Positions 1 through 64,000 of a stretch of 64,000 nt of DNA are shown here, piece after piece. A program made the translations under genes and the position numbers. Below the pieces are notes generated by a model. It worked only from the letters and a program-made list of their open reading frames with translations, had not been told where the DNA came from and did not search any database. Every line of letters starts with the position of its first letter. Positions within the stretch are counted from its first letter, which is position 1. The DNA is taken from positions 1 through 64,000 of the forward strand of contig MU001710.1 of NCBI GenBank assembly GCA_010093515.1, in the 5' to 3' direction. This DNA is from Lineolata rhizophorae. Its lineage: Eukaryota; Ascomycota; Dothideomycetes; Lineolatales; Lineolataceae.

Positions 1-2519
1 GAAATCTACGACAAGGAACTTCTCGCCATCGTCCGCGCCTTCGAAGAATGGCGCCCGGAACTCATGGGATCCGCCGACCCGGTTCAGGTACTAACAGACC
101 ATAAGAACCTAGAATACTTCATGTCTACCAAGAACCTGAACAGGCGTCAAGCTCGCTGGGCCGAATTTCTATCCCAATTTAACTTCAAACTGGCTTACCG
201 ACCCGGCAAGAAAGGCCTTAAACCGGACCTGTTGACAAGGCGCTCGCAAGACTTGCCCCAAGGAGCTAACGATGCACGCCTGCTACACCAGCACCAAACC
301 ATCCTCAAACCGCATAATCTGGCACCCGGTATGCACCACGCGGCCCAGCTGGCAACAATCTTGCTCAGCCCTAGCGAACTGGACGAAGAAGATGACGATT
401 CTTCTGTTTTTTCCCCCGATTCTAACGAGGATGCCCCTCAACCTCAGACCCCCCCTACCGCTGAGCCTGACAACGGACCCCCCCAGGAACCGGAACTTCC
501 ACCCCGACCTGATTCTCCTGCGAACGCCGAGCCCGACAATACCATTCCCACCACGAACGGTCCAGATTTCGGCCAGAATGCTACACCGGCAGCACCGAAC
601 CCGGTTACCCCTGAATCCGCCATGGACGACCTCCACGACCAGATTCGCGCGGCCTACGCCGAAAACCCCACGATGCGAGAGCTACTCGAAGCGGTACGGG
701 ACCCAGACATACGCGTGATACCCGCTCGTATCCGCCTGGAAGGCTATAGCAACGTCGCTCTACATGAGTTGTCCGAACAGGAAGATCTCCTTTTCTACCG
801 CGAATTCCAACTCGTAATACCGAGCAACGGCCCACTTGCCGACCAGCTCAAGCTCCGCTTGATCCGGATGCATCACGACACGCCAATCGGCGGCCACGCT
901 GGCCGAACGACAACTTTCCAACTCCTGGCCAGGTCCTACTACTGGCCAAACTTTAGCAGGGACGTCCGCTCTTTCGTAAACGCATGCGATACATGCAAGC
1001 GTATTACCACCTCTCGGACGAAGAAACAAGGCCTGTTGAACCCGCTACCGATCCCTGACCGCCCCTGGACAGACGTCGCCTGTGATTTCATCGTCAACGT
1101 TCCCGAATGCCGCCGTCACAACGTCGTCTACCGGCATATTGCTGTCGTCATCTGCCGCTTGACCAAGGAACGGATTCTCTTCCCCCTAGCTACCCAATCA
1201 CCCGAAGAATTCGCCCACGCCTTCCTTCACTATGTCTTCCCCTACAAGGGCATGCCGGCTACCTGACTCTCCGATAGAGACTCCCGCTTTACCAGCACGA
1301 TGTGGAAGGAACTCCAACGGCTTACTGGCGTAACACCGAAAATGAGCGCCGCCTACCATCCGGAAACAGATGGACAATCCGAAGCCGCCAACGCTTTGAC
1401 GGAACAGTTCATCCGCGGATTCTGCAACTATTTGCAGAACGATTGGATCAATCTCCTCCCGGACTGCCAGTTCTTCTCCAACAACCACGTGAACGGAGTC
1501 CACGGGCTTCTCCCCATTCGAAGCCGCTTTAGGCTACCCGCCGCGAACCAGGCTGGAACCGCCAACGATGCAACCTCAAGAACCCGCGACGCGTACCAAA
1601 GCCGCTCAGGCACGATTGGCTCAACAGCTGCAGAACCGCCGGGCTTCGACTTGGGAATTCCTCAAATCACAACTCGCATGGGTACAGAACCGGCATTCCG
1701 AATAGGCCAACAAGCTCCGCCAAGCTCCCCCAAGGATCTCCGTCGGCGATAAAGTATGGCTAGATACACGCAACCTTCGCCACGAACGGCCCCACAAGTT
1801 CGATTTCAAACGGGCCGGCCCGTTTACGGTGAAAACGGTAATCGCCAATGGCAAAGCTTTCGAGCTGGACTTTCCCCCGGACATCAAAGCCCACGACGTC
1901 TTCAGCCCCTTTTACCTCACCCTAGACAACTCCACACCGCTTCCAGGCCAAGAACAGACACCTCCGCCCCCCCTTCCCCCTATCAACGACGACGAACCTG
2001 ACGACAACAGCTGGCTTGTAGAAAGCATCACGGACGTTACCCGTACCGGCGGGAAACTACGCTACGAAGTCAAATGGAAGGGCTTTGAAGAACCTACCTG
2101 GGAACCGCTGGAAAACCTCGACAATTGCCAACACGCACTCGCCGATTTCTACCACCGCAACCCGCGAGCTACGAAACCACGTGGATGGAAACCACCGGCG
2201 GATTGGACCTTTCAGCCTCCAGACCCAAGCTCTCAGGAGTTCGCTGCCTAGGGGGGGGGTCGTGTCACGGGCCCCTATTCACCAATCTACATTCACCTAG
2301 AACTTTCCAGTTGTTACTCTAAGTGTTACCGCAAGTAACGTGATCTATGCGTGTTACTGCTGCTGGGAACTTTCCTAGCCCATGTATATAAGGCCCGTCC
2401 GGCCCACTATTCTTCCTTTCCTTCTCTTTTCTTTTTCTTCTTTGTGTAAGCTCTTGTCTCTTAGCTCGAATTCAAGGTTTTCCTACGTGGAATTTCAGCT
2501 TGTCTTCCAAACCGTGACA
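1..2519 (+). mobile_element. Ty3/gypsy LTR retrotransposon (chromovirus), 3' part with 3' LTR
   Basis: The window opens inside the pol region. Parts in order: the end of reverse transcriptase/RNase H (about 1-250, with the LTDHKNLEYF and YRPGKKG motifs); a proline/acid-rich linker (about 380-620); the integrase H2C2 zinc finger (about 860-1010, HH...CDTC); the integrase core (about 1060-1500, with AAYHPETDGQSE); and a C-terminal chromodomain (about 2010-2180, with YEVKWKGF and PTWEPLENL). A G-run at 2251-2259 fits the polypurine tract, and the LTR follows. The chromodomain marks it as a chromovirus. Such elements are thought to be steered toward heterochromatin by this domain. The coding region is not one open frame; it looks broken, with about two or three breaks. 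It keeps normal GC and long readable stretches, so it looks fairly young and little touched by RIP. The 5' half lies outside the window, so LTR divergence and target duplication cannot be judged. Confidence 0.93.
2263..2519 (+). repeat. 3' long terminal repeat
   Basis: About 257 bp, starting TGTCACGG and ending CCGTGACA. These are perfect 8-bp inverted ends of the TG..CA type, placed just after the G-run polypurine tract. Inside are a TATA-like box (TATATAAGG, about 2385-2393) and a pyrimidine-rich stretch downstream (about 2410-2455), as expected of an LTR promoter and U3/R/U5 layout. The sequence directly after 2519 changes character. The partner LTR is upstream of the window. Confidence 0.88.
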
Positions 2520-3455
2520 ACTATCGCTATATACCGTATAAATTCGAATAAAAGCTTTCTCTAAACGGTAGTAGAAGGCCCGATCTAGCTTTCCTATTTA
2601 TAATGCTATACTATATTAAATACCGCGTAATCGTAGGAGCTTTTTTGGTACCGAACGGGCGGTAGTAGAAGGCCCGCGAAGCGGGCCCCCCTACCCGCGA
2701 AGCGGGTAGCGAGGGAGGGCCGAAGGCCCGACCTCGTATTGATACGTAGAGTGTAGGGTTCCTAGCAACCGAATTATTTTATAAGCTCGCCTACCGCCGC
2801 CGGCGTACCGCAGTGCAATACCTATTTTTCAACCGCGCCGTCCCGCGTATAATATAAAACTACTTTTGTATTTAGAGAGGCTTATTTTCTACGCTCCGCG
2901 CTACTGTTTTTCAACCTGTTTATTAATTTTCGATCGAAGGAGGGGCGGCGCGCGCGGTGCACCGCGGGCACGGGCGCGAGGCGATTTCACTAAGTCCCAA
3001 CGCCAGGTTCTGGCAGATAACCTGACTAGTCGGATATACTAGTAAGTACGGCATAGAAGAGGGCAAAAACGGCAATGAATGTCTAAGACAGGCTAATATA
3101 GACAACAACGTATATGCAAAGCTTCTAGAAGATTTGTACCGTGCAGAGATGTTACGCTGATTCCCGTTGATCAAATCCAATCGATTTACCCACTTCCTAT
3201 AATTCAAGAGAGCTATCTCCTTTTCCACCCGGTCCACAAACATTTCTACAGGACAGGGTAATACAGACCACAACCGAAAAGGTCCAAGTAGCAGGCTAGC
3301 AGCTATAGATCCCACTCAAGAATTAAGACAAAATTGTGCACTTGCCTCGTGTAACGTTGTACGCCGTTCTGATCAAATAGCGGTGTCCAGCACGGGGATG
3401 GATGTAAGCATCTATAACTAAAAAGCTCTCTACGTGCCCAATATGAGTCGCAAGC
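2520..3455. other. AT-richer repeat-like DNA with three GAA-loop hairpins
   Basis: There is no convincing gene. A 17-bp direct repeat (CGGTAGTAGAAGGCCCG) occurs at 2566-2582 and 2660-2676. Three perfect hairpins with GAA loops follow at 2671-2687, 2691-2709 and 2717-2729. An open frame on the minus strand (2923-3315, 130 codons) matches no family I know and lies in unusual-composition DNA, so I do not call it. The whole stretch is probably other repeat debris beside the LTR element. Confidence 0.55.
2671..2729. repeat. Cluster of three GAA-triloop hairpins
   Basis: Three adjacent perfect inverted repeats share the loop GAA: GGCCCGC-GAA-GCGGGCC (2671-2687), CTACCCGC-GAA-GCGGGTAG (2691-2709) and GGGCC-GAA-GGCCC (2717-2729). 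The stems differ in sequence but pair perfectly, and the loop is constant. They resemble double-hairpin or GC-cluster mobile motifs described from fungal organelle DNA, but here they sit beside a nuclear retrotransposon. Their function is unknown. Confidence 0.8.
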
Positions 3456-4411
3456 ATGGAGTCCGGTCAGCTCTCGAGTACCGCAGAACTCGAGCCGGAA
3501 GATTCTTCAGGTCAGCAGCCCTCCACGGAACCTAAGAACATCACGCAATGCTCGAAACGTGCGGCATCGAGCCAGTTCTGCAAGTGGGGCGTCCGCGGAG
3601 ACGTGACCCATCTCCAGCACGGGATGCTAGACGGAAAGCCAGCCAGCCTTATCGGCTTCGACTTTCGGCTCCTCGACGGCGGCGACGGAAATCGATTCTC
3701 CCAGGTCAAGGTCGTCCTGTCGTTTTATTCAGAGCCCGGCGGCGAAGCAAGCGGCAAAGCTTGCGAAACCGCCAAGTGGCCGGAGGTAAAAGTGTTTGCG
3801 CCAAAGCTTCTTCATGGGCCTGCGACAAGGACGAAGCACATCAATGCTGCCGGGGTCTCCGCATCCCTCGCCGGGCCGGTTCACTTCATCCATCCCCAAC
3901 TCGAATTGTTCAAGTCAAAGCACGTCGAATACGTCCGCGACTACAGGCTGGAGGTGAAAGGGACGCGCTGGTCGAGCGACAAGCGCATGGAGCACGACAA
4001 CATGGTCGTGTGGGAGGTTCGCGAAAACAGCAGGCAGGGAGACGGGGTGCCCAAGGAGCTCAGGTTCGCGGTGCTGGTGCAGCACGAGGCCAGACCCTTC
4101 GTCGGCACGGTGAAGATGCAGGTGACGACGAAGTGGGGGCTACGACTATTCGGCTGGCCGTGGACGAGGCCGCACCCACTCCTGTTCCAGCCGTCGGCAG
4201 CTGTCGGCGTCCCGATCGATGTGGGCAGCTTTGGCGAGCTGGCCGACGGCCACTGGAAAGGCCTGGCGGACTTCTACGGGCCGTTGGAGGTACGTGGGGT
4301 GCGCGTCCCTTTTTGAGCCGTCCAGCTTACCGATTTCAAGTCATGCAGGTGGACCGAAAAGTCGAAACTGGAGCGACAAACATAGGGCACAGGCGCGATA
4401 CCCTGAAATAG
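3456..4411 (+). CDS. Conserved filamentous-fungal protein of unknown function
   Basis: Two exons, 3456-4289 and 4349-4411, give about 298 aa. The intron (59 nt) starts GTACGT and ends TGCAG. If unspliced, the frame stops at 4316 with only the last residues changed. The N-terminal ~40 residues are polar and look disordered. The rest is a compact, beta-rich-looking globular region with a DNMVVWEVREN block around residues 184-194, followed by basic and hydrophobic strands. There is no signal peptide, membrane segment or known catalytic motif, so it is probably intracellular. The WxxxEN...GxP...VLV pattern is familiar to me from uncharacterised ascomycete proteins, but I cannot name a domain. Its neighbours are a retrotransposon flank and a membrane protein, which say nothing about its role. 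Confidence 0.68.
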
Positions 4412-5158
4412 AGCGTCTTGACTCTAAATCAAGCCTTGTGGCCAAACAACACTGTCCAGGGAAGGCCGTGCTGGGGGGTCGAGAGGGGAGCCCAAGAGAA
4501 GCGTCATCAAACGAGGCGGGCCCTTGGATCAATGGCCAGACCGGGCCGAGCTTTAGCCGCACTTCCAGAATGCAGCTCTGACACGGTTGGCGGCTCACGC
4601 TCAAACGCCGCCAAAGCGCGCCGCCAAGGGCATGTGGCCGAGGGTCTCGATGGTGGTCGCGACGGCGGTTGCGGCAGAGGAGGCGCGGTGCTCGGGTCAA
4701 TGTGGCCCCGCGCGCCGGCGAGGAGAGAACGCCCCAACACTCTTGCAAGCTTGTTCATACAGACATCCCCTACTTGGGCATTTTTCGCAATGAACAGTCT
4801 CCGTCCGCTATCTGAAGTGCTTCCTTGCGGCGCTGCTGCAACTGCATCACGCGAGTCGTTCGGCTAGCAATCGTCGCAAGGATGGCCCTCTCGCGCAGAT
4901 CGCGGGTGGCCGTCCCGGATCATAGGCAAAGGTGGCGCGGCGCACGGGGATGCCGGCCTGCATGAAGACGGCGGCCCTGGATATCCGTATCATGTCGCGT
5001 GGCAAGAACCTGCCGCACGCTGCACATGGCTGCGAGGGCCCCCAGCACTGTGGGGAACTGGCTGCTCCGTCTCTCCACGGCGCGGCCTTAAAACTAAAAG
5101 CATAAGCCCCCCGAGCCGTCTTCCTCATCACGTCGCGCTTGTATCCTTCAACTCAGTC
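4412..5158. other. Intergenic spacer, no gene seen
   Basis: This spacer holds the 3' flank of the unknown protein and the 5' flank of the rhodopsin-like gene. Open frames on both strands here overlap each other, are GC-driven and match nothing. Confidence 0.5.
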
Positions 5159-6581
5159 ATGACGAAATACGCACTTCGTGATACCGGCTTGGCCATAATC
5201 TGCGGCCTTCCGGTTCTTGCGCTACTCTTCACTTGTCTTCGTATCTACGGGCGGCGGAAGCTCAAGGCGAAGCTCGGATGGGGTGAGTGTCACTCTCACT
5301 GTCACTGTTGCCGGTGCTCAATTTGCTGACAACAACAGACGATTGGTTGATCGTGACCGCGACGGTAAGCGCCAAACTCAAACTCACTTCCCGCTCCGGG
5401 CTTTGCTAAAGATACGGCAAGATTCTATCGTTCGCACTCATCGGTCCATCGGTAAAAAGTAAGCGTCACCGTGGTGGCCCTTGATCAGCTCGAACTAACC
5501 GGTATAGACTACTACATGTGGCACATAGGGATGCACATATGGGAGGTCAATCCGAGGGAATTGGAGCCCGACTACGACGATTACTATCCGGTAGGTCGCC
5601 ACCTATACGCCCCGCAACTCGCAAATTCTAATGGTGCCAGGTACTCCTCTCGTTCAACCTCTTGAATCTTCCAATCGTGCCGCTCGTCAAGGCATCTATC
5701 ATCATGCTGCTTCTGCGAGTGGGGTCCGTGATCCCTTCGATTAGGCGGGCGCTCTACGCGATTCTTGTTTTCAACGTTGGGGTCATGGTGATCCCATGGT
5801 GCTTCTTCATTTTCATGTGCCCGCCACGAACCGGCAACACCTGGGCGCCGAGGACGTTTGGCGGCCTGCATTGCGTCGGGCGCGATAGGCTCGGAGAGAT
5901 GCTCATCTTCGTGACCTGCGCAAATCTTCTGACGGATCTGCTCATCTTCCCGATCCCGTTCCTCATCATGCACAAGATGATGAACACAAACATACGAACG
6001 CGGGTAATCGTCATTCTTCTATTCGCATCCAGCCTGTTGTAAGTCTTCATCCCCGGTGACGCAAATGAGCGAGCGATTGTCTCACAGAATCCAGTGTTAC
6101 CGCGCTCGGCGCGGCCAAGATCTACACCTCTTACCGCGACCGCCTGTTCAGGTCATCGAAACCCGACTGGACGTATCCCATTGACTTTTGCGTTAACCAC
6201 GCCGAAAATAACGTGGCCATCATTGTTGGGTGCGTTCCCGCTCTTCGGGGCCTCATTTCGAGGTGGGTGGGGAGAAGGGGCTCCTCCACGGAAGTCGATT
6301 TTGTGTACGGCACTCGAAACGCCGCGGCAGCGGCAATGTCTCCGATTCAAGACGAACCCTTTTCGCCGCGAACGGATTACACCGATCCGGAAAAGTTGGA
6401 AAAGGACGTCCTCGTCGCCACCGAGGTGCAAGTCAACAACTCGCACACGAAGAGCAACAGCTCGCACACTTTCGATTCCAAACTATCCGAAACGACCACC
6501 GCAGTAGCGGAGCGCAAGCCGTCCTCGCGGAGCAGCGCGGAACTAGTGCCCCCTGTCCCGCCCAAGGACCTAGGGACGTGA
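5159..6581 (+). CDS. Fungal rhodopsin-fold (Pth11-like) integral membrane protein, non-CFEM
   Basis: Six exons: 5159-5282, 5339-5364, 5422-5458, 5508-5590, 5641-6038 and 6095-6581, about 384 aa. All phases agree, and introns are 49-57 nt. The first helix is near residues 9-28, followed by RIYGRRKLKAKLGWDDWLIV, the hallmark at the end of helix 1 of the fungal rhodopsin-domain family. Further helices include the stretches around LLSFNLLNLPIVPLVK, ILVFNVGVMVIPWCFF and LLTDLLIFPIPFLIMHK. A cytosolic Ser/Thr-rich tail of about 100 residues follows. No CFEM domain precedes it, so it belongs to the shorter class. Relatives are proposed sensors or GPCR-like proteins of the plasma membrane, but ligands are unknown for nearly all. 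Exons of 26 and 37 nt make it easy to misannotate. The family call is firm; the function is inferred only from the family. Confidence 0.87.
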
Positions 6582-8307
6582 GTAGAGCATCGTTCGTCGG
6601 CAATTTGATACCCCATCCCCAGACCCGGCACTGGATTAGCCGCGTCCCGTACCAGCTACTTGGTCGGACCCTTTCTTGTACATTTCTCTTCTCCAATTGT
6701 AAATGGATTGGCCGGCCAGCCTTCTCTTCCGCGTTTTGCGCTGGCTCGATTTCTGGTTTCCCTTCATCTTCCAATCGGCGTCGCTCAGTGGAAGCCGATC
6801 AGACGCTCATGTTAGCTTCGCTGTTAGTTCAAACTTTGTATCTCTGCCTGTACATTAGCAGTACATATCGTCCAGTAAAACGCGAGGGTGTCCTTTTCTT
6901 CTGCTCTCCACGCCCGCTCCCTCGTGCATTCCAAGTGGGGCGTGTAGTCTGCTAGCTCTAAGAGCGGCTCCGCCATTGGTGAAAATTGTCGAGGCCGGCT
7001 GCTCGCTGAAACCAGCCGCGAGGTCGTCCGCTTGCGGTTGCCGGGCCTAGCGAGCGCTGGCCGGGCTGTCGCAGGTTTTCTTCGAAGTGTATCAAGGCCG
7101 GTATTATAATGCGCTGTGTTATCATGCAATCGGCGCAGCGTTGGGGCGAGGCCTTCAGCCCGACATGCTTCCGAAACTCACCCGGCAAAGAAAACGGCGG
7201 CTAATGGCTGCCCGGGGTCTCGCGGGCGCAAATACCCGGCAGCTCGCGACATGGCTCGCCCGGAGAAGCCTCGTTCCAGTGAGATCTGCTGCATCGCAAA
7301 GTTTATTTTAACCATGCCCCCGGCCCTTAAAACGGCAATGCGCCCTAGTACTTGATAGCGTGCCGGTTAAGGTGCAAGTGCTCCAGGTCGAAGTCGCTGC
7401 CCTTCGCCTAGGCGGTCGACGTCGTAGCGTAGCTCTCAACGCGCACAATGTCCGCAAAGACTTGACGCTGAACGAATGGCGGGCACAATGTACCCCGCAA
7501 AGTCAAATTAAGGTGCGCCCCGCCTTTCCAAAGCATCGCACAATTTACCTCTGTCGGTTAAGCTTCTCGCGCTAATGGCTTCCGTCTGCTGTCCATGTTA
7601 GCGTCATGCTTCATCGCCATCCTCACTCCGTGAATACAATGGGGGAAAAGCCGATAATTCGGACAAGGAATCTCGTATCACAGCCTTCAGGTGCAACGCA
7701 GCTGCGTGGGACTGTGTCTGCACTGCTCCATTGTTTCGGCTGCCATTGACCAAGTGAATGTCACACCGGTCCGCGAACCGGGGAGCAGAACTTGCAGTGG
7801 GCGAGATAACTGGATAATTCCGTTGCACCAGCTGGTCAAGTCGCCTTTTTCGGTCGCACTTTGTAGCTGTCCGGTAACTCTTGTACGAAAAATCCAATGA
7901 TGTTCAGTGTCTGTCACCAGCGCAATTGCTCGAGAGCCACGAGTTACATTTGAACGGACAGCTAGCACTCCCACATAACCAATCGCCATTGAAGGTGCCA
8001 TTAATCGCAGTCGCATGTCCCAACACGAGCAGCCAATACACATCAATCTAAAACGTAAAATAACAAGCCATTAGTCCAAGTTGCAACCACAACAGTACAT
8101 TGCGGCCAAGCTAGACACATGATAAGGCACGCTATAAGAACGGCAGAAAATGAACCTGCCTCTTCGACGGAAGGCGTCCAATGTGTGACAACGGGAGTTA
8201 TCGGGCAACCCTTGGCCCGGAAAGCGTCCATATTCACAAAACTCCCTTCCAAATATAGACATTGAACAGGAAAATGTACAAGTACAGCTCGATTAGCCAA
8301 CCATTGC
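6582..8307. other. Intergenic spacer, no gene seen
   Basis: This spacer holds the 3' flanks of the converging rhodopsin-like and GH45-like genes. Several short overlapping open frames occur (about 7080-7580 and 7600-8330). None shows a domain, signal peptide or splice-linked continuation that I can recognise. Confidence 0.5.
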
Positions 8308-9251
8308 TCAGAGCAATTGCAAGAAGATTGCAAGCGCGCCTCCCATGAATAACGAGGCCACGAGCGAGTGTGATGTGCTCCGCGTCAACGAAGCAGATGA
8401 TGTTGAATTGAAGTCATTTTCGTCGCGGCGAATACAGCCCGTGATGTTAATGAGCTCTGAAGGGCATGAAACGCGTTTGAAATCCACCCTAACAAAGGTC
8501 GCCATTAGCATCGACTCTGGCAGCAGCAGCGAAAGCCAGAGAGAACATACCTAGGGTTTTCCGCATTTTCGTACCAGTCAAAACGCCACATGCAACCGCC
8601 TATCATCGGCTCGGGCAAATTCTGACAGTCATCGCGAGTTCTCACCCCCTGGTTTTCCACTCCAAACGTCGATTCCGGCACGCCATACTGATCCGAGCAA
8701 GCTCCGGCGAAACTTGTATTCCCACCGGGAACCTGACAATGTGTGAGTCAAACCCGCACGCAGATGGAGGATGCCACGGCCTAACTCACCGCAATAGTAA
8801 ACTTGTTGTCGTCAATATCGGTGTCGTACGCGCTGTTATGCGCCTGCACTATCATCGTCTTCCCGGCCACCGGTCCTTCTGTGAAATTCAGGTGGTAGCA
8901 GGAGCAACACCAGTGGTCTTCCGTACGACGGTCGATATAGACACCCACAAAGCCATAGGAAAATGTATCGTTCACCGCCCACGGAGACTGGGTAGCGCAA
9001 GAATAGGCGCTGCCGCCGTTGCAACCCGTGCCTGCGGTAAAATCGGTGAGAGGGGCGTCGTCTATGCCGCAGCTCTCAACGGGGTCGCCCATAAACCTTC
9101 CGTGGTCACTCCAAGAACACGAAGGTTTGCAGCAATCCCAATATCGTTCGGTGCGCGCGGATCCAGAAAGGCTGTCGGCGGTCGCCCATCGAGACGCTGC
9201 TAGCACCAGCGCCAGCGATTTTAGGGCATTTCCACGCCCAATTAAGTCCAT
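8308..9251 (-). CDS. GH45 endoglucanase-like secreted protein with C-terminal GPI-type tail
   Basis: Exons 9251-8790, 8732-8551 and 8488-8308 give about 274 aa. A signal peptide (residues 1 to about 25) leads into the GH45 domain: ERYWDCCKPSC (33-43; Asp39 matches the catalytic Asp10 of Humicola Cel45A), AYSCATQSPWAVND, WCCSCY, WRFDWYENAENP and CPSELINITGC. The dense conserved cysteines fit the six-stranded barrel. The usual HFD motif carrying the second catalytic Asp (Asp121) reads KFT here, with Thr152 in its place, so normal hydrolysis is doubtful. After the domain come a short Ser/Thr-rich linker and a hydrophobic C-terminus (LVASLFMGGALAIFLQLL), typical of GPI attachment rather than the cellulose-binding module found in many relatives. 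A TATA-like box lies about 170 bp upstream. It probably sits at the cell surface, as a cell-wall protein, expansin-like loosener or glucan binder; which of these is inference. Confidence 0.88.
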
Positions 9252-12200
9252 GATGGCGTTGGGGATCTGGGACTGTCCTCTCGGCCTTTTGGCGGACCAA
9301 CAGGTCTTGGCCGGAATGTTTGCGCGGAGGGACGAGAGAAACAGAAAGAGTTGAAAAAGATCGCCGCTGGAAAGGTCCACAAGCACAGCAGGGGAGGCAT
9401 GAGACCTCAGGCCATGGGCTATATAAGAACCAAAGGAAGAAACAACACGGCGCACTAGCGTCAGGCCCGAGCTGTTGCACGATGCCGATCAACGACGGGG
9501 CACCCTCATGCGCGCACGCCCTCTCCTCCCCGGATCTGCCGGGAAGAGCTCGCCACGTTGGACCCCGGTTCGGGATTGCATGCTGAATACCAAGCTTGCC
9601 ATGGCTGGAGTCGAGGGCCCGAGGATTCAGAAGCGGCCGGGCCAGCGGCTGAAAGCTGTTTCGTCCGGCACGAGGTGTTTAGAAGGGGATTGGGCACGGG
9701 TAAGTACTGCGCAGGGGGGAAGCGGAGGCGGAGGGGAAGAGGGCGCAGAGAGAATACGGAGAGCAGCAGGCAGAGTTCGAAGATGACAGGGCCGGGCGCG
9801 GTGGGCGGCGTGAAGCTACGCGGAGCGCATGATGTGACCTGCAGGTCTGGAGGTTGGGCCGGGGGGCGCTGGGGGCTCAGGGACCGGCCCCTGCAGCTCT
9901 CGGGACGGCGGTCGCTCGGGCCCGGACCAGCGCCACCGGTTCGCGGGCGGCGCGCCTGCGACGGCTGCGGGCTGGCGGCGGCCGGCTTATCGATTGCCCC
10001 GGCCCGCGCGCTCGACTCCCGCTCGACTCCAGCTCCGGATTTCTCTTACGTACCGCGGAGCCCCCTGCTCGCACGTGTTCAACGTCTCCCCGTGGCCTGG
10101 ACGCTCCCGGCTCGGTCCTGCTCACCGAGCCCTCAAGCGGTTGATCCGCGGATAACTTAATTCAGCGTCTTCCGGAACCCGAATCCCAGTACGCGGTCCG
10201 CAAGTCTCCCATCGTGATTTCTGTCTTGGCAGGCTTTTAGGCTTTTGGAGACTCCGTCAGACAGCCGACGCCGGACGGCGAGCCCTCATTTCCTTTGTCG
10301 AGGCTCGAACGTACAATTTGCCGGCCGGGCCACTCTGCACTACCAGATTTCTGCCCGTCCCGTGCGGCCGACGTAAGCTGCCTCAAGACGCGTATCCTCA
10401 CGGCGATGTATGCGGCCGGTTCGTCGCCCCGAAAGCATCGTCAGAATCCTCGAGACCAATGGCGGAACGGTTCGCAGCCTGACACGCTAGCCGACCCGCC
10501 GTGTTATTGAACAAATGTAACACGGGAGCACAAAGTCTTCTTGCCAATGCATTTCAACAGCTATTGTCGGTTCTTGATACGTGCGTGACTAGTTGAGTAA
10601 CGTTCCTGCGCTCTTCAATCGATTAGAGCTGGTTTCACCCCCAAGAAGCGGGATGGGAGCACGCCTGGGGCTCACGTACATCGCCGTTCACTCTCGCTTT
10701 TCAACAAAGCGTTTGCTGCTTAACAAAACGCTGGTGCACAGTATACAGGCCCCTCAACATCAGGCGCAGATCTACAAGGACCCAGAAGTAGCAATATGAC
10801 TTAAGTACGAGGTATCGGCTTGCTTCATGTGGCTTTAGAATCTACGCCTTTGCTTGGCGTCGTTACACCCTCGGGTTTGCTGGCTGCCTTGAGAACATGA
10901 GAACGACATATGTTCGACTCGAAGATGACGCTCTTCAAACTTGCCGATAACAATTCAGTACATGTAAGCAAGGAACTACTCTCGACACTATTTGTCCTGA
11001 CTATCTGAACCCGTATGTTGTGACCAAGCTTTTGGTTTTGCCCTGGACTGCCTATGCTCAGGTGCTAGGTTGATCGCCACTATCCAGTGTTCAAAGCTTC
11101 ATCCCGTCATCCTTTATCGATAGTTTGACACAAAACAGACCGCTGCCTAAGCTTAGCTCGCGGATGTGGAGAAGCTTTCTGTGTAATACAGTGAGGGCCT
11201 AGGAATACCTGGGGGAAATGGCTGTAAAACATTCGGCACACTTAAGAGTAACAAATAATTTGACCGTATCAGGCCATGAGAGATGGCGTTCAGATTTCAC
11301 AGCTATAATCTCCGGCAAGGACACTGGGCCTGCTTTAGCTTATAATATAATTCATGTCCAGCTCAGGCTAGCCAAACAGCTTGAAAAAGGATCCTCGGGC
11401 ACGAGCACCGTACGTAGCTGTATATTAAAAGAAACCTATGCCTAATGTTAAGTCCATCATTGTTTTAAGACCTAGGATGTTGCTCAAACACCTTGATATT
11501 CCGGAATGAACCTGCACAATTGTACATGCTATATGAGTTCCAAGAGACATTCTTGGCATGGTTAGTTCCCATAGCCAAAGCCTCACTCGTCAGTTTTTGA
11601 CCAGTTCAGAAGTACGAAATGATCACTATCCCAGGGCGCCGGTAACGCTGATCGCTTTGCAGCATATGGAAGTGCCGAACTTTCCATCACGCGCTAATCA
11701 TATAGGATTTTATTGCGCTCGAACGAACTTAGATAAACTCGCCGATAGGTATCGCGTGGCTTAATCCACACTGGCTGGAGATAGCGGAATGCGCCTTCGC
11801 GTCCCAAAATGTCATGTCCACAAATCTGTGCGTAATCCCATTGCCAGGATAGACCCGGAGCTAAAAGAAGGAGAGCCGGCCAGTCAAAAGCAAAAATTCC
11901 TACAAGGCCCAATCAAAAAGGGTTCGGCAGGGCGTTCCTCGTCCACAAGCTGTTGCAGCGACAGAAGTTCGTGGCAGAGCAGGCGTTCACGATTCACCAA
12001 TGACGATCAGCCAAGCTTTCCAAGGAAATTGCGGGATCACCAACTGGCGCATCCGCAATCCTCTCCCGCGGCGCCACATCCAGCGGATCCCTCGATCTGA
12101 CCTCAGTTAGAACGCGTTGGAACGTAGCGCTTTGTCTCGAGCTCCTAGAAATTTTACGGGTCTCCTACAACAATGTTTTAACGAGTCGGGATACTCTCTT

Positions 12201-12308
12201 TGAGTCGGGGTCCCTCACTTCCGCAGAGCTTGAAGTTTCTCGCTCCGTTTTCTCTTTGCTTTAGTTGTTTCGTTCGTTGCTCAGTCGTTCTTTATAAGCA
12301 CGAGCATA
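9252..12308. other. Long intergenic region between divergent GH45-like and CFEM genes
   Basis: This is 3 kb of non-coding DNA. The part at 9.25-10.5 kb is GC-rich with meaningless overlapping frames. From about 10.5 to 12.3 kb it is AT-richer, with only short frames. No tRNA, repeat family or domain was recognised. The region holds the upstream control DNA of both cell-surface genes. A TATAAG box at about 12292-12297 lies only a few bases before the CFEM start codon, so it is unlikely to be the working TATA box. Confidence 0.55.
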
Positions 12309-13168
12309 ATGCTCTTGAACCTTTCGCTGTGTTTGACACTCCTTAGTCTGCGCGTAGTCACAGCGCATAATACGCCACAGTGTTGGTCAGACTGCGTGGA
12401 TTCGATTCACGAGTACAATTGCTTGACGTGGGACATTTCATGTACGCACCATCCGCAGTCATTAGTCGCGTGCGAATTAGTCCTTCCTAACTCCGGCCTG
12501 CCTTAGGCATATGTCGCGAATCCGACGTGGAGCCTCTTTCTGCGCTGTTAGCTTGCGCGCGTAGAGAGTGCGCTTCCGACGAAGAAGTCAACATCTCTCT
12601 GCTGGCGCTCAACGCAGCTTGCGCGCTGCTCGGGGACGCCATTCCAAGCTCCGTCATCCGTAGCGCAGAAGTTGCCGCGACAGCCACGCGCACGAGCACA
12701 AGGCGCTCGACTGGAGGGCACAGCACCCGGACAGACGATGACGGCGACCGGACCTCGAGCGATTGGGCCGACATCGTGACCGGCTCGCTTCACACCACGG
12801 TCACGCGAACGGATACCGACGAAAACGGATCAACCGTAATGATCGTCATCCCAATCACGATCGGGCCCTCGGGCGTCGTCCAAGGGTCCCCATCCACAGT
12901 AGCCGCGACCACGAGCATCAGAACCACCGCAGCGAGCACCGACTCGCCCGCGGCTGCGCCAGCATCCAGTTCAGTCGCAAGCGAACCCACCGCCACCGCC
13001 GCGCCATCTTCGAGCGCGACGATTACGGACAGCTCATCATCGGACGCGGACGCGGACTCGGAATCAGGCGAGGGAAGCCCGTTTGACAACGGTGGTTCGG
13101 CGGGTTTGCCAGCAATATACTGCCTCGCCATTGGCATGGGACTTTTGCTCGGCATCAACATGATGTAA
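12309..13168 (+). CDS. GPI-anchored CFEM-domain protein
   Basis: Exons 12309-12441 and 12507-13168 give about 264 aa. The intron (65 nt) splits the CFEM domain, and removing it restores the cysteine pattern. A signal peptide (1 to about 19) is followed by eight CFEM cysteines: QCWSDC, NC, DISCIC, LLACARREC and NAAC (about residues 25-80). Asp42, in WDISC, matches the axial haem ligand seen in Candida Csa2. Next comes a Ser/Thr/Ala-rich stalk (about 85-240) with many likely O-glycosylation sites and a hydrophobic C-terminus (LPAIYCLAIGMGLLLGINMM) after small residues, as in GPI-anchored wall proteins. Relatives act in haem/iron capture, wall stability or host interaction. Which applies here cannot be told. 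Start chosen at the ATG opening the signal peptide. Confidence 0.9.
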
Positions 13169-13703
13169 ATAGTAATACATGAGTTCGAGATGTTCCGCGC
13201 ATCTCAGCTTTCCCACGGAAGCTGAATTGGAGACACCCGAGATGGATGCTTGCCGATTACTTTAATACACGGGTCACGATTCTTGTTAGCAATATGTTGT
13301 GTAAATAATATGGATCGAAAGGTCTCGTGGATCTACACATTCGGCGTTCAGATTGCAGCGGTACAGAAAATCAAGGGGCTATGCCAGCCATTGATAGAAA
13401 ATACTATGAGTGACTCTAATACGCAAACGCAAGGGGCACTCTACTTGAACACTTGTTGAAATGCCAAGCTCGAAAAAGCAAACGCCAAGATCCTATGCCC
13501 TTCAAACAGGCACACGAATCGCAAACTCCTTGCATCTTTGTTGGTTGAAAAACAATGCAGGACACTTCGGGTCTTGTCAACTCTTTACGAAAACCTCAGA
13601 GACCCGTTGAAAATGCCGTTGAAGACAAACTCCTTTTTTGGAACATATGCCCATCGCTCGTGTTGAAAGGACTTAAATGGCAAGCAAAAGGGGGGGGAGG
13701 CGT
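13169..13703. other. Convergent 3' spacer
   Basis: Non-coding spacer between the 3' ends of the CFEM gene (+) and the S-adenosylhomocysteinase gene (-). It is AT-richer than the genes. An 8-G run lies at about 13690-13697. Nothing else was seen. Confidence 0.5.
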
Positions 13704-15718
<2,015 letters not shown>

Positions 15719-16774
15719 ATGCCTCCTCGAATACGGCTGCAGCCCCGGCTGCTCCGCGGCCGCGGCCCGGGCCTCTCGCCGCAGCAGCGCCGCTGGGCGT
15801 CGACTCCGGCAGCGCAAGCTACGACTCCGGCTCCCCCAGTCGAGCAGACCACGCGCGCCGTCCCCCCGATCCAGCGCTATCCTCCAACCCAACCGCCCTC
15901 TCACAGGCGCCCCGAATTCCGCAAGTCGCAGCTGCTGCGTCAGTACATCTCGCTGCTCAAGTCGTCGCCCCTCATCATCTTCTTTCAACACAACAACCTC
16001 CGCGCCGTGGAATGGATGGGCGTTCGGCGCGAGCTGGCCGCCGCTCTACGCAAGATAGACGCCGAAACGGTCGAGGCTGGCCGCTCTTTGCCGTATCCAA
16101 ACTACGCTGCCGGAATTAAGTTGCAGGTCGTGCAGACGGGTATGCTCGCGACCGCCGTGCGCCTCGTCGAGTTCTACGATCCAGCCACGGGAGCAGGCCC
16201 GTCCCTCACGCACCCTACAGATCCTCAGACACAGTCGTCCGCTCCTGTGGCCGACACGCTGGCGACCCCGGATGACGAGCGATTGTCGCATTACCTATCC
16301 CGACATGCACACCACGTTGCGCTCCACCGCTCTCAGCGCGCCAAGCACGGCCTCGAACCCTTGCTCTCCGGCCCGCTCGCCCTCCTCACCTTCCCCGACG
16401 TCGCGCCGGAACATCTCGCCACGGCCTTGAAGATCCTATCCCCGTCTCCCTCATTTCCTGCACCCAAGCGGCGGCAGTCGCCCGGCCTATACGATCAACG
16501 GGTGCAAGCTGGCTTGTCTAATTTGATGATGCTGGGGGCAAGGGTCGAGGGCCGGATATTTGACGGCGACGGGGTGCGCTGGGTCGGCGGCATTCAGGGT
16601 GGTATGGACGGTCTCCGGTCCCAATTGGTGGCTACGTTGCAAGGTGCTGGCTCCAGCCTCGCTAGGACGCTAGGAGCTGCCGGGACGAGCTTGTGGTGGA
16701 CTATGGAAAGTCGCCGGGATGTGCTTAAAAAGGAAGAGTCGGCCTCGAGTACGGACATCCCGAAGGAAGAATAA
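15719..16774 (+). CDS. Mitochondrial large ribosomal subunit protein uL10m
   Basis: Single exon, about 351 aa, starting MPPRIRLQPRLLRGRG. The N-terminus is rich in Arg, Ser, Pro and Ala without acidic residues, as in a mitochondrial targeting peptide, and is processed before about residue 60. The L10 domain follows, with RKSQLLRQYISLLKSSPLIIFFQHNNLRAVEWMGVRREL, then a fungal-type insertion and a long C-terminal part, as in yeast MRPL11. The open frame continues upstream to 15467, but that stretch lacks targeting-peptide character. The ATG at 15719 directly begins a good presequence, so I chose it. The protein forms the base of the stalk of the mitochondrial large subunit, so it serves mitochondrial translation. 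The uL2m gene lies 5 kb away in the same block. Confidence 0.85.
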   Translation: MPPRIRLQPRLLRGRGPGLSPQQRRWASTPAAQATTPAPPVEQTTRAVPPIQRYPPTQPPSHRRPEFRKSQLLRQYISLLKSSPLIIFFQHNNLRAVEWMGVRRELAAALRKIDAETVEAGRSLPYPNYAAGIKLQVVQTGMLATAVRLVEFYDPATGAGPSLTHPTDPQTQSSAPVADTLATPDDERLSHYLSRHAHHVALHRSQRAKHGLEPLLSGPLALLTFPDVAPEHLATALKILSPSPSFPAPKRRQSPGLYDQRVQAGLSNLMMLGARVEGRIFDGDGVRWVGGIQGGMDGLRSQLVATLQGAGSSLARTLGAAGTSLWWTMESRRDVLKKEESASSTDIPKEE

Positions 16775-17261
16775 GCTTGTAGTTGTCGTGCTTTCCGAGT
16801 GATCTTGTAGAATAGTGTATCTGTACAGCGCGGGCTGCATGCGGTCCTCTTTGCAACGACATAGACGCGGCTTTTGGTCCAAGGACCTATGAATGCGGAG
16901 TATTTTCAACGTGAGAGCCGTAACGAACCCATAGTTCAGCAACGTTTATGCGAAATCGCGACCGTTATCCGCGGCCAACGTTCTTGGGAAACTGCCTACT
17001 ACATACATCCAATGGTCTTCGATAAAAGTCGACCTATCAGCAACACACTTCCAAGTCAGGAATAGCCGAGGCATTCAGCGCCTCCCGCGGATCAACATCG
17101 GCACGTCCTGCTATTGCGCGACCTAACGCCACCCCATGCTTATTTTATTTCCTCGAGCTGTCCTGCCGTCGCGCTCCAAGCCGGCAAAGTTGAAGAGACA
17201 AAAGAAAACCGACATGCTTTGACAAACAAGGCGACCCAAGCCGCGCCGCTCGCCTTTTTCC
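16775..17261. other. Intergenic spacer
   Basis: Spacer between two genes on the same strand (uL10m and the HIT protein). It holds the 3' flank of the first and the promoter of the second. No other feature was seen. Confidence 0.5.
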
Positions 17262-18073
17262 ATGGCAGACCCGTATCCTCAGTCGCCGTGCCCCTTCTGC
17301 GCTATTGCTTCGGCGTTCCCATCGCCACCAGCGGCGTCAACACCATCGCCGGGTGGACTAAATGAGAACTGTAGCGCTCTCCACGAATGTATCCCGGAAA
17401 ATCCCAATTCGGACCTCGTACAACCCAACGCGCACGTCGTGCTTGCCGCACCGGATGTGGTCGCTTTTCTCGACGTCATGCCGATGACCGCCGGGCACCT
17501 TCTAGTTGCCTCGAGGGCGCATCGGGAAAAGGTAGAGGACCTGGACCGGGTCGAAAGTATGGAAGTAGGTTAGTGTGAGATCCGTTGTGAATTTTGCGAT
17601 GTTTATATAGCAAGTTTGCGGAAACTCGGTCTTGGTGCCCTCCAGCGTGGATAGCAATTGAAATTCTTGCAGATGCTGCTAGACCGTAAATAACGCGCAA
17701 CATCAGGCTTCTGGCTTCCACTCATAGCGCGTGCCGTCGCGAATGTGGTGGGTGTGACGGACTACAACATCGTCCAAAACAACGGTGAGCTCCCGAACAG
17801 CCACCGTAGAATCGGTTCCTCAATTTCCCGTCTGACTACTATGCAGGCATCCGAGCTGCCCAGGTCATTCCCCACGTTCATTTCCACATCATCCCTCGAC
17901 CCGGAACGCTTCCCACCCTTCGCCACATGAGCTGGCGAATGTTTGGGCGTGGCCAGCGCGAGGACCTTGACGACGACGAAGGTGCTGCGCTGGCTGGGCA
18001 CTTGCGCGAGGCGCTCAGGGCCGAGCTAGACAGGAGGTTTCCCAACGAAGGCAAGCCTAGCAGTAAATTGTGA
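17262..18073 (+). CDS. HIT-family (histidine triad) nucleotide-binding protein
   Basis: Exons 17262-17568, 17707-17784 and 17847-18073 give about 203 aa. N-terminal CPFCAIA (residues 10-16) is the usual HIT entry motif with paired cysteines. AHVVLAAPDVVAFLDVMPMTAGHLLV follows, then NVVQNNG-like YNIVQNNG and the histidine triad HVHFHII near residue 137. HIT enzymes are nucleotidyl hydrolases or transferases (Hint/Fhit type) acting on adenosine derivatives. The arrangement fits the Hint/Hnt1 branch, with an extended acidic and basic C-terminus. For intron 1, donor GTTAGT was preferred over GTAGGT because only it keeps the frame and gives MEVGFWLPL, matching relatives. Cytosolic or mitochondrial placement cannot be decided. 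Confidence 0.88.
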
Positions 18074-18983
18074 GGCTATGGATTGTACATAGAATGAGGG
18101 GAGTCGTGAGGGATCTACCAGGTTTCATTTGTTCATCTGTCGGTTGGAGCTCTAACATCAGCAGACACATCGATCATACAAGATACTATAGTAATACACA
18201 TAATACCTCTATCGATCCAGTCAACGCCTTCTCCAAGCTCAACCCTTTGCATCACGAACCCATGAATCTCACGTGCATCGCTCAAGTTCTAGAAACCTTC
18301 ATCTCATTTCTGTATCGCAGCAATCCTTCCCCATAGCTCTTGGCGCTATCCAGAAGAGGATAGCAAGAGCAGTTGCACACGCAGAAAAAATAGCATCAAA
18401 CCCAAAGCACGTTGCCTGACTCAAAACCCTTAAGTAGCCTGGTAGCACAAAGCCAGGCTTTCCACCAGGTGGTATCCATCGCACCGCATCGAGCATCATC
18501 CCGGTTCCATCTTTGTCCCCTGTTCTCCGCTAATCTGAACGCAATGCGGAAAATGTAGCCGGCCAAACGTGCAACCGTGAAACACGTGCAACGATCGGTC
18601 GGGGCTACAGGGGAGCGTAAAACCGTCCATGGGAGTTAAAGAGAAAGATATAAAGCAGAGCAAGACTGAGAGGTAATGAAAACAAATACACAACGCAGGC
18701 CGATCAATGGAAGCGCCCAACCCCCAAGTGAACGCCACAGAAATGATTCTGCACTAGGAGTCCGTTAAAGCGGGACCGTCCGACTAGTAAAGACTACTGC
18801 TCCTAGAAGCAAAGTTCCCGATTGTCTCTCAATATTAAAATGGAGTGAGATGGCCAGAGCAGGCATCCTAAGATCAAGGGCCGCTGGCGCAACTATCAAC
18901 AAGCCAGGAACCATGTCATAGAGATGCCGCGTGCCGGAGTTGCCAGAGAGATGAACAGTAAAGAGATCATCAAGGGTAGGCCC
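18074..18983. other. Convergent 3' spacer
   Basis: 910 bp between the ends of the HIT gene (+) and the cyclin gene (-). Only short random frames occur. It presumably contains both 3' untranslated regions. Confidence 0.5.
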
Positions 18984-20731
18984 TTATCCCGACCTCGACA
19001 CCGGGGCGGAGACCTCGTTGGAATCGAGGTACAAGTAGTGATATTTCTTCGCCCAGGCGCGAAGGACGATTGAGGCTAACACAAATTAGTCTATTGCAGC
19101 TGGGGATATAACGCGGACAAGAATAACGCTTACCCTTCAAGAACTTCTTGCTCGCATATTTCTTGAAAAACGCGTCGTGCACGACGGGGCTACGAAGGTA
19201 GTCGATCATCAACGCCAGCACAGGCTGGATCTCCTCTTCGGTATATCCCGCGTAGTGCGCAATAGTGGCATCCTAAGACAAACTCAGTAATTGCGTTTGC
19301 GATTTAGCAAGGAACGTGGTTGACTTACCCATGCACCACGTTCGAGGACAAGACGGGCGAGGTACATGGCCGCAGCAGCCACCTGGCTGCCAGGATACGC
19401 TATGAAGCGGTGGTCGAGGCAGCTAATCTCGATCAGGTATTTGCCCAAGGTACGGGTGTGGATGTCGTAGTTGTCCGCCTTCGATATCCTACGAAGGAAG
19501 TTCATGGGGTTAGGATAGGAGAGGTCGTAATTGAGGGCAGCCAGTACGAAGCGCTCAGCGCTGAGTATCTCATCTTCAGTGAAGCCATCATCGGTGACGT
19601 GGCGAAAGTTCTGGACGTGAGGCGAGATAACCTCCTCGTACTTGGACGCGATGAACATAGCGGCAACGCCGACCAACTGCAGACGATCGAGTTGGACGAC
19701 CTTGCACGAGAGGAAGCGGTCAATGATGTTCACAGCGAGGAACAAGGTCTCCGGCAGAAGGCGAAAGCGGGTGTGCACCTCCAGAAGCCAGTCGACGAGG
19801 ATGCCGCGCATCTTCCACTCAAGCTCATTCTGGTCGGCCATGTAATTCGGGTTCGCCAACGTGGCGATCTCGAGGTGCTTGAGATAGTCAAAGATCTCAT
19901 GAACATACTCGGAAACCATCAACGGGTCACCACAGTCCTCGGCATCCAAGTCTGTCACACCAGGAGGGAGCGGGGCTTCGTCCTCGAGCTCCTGAAGTTC
20001 CTCCTCAGTGAAATGCTCCTTAATGTCCTCCTCCAACTCCGCCTTGACGGAGACGGTGGTCTTCTGCACTTCCACAGAGACGCGCGGCAGCGCAGTATTC
20101 TGAAGCTCGTCGTCCTCTTCTTCTTTCACCGACTTGGCACTGTTCGCGCTGCTCCTCGACTTCTTGGCCACATTCTCGGCCAAGCCGGTGCCGCTAGCTG
20201 GGCGCTTCAAATCGGACGTCGTGCCCACGCGGTCCTTGAGGCCCGCAGCAGGACGCGTCGAGTTGGTACGCACGGGCTTCTGGATGCGGGACGGCTGGAT
20301 GGGCCTGAGAGCGTTCGACGTCGAAGACTTGGACATAGGCTTCTTCGCGTCTTTCAATTCCTTCGAGTCAGCGCCGGTGACGCGGCCAACGTTGCTCTTG
20401 TCGCCAAGGGCGGCACGCTTGCGGGGTTGAACATTGCCGTCGGGGTTGGCGCTTGAACCCGTGGACTTTTTGGAGTGCAAAGCCTTCTTAGGAACATCGG
20501 TGGCTGTCGAATCTTTGTCCAGGGCGGCGGCCTTGGCACGCGTCAAGCGAGTAGTGCTGCTATTTTCGTCATTCTCATTGGTGATGGCGCGCTGCCGAGC
20601 GGTGCGACCCTGTTCAATGTCGTCAGTAAGGAATAGCTCGAACATACAAAGAAGAGCAACAAGATGAGATCGGGTGGGTGCCCAGGTGACGGTGGAAATC
20701 AAGTGAAGTCACGAGAACGTACGGCAGGCAT
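18984..20731 (-). CDS. G2/mitotic B-type cyclin
   Basis: Exons 20731-20723, 20609-19329, 19272-19134 and 19075-18984 give about 506 aa. The first exon encodes only Met-Pro-Ala; skipping it would leave a poor upstream start. The N-terminal 220 residues are basic and disordered, with a consensus destruction box RAALGDKSN (68-76) for APC/C-driven degradation. The cyclin box starts at MRGILVDWLLEVH (271-283) and continues with FLAVNIIDRFLS and GVAAMFIASKYEE. The C-terminal cyclin fold ends with LRAWAKKYHYLYLDSNE. The protein binds and activates Cdk1 for mitotic entry, as do Aspergillus NimE and the yeast Clb cyclins. Transcription is probably cell-cycle controlled. An ACGCGT site (MBF-type) lies about 340 bp upstream at 21068-21073, but one such hexamer is weak evidence. 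Confidence 0.95.
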
Positions 20732-21906
20732 CGTCGATAAGAGAAGATGAGTCTCTTTCCGTGAAACGCTTGAAAATGGACTCGGGTGTAAGACGGTGTC
20801 GGGGGCCGGTGGGTGGTTTTGTTATCGGGTTTGTTATGATGAGCCTGTCACCCCGGTCAACAGCTATTTACTACGAGCAATTGGACGGCCAGGAGGTGAA
20901 CCACTCACAGGTAAGTTCAGTACAGAACAAAGCAAGATGTATCAGCAAAGATACGAGTGCCGGCTCGAAGTATACACCACAATGATGCTTGCGAGCGTCT
21001 ATTATTTTGCACGTCGACACGCTTCACCGGCGACGAGGAGCAGGCAAGGCGACGAGGACGGGCGACGACGCGTGCGAGCAGGCGCGTGCGAGACGGCGAC
21101 GGGACGAAGAGGGCGTTGCGGTCGAAGAGAGCGGACGGGGAGAGGGTCCAGCTCCAGAGGAACTGGCGAGGAAGCGTGATAGAGGGTTGGTGGCTCGCGG
21201 GTGATGGGTGGGAAAGCTCTGGCGTGCCGCTAGGTCAGTGGGTTTGTTTGGGGCAGGACGCTTAGGTCATCCAGTTGTGGTCGCCCTGGCGCGCTGCGGC
21301 TTGGCGACGAGACCGGGATCCCGTGCGTGTTGCGCGACCGCGGCGCCTGCGCACGGGACACGGACGCCTTCTCGGCCATCGAAAACAGCGCCAGGCGTGG
21401 CGGGCAAGTACGTACCGGCAGCTGTCGCGCGCTCCCTCCCGCTCGTTTTTCGCTCTGCAGGAGACGTGTTGAAGATGGCCAGGTCGGCGTGCGAGCGCGG
21501 AAGACAAAAGCAAAGGTTGGCGAGACGCGGAGCACGGTCGCTTTAAAGGACGGGCAGTACGGCGCGAGCGCGATCCGAAGGTTCTATGTGGTGAACGCGC
21601 TGTTGTGCAGGCGAGGCACAATAGACCGAATAGCGCGATGCGAGTGGAACCGAGGCGCGGTTGCCGAACCAACGTCACCGCGTGCCTGCCCCGATCCGCG
21701 TTAGCGCGCCATCCTCGGAACATCCCCGGCCCGGGCCCGCCGTGCCGCTGCAGAGCCGCGCCGCGAAGATTTGCTGGAGCCTCACGTGTGCCGTCCCAGC
21801 AGTCATCCCCACTGCCGGCCCGCTCCATCTCCATCGGGCGCCCCAGTTGCGCCATTGGCGGCTCTGCGGCCTTACGCTGCGTGTGGCCGCTCCCCCTCTC
21901 GCAGTC
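20732..21906. promoter_or_regulatory. Divergent upstream region cyclin B / uL2m
   Basis: About 1.2 kb between divergent starts. The stretch 21020-21190 is strongly purine- and CG-rich on the plus strand and contains ACGCGT at 21068-21073. Long open frames crossing 21200-22160 are composition artefacts overlapping the uL2m 5' end. Confidence 0.55.
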
Positions 21907-23152
21907 ATGCTGCAGTCTCGAGTCCCGCTCTATCGAGCGAGCTCCTCTTGTCGGTGCATCGTAGCCTCGCTGCGTTCGTACTCCACCGCCGGCACCGCCG
22001 TTCATCCTCAGTCCGACAACCCCGTGCAGCCCGCCGTCTCCAACAACAACGCCACGCATGCTCCCCACTCCTCGAGCCGTGTCGACCACTCGTTCAGGAT
22101 CCGCACCTACAAGCCCCAAACCCCCGGACTGCGCCACTTGAAACGGCCCGTAAACGACCACCTATGGAAAGGCGGCCCCTTCCGTCCTTTGACGTTCCCA
22201 AAGACCGGCCATGGCAAAGGTGGGAGGAATGCCAGTGGGAGGATCACCGTTCGTCATCGCGGAGGGGGGCACCGAAGGAGGATCCGTACTGTTGACTTCT
22301 TCCGAATGGCGCCCGGCAAGCACATTGTCGACCGCATCGAATACGATCCCAATCGAAGCGCCCACATCGCTCTCGTCACTAGGGAGGCTACCCAACGGAA
22401 GAGCTACATCATTGCCGCCGAGGGCATGCGTGCGGGTGACGTCGTCCAGAGTTACCTCTCCGGAATACCCGACGACTTGTTGAAGAGCATGGGTGGCGTC
22501 ATGGATCCGGGTATGCTAGCGGCGAAGACGGCGATCCGCGGCAACTGCTTGCCTTTGCACATGGTCCCTGTCGGGACGCAGGTCTTTAACATCGGGTCCA
22601 GAAGACTCGGCCCTGCGGTCTTCTGTCGGAGCGCGGGCACGTTCGCGACGGTGGTCTCCCAAGATGAGGGCAGGAAACAGGAGGAGACCATCGTTCGGTT
22701 GCAGAGTGGCGAAGTTAGAAGGGTGAGCAAACATGCCTGTGCCACCATTGGCGTGGCGAGCAACCCGCACTGGCACTTCCGCCAGCTCGGCAAAGCCGGC
22801 AGACACCGGTGGCTCAACGTCAGGCCCACGGTTCGCGGTGTGGCTATGAACTCCGGTACGTACCCTCAGCTACCGTGTTTGCCGAGTTGCTCTGGTCTGC
22901 GTCTAACAGTCACGTAGTTGACCACCCTCACGGCGGTGGTAGAGGAAAATCCAAGGGGAACAGGATCCCCACAAGTCCTTGGGGACGAACGCCTGTGAGT
23001 ATTACTTGCTTCGTTGTGCATTTTCTGGGCTCTACTTACCTCCGTTTTAGGCCAAGTCGGGATTCAAAACCCGCCGCAAGCGGAATGTCAACAAGTGGGT
23101 GGTCCATGAGCGTGAGCGTAATCAGGGGAAGAGGAGGACAGGAAACAAATAG
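21907..23152 (+). CDS. rml2: Mitochondrial large ribosomal subunit protein uL2m
   Basis: Exons 21907-22855, 22918-22994 and 23051-23152 give about 375 aa. The start MLQSRVPLYRASSSCRCIVASLRSYST-type leader is a clear mitochondrial presequence. Then come the L2 family blocks: GRNASGRITVRHRGGGHRRRIR, the RMAPGKHIVDRIEYDPNRSAHIAL region, and the C-terminal [36 protein letters not shown]. The DHPHGGG stretch holds the histidine known to lie near the peptidyl-transferase centre. Both introns fall in this C-terminal part and restore it exactly. The protein is a core peptidyl-transferase-region protein of the mitoribosome. The reading frame is open upstream of 21907, but that part is GC-rich nonsense, so the presequence ATG was chosen. 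Confidence 0.95.
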
Positions 23153-26100
23153 GTTTATAAATAATTCCGTCATCGAGGCGTTGATGTGTAACTACTGCGC
23201 ATTTATCATGGAAGGTTTAGAATCGTGAAGTTTCGCCATGACACTTTTGTTTGCGTGTTTGTAAACAGCAAAGTCGCTTTTGATTTCGTCTAGTTATGGC
23301 ACGCACAGTTCTGTCCACCCTGCATGTGCAGGGTTAATTCTTCGGCATGATGGATGCGTCTATGTTCAGTTCAATTTGATACATCGAGAAATGAATACGT
23401 TGCGGCCTCCTAGACCCAAAACTCGCTCAGCGTGTCTTATTTCAGGAACGGCTACCGACTTTTGTCTTTCCCGCCACGATCATAAAGTAATTCACACGTA
23501 CAGTTATGCGCTGCATATGTCTGAGTTTGCTTCCTTCGTAGCTACGTGGAATAAAATTGGACGTATAAATTATACGGCTTTGTTGAACAATCCCAGCCAA
23601 CAGCAAGTATCCTTGGGGTAGGACTTTGCTCCCATATCAGACCCTGACAATGTTTAAATATCCTTCTTGGCAATTCTGCTTCACATTAGCTATGTTTCAA
23701 GTCAACATTTGATCGAGTCAGATGTCGCTAGTTGCCCCCCTGCGATCTAACAGATTGTACTGCTAGAAAGGAGCCAACCCCGACGGTGAAGAGACTTCCG
23801 GTCCGCATATAGTGGACGTATTCGGATTCCGGGGGGCAAGTCACTGACTGCGGAGAAGTGGCAAGGCAGGATAGTGGGCGTCAACTGAAGTAACGGCATA
23901 ACTGTTTCCAAATGAACATCAACAAAACAGAGGGACGTAAGAGTCAAGGCCACTCTTAACAGAGGGTAATGGTCTTCACTATATCAGCAGCTATACTAAC
24001 TCTTTGACTGTATGAAAGTGATCCTAGGGAATTTTTTAATCGTCACAGCGTATCCTATACATGTGTGTAGAGGACGGGTGGGTCGGTAAGAATAGGGGCT
24101 TGGAAAGGGATTCCGCAAAAGCAACGAGCTTTAAAGGCCCCCACACTGCAAGTTCTGCAAAAGCTTTGGACGACGGCACCCTCCTGAAGCTAACATCTCG
24201 CGACGAATGTAGTTCCTGGGAAGCCTGCTAATCAAGGTTGCTGTTTACCCAAAAGCATATCCTTAGCGTTATCTCAGACACATGCAGCGCGATTCCGACG
24301 CAACGAGGAGTCGATCCAGTATTCGACGTGTAATGGACGCATATATCGAACGAGGATGCACCAGGGCGAGAGTTTACGGTCGGATGTTTGCTCTTGATTG
24401 GAAGGATTTAGGCTTACTGCCACCCTGCGGGCCGGCTCCAGGGAGTCACTAATGACGCCTCTGCTTACTAGCACCAAGCTCCGATTTCAACCAACTTAGG
24501 AGTCGAGAATCGTTGCCATAGAGTGGTGTATGTCTAGCATTCGACTGTGCAAACCCACCTAGGCCTCACCGGAATACTGTTGCACCGAAGCCAAATTTCC
24601 CAGTTCATCTACATGTAGCGAAATATTTGGGGATTCGTTTCAGCATCAATATTGTATCCGTGACCTTGTAACGACTTTGAATTTATAGCCAAGCCTGTCT
24701 CTGTTCTGGCCGCCTGTTTTGAATGTTGAAAGCTGCTATGTTTTCCGAAAGGAAAATGATGCGTTAGTATCTCACCGCATACGTATGAGTGGCTCATATT
24801 TCACGGGCCCGGGAAGTGAATGTTGGTCTATATTTTGTCTATCAGGTCGTTCAGCTACTTGGACCCCAATTCCAGTCAAGTTCAAGTCACATAGGAATTG
24901 ACTTCCTAATACAGTGTCATAGCCGGCTTATCTCGGTTATCAATTATATGTCCCAAGTTTGTTTTTAGAGCGGTATACCTGGCGCATGCAACTACGTTAG
25001 CCTGTAATCAACAGCACTGTCTCCATGTTAAGCCCCATCATTCGTTCTTCTGGGATTCCGGGCGAAGGCCAAAGCATCAATTCCATTGGATAACAACTTG
25101 TACGGCATACACATTTACAGAAGCTGCGCATCCAAGCTGTCAGACGTTGGGTGCCGAGATCGAACCCCCCTTGGCGGGACGGACATGCCGAGCTGGGCGG
25201 CGTCCGGCGACGATGAATGAAGGCAATTCGATCTACCAAGTATGCGGCCCGGCGGACGATGCCCGGCGGACGATGCCTCGGTGCCTGTCCATCGGGAAAA
25301 GGCCAAGAGTACCGACGATGGGGTTCACAGGCCCGGCGCCAGTTCGTCCACGGCGCAGAGCGCGGGAAGGGACACAAGCACCGCCTTGTTGGCGTGCCGG
25401 CCCGAAGTCTAGCACACGCAAGGCAGACGGGCTGATGCCGTCAGCCGTACGAAGTCTGCCTCAGGAACGGCTCGCAGACGGTCAGGCCAGGCCGTGATTT
25501 GCTCGGAGCACGCCGTCCATATCAGACCGGGGATGGCGTGCATGGTGCAGCGCCGACGGAGCCCGGCAGCGTCAAAGCTGAAGGAGCGCCGCGTGGCTTA
25601 CTAGGGACAGGACTCCTCCACGCTCTCCACGCGGGAGCTAGTTGTGCCATGTGGGCGGGCTGCTTACGGTCCGGGGGGGGTGGGGCGGGGGGAGGGGGCA
25701 AGCGTGGGACAGGGAGCAGCGGGCGTGGCGGCGGAAGGAGGCCGCTCGCGCAGCGCTGGGCAAAGCGCTCACGAGGCGCGCAAGAAGGCGGCGAGCGCCA
25801 TCGTGGTGGTGGTGGCTGCGGGCGGCGGGAGGCCAAGCGCGCTCACCGTCTCGCCCCGCCCGGCGAAGCCGCGCCAGCCAAGCGCAGCCCTACCGGGCCC
25901 TGCCTCCGTACTAGGTACGCACTCCGTACATTGTACGTGTGTGAGCGCCGCGCCAGGCGGTGCCCGGCAGCTCTACGGTTACTATTTCTGGGCCCGAAGG
26001 CACCCAAAAGGAGCCGCCGGCGATCGAGCAACCGAGTCGCAAACTCCGCGCCTGCCCCGGGGTCCCGCGCCCAGACAGCCCCGACGACCGCGTGCTGCCC

Positions 26101-26522
26101 GCCGGCCTTGCGCCCGTCCACCGCCCGTCGACGCCCGCTGGTCTTCAGTTGTGGAGGCCGCACGCCGCTCGCCGCCATCAAGGTGCTGCCAACACCGGCC
26201 CGCGCACTCGAAGACGTCACCTGCGCGCCGTCGCGCCCTCTGGAGCCCCCGGCAGCAGGCCAAGACCCCCTTACGTGCGAACCGCTGGTGCCTAGCGGGC
26301 GGAATCGCCAGCTCCCCGCCCCGGCGCCCGCCCGCTCTGCCTTATTTCCCCCCGCCGCCGTCCGGCGCAACCCGCCTCCGGGCGCTACATCGTCAGCGTC
26401 TCGCGACAGCACCTGGCGCCCGTCGACCTCGAGCCGGCGAAGCGGCAAGCCAGAATCGACCCGAGCCCCGCAGCGCGTCGCCCGCGCGAGGCACCTCCAC
26501 CGGCCAGCCCGGCCCAGCCGCC
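23153..26522. other. Long intergenic region, AT-richer then very GC-rich
   Basis: From 23.15 to about 25.0 kb the DNA is AT-richer, with only short random frames and no repeats I recognise. From about 25.2 to 26.5 kb it turns GC-rich, with a 9-G run near 25672-25680. It probably holds the promoter and long 5' leader of the regulator at 26523. The frame in phase with that gene is open from 25644, but it encodes low-complexity Arg/Pro/Ala sequence and is probably untranslated. Confidence 0.5.
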
Positions 26523-29500
26523 ATGTCGCCGCAGGGCCCCGACGCCGACGATTCCTTCTTCAACGACTTGTCGCGGCAGCCCGACCGCGACGACGGCTCG
26601 TCCGCGTCGCGCTCGAACAGCATCGACGCCGCGCTGCCCGCGCAAAACGACGCTGCCGCCGGTGCCACCGCTGCCGCCGGTGCCGTCTCCACGACGGATC
26701 CGGCGGGTGGCACGCCGAAGCTCAAGCGCATCGCCTGCGTGCTCTGCCGCAAGCGCAAGCTGCGCTGCGACGGCGCCCGTCCCACCTGCGGGACCTGCAA
26801 GCGCCTCTCGCACGACTGCGCCTACGACGAGGTGCGCCGGAAGAGCGGCCCCAAGAGGGGCTACGTCAAGCAACTGGAGGCTCGACTGAGTATGTTCGTT
26901 GTTTTCCTTTTCTTTCCAGTGTCGAGCTCGGTCCCGCCCGGGCTTCGGGATCGGCGGTCGTCACTTGACATAGGGTGGCTCTAGGAGGTGACTTGGCTAA
27001 TCCCAGTCGCACCGCAGAGCAAGTGTCGGAGCAGGTTGAAAATCTGCTCAAGAACCAGGACGAGCATGGTCCCGACGGTCGCGAGAGTTCCAACCCGAGT
27101 TTCTCGGCTCCCTCCGTGCCCCAGGGGATGGGCAGGGACGTGACCAACCTCGGCCTGGGAGGCAATCCGGATGCGATCCCGCAGATCGTGCCGCCCGGAG
27201 GATTGTCCCCAGAGGAGCAGATGCTTCAGGGAGGCAGCGGCTCGCTCGAGGGTACCTCCGTCGACGGCGGTTTCCCTTTCGAGATGATCGGTCTTGGGCT
27301 GCAAGAGCCATTGCCGCCTGCCGACGTGATCGACGAGCTGTATGTTCATATTTCAGCCTTCTCATCTTTTTCGGATGCCCTCTTGAGCGATGATTGACGT
27401 CCTTTTACCTCCTATTCGTTTGTCCCTTGTCTTATCCGTCTCTCGCATCATGTTGGTGGGAAGGAACTGGAAAGGAAAATGTCGCTAACCTTGAGTCCTA
27501 TCTAGCCATCACATATACTTTGAAAAGGTTCATTCATCCGTCCCGATGATACATCGACGGCGTTACCTCGCCGCCATGAACCTTGGTCCTAACATGCGAC
27601 CGCCCGTCTGCCTGCGATACATCATTTGGTGTCTCGCTGCCTCGGTTTCGGACAAGTACGAGTGCTTCCAGGACCATTTTTATCAACGGGCGCGCAAGTA
27701 CGCCCAGATCGATGAGATGAAGGGGCACGGAGAGTCCACCATCTCAATTGCTCATTGCCAGACGTGGGTACTCATCTGTTCTTACGAATTCAAGCTTATG
27801 TACTTCCCCCGAGCCTGGATGAGTACTGGTCGGGCTGTCCGACTTGCTCAAATGATGCAACTTCACCGATTGGATGGCCAGGGACTGGACGTGAAGCAGT
27901 GTCTACCTCCGCCAAAGGACTGGACTGAAAAGGAGGAGCGAAGAAGGACCTTTTGGATGGCTTATTGCCAGGATCGATACGCTAGTATTGGCACAGGCTG
28001 GCCGATGACTATTGAAGAAAAGGATGTGAGTTTCGCTCCGTCAGCGCTTGACCAGTTTCTTTCTGACTAAATTTTTCTTTCTTTTTAAAAAAACAAGATT
28101 ATGACGAACCTCCCGGCGATTGATGATGCATATGATAAGAGCAAGCCTATGCAGACGGCTTCTCTAGAACAGACTTTTAGTCTTTCGGGCCCGTCTCACC
28201 TATCCACTCTTTCGCCTTTCGGGGGAATAGTTTTGATGGCTACCCTTTTCGGTCGGAACTTGACTCATCTTCATCGACCAACTCCGAATGACAACGACCA
28301 CGATATCGATGGGGAATTCTGGAAACGTCACAGGCAGCTCGACAATATTCTTATGCAGACTACTCTAGGTCTCCCAGACCACCTTCGGCTGCCCGCAGGG
28401 ATGCAAGACCCAAATGTCGTGTTCATGAATATGAGCATTCATACGTCTGCAATATGTCTACATCAAGCTGCTATTTTCAAGGCTGACCAAAATCACCTCT
28501 CGCCTTCCATCGGATCAGAAAGCAAGATTCGTTGCATCACAGCAGCGGCCGAGATCACAAATATCATGAGGACGATTTATACTCAAGATGTCGCGGCGGT
28601 ACGAATTCCAACCTTTCTTAGTTGTCCGACTAATCCCCTGTCTGACTGACTTGACGAGCAGATGAATCCGTTCGTCGTCTTTTGCCTCTATGTCGCTGCT
28701 CGCGTGTTCATCCAGTATTTAAGATCCCAGCCCAAGGACCAACAAATCACTTCTTCTTTGCAGTTTTTGCTCTCTGCAATGCAAGCCCTGAAGAGGAAGA
28801 ATCCTCTTTCGGACTCTTTCCTAGCCCAACTTGACGTGGACCTGGAAGGTGCCGGTATACCGGGAATTCCTAGGCATCTCGACGTGTCCAAATCCTCCCC
28901 AGTAAGCCTTGCCCGGTCCTTTGGCGACATGCCTGCAGTATCTAATCGTGTGTTTCAGGCCGAAGGCTCGGCGGGTATCGACATCGTCAGGTGCAGTCCT
29001 CTCATCGAGATCCGCGACTCACAATCGAATAAGAATTCCCACCTCACCCCGCCATCTCGACCCCGCCAAATACCGCATAACCCGTCTGCGAAATCGTTCC
29101 ACACGGGCGTAAACATCGATTACACCGACTGTCAGGACCAATACGTGTACATGCAGCGCGCCCAAGGTGGCCAAGACCGCAGGATGGATCTCCCAAACAG
29201 ACGAAAGAGCCCGTGTGGGCTTGTGCCAACCATCAGAAACAGCGTCCAAGGAGTCATGGGTCCGGTGGAACAGATCAACACCGACTCGGAGATGGACACC
29301 TCCCCAGACGGAAGCGGAGGAGCACCCATGGAAGGTGCGACTCCCGAAACCAGCGCAAGTCAGCCGGGTTCGAGTAGTCACACTTCCTTCACGCCGCCTC
29401 AAATGCACGGCTCAAACAACACTGGTAGCCCCGGCGGCCACGTGCATGGCGGCAACCACCAGCAGCAGGGGCAGCGCTCGCGCACTGGGAGCGAGCGGAC

Positions 29501-29816
29501 GCCTAGCGTGCCGACCTCCTCCGCGGGGCCGAGCTATTTCCCCGTCTCCGACGTAGACTTCAATTCAATAGACGCGACACACTTCTTCTCGCAGTCGGGG
29601 GCCGGACAGGACCACAGCGTGCCCTTTGGCATTGGCAACTCGTGGGAGATCAGCGGATCGACTGGCTTCACGCCGCTGCCGAGCGACGAGAGCTGGGGTT
29701 TCGAGCCCATGGGCAACGAGTGGGGCGGTATCCACTCACAACAGCAGTTCGACTTGAACTTTAGTGGCGCTGGTAGCGGCGGTGGCGGTGGCGGGGGGGG
29801 CAAACGCGGTCGATAA
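26523..29816 (+). CDS. Zn(II)2Cys6 transcription factor with fungal-specific regulatory domain (RosA/NosA-like)
   Basis: Exons 26523-26889, 27018-27339, 27506-28025, 28098-28598, 28662-28901 and 28959-29816 give about 935 aa. The zinc cluster CVLCRKRKLRC...CGTCKRLSHDC (72-99) has perfect CX2CX6CX6CX2CX6C spacing. It is followed by YDEVRRKSGPKRGYVKQLEARLK and a short coiled coil (QVENLLKNQ) for dimerisation. A fungal_trans middle region follows from about residue 235 (HHIYFEKVHSSVPMIHRRRY, ERRRTFWMAYCQDRY). The C-terminal third is Ser/Gly/Gln/Pro-rich, ending in poly-Gly, as in activation regions. The linker after the cluster resembles RosA/NosA/Fluffy-type developmental regulators, but I cannot confirm orthology. 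The intron 28902-28958 is 57 nt, in frame and without stops; it has GTAAGC, a CTAAT branch site and TTTCAG, so I spliced it. Confidence 0.86.
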
Positions 29817-32610
29817 AACTTTCTCGGCTTTCCAACAAGAGTGCTATGGCCTGCGGTAGTTAAGGCGTCTTTGTGATTTTGGTATCGGGTTGTTTGGTTG
29901 GCTATTCTAGATGGGTCGCCTAGCAGTCGATTTTCGCGGCTGATGGACTCGGTCATTCGGATGCATCCTCAGAAGATTACTTTCAGGTTCTGTCATATTT
30001 CGCTTTAGTTACCCATCCTTTCTTTCTTTCTTTCTTTTTTTTTCCCCCTTACGCCTAAAAGGAAATGATTGTTATTCCGTTTTCACCTGTCTCTACACGT
30101 TGCCACAGCGCATGAGCACTTGGCGCCCGACATCTCTGTATGGCGCTGCGCATGTTGGAGCACATGCGTAGCTCCTTCCACACCTTCTCGTTCTACTTAT
30201 TCGCACCTCCTCACGTTTGTACAGATCTAGTCACCCGTTTACCTTTGCCTTGTGAAAACGCGTCAAAAAGCACTGCCATATGTGGACTACCTCTCCCGAG
30301 TTGCACATTCTGTCTCTCACTGTAAAGTGGCGGTGTGTAGCATCGCCTCAACTGATGCGAAATCAAGCAATAAGCTTTTACGTCTCTCTGTACTCTGATC
30401 TACATGTACTATAGAATCCGGTCTACTAGTCAGGCCCAAGTAGAACTAGTTTTTACCATGCCCGTCCGAACGTATCTGCCTGTTGTTGATGACAAATGAT
30501 TATTCTAGCTTCTAATTAGTCTGTAGCAAAGCCCTTCCGACTTCCGACCTAACTCAACTTCGAGTAGCTAAACGGAGCATTTCTGGACATGTGCTTAGCC
30601 ATGATGCATAGTCGCCGAGACCTGAGGCAAAACTGTTTACGTGGTACGGAACACTAGCAACTAGCCGCTTACTAGATGCACATGAAAAGATACCCTAAAT
30701 TCTCGGCACATTTCTCGCTCGCCTAGACCAAAGCTGGATCAATCACAACCCACAGCACGCAACAGGCTGAGCTTTTGAACGGCCGCCGACCCGCTTCCGC
30801 TCCCCTGATGCGAAGGACTTCTCAGCCTAGGTAGCATCGCATGCCTAACGGGCTACCTTAACCTACCTGCAACACATAATTCGGGCCATAGCTAGTGCCC
30901 AATACAACTAACACGTCGTCTAGGCGATTAGCGAAGCTTTATACGAATGAAGTTTACTCGCGTATCTACCACTTTACCCTAGCCACGAAACGCAAGCTTC
31001 TACAACCTAACCCTAGCAAGTGCGTCCGTCATCCGCTTTTACCGCATGCGACGCCCACCAACCCGGCGCCAACATGGGACGGAAGGCACGACTTCGACGA
31101 AGGAAGGTCGCTCGCCCACAACGCGCTGCGCTGCGCCGAGAGCTGCAGCTCACTAGCACCAACGAGGCAGGCCGCCGACGATAAGCTCGTGGGCCATGCA
31201 CAACACATGCGCACACCAACCACCCAAAACAACAGGGCAGGCCTCCTTTCGCGCATCCAATGTACCTATAGGTACCTGCGCGACGCCTATACCGTCCGCC
31301 GTTAAGCCCTTCAACTCCGTGCCCATGACGGCGCTTGGCCCTCCCCGACGCAAGCAAGCAAGCGAATGAACGTCCCGTGGCTGGGGCGTCCAATGCCCCC
31401 TGTTCCAACCCCCAACAGTACCCCCGCCAATGACCATTGAACGATCAACGGCCCGCTTCGAAATGCCGTAAACTCGGGGGCGCTATGTACATACCTATGT
31501 AAGCACGGCAGTTGGCGCCTTGGCTGTCCGGGGGAGAGATTCCGAGATGCAGGACGTTGCACCACGTGTTTGTCCTTCCTGAGGGAGATGGGGCGGGCCG
31601 GGAGAAGGTAGGCGCAGCCCTTGCGCCCTAAGAACTGGTTGGCGCGTGGCGGCCGGTTGTGGAGTTGAAGGTCCTCTGAATTTCTTCTATCCGGTCACTA
31701 GTTCTAAGTGGATCTCGCGAACACGAGCGTTGGCAGAGTTTGGTTTCGCGTGTCTGCTGTCAGACGGAGAGAGACACATACACAGACGCATGTCGCCGCC
31801 TTCCAGCAATCGTGAAAGCCTTTACTCAAAGCATCGCCCGTACGGCACGAACAGAGCCACATATTGGCGCGCCAATCACGTAATAGTAAGGTCTCTCTTC
31901 TGCCTACGCACACAACTCACCATTGTGCCACTCGCCGCTGCTTGCTTCGCCTCCTTGCTTTGCCTCCTTGCTTTGCCTCCCTGCTTTGTAATCGCTTCTC
32001 GGAGGATTTTGCGTCTTCCGGCGACTCTACTCGCGTTGATCAATACTCTTTCTCCCACCACTTCTGGACGCCACCCGAAAGTTAAAAAAGAAAAAGAAAA
32101 AAAAAGTACGGTGGCTCTGGAACAGAACCATGAACCAACTGAAGAGGACCAGACCGGGGGACTGATGAGATAGGAGTACACAAATTCGACCACGAGCCGT
32201 GGATCGGACACTTTTGAACGGAGAGAAAATGACAGGGAATAGAAACACCTCGGACACGTCGTCTGTAAGGAGGTCGCCCACACGCACGACAGAGTTCACC
32301 ATAGTGGAAGGAAAATGGGGACAGAATCAAAAACAGGACACCACCCCCGCCCTGACAAAGAGCACACCGGCCTCGCCATGCAGGTTAAGAAGCCTCCTGA
32401 GAAACGGGTGGAGGCGCACAATCACGCTATTAGTACAAAGTTTGTTTTGCTTTCCCACCTCATGCGGCAAAATCGTCGACCCACCCGTCACGTCTTTCAT
32501 CTCAATCAGGGCTGCCAGCCTGAGTGCGCCCCATTTATAACAATAAAAACCACAACCATCGCTGTCTCTGAAGCTCGGTGAGCCGCGCCATCGCAGCCTC
32601 AGTGACCTGA
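29817..32610. other. Intergenic region between two convergent regulators
   Basis: 2.8 kb without a recognisable gene. It holds a pyrimidine tract (about 30018-30046), AT-richer DNA to about 30.9 kb, a palindromic TAC/GTA cluster (31264-31281, 31483-31504) and a 13-bp tandem repeat (31942-31988). Confidence 0.5.
31942..31988 (+). repeat. Short tandem repeat, 13-bp unit
   Basis: TTGCTTTGCCTCC is repeated about 3.6 times head to tail, the first copy with one change (TTCG for TTTG) and the last copy partial. It is intergenic. Confidence 0.8.
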
Positions 32611-34457
32611 TCACCGAGTGGAGGACCAGGACTGCATCCCCATCCTACACACCGCACGGATGATGTGATTGGAGCCATCGCCTTTGCCCTCGTCTTCAAC
32701 GAACCGTTTGGCGATCGCAATTTTCGATATGAAGTCCTGGTCGCTCTGCGGGTACTTGTTCTTCACGTTTATTTCCTGGAAGTTCTTGACGCGGCACCCA
32801 TAGTACCGGCAGACGACCAGGGAATAGAGGACGTCTCGGTTCTCGAATTGCTGAAGAATCTGCCGGAGGCGTCCGATGATGGTGTCGATGGTCATGAACA
32901 CCGCAGCATCGGTTTCGCGGAGGCACACCAAGTCTCCCATCAACCTCCAGAATTCTCGCTGCCAGTAGAGCGGATCATTGGGGTTGGCCTCCTGCTCGTA
33001 ACGCACTTCCCTCATGGGGCTTGCGGGCGGGAGCCTGGCCGTGAGCAGACATTCGAGAATCTCCAGCCTGGCCACCAACTCTGCCGTCTGAACGTTCTTC
33101 GCCTCTCCATTCGTGCCGTTCTGCTCGCTCGCGGTGCGAGGCAAGGATAGCAGGCTCCACGCCATTTGGGCCTGGCGACCGAAGCTCCGGTGGCGCTCGG
33201 GCTGAACCTGGAAATTGTTGACGAGCGCGCAAAAGCGCCTGAAAAGGGCGTCATTGCGGACGAGGACGTCTAGACCATGTAAAGAGAACCACGAAGTTTC
33301 TAACATTTTATCGAGGCCTTCGGCATACTCCTTTGCGAAAATCAGTCTAGCGGCGTCGATGTTGAAATCCTTGATTTCCTCCTCTTTAATCGGGTTGGCC
33401 TCGACTTGACCTTCGAGGCCGAAAAGCCCATCGATGGCGACAGGCGTGACTGAGCGGTGCGTAAGCATAAACGCGCAAGGAGTCTTCAGCGCTCTCGTGC
33501 GTATATACTAACCTTTGGGCAGCTCTGAGGTGGGTGGAGGGACAACGGCTCCCGCCTCCGAACCCGCCAGGGCGGGATCGATAGGTGAATAGGCATACTC
33601 GCCGCCGCCGCTTGCTCCTGCAACCACGGGAGGCACGTTCGGGAGGCCGTGGACCTGAGGAGGATACCCATGCTCCGGAAGAGGGTTGAAACTCTGGGGC
33701 TGCGTGGACGTAGGCGCCGGCTGGATCTGTTGGGGACCGGTTGGCTTGAATATGGGGTCATATCCAAGACACTCGCGCCTAGACTTTTGGCAATTACGGC
33801 AAACTGGGTGCTGTTCGTCGCACTGCAGAGGGCAAGTTCGTTAGCAAGGACTTAGGACGAGCGAGGGCGCCTTCGACGCGAGATGACGCCCCGCAATCAG
33901 AAACTTGTCACTTCTCCTCGCGAAATCGTCGCAGACGAGTCATGCCAAACGATTGATGGAAACGGCCGTCTTGGTAGCCAGCGATTCAAGCAAATATCGG
34001 CGATGCATACCTTGATTCGACGCTTCCGGCAGGTCAGGCACCCCGTTTTCGTGCGCCGCTTGATCTCCTTCTTACTCGCCCTGACAGCGACGGTCAGTCA
34101 ATGCATTGGCGCGTGGCAGCGCTCTAGAGCTCCTTACCGTAGGCCGGAAGCGGCAGCGGCTGAGGGTGGGAGCGCGTGGCTACCAGGAGGCGGGTAATAC
34201 GGATGCCCGGGCACGCCGGGGAGGCCCGTCGGCATGGGCGGTTGTCCCTGGTGGGCGGGCTGGGCGCCAGCAGTCTCCATGGCGCGGATTGGGGGAAGGT
34301 TGATGGGATGCGAGGACGCTTGAGGGGAGGCGCGGTAGGGTTCGGGGCCACCCTGGGGCGGCGGGTAGGCGTACGAGGCCTGCATCGAGGGCGAGGGATA
34401 CTGGTGCGAAGGCGAGGGATACTGGGCAGGCGGCTTGTTGGCGTTGGACTCGGCCAT
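32611..34457 (-). CDS. Zn(II)2Cys6 transcription factor
   Basis: Exons 34457-34138, 34080-34011, 33822-33513 and 33449-32611 give about 512 aa. The N-terminus (1-106) is Pro/Ser/Tyr-rich with a repeated QYPSPS motif. The zinc cluster KTGCLTCRKRRIKC...CRNCQKSRREC (121-148) has canonical CX2CX6CX6CX2CX6C spacing. An intron cuts it just before the third cysteine, and splicing rebuilds it exactly. LGYDPIFKPTGP follows, then a Pro-rich linker and an alpha-helical C-terminal domain (about 235-512) of the kind seen in fungal regulators that lack the standard fungal_trans signature. The protein is nuclear and presumably binds CGG-type sites. Targets are unknown and I cannot assign an ortholog. Its upstream side is the long GC-rich gene-poor block. 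Confidence 0.87.
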
Positions 34458-34682
34458 TGTGGGCTCGAGACGAGGGTTGAGGTTGGAATTGGCTGCGCGA
34501 GAGAGGGCTGGGACGACGCGCGCGAGAGCCGAGGCGACTCGCGTGGCTAGCGGGCCCGATGCGGTGCGACGGCTGCGGATGCGACTGGACGCTCCGCGAG
34601 CCCGTCAAGCTCTCGCTTGGGGAGAAGCGCGGGGGCCGACGGGAAGCGAAGCGAGATCGTTTAAGGCTGGCGGCGAAGGGCA

Positions 34683-34710
34683 GCGCGCGCGCGCGAGCGA
34701 GCGAGCGAGC
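34683..34710. repeat. (GC)n / (GAGC)n simple repeat
   Basis: A GC dinucleotide run passing into GAGC tetramers, in the upstream region of the minus-strand regulator. Confidence 0.8.
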
Positions 34711-35197
34711 TGGGCCTGGGGAAGGCGGCGCGAGCGAGAAACACCGGACGAGGCCGGCGGCGGCGGCGGAGCGGCGAACGAAGGACTCGTTGCCGCGCCC
34801 GGACACGCGACGAGGAGGACGCAATCGCAGTCGCAGCGCCCGGCAGCAGCGTTTGGCGGAACGCGGGCCCTGTGCAGGCTGGACCAGACGAGCGGCCGAG
34901 GGCGTGCAACTAATAATCCAGGGGCCGCGGGTCCTTTTGGCTTTGCGGGCAGGCGGTCGTTAACGTAACGTCGCGCCGGCGCGCCGGGGGGGGGCTTTTG
35001 GGGGAGGGGGGTGGGAGTGCGGGCAGGGGTCGGGTTGGGCGTGGGCCTGCGGCGAGCTCGTCAGCGACTGGCGGGCGAGGCGGCGATCGGCGGCCTTTTT
35101 TCTTCTGCTCGGCACCGGCACGCGGGCGGCAGGGGGCGCGGGCCAAGGAGCGGGATGGTGCAGCCAGCGGAATGCGCGAAATAACGGGCCCAAAAGA

Positions 35198-35253
35198 AGC
35201 AGCGGCAGCAGTAGCAGCAGCGGCAGCAGCAGCAGCAGCAGTGGCAGCAGCGG
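35198..35253. repeat. GCA/GCG trinucleotide microsatellite
   Basis: About 18 imperfect GCA/GCG triplets. Some frames read as poly-Ala or poly-Ser, but no gene surrounds it. Confidence 0.85.
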
Positions 35254-38200
35254 CGCCAGCCTGCCCGCCGCCGCCCAAGACGAGGCTCGACGCGGGGGTC
35301 GAATGGAAAAGAAAAGGGCCCGCAGGCAACAGAGACGGAAAGAGCTTGCGCGTGCGATGGATAGATAGCAGAGAAACGGAGAGGGCAAAAAGAAAAAAAA
35401 TAATAAAATATAAAAAAAAAGTTGACGAAGCTGATGCAGCGGGTGTGGGCCGTGTGGAGACGGAACGCGTCGTGTGTACCTGGGCACTGGGCGTGCGGAC
35501 GCGGAGGAGAGAGGGCTGCGGATGCTGTGTATGTAGGGGCGGAGAAATAACGGGGCGTGTTTACCTGACTTACCTCAGGCGCGCGAGGCCGGGCGCCGGC
35601 AGTCAACCGTCTCGCCTATGCTCGAAATCGGCTGGAAGCGAGGAACACGCGCCCGGGGGGGCCCCGGCCCGCAAGCGACCTGCAGGTGCTGCCGCGAGAG
35701 CGCGCTGGCGTGGACGCGCTGCGAGTTGCGGGGACGAGTTGCCGGGCGGTGTTCGCGCGTCGGCGCTGGCCACGATAGTCGTGTGCTGTGCGCGAGGAAG
35801 GATGAAGGCTGTCTATTTTTTTTTTTCCTCCAGGAAAAAGAAAAAAAATTCGGACGGCGTGCCAGCGGGGGGAACGTGTTGCCTGCGAATTTAAGGAAAG
35901 CCCCGGACTAACCCGCGCCCCGGGGCCCGGATAAACGCCGCCCCGGGCGCTCCCGGCAGGCACCGCCCGCTCGCCGCCACCCGCCCGCCCTCCGCCAGCC
36001 TCCACCCGCCCGCCGGGCTGGCCGCGAGCCCGAAGCGCAGGCGTCCGCGGACGTACCTACATACATGCGACGGGGCGTGGTTGTCGGCGCGGAGTCCCGC
36101 TGCTCCAGCTCCTCCGGCCAAGCGAGAAGAAGCGAGCCGCTGGTCGCTACCGGCTCCTATCACCGTCGCCCGCCCGGCGCCGGCTGCCACAGAGGCGGCA
36201 CCCGGCGCGTGCCGAGCGAGCGCCGGCTGCCACACGGCCCCAGGGCCCACACCTCGCCCCTACTGGCCGGCCGGCCCATACCGCGCATTTCGCGGCCACC
36301 ACTAGTTGTCTGTGTCCATAGCACCACCCCGACGACGCCAGCGCTCCCGCGCCGCCGAGGGTGACAGGTCTCCGCATCTGCTCCTCCGGGCAGCCGACCT
36401 GCCAATTGTCGTGGCCCGGACAGACGCCGCCTCTTGGCCCTTCCCCCGCGGGGTCTGCAGCCCGAAATGCGCTCCTCCTCCAATCGCGCGAGCCCTCGAC
36501 CTGTCGGGCGCATCATGCACCTTGGCTTTATTACCATGTTGCTCTCTCCGCTCGCTTTCCCCCCGGGTCTCGTCTCCGATCGCGTTGCCGTGGAAGATTC
36601 ATCCTCCCGTAGCTTGCGGGTGAGGCGAGCATCGCATCGTCCTACCCGGCTAGCCAGGACCCCTTGGACAAAATTAAAGCCGCCATGGAGACTCGGCGCC
36701 AGCAATGTACGTCGTAGTATGTAGTAGACCGCCACGAGGGAAAGCGGACCAGGGCAAGTACATACACACATACCTTCCCCCCTTCCCCTTTGCCCTGGCG
36801 CCCGCAGCCCAATTCCAACATCCAACATATCCTACACAACGTTGAGATTGCCCGGTCCGCCGCGACGAGCCGGGGGGCACAACACGCATCAATCACCGGG
36901 TGCATCGTGCATTTCAAACAACCCCTCCCCCCCTCCCTTCCCCTTCCAGGGTCCCTCGGCCGCCGCACGCAAGAAACCACAACACTCTCGCCCGTCTGCG
37001 GTCCGCGAAAGGTCGGGACGGCCTCGGCCCCCGCGCTGGTCGGGGCATGGAACCGTGCCACCGAGGATCACAGACAGGGAGGAGGCGGCGGAAATGCGCT
37101 GGCTGCCACGAGCACCCAAGCGCCGGCCCACCGTTGCTACATAGCAGCGGAGTACATATGTATGTACATTCATCGGGTTCCGTCCGATCATTTTAGGCGG
37201 GCCGGCGAACCTTTCCATGATCCCGTCGTTGGCTTGGCGACTTCCCGATCCCGGAGCGGTCCCCTTACCACGGGTCGGGATGAGAGACGGGACGGGCCAT
37301 GGCCCTTTCTGGCTGCCTCTCAGGAAGGGGTGCAACGCACCGGCGCGCAATCCACCATGGGAAGACGGGGGAAAGCCTTACTACATACATACTACGTACA
37401 TACGCAGCACTACCATACCTCGGGGCCTACCCGCCTCCCCAGTTCTCTGCCCTCGTCCGGCTGGGGTTCACTCTATTTTAGCAAACGGGCGGATTTATCC
37501 ATGCCCGGCAACCTGGTTCCTCGTCAAAGGCACCCCGTCGCGCGCCGCGCATTGTCAACCTAAAACACGGTTCTGCAATGGCGTACGCAAAAGCTTTTTC
37601 ACTCGCTTCCACATGGTAAACTGCGGGGGAGCCAAGAACGGATGGCCAGATGCAAGAGGCGGCTCCCCGTTATTGCATCAGACAGGAGGAGGCACACCAC
37701 CATCTCGTTGGCGGAAAACCCAGGTCGTCCGACGGGAACTGTCGCCGCAAACCGGGGGCGAAGCAGCGGCGTTTTTGCCCCCCTCAAGGCCGGGCCTGAA
37801 CTCAGAACAGTGCTATGCTAGCAACGACGGCTAAAAGCAAAAGGAAATGAGCAAAAAGGCGGAGTAAACTCAAGCCCGGAACTGGATGCGACTACGTAGC
37901 GAAAAAGACAGCGACTTGGACGACGGGACAGAGAAACAGACGGTCAAAAGCTTTTCCCGCAAACTAACCTTCCCTAACATCAACGCCTGGGCAAAAATTA
38001 CCTGCCTAACTACGTAATTCGTAGCCGGCGCCCCGTAACTGACGGCACCCGCACGTATGTAGGTAGTGAGACACACGGACAGACCGAAATGCCGTCGGCC
38101 ACCGGGCGAGCAGCCCTCCCAATTCCCCCCTCCCAACTTCTCCCCGCAATCTGGGACGTCGATGTGTGTGTGTGGGTCCCATCAGGCTTGCCGTCTGGCG

Positions 38201-38595
38201 TGCGCACCGTTTGAACAACATACTACGACGCATGCGCTCGCGCGCAGGCCCGCCAGAAACGCATTGAAGATGGAAAAAAATACAAAGTTTGCCCAAGCGC
38301 ACTCTGTCGCGAGAGACACCGGCGAGGGGGAGCGGCGTACCTGCCCACCAGGTCTTAAAGGGCGTCTACCTATATGCGTTCTCTCCCCGTCAGGGCGCGG
38401 AACGTGAGCGCACCCGAGCCGAGCGCCGCCAAACGACGGACGGGCAACAGCAATGCTGGGGTGGCGGGCCCGAGGGGCCCAGGGACCCCCCTTGAAGGGC
38501 CCGAAACGCGCTCCCTTGGCGCGAGGCCCCGTCGCTGCAAGGCCCCGTTTTCTAGAAGAAGCGCCGAAGCTCTCGCTTGCTCGCTCGCTTGCTGC

Positions 38596-38653
38596 GTAGT
38601 ACATATGTACTACGTATGTGTAGTGTGTACGGAACACGTACGTAGGTATGTAC
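38596..38653. repeat. TAC/GTA palindrome cluster
   Basis: Nested short palindromes (GTAGTACATATGTACTAC, TACGTA, ACGTACGT) run for about 58 bp. This is the densest example of a motif type that recurs from about 31.2 to 46.6 kb. Confidence 0.7.
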
Positions 38654-39917
38654 TGAGCAGCAGCATGTAGCTGGTGGGCTGCCCCTCGGCTGGCGGCTTC
38701 TCACCTGCCTATCCGGTCCATCCTTTCCCCACGCGCCTGCAGCAACCTGCGCCTGCCTACCTACGCAGTACTGTGGACGCATCGCCGTACATACGATTCG
38801 ATACAACGCCGTTGTGGGCGTGGCTTCCTTTTTCACCCTCGTTCCCTCTGGCTCCGCTAGGCACCGCGCCCGCGTCTCAAGACATCTCACCATCCCACCC
38901 CCTCCCGCCGTTCATTATTCCTTCTGCGACCATACCGGTACTTTTTGCTCTCGCGGCAAACGGGTCCCGAAGCAGCGGAATCACGGATAGGAGAAGCGCG
39001 CACGCGCAGCCATCTCCCCATTCTGCCGCCATCGCGCGGCGAGGACCGCCTCCGCGGCGGCGGGGAAATTGCGAGCCCGCAGTAGGCGATACCCGCGCCG
39101 CGCTCACACGCAGCGTGCGTAGTATGTATCCGCCGTATCTTTTTGGCGCACACCCACACGAGCGCCATGCCCGTTTCAACCGCCGAGCTGGTCTCGGACA
39201 GGTAGTGATTGCCGGCTTCTAAGTATAAGGATCGAGTCTAGACTTCGAAACAGAATACCATCTGATAGCGCACGCATGCATAGCAAACGTCGAGCGGCGT
39301 GTGGAGAGGGAGAGATAGAGAGAGAGAACACTGCATCACGGACACCTGCCCAAACCGGGCAACTTCAATGTTACCTGACAACAGAGTAACTTTATGTGTC
39401 TTGATTCTTACCGTTCCATCTATATCCTTTTTTTTTCTCCCCGAGCCACTAAGCCGACGCAGGCTACCTCCATGGCGGCTGTCCCTTACAGTTAGGATTT
39501 ACCGCGCCAGGCCACCCACAGGACTACTACATACCCACCTATTATGTAGCTGGAGGGCTCAATTTGTGACACTGATGTCCGATGCACGCAACGCACCGTC
39601 CTTTAGGCCCCTTCTCCAGTCTCAGCTCCGTCAGCAGGCCTTGCCATTGGAGTGCCGCGGTCCACGCATCTCACTTCCCAGTAGTGGATTCCATTCACAT
39701 GTCCAACCACTCGCCTCCTTACTCATATAATTGCCCATCCAGCAAGCTAACTGGTAGCTACCTGAGCTATGCGAACCTGTTCAACGCGAGTATCAGGTAG
39801 CGAGCGGAGCGTCGCGCCAGCCAATGACGAGGCGCGTGAAACGCAGCGGAAATTGCTGCAGGGCAGTGATCACCGACGTTCGATTATCGGAAGACCTACG
39901 GAGTACCTAGGGTCTCA

Positions 39918-39944
39918 TTTTTTTTTTTTTGAATTGGGAGGGAA

Positions 39945-39985
<41 letters not shown>
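39918..39985 (+). repeat. Homopolymer pair: T13 followed by G41
   Basis: Thirteen T (39918-39930), then 14 mixed bases, then 41 uninterrupted G (39945-39985). Such a G-run can form several G-quadruplexes and is prone to length change and sequencing error, so the exact length is uncertain. Confidence 0.85.
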
Positions 39986-39986
<1 letters not shown>

Positions 39987-40170
39987 AGGCAGGAAAGGGA
40001 CTGGACTCCGCTTCGGAGGCATCCTTCCTAACCACGCAGTACAGCTAGGCGCCTACACATATGCTTCTCTACAAAGGTAGGCACTCACAAGGACGACGAC
40101 GCTAGCCTACCCAGTAGCGGCCCTGTTGACCCCAGTAGTTCCCGCTAGGAAGTAGCTACCAAGGTAGGCA

Positions 40171-40232
40171 GGATCTTACTACATACGTAGTGCCCAGGTA
40201 CGGAGTACATACCCCAGGTACCTATGTACCAG
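40171..40232. repeat. TAC/GTA palindrome cluster
   Basis: Contains CTACATACGTAG, CCAGGTACGGAGTACATACC and CAGGTACCTATGTACC, all built from TACNTA/GGTACC palindromic blocks. Confidence 0.65.
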
Positions 40233-41398
40233 CCCCCTGAATCATCCATGCCTCTCTAGCCAAAGGCACGGCCGGGTGCCTTCCTACGCACCGCCGACAT
40301 ATCTAATTCAACCAAGCCCGGCCCCCGTCTACATATTCTAGTTCCCCACTTTTATCATGTATTCAGTCGTTTCACGCGGACCTGAGCTCCCTTCCGCCTT
40401 CCCCTCCCCTCCCTTTCCCGGCGGCCCTGCTCTCCAAGCCTTTCCTTCGTCACATCTTACCCGGTCCCGGGAGAAACGTCCCTCGCCTTCCTCCCTAGCA
40501 ATTGCGATTTGCAATTACCAACACGACAACGACGCAGGTGCGAGGCATGGCCCGGTCCGTCTCTCCCAGAACATTGTAACGGAACCGACTCGGATCGAGT
40601 CCAGTGAAGATCGAGCAGATTAACATAAACAACCTCAAGTGCAGCGGTGCACTCGCGAACCTTCCGCACGACAACCCCGTCATCCCAGAATGAATCAGAA
40701 GATATTGACAATAGTTTCGCATTGCTTTTTTTGTTTTTTATTTTTGATCTTTGACACCAGTTCCGTCACGGCCCTCTTCTCGCTCTACGCCGCCGCCGCT
40801 GCTGCGAGCCGTGACCCTACTTTCTACCACTACCGTCTTCCACCACACGTCGCGGCTGTCAATGCTACCGATTCCTATGCTACCGCCATCCTGCAGTCCG
40901 ACGTAAATGCGCCGCCACTGCCACCGCCGGAACACATGCGCGCCGAGGGATTTAAGTATCGCGTCGGTTATAGTCTGCAAGGGAAATAGAATAAAATGGG
41001 ACCCCCCTCCTTTCCCAAATGGTGGGGAAAAGAAAGGTTAAACACCGCGCCCTTCCCATTTTCCGCCCCTAAAATCGCACCTAGGGAGAACTTTAAAAAA
41101 AAAAAAAAAAAAAGTGAAGAAAGAAAAAGAAAAGAGCGCCTTTCAGTTCTAAGAAAAACTCTAGTGCATCAATTTGGAAGCATTTCTAGTCCTTTCTTTT
41201 CCCTCGTCTAAAGCCTATCCTCTCCGATTCCGATGGTTGAGAAAATAAAAGAAAAAAAGAAAAGAAAGGTTGGAAGACCAGCAAGTCGCATGCCTTGCGC
41301 GGTGGGATATTACCTCTTCCACAAAACCCCCACGCCCCCCGTCCCCTAAGGTCGCCTGCCAGAACTGCCGTTTCCTCTGTTTTTTTTTTTTTGTCGGC

Positions 41399-43569
41399 TC
41401 AAGATGCCATATGCGCGCACTCAGGCACGACGTTGTTGAGCTTTCCTTTTTCCAGCACGGCACGTACGTTTCCAATATTCCACTCCTCCATGGCCGTTTG
41501 CGTCTGCGCAAGAAAACGGAAAAATGGTCAGTAAGGGTGGAATACTAGCATATTTGGGCCGGGTCCATATCCTCTCCAACATGTAAGAGAGGGAGGCAGG
41601 GAGGAAGGGGTGGTATGGCAGCGGTCCTGCCTCCTTCTAAACGACGACGAATATATCAAGCGAGACGGCGGCAAATGGATTGGCAAGTGGAGCGGGGTCG
41701 CGGTTGCATAGGACGGAAATTAGGTGTCCCCTCTTACCTCGACAGTCCACGTTCCCATATGCGGCACCAGCATAACGTGCGGGTTTGCGATTAGGCCCGG
41801 GTGAATCTTAGGCTCCTCCTCGTACACGTCGAGGCCGCACGACAACACGTGGCCCGAGTCGAGGGCGCGGACGAGGGCGTCCTCGTCGATGATCGCGCCG
41901 CGCGCCGTGTTAACGATGACTACGCCCTTCTTCATCATCTCAAATTCGCGTGTCGAGATGAGGTGGCGGGTGTGTTTCTGTTTCGCGAAGAAGAAAGGTT
42001 TCAGCACTGTTCTCGTCTAGGTATCTCCGTCTCAACCGCGCCGCCATGGCATCAACACTCCCGTGCAGTTCTCCAAACCTCGACGAGCAAGACTAAAGCA
42101 CAGCGAAATGGCTCTTCAGCAGTTAATTGCAGGACAAGGGCTTACTGACATTGAGCGGCAGGTTCAAACTGATGACATCGCTCGTCGCGAGCAACTCCGC
42201 GAACTTGACATAGGGTGCCCCCCCGGACATCTCCTCGCTTAGCCTGTTGCGGTTGTGGTAGATGACGTTCATGCCAAACGCCTCGGCCTTCTTCTTCAGA
42301 TTGCGGCCGATGCCACCCATGCCCAAAATTCCCAGCGTCTTGCCCTCCGGATCGTGGCCCAGCGGTGGCGGCGGGTGGCCGCGCCACTTGCCCTCACGCA
42401 GTGCTAGCATCGAAGTATTAAAGCCGCGCAGCGCGCCGATGATCAGGAACATGTTGACGTCGGCGGTCGCGTCGTCGACGGCCGTAGGCACGTTAGACAC
42501 CTGGATGCCTCTATCTGCGCAAGCGTGCGCATCCACCTGGTCGTATCCGGCACCTAGACCCCTGATGCGTCAGCTTAGGCCGTGACAACCGCTAGCAATT
42601 CCTCCCCATGATTTTAATCCTCCTGTCTCTTTCCGTGTGTTCAAAATCAATCACACACACTCCATTGCGTGCATTGTGTTAAGGTTTAAACGCTCGGCAC
42701 TTCAACCACCCCTGGAAAGGACATAACCGTACAACCAATGCTTCACCTTCTATAACAAACCTCTGTTTGCAGCGCTGATGTCACCTAATCCGAAAATGGA
42801 AAACTGACAAAAGCGGACCGCATCATAGCCTCCTGCACCACCACGCTCCTGTTCGAAACTGAAGTACACTCTCTTTCCTGGTTTCTCTCACTTACCATTA
42901 TGACAGATGAACTTGACACTGTCCGGCAAGACCTTGAGCAGTTCCTCGTCGAACAGACCCGTGATGCTGACACTCGCAAACGTCCGGCAGATAACGAGCA
43001 CGCCGTCGAGGGTGCCGGCCGCGCACTCGTCCAGGAACTCAGCCCTGTTGCAAGCCTGGGGGGTAATGAGCTCGCCTAGGTCGGCAAGAGAGTTCCACGC
43101 GTCGTGGGCACTGTTTTTGTTCGCGAAGGCACCGGATATAGTTAGTGCAACTGCGTTGGCGTATGATATATGGACTGCGGTCTCGATGCGAGTGACGATG
43201 GCAGGGAAGGGGAAGGATTTGGAAGATGCAACAGACGATCTAAAAGCAAAGGAGGAAAGAGAGCTGAAGGCCGGGCTGCGCGGACTGACAGCCCGGCTCA
43301 AACTAAAGGGGGCAATTGCAGACATCGGGCACACGTGTACGCATAGAGGTGCGAGACGAAACGGCTGAGAGCACAACGACGCGAGGCTCCACAGGGCAGT
43401 GAAGCTAAACTAGGAGGGAGAAAGCAAGAGGGGGCTGGAGGTGGCAAGAACAGGCTAGAGCTGCCGGACAGTCCGGTATCGGAATCGGGTCTTTGCGGGA
43501 AAGGGAGAGCTCTGGGTGAGGGACGTACTGCTCGACTACTCCAAGCAAGAGAACCTTGGGCTTTACCAT
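41399..43569 (-). CDS. D-isomer-specific 2-hydroxyacid dehydrogenase (glyoxylate/hydroxypyruvate reductase type)
   Basis: Exons 43569-43529, 43110-42896, 42553-42150, 41977-41738 and 41503-41399 give about 334 aa, the family length. It reduces a 2-oxo acid (probably glyoxylate or hydroxypyruvate) with NAD(P)H. It starts MVKPKVLLLGVVEHAHDAW after splicing. It has FICHNGAGYDQVD, DVNMFLIIGALR, the dinucleotide loop GILGMGGIG (about 160-168), and the catalytic set Arg246 in VNTARGAIID, Glu275 in VYEEEP and His293 in VPHMGT. It ends with IGNVRAVLEKGKLNNVVPE. All phases agree. The introns (418, 342, 172 and 234 nt) are much longer than the ~55 nt seen elsewhere in the window. The first intron could hide an alternative first exon (an open frame starts at 43376), but only the 43569 start gives the conserved N-terminus. 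Confidence 0.92.
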
Positions 43570-46500
43570 GCTCGTCGGACCCGGGTTCCTGAAGCGGAGG
43601 GAGAGGGGAAGGAAGCTCGGTGCGGTTGCAGTTGTGCGTAGTGACGGCTAGAAGTATGTGGCAGTCGGATTGGAACGCGAATACCGTGCTGGCTAGTAGG
43701 CAGGCTGGCAGGTAGAAGGCAGAGGGAAAGAACAACGGCCCCGGTCCTGGGCAGGAATAAATAGGAAGGTGTAAGAGTATTGCCACCGAGTGCTAGCCGC
43801 GTCTATTTTACGTGGTCGTGGACGAGGCCGCCGGGTAGTGACTAGCAGCCGGCAGGCCAGCGCGAATCCGGATAGAACCCCACGACAGCGCGTGCGCGCT
43901 TAGCAGCCCAACCGTTAGGTTTTCCAGCAGCCCGCTCTACGCCGAGCGGCTCTAGACACGCGAACTAGTCGAATGCGGGATGTTTCGGCGCGCAGCCAGG
44001 AAGGATGATGACGGGGGAGGGGCAGAAAGTGAAGGTTTGCAAACCGCCGTCAGTCAATTGGGCCGCGTTCACCTGGGGGCAGCCCCGGCCTCCTACGTAG
44101 GTCTTGCCCTGGGCCGGGGGGGAGGGGTCTACGCAGCTCCCCACGTCACCGGGCGTTGGCCTCTTGCGCCGGGCGGCAAACTCAGCGTCGTGGCCAGCGC
44201 CCAGCTGCCGCTGCCGCCGATGCGGGCGTGCGAGCGGGGCGCCTTTTTTGGGGTACCGGCCGGGGTGACGGCGACGGCGACGGCGGGCGGCGGTGCTTGG
44301 TAGGTTGTCCGAGGGCCGCACTGGCTCTGGGGGGTGGAGGAGGGGGCCTGCGACGCGCTAGCAAGTTCCGCGTCGCGCGAGTCGCGGCGGAAGACTCGCG
44401 GCGCGCAGGGTTTTGCGGGCGCCTTTCTGGTCTTTACCGGCGGCGGGCGGGAGTGGTGATGGTAGCAGCGGATGTTGAGCTGGCCAAAGGCAGGACAATC
44501 CCTCAGGCGCGGGAGCGGGCGCGGTTCGAGCTCTTATTATATCATCGCTACCAACCTCCGGCCTCTCCCTCCGGTCGGACCTTCCCCAGGCGCTGGGGAC
44601 GGCAGCCAGGCCGTGACGCTTCTTATCGTTTGCGCCTGGCCAATAGGGCCGCGGGGCAGGCGCGGAGGGGGCAGCCCGCGCGCCGGGTCAATCTAAGCTC
44701 GATGCGGGCGCGCGCCCATGATGGCGGATCTCGAGTCGTCGTTCCTTTTCCCATTAGTTATTCTCCCTTTTCTCTGTGTCCGCCGCCGGCGCGATGCCTT
44801 CGTACCGACTTATCTTGACCTCCCTTGCCCACTGACCCGGGCACTGCCCTCGGGCCTTTTTCGGAAGGGACCAATCCTCCACTCCGACACGTGCGCGCCC
44901 GAAGTGCCGAGTGCTGGGGCCGGTGCGCTGGCAATGGAAAGGCGGTTGCTTTGCCCTGAGGAGGACACCTGTGCTTTGGGCAATTGAAGTATACATACTA
45001 CGTAAGCGACTCACACGGCCTTCATCTGATAAAGAGAGCACCTTGCCTGGCACCCCTGGCCCCTGGACGGCCGCGAAAAGCCACGAGCGCCGATGCGCTG
45101 GCAACCTGGCCCGGCCGATGGATGTACATAGCTGCCTCGGCCGCCAAGCAAAGCTGCGGAGCGATCTGCCGCCGCCGCCGAAGGGGACTTCTCTCCGCGC
45201 GCCTCGACGCTCGCAGCGAACATGCTTTCCACCTCTGCCGGCCAGCCCCAATGGACGTCGGGGTCGACTAGCTGGTCGGCCCCGTCCCGAGCAGCGGTGA
45301 CTAATCCCGGCCAGCCCACCTACGTAGTAGAAATCCCAACTCTACAGGGGCCCTCGGCCCCTTGGTGACATCAAGGTTGGGGAGCCAAGCGAGGCGTGCG
45401 CATTGCTTATGGCGGGAAGACGCGAGGGCCGACGAACGGGACGGCTGCAGGGCGCTAGCGACATGGAAGCCCCTCTTACTCCTCCGTACCCCACCCATCC
45501 ATCCCTTGTACCCCATCACCACCACTACCACCACCTCCGCCGCCGCCGCCGCCGCCGCCGACACCACCACTCCACGCCTGCCGCGCGCCGCCCAATACCC
45601 GCAGGCCAACGAACGCCAATTGGGTCCCGCTAACCCCCCCTCCCATCCCTTGTGGCTGGGCCGGGCTCTTTCGTTTTGCCCAAGTGCAGATCGCATTAGG
45701 TACTGGCAACCCGAACCTAATTCGAGCCTGGCCTTACCCAGCGTAGCTTAACCTGGCGGCCCTGGAAAGGCCCGAGCCTAAAAGCCCTGCGCGCTGTGAG
45801 TTCTTCCGTCTAGGAAAGCATATCCTCGGGTCGCGTGGTTGGTTGGGTGGGGCGAAGATGCGGAGGACAGTTGCGAATGAGATGCGGTGCGGAGGGGGGG
45901 GCGGTAATCTGCCGGCCTGGTAGTCCGGGGTACTCGAGTGCGCCCAACGACTATCCGGTCCGGTGCTTGGTACCTGGGTATTTTCCTGGGTGCTGTAGTA
46001 GTGAGTCATTCTGTTTCAATTGCTAGTAGGTACGTACTTCGGTACATATCTATGTACCTCATCCTCATTCAGCGGCCGGCGCTAGACCTATCAATTGACT
46101 CAGGCGATCGCGGCGAAAGTGATTGACGAACAAAATCTTTCCACAATCTTCAGACCTACCAAAGTACATACCTGCGTATATACTTAGGTACATCTTTAAC
46201 TACCTTGTTATTCACCATAGGAACCACTCCACTTGCTTGTATCCATTTATCTCGCGCCGCCGCCGTCCCGTTAGTAGTCTCGCAGCTTGAAAGTTTCTAA
46301 ATGAGGTAGTGACGGAAATTTCGACCCAAATAACCGCCGCAGGCCACAGTGCGCCCGCGCGCTTTTTTCCCGCGCACGCAGGCTCCTAGGCCTTGGGTTC
46401 CACGCCATTTTACCAGGGTCTTCCCGGTCCCCAAGTTCCCAGAAGCTCGCCCCGTTCAATTTTTCATTTTCTCTTTTCTCTCGCCATCCGCCGCAGCACG

Positions 46501-47043
46501 GCGGCTAGCTAGCTGACCGGCTGGCTGAACGGCTAGCTTGCCCGGAACCTAGAGCAGGCAGGTCCCTGACTTCCTATGTAGGTGTTTATCTCTCGTCGAA
46601 CATCAATTGCGTTCGCTGGTGATAGACAACACTTGCCTGACTCGGACATGCGTCGTCGATCTCGCCCTTTCTCGCAGTCGAAGATAGTAAGCTTCGTGCG
46701 CTCAGGTGCCTACCGCGGATTATCGGACTGTAAGTATTTTGCTTTGGTTGCATATCGCGTACGATAGGGACGCAATTGACAGGTCACTTCTCATTTCTCC
46801 TTCTATTGAGAATCCTGTACCATTGGCTGCCACAATATGGACTCCATATCTACGTTTTCGCCCTCTTTGTTCTTTTTTTGTTTATTGTATCTTCCGTCTC
46901 TCCCCAACAGCTTTGAGTTGAGAAGTAATAATAATGTTCAATAAGCCAAGTGTAGAGCACTACAGTGCTCAGGAACTCAGTTCAGCACCACGGAGTCTAG
47001 TTGGACATTATTACACAACGGTGACTTCAACAGGTAGATTCAG
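43570..47043. other. Gene-poor GC-rich region upstream of the dehydrogenase
   Basis: No gene recognised. It contains TAC/GTA palindrome clusters (44988-45004, 46027-46053, 46160-46192) and a CAC/CCG microsatellite (45514-45572). Overlapping open frames are composition artefacts. Confidence 0.5.
45514..45572. repeat. CAC/CCG trinucleotide microsatellite
   Basis: (CAC)n passes into (CGC)n and back to (CAC)n. It reads poly-His, poly-Pro or poly-Arg by frame but lies outside any supported gene. Confidence 0.85.
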
Positions 47044-47454
47044 TCACCACAAACCCCCCCCCCCCCCCCGCACGACCGGCTGAGGCGCGCAATTGCCGTC
47101 CTCAATAGACTCCGTCATGGACTTGGCCAAATTAGCATCGATCAGAGAAAAGTTGTCCGACTGCCCGTTGCCCTCGGTCGTTGCCGCTGCGATATCCTGG
47201 CGTTGTGATGCGCGCCCCGCCATCGGCACTTCCGGCTTCTCCACAAGGCAAAACCGCTCCTGCGAACTAGCTGCCCGACCATCGATAGTCTTTGGCGTCG
47301 AAGCTCTAGACGCAGGCCGGCTCGAACGCATGAACATCGCCACGGAGGATCGATCGATGTCATCAGCTCCGATCAGGACAAGGCCTACACGACAGAATAT
47401 GCCCAGTCCAGCAACGAGGATCAGGCCGATGGCGAACATTGCCTTGCAATCCAA
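47044..47454 (-). other. Open frame with N-terminal hydrophobic segment, downstream of the HET relic
   Basis: About 136 codons. It begins with a strong hydrophobic helix (MFAIGLILVAGLGIFC, then GLVLIGA) followed by a polar, Ser-rich, charged tail. It could be a small tail- or signal-anchored protein or debris of the HET locus. A C16 run (47054-47069) encodes its final glycines, which argues against it being a maintained gene as drawn. No family recognised. Confidence 0.25.
47054..47069. repeat. C16 homopolymer
   Basis: Sixteen consecutive C at the 3' edge of the degraded HET locus. Length may be unreliable. Confidence 0.8.
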
Positions 47455-49010
47455 CCGAGCGGATTCAAAATCTCCAGCGGCCGTTTCCCGTTCTTGTAAT
47501 CTATGTCGTATAGGCGCGCAACCTCTAGCAGCACCACTTTGGACTTGTCCTTGAGCACCTCGTCCGGCCGCCAGACGACCTTACGGAGCTCTGCCTCGCC
47601 GACAACCCCCTCATAGCACGACAACTGAGATCTTGCGAGCCGTTGGGCTTGTTCACGACGGAGGCCTCGCGCATAAAGCCGCAGAAAGTGATGGCACTGC
47701 TTGAATAGACATCAGGGCTCGGGAACATATCGACCTGAGCTTCCAAGATATGCGCAGTGCCCTGGAGATAGTCGGTACCTCCGAGGTATTTGACCGGGCC
47801 GTTGACGGACGCCCACGACCATGTCGCCGCGATAGGATGCTCTAGCCGGTTGGTCGACAATGTGATGTCGTTGGCTGCTTTGCGAGCCACCGATGCATCA
47901 GACGCCCAGGGGAGATCCATGATTAGGTTGTCGCGCCACAGGCCAGCCATATATTTTTGGGTTAGAATGCAGTCTTTGCCCCCTCCAGTCAAGGATGTTG
48001 TCAACAATGGGAGACAGCCCCTCCAGCCCATCGCTATCGCGTGTGAGCGCTCGCCAGGTGTATTCTTCCACGATATCGTGCCATCCCGTTCTCGACTGGC
48101 ACTTTACGTCCTCCAGACGAAAAAGGCGCCGTCGTAGCGTACGCATGGTCGTCCTCGTACCCTTGATCTGGTAATTGGGAGGGAATTTCTGTCGCTTTCC
48201 CGCGCCACCACAAGGACTGGCGTCAAGTGGGCTCATGTGCTGGTGCTGGAAGTAGGAGACAGCGTCGATCTTGGGGGACCATGCTCGGATCGCGCGCCGA
48301 GGCTTTACTGCTTAGGCAGTGCCAACGAATGCTGTTGCGGCCAAAGTCAATTTTCCGAGGCCCCAGCAGTGGCTAAGGGAAACATAATTCCCCATCCTAT
48401 CTTTGCCTTCGACAAGGTGGGACTCTTCGGATCCGTCCTGGGATCCGACGCCAATCACTAGAGGCGGAAGCTCAACGTCGACGGTTTTGGGGCAGTCGGC
48501 ATGGCTTTTCTCGGGTGGCCAGGTGCCAGTTGCCGACCGAGCCCGTGTTGTCGTCGCTAGTATCCTTTTTCTCGAGTATCTCGACGAGGTCTGCCGGGTA
48601 TGGCGTATCACAAGCATCCTCCAGTTTGAACCTAAGGGCTACTGTGCTTGCTGCGGATAGGTAGCTATCGGTAGCATGGTCGATGCTCGAAAACATTCAT
48701 ACTTACCTGATTCATCAGATGCATCAGGCTCCCAGACAGTCGCCCAGAAATGGCACATCCGGTCCTCATACCTACTGGTCCACCCTCCCAAGTTCGCCTT
48801 AAGCTTACAAGTGAAATCCTGTGCAATAAAACGGCTCAAGAGATGCACCATAAAGGCCCTCAAGAGCGGCACGCAGAAAGAGTAGCCTGTAGCCGACTTG
48901 CTTGCAGGTAAGACGTACGCCTCATGGCCATGGTTGGCCCGGTCGCCGGGCAATTCGTGCGGTTTTTTTGTCTGCTTGCGAAAGAACGTCCTGCAGGTTT
49001 GGCAGAGCAT
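47421..49010 (-). pseudogene. HET-domain (heterokaryon incompatibility) gene, broken
   Basis: It starts at an ATG giving MLCQTCRTFF, the usual short cysteine-rich opening of HET proteins, and an intron with GTAAGT fits after about residue 101. The first half of the HET domain is visible: PPLVIGVGS...GNYVSLSHCWG, with LSHCWG being the signature. Typical C-terminal HET-protein blocks follow: KYMAGLWRDNLIMDLPW, ATWSWASVNGPV, and ARLYDIDYKNGKRPLEILNP. The pieces lie in more than one frame, and the usual middle of the HET core is not found. The gene looks broken, with at least three breaks. Intact relatives take part in non-self recognition and trigger cell death on hyphal fusion. Loss is common because such loci turn over quickly. 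Assembly error cannot be excluded. Confidence 0.8.
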
Positions 49011-49542
49011 GGCGCCAAATTTACCGGCGGGGTAGTAAAGCCGGTGTGGCACAAAGCGGAGGTGAGAAAACGTGCAGCCTGCAGCGTGGCGGGCGGTAGG
49101 TGGATGTGTAGTAAAGTCTAGACCAGGCTACAAGGTAGAGTGTCGTGAGAACAAGGCTGGGCTAAATATAAGCGGCAAGGTGCTACCTAGTGGCCAGTAC
49201 AAGATGTAAGTGAGTCTGGCGTAGCCTGTTTGATCACGGAGTTAACATTGGTAAACGTAACCAAAATAGTCGTAATATGGCCTCTTGGTGGAGCCGAAAG
49301 CACATCGCTTGACATGAATCAAGTGCAGTCAACAGTAAACTCTTGCCACATAGATCAGTGCTCACTTGCTTGCATGACACACTTGTGCCACTCAACAGAC
49401 CACGACACATTTCGTTGCATCAACCTCAGCAAATTTGCAATATAGCTAGCTGAATACCTATACAAGGCCATGCTGACTATGGGACCTGACACCGTCAAAC
49501 ACCATGATATCGCCAATGGAATTGAGGATCCGGGCAACGAAA
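49011..49542. other. Intergenic spacer
   Basis: Spacer upstream of the HET relic and downstream of clf1. It is AT-richer and no gene or repeat was recognised. Confidence 0.5.
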
Positions 49543-51632
49543 TCATGCACCATCCTGCGCCTCCTCTTGCTGCTGCTTCTTCCAGTTGTGCGCCATCGCC
49601 AGCATCTTCGATAGCTTCGCAGCGTTCTCGTCGTCTGCCGGGAAGACGTAATCCATGTACTCCTCGAACGAATCGTCGTCCAGCTTCCTCCTCTTCTTGA
49701 CCCGCCGCGGCATCTGCTTTTCCACCTTGTCAAGATCCTCGGCCGACCCGTGTGTCGTCTCGAAAGACTTCCAGGCATTGAGCAACGCAACACGCTGGAA
49801 TACGTTAGTTTAGAAAAACAAACCGAAGCAGGACTTATGCAACATACCTCTTCCTTCAAACCCTTTTCCTTCATCCTCTTGTAACCCCGTTCAAACACCT
49901 TGCGCGCCCGGACTTTCGCCGCCTCGCTCAATGGCCTATCCTCGTCTTCATCCACCTCCATTTCCTCCTCGTCCGGAACGTTGATCTCGAACTGGGCGTA
50001 GCTGATCCACACCTTGACGTGATCCGTCCTCTCGAGCAAGCGCTCATACAGCGCCCTCGTGTTGTCATACTCGCCTTCCTCTTCCTCGAAGTCGATGTAC
50101 GCCTTCCAGACGAGCTCGGGCATGTCCAGGGCAGGCTGGTCGACAGCGAGCTCGAAGATAGCGCGCGCGCGCTCGAGGTCGTCGAGGCCGCGCTCCAACT
50201 CGGCGAACTTGATCCACGCCTGGCTGTTGGCCGGGTTCCACGCGACATGCTTCTCGTACAAGGTGCGGCAGCGCACAAACTCAAAGAGCTTGAGCTCGAG
50301 CTCAATGTAGCCCTTGAACAACCTGTCTTTGGGACACATTCCAATGGCCTGACCAAGAGTCTTGCGCGCCGCCGCTAGCTGCATCTGGCGGATTTCGAAC
50401 TGGGCTCGCAGCAGCCAGACCTTGGCAAAGGTGAACTTCTTATGCGGGATGAGCTTGAGGCACTCGGCGTAGATCGAGCGGGCCCGATCAATGTCTCTCG
50501 CGTCCATTTCCTCCCACAAGGCGTAGAAAATCCAGAGGTAGATGTATCTCCTCCAGTGGCGCTTCTCCTGCGTCGGAGGAACTTGTGCGACGGCGCGCTC
50601 GTATACAGCGCGCACGCGATCCGCATCTCCCGACGCCTCCTCGAGACGGGCATAGTCAAACCAGGCGTCGTAATTCTTCGGGTTCTCCTTGACTTGCTCA
50701 TCGTATTGCACGCGACGCTTCGCTAAAATGACGTCTTCCACCCCTTCCTCGTTACCAAACTGCTTCTCAAACTGCGTGTACGCCTTGTGCAGATTCGTGG
50801 ACTGGGACCGCGGCATGCGATCAAGAGCGTACTTGTAGATGGCCCTAGCGCGTTCGTACTCCTTGAGCTTAGTCTCGAAACGCGCATATGCCATAAAAAG
50901 CTTCTCATCCAAAAAGTCCTCTCCTAGAGTCTCAACAGCGGTGCCGAAGACATCACGCACCGACTCGCTGTCGCCGAATTCCTCCTCGAACCGGGCCCAT
51001 TTGATCCAGTTCTTGGGCTCTGGATGGACAATCGTAAACCGCTCGAAGATGCTGCGGGCGCGGTCGATCTCGCCGTATCGCTTCTCTAGCTTGATGTACG
51101 CACTCCACGCGTTCTCGTCTGGTTCCCACTGCATCCAGCGCTCGAATACCTGACGCGTGCCGCCGATGTTCCCCAGCGTCTCCTCCATGTACACATATTT
51201 GTACCATAGCTTGTCGATGCGCGGCAGCGTGGTGACGGCGCGGTCGAGCAGATTGCGGGCGTGATTGATGTTGCGCGTCTTCATCTCGGCCTCGATATAG
51301 CGGATCCATAGCTGGACGTTCGTTGGGTGAACGTCGAGGGCGCGCTCGAAAACGGAGCGCGCGCGCTTGAACTCCTTCTGCTCAAGCTCCCACTGCGCGT
51401 AGCGCATCCAGTTGTTGAGGTTGACGCGGTTGCGCCGGACATAGTCCTCGAAGTCCTTGCGCTTGCGGCCCTGGTACTCGTGCAGCTCCTCGAGGTCGGC
51501 GAAGCGCTGCGTCGGCGCCTGTAGCCCGGGCTCCTGCCGGTCCACGGCCTCGCGGAGCAGCTGCTCCGCTGAGATTTGCACCGGCGCGGGCGCCTTATTT
51601 TTGACGCGCGGAGGACCTCGTGATTGCTCCAT
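49543..51632 (-). CDS. clf1: Pre-mRNA-splicing factor Clf1 (Crooked-neck/Syf3), HAT-repeat scaffold
   Basis: Exons 51632-49848 and 49794-49543 give about 678 aa, matching fungal Clf1. It starts [29 protein letters not shown], the conserved opening. A run of about 14 HAT (half-a-TPR) repeats fills residues 50-590, each with the aromatic-Trp pattern ([41 protein letters not shown]). An acidic patch ([12 protein letters not shown]) lies near residue 565. A lysine-rich tail, [12 protein letters not shown], follows the single 53-nt intron. Clf1 is a scaffold of the Prp19/NTC-associated spliceosome that bridges U2 and the tri-snRNP during activation. The gene diverges from prp31, another tri-snRNP factor, over 405 bp. 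Identification is firm. Confidence 0.97.
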
Positions 51633-52037
51633 GGCTGCCGAATGCGAGGTTGGTGATCGAAGGATGCGTAGGAAAGGTTCCGCGGCTCCCGCTTGCTAGA
51701 TCGAACTCCTTCGTTAGTAAAGAGATGTCCGGGTTTGAGGCACCACAGAAATATCAATTTGGAAACACCAAACCTACGTATGAATAGGTGGGGATAGACG
51801 AGTTAGTGGAGCGTGAAGAAGGTGCAGAAGTTCGGGGATGCGGCGGCCGGAAACTGAAGTGCAACCCGTGGCGCGCGGTCGCCGCTTGGCGTCGCCAAGA
51901 CTTTCACTGCCCTCGACGCCAACTGGTGCCAGTTCGGCCGCTTCTCGCCACCACCGCAATACCACAACTGCAAACACCGCGCCCACTCCTGCCGCACCCG
52001 CTTGTCAGGCCTCTTCCCGCGGCCAGCGAGCTTCATA
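51633..52037. promoter_or_regulatory. Shared divergent promoter clf1 / prp31
   Basis: 405 bp between the two start codons. No obvious TATA box on either side, as is common for fungal housekeeping genes. Any shared element is inference. Confidence 0.65.
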
Positions 52038-54041
52038 ATGGCGACGCTTGCGGATGAGCTTCTCAACGACTTCGAGGACGCCGGCTCCGAGGCCGGCTCT
52101 GATGTTGAAAGCGCCGATTTCCTCGGTGACGATGCTAGCGCGGCGCCCACCAACGGCCACCAGAATGGCGGCGCAGACGACGACGAAATGGAGCTCGACG
52201 GTGATGAGGAAGCTGTAGGCGATATGGACGAAGACATGGCGACCGGCGCGAAAAAGGCCGTGGAAGAGGCGGAAGATGAAGAAGCTGCCAAGGCCCGCGT
52301 CGAGAAGATGCAGCTCGGCGGCGTCAAAGATGTGCGCAGCGTGGCCAACTTGATGAAGACGCTGGAACCAGTTCTTGAGGTAAGCCCTCTTTTCCACTTG
52401 CCGTCCCCTAGCTCCCAAACTTCAAAGTTACGAATGATATTAAATGGTTCCTCTAGAGAATGCAGCCCTAACAAAGCACCTTTTCTCTCCCTGCAGAAAA
52501 TCGAACACTATCAGACGCTGCCGCCAGACAAGCAAACCAAGAACGTAGGCAACGTTGAGGACAACCCCGAGTATCGTCTCCTGACCCAGTCCAACTCGCT
52601 CAGCACAGCCATCGACGGCGAAATCATTCTCGTCCACAAGTTCATTCGCGATCACTACTCTGTCCGCTTCCAGGAGCTCGAGACACTCGTCACGAACCCT
52701 GTCGACTATGCCAGGACGGTGGCCATTATCAAGAATGGACCTATGGACAAAATCGACAAAAACCCGTCTACGGATAATCTAGTCGGCCAGACACTGAACG
52801 CTGTCCTGGACAAGCCCACTCTCATGATCGTCACGCTTGAGGCGACGCGAACGTCCGGCAAACCGCTCTCGGAGTCGGAATTGCAGACGGTCCTGCGCGC
52901 CTGCGACATGACGCTACGACTCGAACGCGCGAAGAAAGTTCTTACTGACTACGTCCAATCGCGCATGAACCTGTTTGCACCCAATCTGACCGTCCTAATC
53001 GGCTCCCTTACGGCGGCACAGTTGCTCAACTACGCCGGCGGGCTAACAGGGCTTGCCAAGACCCCGTCCTGTAATATTGCCCCGCTAGGATCCAAGAAGC
53101 AGAACCAGACGGGTTTCGCGACCAACGTGGGCATTCGGCACCAAGGCTTTCTCTACCACTCGCCCATCATTCGCGGCATTCCCGCAGATCTCAAGAAGCA
53201 GGCAATGCGCATCGTCTCAGCCAAAGTTATCCTTGCGGCGCGCATCGACTCGGTGCATCAGAGCCCAAGTGGAGCCGCGGGCGAGGATCTCAAGCAGCAG
53301 TGTCTGGAGCGGCTCGACAAGCTGACGGAGCCGCCGCCGAACAAGGGCGTGCGTGCGCTGCCGGCTCCGGACGATAAACCCTCACGCAAGCGCGGTGGCC
53401 GACGCGTCCGCAAGGCCAAGGAAGCGACGGCCATGACGGACCTGCGAAAGGCGCAGAACCGCATGGCGTTCGGCAAGGAGGAGGCCGAAGTCGGGTACGG
53501 CACAGGCGAGGGCACCAAGGGCCTGGGCATGGTGGGCATGGACAACACGGGCCGCATCCGCGCGCAGCAGATCGATCAGCGCACAAAGGCCAAGCTCAGC
53601 AAGAAAAACCCCGGCTGGGGCGGTGGCGCGGGCACGGCGTCTACTGTGGGTGGCGGCGGTGCGACGTCACTACGCGGCTTCGGGCAAGGCGGCGCTGGTC
53701 TGGGCAACGCCTCGGTGCTCAAAGGCCACGGGCTACGCGCGATGGGCGTTGGCGGCGGCGGCGGCGGCGGGGCAACAGCCGGCACGGCGTCGACCATCGC
53801 CTTCACGCCGGTGCAGGGCCTCGAGCTCGTAGACCCCAAGGTGCGCGAAGAGATGAACCGTAAGCGCAAGGCGGAGGAGGACCGCTGGTTCAAGGGCGGC
53901 TCGTTTACCCAGGTGGGTGGCAGCGGGACGCAGGCGGCGGCAGGCCAGAGTCAGTCGGCCAAGGTGGATGCGGCGGGGTTCAAGGTGCCATCGCTGCCGC
54001 CGCCGAGGAAGAAGGTGGATACGGGGAAGGGGAAGAGCTGA
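52038..54041 (+). CDS. prp31: U4/U6 snRNP protein Prp31
   Basis: Exons 52038-52379 and 52497-54041 give about 628 aa. The N-terminus is acidic (1 to about 95). The NOSIC/Nop region follows, with NPEYRLLTQSNSLSTAIDGEI and the Nop-domain block LLNYAGGLTGLAKTPSCNIAPLGSKK. The C-terminal Prp31 block has RKAQNRMAFGKEEAEVG, GRIRAQQIDQRTKAKLSKK and a closing KxxDPKVREEMNRKRK-like stretch. Gly-rich runs (GGGGGGGG near residue 535) expand the C-terminus. Prp31 binds the 15.5K-U4 snRNA complex through the Nop domain and holds the U4/U6.U5 tri-snRNP together. The intron (52380-52496, 117 nt) is in frame and free of stops, so the unspliced RNA would also read through with 39 extra residues. The splice is preferred because ...TLEPVLEKIEHYQ matches relatives. 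Confidence 0.96.
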   Translation: MATLADELLNDFEDAGSEAGSDVESADFLGDDASAAPTNGHQNGGADDDEMELDGDEEAVGDMDEDMATGAKKAVEEAEDEEAAKARVEKMQLGGVKDVRSVANLMKTLEPVLEVSPLFHLPSPSSQTSKLRMILNGSSRECSPNKAPFLSLQKIEHYQTLPPDKQTKNVGNVEDNPEYRLLTQSNSLSTAIDGEIILVHKFIRDHYSVRFQELETLVTNPVDYARTVAIIKNGPMDKIDKNPSTDNLVGQTLNAVLDKPTLMIVTLEATRTSGKPLSESELQTVLRACDMTLRLERAKKVLTDYVQSRMNLFAPNLTVLIGSLTAAQLLNYAGGLTGLAKTPSCNIAPLGSKKQNQTGFATNVGIRHQGFLYHSPIIRGIPADLKKQAMRIVSAKVILAARIDSVHQSPSGAAGEDLKQQCLERLDKLTEPPPNKGVRALPAPDDKPSRKRGGRRVRKAKEATAMTDLRKAQNRMAFGKEEAEVGYGTGEGTKGLGMVGMDNTGRIRAQQIDQRTKAKLSKKNPGWGGGAGTASTVGGGGATSLRGFGQGGAGLGNASVLKGHGLRAMGVGGGGGGGATAGTASTIAFTPVQGLELVDPKVREEMNRKRKAEEDRWFKGGSFTQVGGSGTQAAAGQSQSAKVDAAGFKVPSLPPPRKKVDTGKGKS

Positions 54042-55854
54042 GGTGGTGCCTGGGAGAGAGGTGAGGTGGTGGGAAGGCAGCGAGCGTAACTTGTATGATA
54101 GAATGGTCGGGCTGAAGAAAGAAAGTGGGGAGACCATTAACGGTTTATTTGCCCTTTTTGGTGGAGTTTCATGGCTCGGATAGCTGGTTAGCGGCATAGG
54201 AAAGCATCATCCAGGCGTTCCGGACATGTATGCAACTGTTTCATTTCGTAGCCTCGAGCATGCCAACCCGTCTTACAGCTGGAAGTCAGTTGGTTTTAGA
54301 CTCCCGATAGCAATTCGAAGAGTAATTTACTTATATCGCTGACCTACGTGACTTCCTGGCATTTACCTTTGTTTTTGTGAGACCATTATAATGTACCCGC
54401 ATACGGTTACCACGACCCAATTTACTCAGACATTTCGCCGTCACATCGGAATCGCAATCACCATCTCATCACAGCGCCAAATTACAGTTTTTTGAAGACA
54501 CATTGAATTCCAACAGCGCCGTCCAGACGCGAGCGCCTAACCTAATTTACCTGCCGCCAGCTGCGTGCGACCGGCATCCTCTTCCTCGAGCTCTGATACT
54601 ACCAGAGCCCGTTTCAACCGTCCACATTCATCGCCTCTTAGCTCCGGCGCCGAAGAAGCTGCCCCGCACGCTTCCACCCATCATCATTCGAGACCAGCGG
54701 TACCAACCCGGCCATGTGCCTCTCCAGCTCGGCCGATCAAGGTTGCCCTTGGCCAGCCGGAAGGATAGCAATAGAACCACAATCAGACCGCGGTCATTAG
54801 GAGTTAAGTGAGTTTAAGGAAAGACTAGAAAAGAAAGCTCGGTGGAGTATGGGGTTGCTGTACAGAGGGAGGCCGAGCGATTCGGAGTGTCTCTCGAGCC
54901 TTCCCGACGTGGTAATAACCGCGCGCCGGGGCGGGGGATCAGTCGAAGAATCGAAAGACAATCGCTGCCGTACAGTACTAATGATCCAAAGCAAGGCCAA
55001 TGGAAATAAAAGGCAAGCAAAAAAAGAAGTGAGAAAGGAACCCAATAGAAAAGGAAACAAAAAAAAGTGGTATCTAGGGTATCTGCAAACAGTGCAGCTT
55101 TTGTATCACTCCCATCGTTCGCAAAAAGCCAGGCTTGCAGAGAGGATAGCACAGTGGATGCAACATGAGCGCAAAAGGAAAAGGCCGACCTACAGAAGGA
55201 TAAAACTAGAGGACTGGATGCAATGCTGTGTAAGGCGGAGTGATGCAGTACCGTTTACAAACGAAAAGCTCGGCAGGTAAGAACACACGGATTCAGCTAG
55301 GCGGGATGGAGAGCCGCCCAAACAATAGTACAGAGCGGTCCGACAAGAATAGAAGTGGAATGATGAGAATGGACCAAGGTTGAGCTCGTGGAAAAATAGA
55401 CAGAAACCATTAGACCCTTCTTTTTAGTGGTAATGATGCTCCAGCACTCAGGCCCTTTCCTGGCGAAACGCCAAAAAGAGCTCGTTCGGCAAGAGGAAGA
55501 AAAGACTCCGGCGTCCAAAGAAGCAAATGCACGACCGGGGTGTGTGACAGGTATTTTTGTGTGTGCGTCGAGGTCGTCGATCGTACCGAATATGCGGGCA
55601 AGCCCGGAGAGGAAGGGGAAAAAAAGGCGAACAATTGTACAGGAAATGAACGAAGAGTTGAATTGGGACTGGCGGCGCTTGCGGGTTTCGAAATGCGGTG
55701 GAGCGGGCGCCATCGATTGGCCGATCGACGATGTGACGAGGGCTCCGGTACGGCGCACATGACCGGCGGCCCCGCCCACTCATCGCGTCTAACCGCCCGA
55801 CGCCGCCCCTCAGCGCAATCTCTCCCTGCCTCGCTCCCCACGCCGCGCCCTCGT
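54042..55854. other. Convergent 3' spacer
   Basis: 1.8 kb between the ends of prp31 (+) and the kelch-like gene (-). Purine-rich stretches occur on the plus strand at 54800-55150. No gene was recognised. Confidence 0.5.
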
Positions 55855-58311
55855 TCAGCGCGACGAGCCGGCGCCCAGGTTCAACCAGCTCATGTCCTGG
55901 TGTCCGACGTCTCGCGCCGGCGCGTCCTTGCGGCCCGCCGCCACCGCCGTGGCGGGTCCTCCCACCGAGTGAGCCCCAGGGAAAACGGTCATAGTGCTTT
56001 CGCGCTGCTCCGTCGCAGCCGCCTGAGGCACCAGTCGCGCGGGATGCACGTACGACGTAGCACCCGCTCTGCTCGCGCGCTCGCTGCCCTCGGCCGTGTA
56101 GAGCGAGCTGGTGGGGCGAGCATTCCAGCCACCGTCACCAAACGGAGTCCACGAAGAAGCGGGTTCCCTAGCAGCTGCCGGACCGTGCGCGACGCGGTCT
56201 TTCTGGCCGTGACCGTCGTCCGAATGCAAGCTCGATACGTCGCTGGACACAGAGTTCGCACGCGCCAGTTCCGCGCTCATGCCCTCAGTCACCGCGAGAC
56301 CCGTTCGCCCCATATCCTCCTCGGAGTGACCTATAGAAGGACTCCCCGTTTGGACGCGAGACAGGCGCTGCAAAGAACCATCGTCGTCCATGGCGCTAAA
56401 GGCATTTGGCGGGAAGCCGAGATCAAACGGCGGCGGCGGCTGGGAAGAAGGCGGTGGAGGCGGATGGTGCTGATGCGACTCGTTGGGAAGATAGGGAGAT
56501 TGACTGCCTAAAGACGAGTGGGTGTTATCCGACATGTACGTCGAGCGGCCGGATGGCATCGCTGCAAGATTGGTCGCTTCATTGTTAGCAAACCATCTGC
56601 TCCAGCCAGAGCTACGGCTGCGGCTAAGGCCAGCGGCGGCGCCCACAGGAACGTCGGGGTGAGAATTTGGAGGGGCCACGGTAGGCGGTGGAATCGAAGG
56701 GACTGCTGGTGGCGCCATTGTCGACGTCCTAGGGCCAGGTCGACTGAACGGATGCACTGGCTGTCTGGAAGAGCCAGCGACCTTCTCGTCGAGCGTCGAC
56801 ATCTCTAGCGGCTCGTCGTACCCGAGCGGACTGGACTTGCTCTTCACCAGTCCCGCTGTGCTGGCGTCGCTACCGAGTTTGCCCACGTTGCGCTTATGCC
56901 CGTTGCCGAAACGACCCGCAATAATGGCGAGGGAGCTTTGTGACGCGTTCATAGACGCCGTCGGATATCTTCGGTCGCGGGCGCCGGCCGCTTCGCTCAT
57001 GTACTCGACGCCGCGATCTGCGAAGCTCAGTCGGTCCTTCTCATTAATGTAACCGCTGGCGGCCTGAGCGCGTCGTCGTTTGTTCTTGCGCCATTTAAGT
57101 AGGAGTAGGACTAGGATGAGGATGAAGGCGATGCCGAAGATAGCACCCAGGGTAGCACCGAGTACCGTGAGCATCTTATCCTTGGATGTATCTGAGCTCA
57201 CTGGGGCCGCTGCCGTAGCGGACGACGATGCCGCGGCACTGGTTGGGCCAGATGTTGCTGTCGCAGTGACGGAACGTGACACCGACGAAGAAGGGTCCGT
57301 CCCCTGGGCCAGGATTTCTTGTGATCCTGACGCGAACAGTGCCGTCGCATTGGCCCATGTGTTTTCACGCTCGTTGAAGATGCAGAGGGGGTTTTCAGAG
57401 TCGCCGCCGCTGATAACCGCAAGTCCGTTCGCATCCTGTGCGATTGAGAAATCGGAACGAGTTACCGTCGGCGCCAACGTGGCGTTGTACTCCGGCCAGT
57501 CGCCAATGGCCAAACGCCTCCGCTTTCTTCTTGATGACGACGGCGCTCCCACTTCCTCGCCCGTCGACACCGGTTCCCCATCAGGGCCAAGAAGCGCAAA
57601 GCGCGTAACCTCATTCGGTGACACGCCCATGTTGTACAGCTCGATCACCTTGCTCCCATCATCTCCCTGCACGATTGTACACTTGGTCTGGCTATCGTTG
57701 CCGATAGGCATGGTAAGTTCTGCTTGTTGTTCTTCCCATCTCTCGGTCGGTCCGAAAGTGAAGACCATGGTGTTATCGTCGCTGCCACCCACAAGCACCG
57801 CATGGTCATCGTCCCATGGCATGAGCATGGGTGAGACCAGCGGAGGTGCCGTGGAGACGAATGCTTGCACGTCAAAAGGCTCTTGCGTGGAGATAAGGAA
57901 CGTTTGTGAGCTTGGTCCGTTGTGGCCATCCTGTGAACCAGCATACATGAAAATGCTGGAGGATCCGTTGAGATAGGTTGCGGCGTGGTTTTGGCGGTCT
58001 TGGGTAACTCGGTCCACAGGCGTGATGGTCTTCCACTCCATGTCCTGAAACGAATACTTCTGTAGCCCAGGGTAGTCCTCGTCATCTGCGGTACCTCCCA
58101 CGATCCACAGCGCAGCCTCGCTAGCGTCCTCCGGTGTGGCCTTAACGCAAATACCCCCTGTTACTGGAACTCCCATCTCCAGCTCCTCCCATTCTCCACC
58201 CTCCGACAAAGCCAGCGACTGAAACGCTGTCGGCGAATATGTATAGAGAATGCCGTCATAGATGACGGAACAATGACCGGAAAGCTCATGCGGGGGGCGT
58301 GGCACCGTCAT
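55855..58311 (-). CDS. Kelch/galactose-oxidase-propeller-like single-pass membrane protein
   Basis: Single exon, 818 aa. The N-terminal ~330 residues read as beta-propeller blades, with repeated VGG motifs such as ALWIVGGTADDE, AVLVGGSDDNTMVFTFGP and LAVISGGDSEN. A Ser/Thr/Ala-rich stalk (about 340-378) leads to one transmembrane helix (about 381-405, LGAIFGIAFILILVLLLL) with the positive KWRKNKRRR on its C-terminal side. A long disordered Pro/Ser-rich tail follows, including PPPPPSSQPPPPFDLGF. The charge pattern predicts an outside propeller and a cytosolic tail, but the start MTVPRPPHELSGH offers no signal peptide, and no upstream exon supplying one is evident. Relatives are widespread and uncharacterised in filamentous ascomycetes. 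Roles in wall sensing or polarity are speculation. Confidence 0.82.
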   Translation of the reverse strand: MTVPRPPHELSGHCSVIYDGILYTYSPTAFQSLALSEGGEWEELEMGVPVTGGICVKATPEDASEAALWIVGGTADDEDYPGLQKYSFQDMEWKTITPVDRVTQDRQNHAATYLNGSSSIFMYAGSQDGHNGPSSQTFLISTQEPFDVQAFVSTAPPLVSPMLMPWDDDHAVLVGGSDDNTMVFTFGPTERWEEQQAELTMPIGNDSQTKCTIVQGDDGSKVIELYNMGVSPNEVTRFALLGPDGEPVSTGEEVGAPSSSRRKRRRLAIGDWPEYNATLAPTVTRSDFSIAQDANGLAVISGGDSENPLCIFNERENTWANATALFASGSQEILAQGTDPSSSVSRSVTATATSGPTSAAASSSATAAAPVSSDTSKDKMLTVLGATLGAIFGIAFILILVLLLLKWRKNKRRRAQAASGYINEKDRLSFADRGVEYMSEAAGARDRRYPTASMNASQSSLAIIAGRFGNGHKRNVGKLGSDASTAGLVKSKSSPLGYDEPLEMSTLDEKVAGSSRQPVHPFSRPGPRTSTMAPPAVPSIPPPTVAPPNSHPDVPVGAAAGLSRSRSSGWSRWFANNEATNLAAMPSGRSTYMSDNTHSSLGSQSPYLPNESHQHHPPPPPSSQPPPPFDLGFPPNAFSAMDDDGSLQRLSRVQTGSPSIGHSEEDMGRTGLAVTEGMSAELARANSVSSDVSSLHSDDGHGQKDRVAHGPAAAREPASSWTPFGDGGWNARPTSSLYTAEGSERASRAGATSYVHPARLVPQAAATEQRESTMTVFPGAHSVGGPATAVAAGRKDAPARDVGHQDMSWLNLGAGSSR

Positions 58312-61300
58312 GGCGAACCAGCCTCGACGATGCCGCTAGCCCGGGGAAAGGAGAAATCGTCGGTCAGACGTACAGCGACCTTGTAGCGCTGAACCCGATT
58401 CGATCGACGTGATAGCTCGTGTTTGGTTGCGATGTTTGGTTCAAGAGTCGCATACAGCGTTCATGGCTCGTTGGAAGTGATTGAACTGGTTTTGGTGTCG
58501 GGTAAAAGGAATTAAGAAAAGCGAGTCGCTTATGGATGGAAACAAAGGAGCGAACGGAAGAGGCGAAATTGGCAAGGTTTGCCAGGTGGTCTGTTCTTTT
58601 CCAGAAGGTCGGTGTCGAGAGTGGCAGTACCCTGCGGCCGCTCCGGCGCTCAGCCACGGCGAAGTCGACGAACAGGTGACCGTCCGGACGGCGAGAGCGA
58701 GTAGGTCCCAAAAAGAGATTTTACTTTGGAAGCGCGCGCCGCAAGCCAATACGTATTTTTATCCTCGTCCCTCTTTTTCGAAAGGCAGAAATGCTCGCCT
58801 TGTTCCAATGATTGGGAGTGTCCAGGACAAGGTGGGTTCGGTTCACCCTTGCGCCCGTTGTCGGTCACGCGTGCCTGTTTCCGCAACGGCTTGTCCTGCG
58901 CGACAGCCAAGTGACCCAGCGCTGGAAATAGGAACGATAAAGGGGCGAAGGACGAAGGCGCAATCGCAAACTAGCTGATCGTCGGCCAGCAGAGAATGGA
59001 AGACGGGTCCAAAAACGGTCGAGCAAAAAGGTCCGTTGCGGATGACGTGAGTTTGACGGGCGAAAGACAATCTAATGCGATCTCCCGCCTCTAAAGGGAG
59101 GATTATCGCTCGCAAAGGCAACGGGAGGCGAAGCAGAGGCGAATTGTCGGGGTGGGACGGCGGCGGCCGGTCGGGTCGGTGGTGGTGTGGGTGTGGTCTT
59201 GTTGCTAACTTTGGGGTCAATAAAAAAGCGCGTCCAGCAGTATATTGGCGTGCGTGCGTACAGACCGATGAGTGAGACAGGCAAGGCAGCAGCAACCCCA
59301 AAAGCTCTGTCAAAGAGCGCGCCGCGACCCGGTGATGCGATGCGGACGGCGGGAGAAAGAGTGCGGGAGCAATTGCGATGGGAAGGGAAGGGTCCGGCGG
59401 AGGACGGGGCGAGAGGAGCGGGTTGAATGCCTGGGAGGAGCGCGGGAAACGGTGGGAGCAGCTGGCACGACAGCAGAGAACGAGGTCGACCGGGGGGTGG
59501 AGCCTTGGGGGGGTCGGGACAGAGCCACGAGAGGTTAGCGTGGGCGGGCGTGCGGGCGTCGCTCAGGGACGCGCTGACTAGGATTGGCCGGCCGGCCGTC
59601 GCGCCGTCACCGCACGTCGAGGGTCCCGTCCGCCGTCAACGGCCACCGGCCTGACTTGGAATTCCAGCGGGCGGTGCCTGTCCTATGTGAGCGTTTCAAT
59701 TGCCCCGGCCACCTTGCCCCCGTCGCTTCTGGGCCTGTCTCGTCCGGCCAAAACAGCGACGCCAAACGCAACGTGTTTCCGCGCCCGGACCTCCCAAACG
59801 GGGTCCACCCAAATGCATTCCCAGAAAAAAAAAATTCTATTCTTGATTTGGTAGGACGTACCCGACGTGCGGATTGCGGAGTATCGGTCTGCAGGCCCTC
59901 GCGCCGTCGTGACAAAAGAGAGGAGCACGCAGACTCGAGGGCTTCGGAAGTCGTTTGCGCGCTAAGCGGAGGAGGAATTGTTGCGCTAAGCTTTTTCGAG
60001 GTGGAGGCTCGTGTGCGGTGGGTCACTGTGGCGCGCGGCGGGCGGAGAGCGATTGGGGGGGAAGCGTTGCAGCACGGGGGGAGGAGGCAGCGCGCAGAGA
60101 GACGAGAGACTCGGCGACAGCGAAAGGTGTAGACCAGGGGTGGCCCAAGCCCGGCCAAGGGTCCCCCTGGGTCCAGGGATCCAGGGCAAAGCTTGGCACC
60201 CAGGAACAGGGGTTCGCCCCCGCCGATCATGGCCCCAGGCACGCCCTCTCTCGCCCGCGCCGGCCTCTCTCGTCGCGGAGCGGCAGGCACGAAGACGCAC
60301 CACTCTTTCCGCCGGCAATCACGGCGCATCGCCGCCCCGCACAGCCTCGTCTTATGTGCTACGCATGTACGTACAGTGGCAGGTATGTATGTGGCTGCTG
60401 AACCTGCGGACGTCGTCTGAATGTCGTCGCTTCTGGGGACTCACCTCCCCTTTCGCCTTCTTCTCGCGTGTCGCTCGGACTCCGCTTCCGACACGCAGAG
60501 TTCCAAACGCATAACGATCCGAGCCTCGCTGGGACTAGCCGTCTAACGCTCGGAGCGCCCAGCAGCAAATCTCGAAACGCGTCGAAGGCGGTGGGGAGGG
60601 GTTGCACCCTCGGAAGTCGACGTGCGTGCTCCGTAGTATGTAACGACCTCCGTAATCTGCCCAAGCGCGCGCTCTCCCTCGTCTCCCTGGTATGTAGGGA
60701 CTTACTGACCGCTGCGGAGAGGGCGTCCTTCTCCCGTGCTCCCCACGCCATCCCGAAGGCGGGCCTGGCGCAGAATGGATGCAGAGGTCGGCTTGGAGCG
60801 AAGCCACCCGCGAGCGCGAAACTCTCCGAGCCGTTCGCTGCCCGCTAGCACTATCTCTTTCCACGGCTCCGGGGAAGGACCCCCGGCTCTGGGAAGCCCA
60901 CGCCGACCACGGCATCGTGAAACCAGGAACTCCCGTGGGTTGCCCGCTTCGACTTCTGAGCTGCTCCGTTCCTCTCTCAGTTGTATTCCTCAACTCTTGC
61001 CCGTTTCGTATTGTTCCCGCATCCTTCACCGTGGCGACGGCATCCGGGGGCTCCATCAATCCCACCCTCTCGTCGGATTTCGGCATTGCTTTTCGCGGCT
61101 TCTCATCCCGCTAGGCCCCCTGTGTTGCGCCCTTATCGCAATCAATTCTCCTTCCGCGCCTCCATTCCCTTCCTTTCTCTATCTCGTCGCATCTTGCCCG
61201 CAGAATGCAGATTCCGCCCTGCACCTTCTTCCGCGCGTGGCTGCTGTGCGTCCGTCCCACCATCCACCCTCAGCTCTCCACGCTTCCCGCTCACGGCCCG

Positions 61301-64000
61301 TCCTACGATCCTGAGCTCCAATTGGACCAACCCAGTCGCGCGACCGGATTGCTTCTTTTACGCCCTAAAGAATTGTCGTGTCGCTCGACTCCATCTAGCG
61401 GAACCAACATCGGGGCAAGCAATTAGCTCGCTGATCACTGCGATCCTAGCGTGAACTCCCTCCTCGCGGCCGCTGTTCCAAGAATATAGACTGCCACTAG
61501 ATTCCACCGGGTGCCTGTCCGAATTGAGTCTAGCGCTCAAGGCAAGTATGCTATACATGATCGAGTAGCCATTGGATTGGTGAGCATAGCAAGGACTCTG
61601 TGGAGAACTCAACAATAGAAGAAGTGATTGTTGCCGCTCCTCACAGCTATTCAACAAGTCCACGGGCCTATTGACGGGCTTATTTGAGCTCTATCCATCC
61701 AGATTGATATCCCTTTCACGTCGCACTACCACCCCCCCCCCCCAAAAAAAATCGCCACGGGCTAACGCAAATGTCTTGTACAATCCTACTACTGCGCCGC
61801 TAGATAACACCTCCCGCGGCAAGTCAGTACTGTACAGGACTAAGTGATCAAAGTCGAGTGGCGAAGATGCAACCAGAGGTCTGAAATATTCCAACTATTC
61901 TGTCTTTCCATTTACTCTAGATATTTAGGCGGGGCTCTCAAAACATTTTCTCTCCCGTTTCAGATCTTGCTGTTCCCGCAAACCTAAAGAAGGGTTTTGG
62001 TCCTTTGCCGCACTCGGCTGAGCATTCTCTGCAGCATACAGTTGCTGTGCCACGTCTAGTTCATGCAATATTCACTGAAACTTGTCCTTTCCAGATTCTC
62101 GTCGAAGCATCCTTCGGAATTAGAGCGCGACTTTTCCGTCGCAGTTGTTTCGCACTCCCGATGTTTCACGGCCACTGAGGACCCACGGACAAACCGGTTC
62201 TCGCGATTGCCTTTCTAAATTTACTCCTAGCTTACCCCACCACCCACGGCTTCCAAAGCGGAAACAACGTGGCCGTCCAGCGTCTTTCTACATCATGCTT
62301 CCTATATATTACACTTGCGTCTAGTCCCGCGTGGTGCGCTCCGATATGGATTTCCCCGCATTGTTTATCTCTACGTCTGGGGCATTCCGCATTTCCAACC
62401 ACGTGCCCGAGCACAAGGGGTCCGGCTCCCCTTGGGCCGTAGCGCACGTGCACTCTGGGCTTAAGTATATTGCCTCTATGTACCCCATCGATCCGACAAC
62501 GGGGTTCTCAAGTCCCTTTCCCTCCCCCCTGCTCCCGATCCGCAACCTAGCAAACTCCGATCCTATATTCGACGCGCTGCGTGCCTTGCGGCCCAATGCA
62601 GGGCAGCTGGGCCGCAGCAGGGTGCGGCGAAGGTAAGTACGCGGGAGTAGTTTGATCTTCTCGTGCGCAACCAGTTGCTCGAATTCTGGTATCTGTGAGA
62701 CGGCGAAGCAAGTGCATTGTAGTACGCTTCCATTTTCTGCGCCCTGCTGCGCACAAGCAAGCGAGCGGCGCGGCCACGCGAGGCCACCGCCGCTCGTGTC
62801 TGTGCCGCCTCTTCTGTGGGCTCAAAGCAACGGCAGTGGTTGTGGCGTGTGCATGTTTCGAGCCGAAAGACCCAGGCCTCCCGGACTCGTTCCGGCACAT
62901 CGGGCTGTGGAGGGGCGAAAACGGTGCCCATTGGAATATATATCTAGTCTCAGACGGCAAGGGAGGCCACGCACGGTGCCTCATTCGCTTCCTACTGCCT
63001 CGTGGTAGGAGTTTCCCCTCGGGGATCGGGAAACGTCTCTAGTGCCTGGATCGTTTCTTTGATCGTGGCCTGGGCCCGTGCTCTACTTTATCCAGCCGAA
63101 GACCTGTGCGACTTCAGACGTCACTCGAGACTTTCTGTGGTCGTGGTGACGAGGCGGGTGCTGGCGTCGGTGTCCAGGACGCATTTTTCGTGATGGCTTG
63201 GATGCTTTGTCCTATCGATAAGGTCGTCGCTCAAAGGCACCCGTACAGAACTACGTACATTAGTATCACAGACATGGAACGTGGGCAGCTTCTCGTATTC
63301 GAAAATGGGTAGCAGCAGCAGCGCCACAAGTCTACAAGAATGGAACGTAAGGCTTGGGAGTGAAGTCATCGCTTTATTTTTAGTCGACATGTAACTACAT
63401 GGCATTCAGCATTCAATTTCAACTGGGTATAATTTTCTGTCCGTACCGTACGAGATATTTGGCCACAAAATCGAAATTTCAACGGCTACGGTGCATCAGT
63501 TAGTATTTGCAGAAGCCCAGACAGACCGCTAGTTGAAATCGTATATCTAGCGCCCACCACGTACATACTAGCATGCCCGACTAAGACTGGCATAGGTTGC
63601 CAAGATTAAGTTTGTCTACGAACGATTACTCGCGATATTGCATCTTATGCGACTGGAAGTGCGACAGAGAGTCCCGGAAGAGTCATGGCAAGGGGACACC
63701 CCTTTGGGGAACCGAATCACGAGCAGAGTACACGGCACTACCCCGCGTTAGCATCACGTACACGAGTCAGAACAGCGAGTCAAGTGGCTCGTTAAGGACT
63801 GCAAAAGAAGGATATTTATCGACTCCCTGATAAGACGCCCATCGAAAAGGTAAAATTATTCCCATTCAGGTCAGCGAGCATGCATCATGACTTCTATGCG
63901 ATGCCCAAGATTGCCAGAAACAGCATCTCCCCAGGCAGACGCTAAGGCCCCAGCTTCACAGCGGCGAGTACGTAGCAGGCAATCGCGACATGCTACAGAT
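58312..64000. other. Gene-free right end of the window
   Basis: 5.7 kb with no supported gene. The part at 58.4-61.4 kb is GC-rich with overlapping meaningless frames and a few TAC/GTA palindromes (60359-60395). The part at 61.4-64.0 kb is more balanced and carries a C12 run then an A8 run (61731-61750). No tRNA, rRNA or known repeat was recognised. A gene continuing past 64000 cannot be excluded. Confidence 0.5.

What the first reader, a model, noticed from the sequence alone, without database searches (positions are those of the whole stretch)
8308..9251. GH45-like protein with the catalytic acid Asp replaced by Thr and a GPI-type tail
The sequence keeps the GH45 signature and nucleophile-side Asp39 (ERYWDCC), but the HFD motif with the second catalytic Asp (Asp121 in Humicola Cel45A) reads KFT (Thr152). 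The C-terminus is a Ser/Thr linker plus hydrophobic tail, with no cellulose-binding module. Two independent departures, chemistry and cell-surface anchoring, suggest a non-hydrolytic wall protein, perhaps expansin-like, derived from an endoglucanase.
Basis: partly seen in the sequence, partly recalled or inferred. Interest (0 to 1): 0.72.

Follow-up and report, generated by a model that had tools for sequence, protein, structure and literature searches.

The report
Surface-anchored cellulase relative lacking catalytic acid
A fungus carries an intact gene for a cellulase-like protein that has lost the amino acid needed to cut cellulose and has a tail that probably anchors it to the cell surface, so it may have been repurposed from cutting to binding wall sugars.

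Summary
On the minus strand (9251-8308) lies an intact three-exon gene for a 274-aa GH45 subfamily-A protein (Pfam E 8e-54; 47-48% identity to three solved GH45s). The general-acid Asp (Asp121 of Humicola Cel45A) aligns without a gap to Thr152. The base Asp (Asp39), the assisting Asp (Asp145) and 14 cysteines are kept. Of 168 splice joins tried at intron 1, none puts FD there. The tail fits a GPI signal; no CBM was found.
The change is rare: 79 of 80 fetched bacterial GH45s keep the Asp. It is not unique. A paralogue here (contig C7) has Asn and is followed by three CBM1 modules; some myxobacterial relatives have Ser or Ala; GH45s lacking a catalytic Asp and without detected activity are known from beetles (2019).
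"Expansin-like" is not supported. Expansins, loosenins and swollenins keep the Asp lost here and lack the Asp kept here.
Best reading: a GPI-anchored GH45 pseudoenzyme that binds beta-glucan without cutting it. Binding, anchoring, expression and inactivity are untested. A relocated acid, a decoy or sequestering role, and slow decay remain open.
Novelty: new variant of a known kind.

The parts
8790..9251 (-). exon 1: signal-like N-terminus, RYWDCC signature, lid loop and K-F-T (residues 1-154)
8733..8789 (-). intron 1 (57 nt, GTGAGT...CAG), directly after FTIA
   Evidence: no open alternative join restores FD
8551..8732 (-). exon 2: VPGGNTS ... GCMWRFDW
8489..8550 (-). intron 2 (62 nt, GTATGT...TAG)
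8308..8488 (-). exon 3: end of the GH45 domain, short Ser/Thr stretch, GPI-type tail, stop TGA
9177..9251 (-). signal-peptide-like N-terminus (about residues 1-25)
   Evidence: read from the sequence by eye; no predictor was run
9135..9137 (-). Asp39 (GAT): general base, Asp10 of Humicola Cel45A, kept
8817..8819 (-). Asp145 (GAT): assisting Asp114 of Humicola, kept, in a lid loop with two extra residues (AYDTDIDD)
8796..8798 (-). Thr152 (ACT) at the general-acid position (Asp121 of Humicola)
8311..8406 (-). Ser/Thr stretch with candidate omega sites (Ser243, Ser245, Ser246) and hydrophobic tail (residues 257-274)

Best explanation
A GPI-anchored GH45 pseudoenzyme. The protein is secreted (N-terminal signal, inferred). 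It keeps the disulphide-bonded GH45 barrel (inferred from identity and cysteines). Its tail is a GPI signal, so it sits on the plasma membrane or in the wall (inferred). In the cleft the base and several floor residues remain, but the proton donor is gone, so glycosidic bonds are not cleaved (inferred from published proteins). It would bind beta-glucan chains, from a plant wall or the fungus's own wall, and hold or sense them at the surface (inferred, untested). The +1 side is remodelled (Tyr147 to Asn; PGGGVG to PGGNTS), so its ligand may differ from that of the parent cellulase.
For: Intact ORF and splice sites. Its 14 Cys are all shared with five reference rows. Thr at a site that is Asp in 79 of 80 bacterial rows (80 of 155 relatives were returned). 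Equivalents of Arg7, Tyr8, Trp9, Asp10, Trp18, Ala74 and Asp114 kept. 25 of 80 columns invariant among nine acid-bearing relatives are changed, including the +1 Tyr (subsite role from PMC5811441, passages). The acid is essential in PcCel45A, where D114A lost all activity. A GH45 relic on C23 shows what decay looks like in this genome: no match to the N-terminal half, frame broken, yet HFD kept. A paralogue with Asn at the site carries three CBM1 modules, 3 of the 5 CBM1 matches found in the genome, which fits binding without cutting. Tail passes a GPI rule.
Against: No expression, localisation, activity or binding data. Loss of the +1 Tyr and of the GGVG loop could also mean that sugar binding is gone. 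The GPI rule is home-made, not a trained predictor. No fungal orthologue was available, so selection could not be measured. The long branch (1.13 and 1.09 changes per column) also fits relaxed selection. The beetle protein without the acid (DVI4) is also changed at Asp114, and other beetle GH45s with both catalytic Asp were inactive too, so the acid alone does not explain inactivity there.
Confidence: 0.5

Rival explanations
1. Still a hydrolase: another carboxylate supplies the proton, for example Asp145 or Asp147/Asp148 of the acidic lid loop, on a different substrate.
For: The lid loop is unusually acidic (DTDIDD) with a 2-residue insertion. Asp10 and Asp114 equivalents are kept. GH45 subfamily C shows the family can change its catalytic apparatus (there the base). 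Some GH45s have Glu at this site (beetle xyloglucanases SOR3-5; L099, L100, L102; L101).
Against: Asp at Humicola position 117 looked linked to acid loss, but acid-less L095 has Gln and L108 Ser there, and the link ranked second of 1585 column-residue pairs, so it does not stand out. No moved acid in GH45 was met in the passages read. Beetle DVI4, lacking the acid, had no detected activity.
Confidence: 0.13
2. Decoy or sequestering protein at a host interface: it binds immunogenic oligosaccharides or a host cellulase inhibitor without cutting.
For: Precedent in other families: the inactive GH18 chitinase MpChi sequesters chitin fragments (PMC9224169, passage); the same review's reference list names a paralogous decoy in Phytophthora sojae (title only). 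GH45 proteins are listed among fungal elicitors (PMC9569958, passages).
Against: Host and lifestyle of this fungus are unknown. A membrane or wall anchor is less suited to a free decoy. The flanking reading frames scanned (20 in two calls, 38 and 39) point to no host-interaction cluster.
Confidence: 0.12
3. A gene under relaxed selection that is on its way to a pseudogene.
For: Longest end branch in one tree (1.09) and second longest in the other (1.13 after L057 1.28); 25 of 80 otherwise invariant columns changed; one GH45 copy in this genome is already a relic.
Against: Open frame, consensus splice sites, 14 shared Cys and a coherent tail. RYWDCC and WRFDW are intact. GC3 0.60. No RIP-like signature: TpA/ApT 0.60 against 0.76 for the window, and ACT cannot come from an Asp codon by C-to-T/G-to-A changes alone.
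Confidence: 0.15
4. Expansin-like wall-loosening protein.
For: Shared double-psi barrel family and presumed lack of hydrolysis. One bacterial expansin (Stigmatella aurantiaca) is described with Leu at the Asp82 position.
Against: Expansins, loosenins and swollenins keep the Asp lost here and lack the Asp kept here; BsEXLX1 and cerato-platanin need theirs. Only PF02015 was found, so no expansin D2 domain. Its closest solved relatives are subfamily A, which is less like expansins than B and C.
Confidence: 0.06

Closest known systems
GH45 subfamily A endoglucanases (Thielavia terrestris TtCel45A 5gly, Humicola EGV 2eng, Melanocarpus Cel45A 1oa7/1oa9)
   Same: 47-48% identity to the three rows aligned (5glx, 6mvi, 1oa7), shared cysteines, RYWDCC with base Asp, WRFDW, assisting Asp
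   Different: General-acid Asp is Thr; +1 Tyr is Asn; PGGGVG is PGGNTS; two-residue lid insertion; GPI-type tail, no CBM1
Beetle GH45 proteins with a catalytic Asp replaced (DVI4 acid to Val, LDE9 base to Asn; PMC6509783, passages)
   Same: Catalytic Asp lost in a GH45-family protein; no detected activity
   Different: Animal proteins; other replacements, with further changes at Asp114 (DVI4) or Tyr8 (LDE9); the term GPI does not occur in the paper's main text
Expansins, loosenins, swollenins; cerato-platanin
   Same: Related barrel, described as non-hydrolytic
   Different: They keep and (where tested) need the acid Asp; expansins, loosenins and swollenins lack the base; this protein is the reverse
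Pichia pastoris PpCel45A (five N-terminal CBM1, PMC3247070, passages)
   Same: Multi-CBM1 GH45, comparable with the C7 paralogue
   Different: PpCel45A is active; the C7 paralogue has Asn at the acid and CBM1s on the C-terminal side; the window protein has no CBM

Membership tests
GH45 (Pfam PF02015), by descent | profile score above curated cut-off | tested here: met
   183.2 bits against cut-off 27
GH45 subfamily A, by descent | shared cysteines and RYWDCC / WRFDW motifs of the solved subfamily-A rows | tested here: met
   14 of 14 Cys shared with five reference rows; motifs invariant
Active GH45 endoglucanase | general-base Asp (Asp10) | tested here: met
   Asp39
Active GH45 endoglucanase | general-acid Asp or Glu (Asp121) | tested here: not met
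   Thr152
Active GH45 endoglucanase | hydrolysis of beta-1,4-glucan | not testable with these tools
   needs purified protein
Expansin / loosenin / swollenin | conserved HFD-type Asp (Asp82 of BsEXLX1) | tested here: not met
   Thr152; role from passages
Expansin / loosenin / swollenin | absence of the GH45 base Asp | tested here: not met
   Asp39 present; feature
Expansin / swollenin | D2 (CBM63) domain | tested here: not met
   only PF02015 found
GPI-anchored protein | C-terminal omega-type residues, spacer, uncharged hydrophobic tail | tested here: met
   home-made rule; 74 of 20,000 shuffles also pass
GPI-anchored protein | N-terminal signal peptide | tested here: inconclusive
   read by eye; no predictor was run
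GPI-anchored protein | actual anchor attachment | not testable with these tools
   needs PI-PLC release or mass spectrometry

The most novel reading that the evidence does not exclude
Acid-less, base-keeping GH45 proteins are a recurrent functional class, the mirror image of expansins: the acid has been lost several times while the base and much of the cleft are kept, giving surface-anchored (this gene) or CBM1-armed (C7 paralogue) beta-glucan-binding proteins in the same fungus.
Probability: 0.27. Interest if true: 0.65.

Novelty: new variant of a known kind. Interest (0 to 1): 0.45.

Why it matters
If the protein binds without cutting, it shows a second route from cellulase to non-hydrolytic wall protein, opposite to the expansin route, and adds an acid-less, surface-anchored architecture to fungal GH45. 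It would also warn that counting GH45 genes overstates cellulase capacity: of the three intact GH45 genes found here, one (C21) keeps both catalytic Asp residues (the search's counts are lower bounds).

Tried and rejected
(1) Alternative splicing restoring HFD: 168 joins tried, 20 open, none with FD. (2) Relocated acid at Humicola position 117: all three acid-less rows of the first set had Asp there, but the pair ranked second of 1585, and acid-less L095 and L108 broke it; dropped. (3) RIP as the cause: indices unremarkable and the codon change is of the wrong kind. (4) Relatives in viral contigs: 39 stretches matched a pattern, none encodes a relative. (5) Other non-hydrolytic barrel families in this genome: DPBB_1 gave no match in the own genome, though it rang in 7 of 14 control genomes; cerato-platanin gave no match, but nothing rang in the controls either, so absence is not shown. 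(6) Naming the fungus from rRNA: the SSU search failed on the machine and 5.8S gave no match; species unknown. (7) Deciding whether the window gene and the C7 paralogue share one loss: unresolved. The free tree joins them with support 56/68, two long branches meeting; C7 with C21 is also not rejected (p-AU 0.535). They share 13 changed columns of 25 each among 80 (hypergeometric P 0.008) and 4 identical changes; but C7's first intron lies at the same place as C21's (read by eye), where this gene has none. (9) The notebook entry holds provisional exon-1 and intron-1 coordinates; one search replaces them.

Full report
WHAT IS THERE. The window is G000:C41:1-64000 of a 30.97-Mb genome in 48 contigs; the intron-bearing genes and Pfam matches in the window (a fungal Zn2Cys6 domain, Prp31, HAT-repeat splicing factor) show a fungus, species unknown. 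On the minus strand, 9251-8308, three exons join into an 825-nt CDS for 274 residues. Pfam finds GH45 only, residues 33-233, E 8e-54. The best solved relatives are GH45 enzymes (5glx E 8e-68); identity to the three used is 47-48%.

THE ACTIVE SITE. The alignment has no gap between the assisting Asp (Asp145, Humicola Asp114) and the acid position, where Thr152 stands for Asp121. Asp39 is the general base Asp10. Kept are the Arg7, Tyr8, Trp9, Trp18 and Ala74 equivalents; lost are Asp121 and the +1-subsite Tyr147, now Asn. Roles are from passages of PMC5811441 and PMC6509783; the number Trp18 is recalled, and Arg7, Trp9 and Tyr147 are my conversion from the TtCel45A numbers. The 14 cysteines are all shared with five reference rows. 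Of 80 columns invariant among nine acid-bearing relatives, 25 are changed here, 25 in the C7 paralogue, 3 in L011 and 1 in L095. Of 168 joins tried at intron 1, 20 stay open and none has FD.

HOW RARE. A scan of bacterial and archaeal genomes found 155 relatives; 80 were returned and all 80 were aligned. Asp stands at position 121 in 79 and Ser in one (L011, Myxococcus qinghaiensis). Candidates were chosen on RYWDCCK or C[QYM]WRFDW, so conservation of the base is partly built in, whereas position 121 is in neither pattern. A second search, by protein, in 145 genomes of the order of L011's genome found matches in 16. Searches gave 18 loci. Thirteen were aligned; three of these repeat L011-L013. 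L101 and L104, missed by my first script, were read at this stretch; L105-L107 are partial or weak matches without it. The 12 new ones have Asp in 6, Glu in 4 and Ala in 2 (L095, L108). On a 25-row tree (without L101, L104-L107) the five acid-less proteins need four changes by parsimony, at least three forced by well-supported branches. Acid loss is therefore recurrent in this GH45 clade, while the base Asp stands in all 22 rows.

PARALOGUES. Six-frame search finds three intact GH45 genes and one relic. C21: canonical HFD, no CBM. C7: QFN (Asp121 to Asn), Asp114 to Asn, Trp18 to Ala, followed by three CBM1 modules, with introns whose splicing in one frame I read by eye; these are 3 of the 5 CBM1 matches in the genome (a lower bound). 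C23: matches to profile positions 103-211 only, in two frames, with HFD kept. Codons at the acid are GAT in C21, AAT in C7 and ACT here, a possible stepwise path Asp-Asn-Thr. Whether this gene and C7 share one loss is unresolved. The genome also has GH7 matches at two places and 22 AA9 stretches, so it is not poor in cellulose-active families as a whole.

THE TAIL. After the domain come about 14 residues rich in Ser/Thr and an uncharged hydrophobic stretch (257-274, mean hydropathy 2.18), with Ser245/Ser246 as likely omega sites (spacers 9 and 8). The rule was passed by 74 of 20,000 shuffles of the protein and not by C21. This is a sequence-level case for a GPI anchor, not proof.

MECHANISM. 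Shown here: intact gene, Thr at the acid, base kept, remodelled +1 side, GPI-type tail. Inferred: no hydrolysis, because PcCel45A D114A (subfamily C) lost all activity (PMC5829257, passages) and beetle DVI4 (acid to Val) had none detected (PMC6509783, passages). Caution: DVI4 is also changed at Asp114, and several beetle GH45s with both catalytic Asp were inactive as well. Inferred and untested: binding of a beta-glucan at the cell surface. The expansin proposal fails on its key residue: expansins, loosenins and swollenins keep the acid and lack the base (PMC10909974, passages); BsEXLX1 D82N and cerato-platanin D77A are inactive (PMC5072189, PMC5444802, passages; D77A also destabilised its protein). 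Against this, one bacterial expansin is described with Leu there.

NOVELTY. Ten searches of the open-access library were made. Those joining GH45 with GPI terms listed 6 of 6, 15 of 328 (four of six terms) and 10 of 15 papers; no title or printed start of an abstract is about a GPI-anchored GH45. PMC3032700 and PMC9569958, checked in passages, mention the two separately. Beetle GH45s without a catalytic Asp are published, and beetle GH28 pseudoenzymes have measured effects (PMC6549527, abstract). Most subscription papers are not in that library, and no fungal protein database could be searched, so this may be a known orthologous group elsewhere. Hence: new variant of a known kind.

Noticed in passing
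G000:C7, about 1102082-1103906 (L009 about 1083-2907): Second acid-less GH45 (QFN) in the same genome, also lacking the Asp114 and Trp18 equivalents, followed by three CBM1 modules that are 3 of 5 CBM1 matches in the genome.
   Followed up: partly
G000:C23:538883-539195 (L010 about 1584-1896): Relic GH45: fragments keeping HFD, without a match to the N-terminal half and in two frames.
   Followed up: partly
   Followed up: partly
L099, L100, L102 (and L101): GH45s with Glu for the catalytic acid; L099, L100 and L102 form a supported clade and read RAWDCC in place of RYWDCC. Beetle xyloglucanases SOR3-5 also have Glu at the acid (PMC6509783, passages).
   Followed up: no
window 1-1263 (+): The contig begins inside a retrotransposon reading frame (RT RNase H and integrase H2C2 domains).
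   Followed up: no
window 8829-8831 (-), residue 141: A lid-loop Gly kept in 79 of 80 bacterial rows is changed in acid-less window protein (Ala), C7 (Ala), L011 (Thr) and L108 (Ala), but not in acid-less L095, and it is also Ala in acid-bearing L094 and L103.
   Followed up: partly
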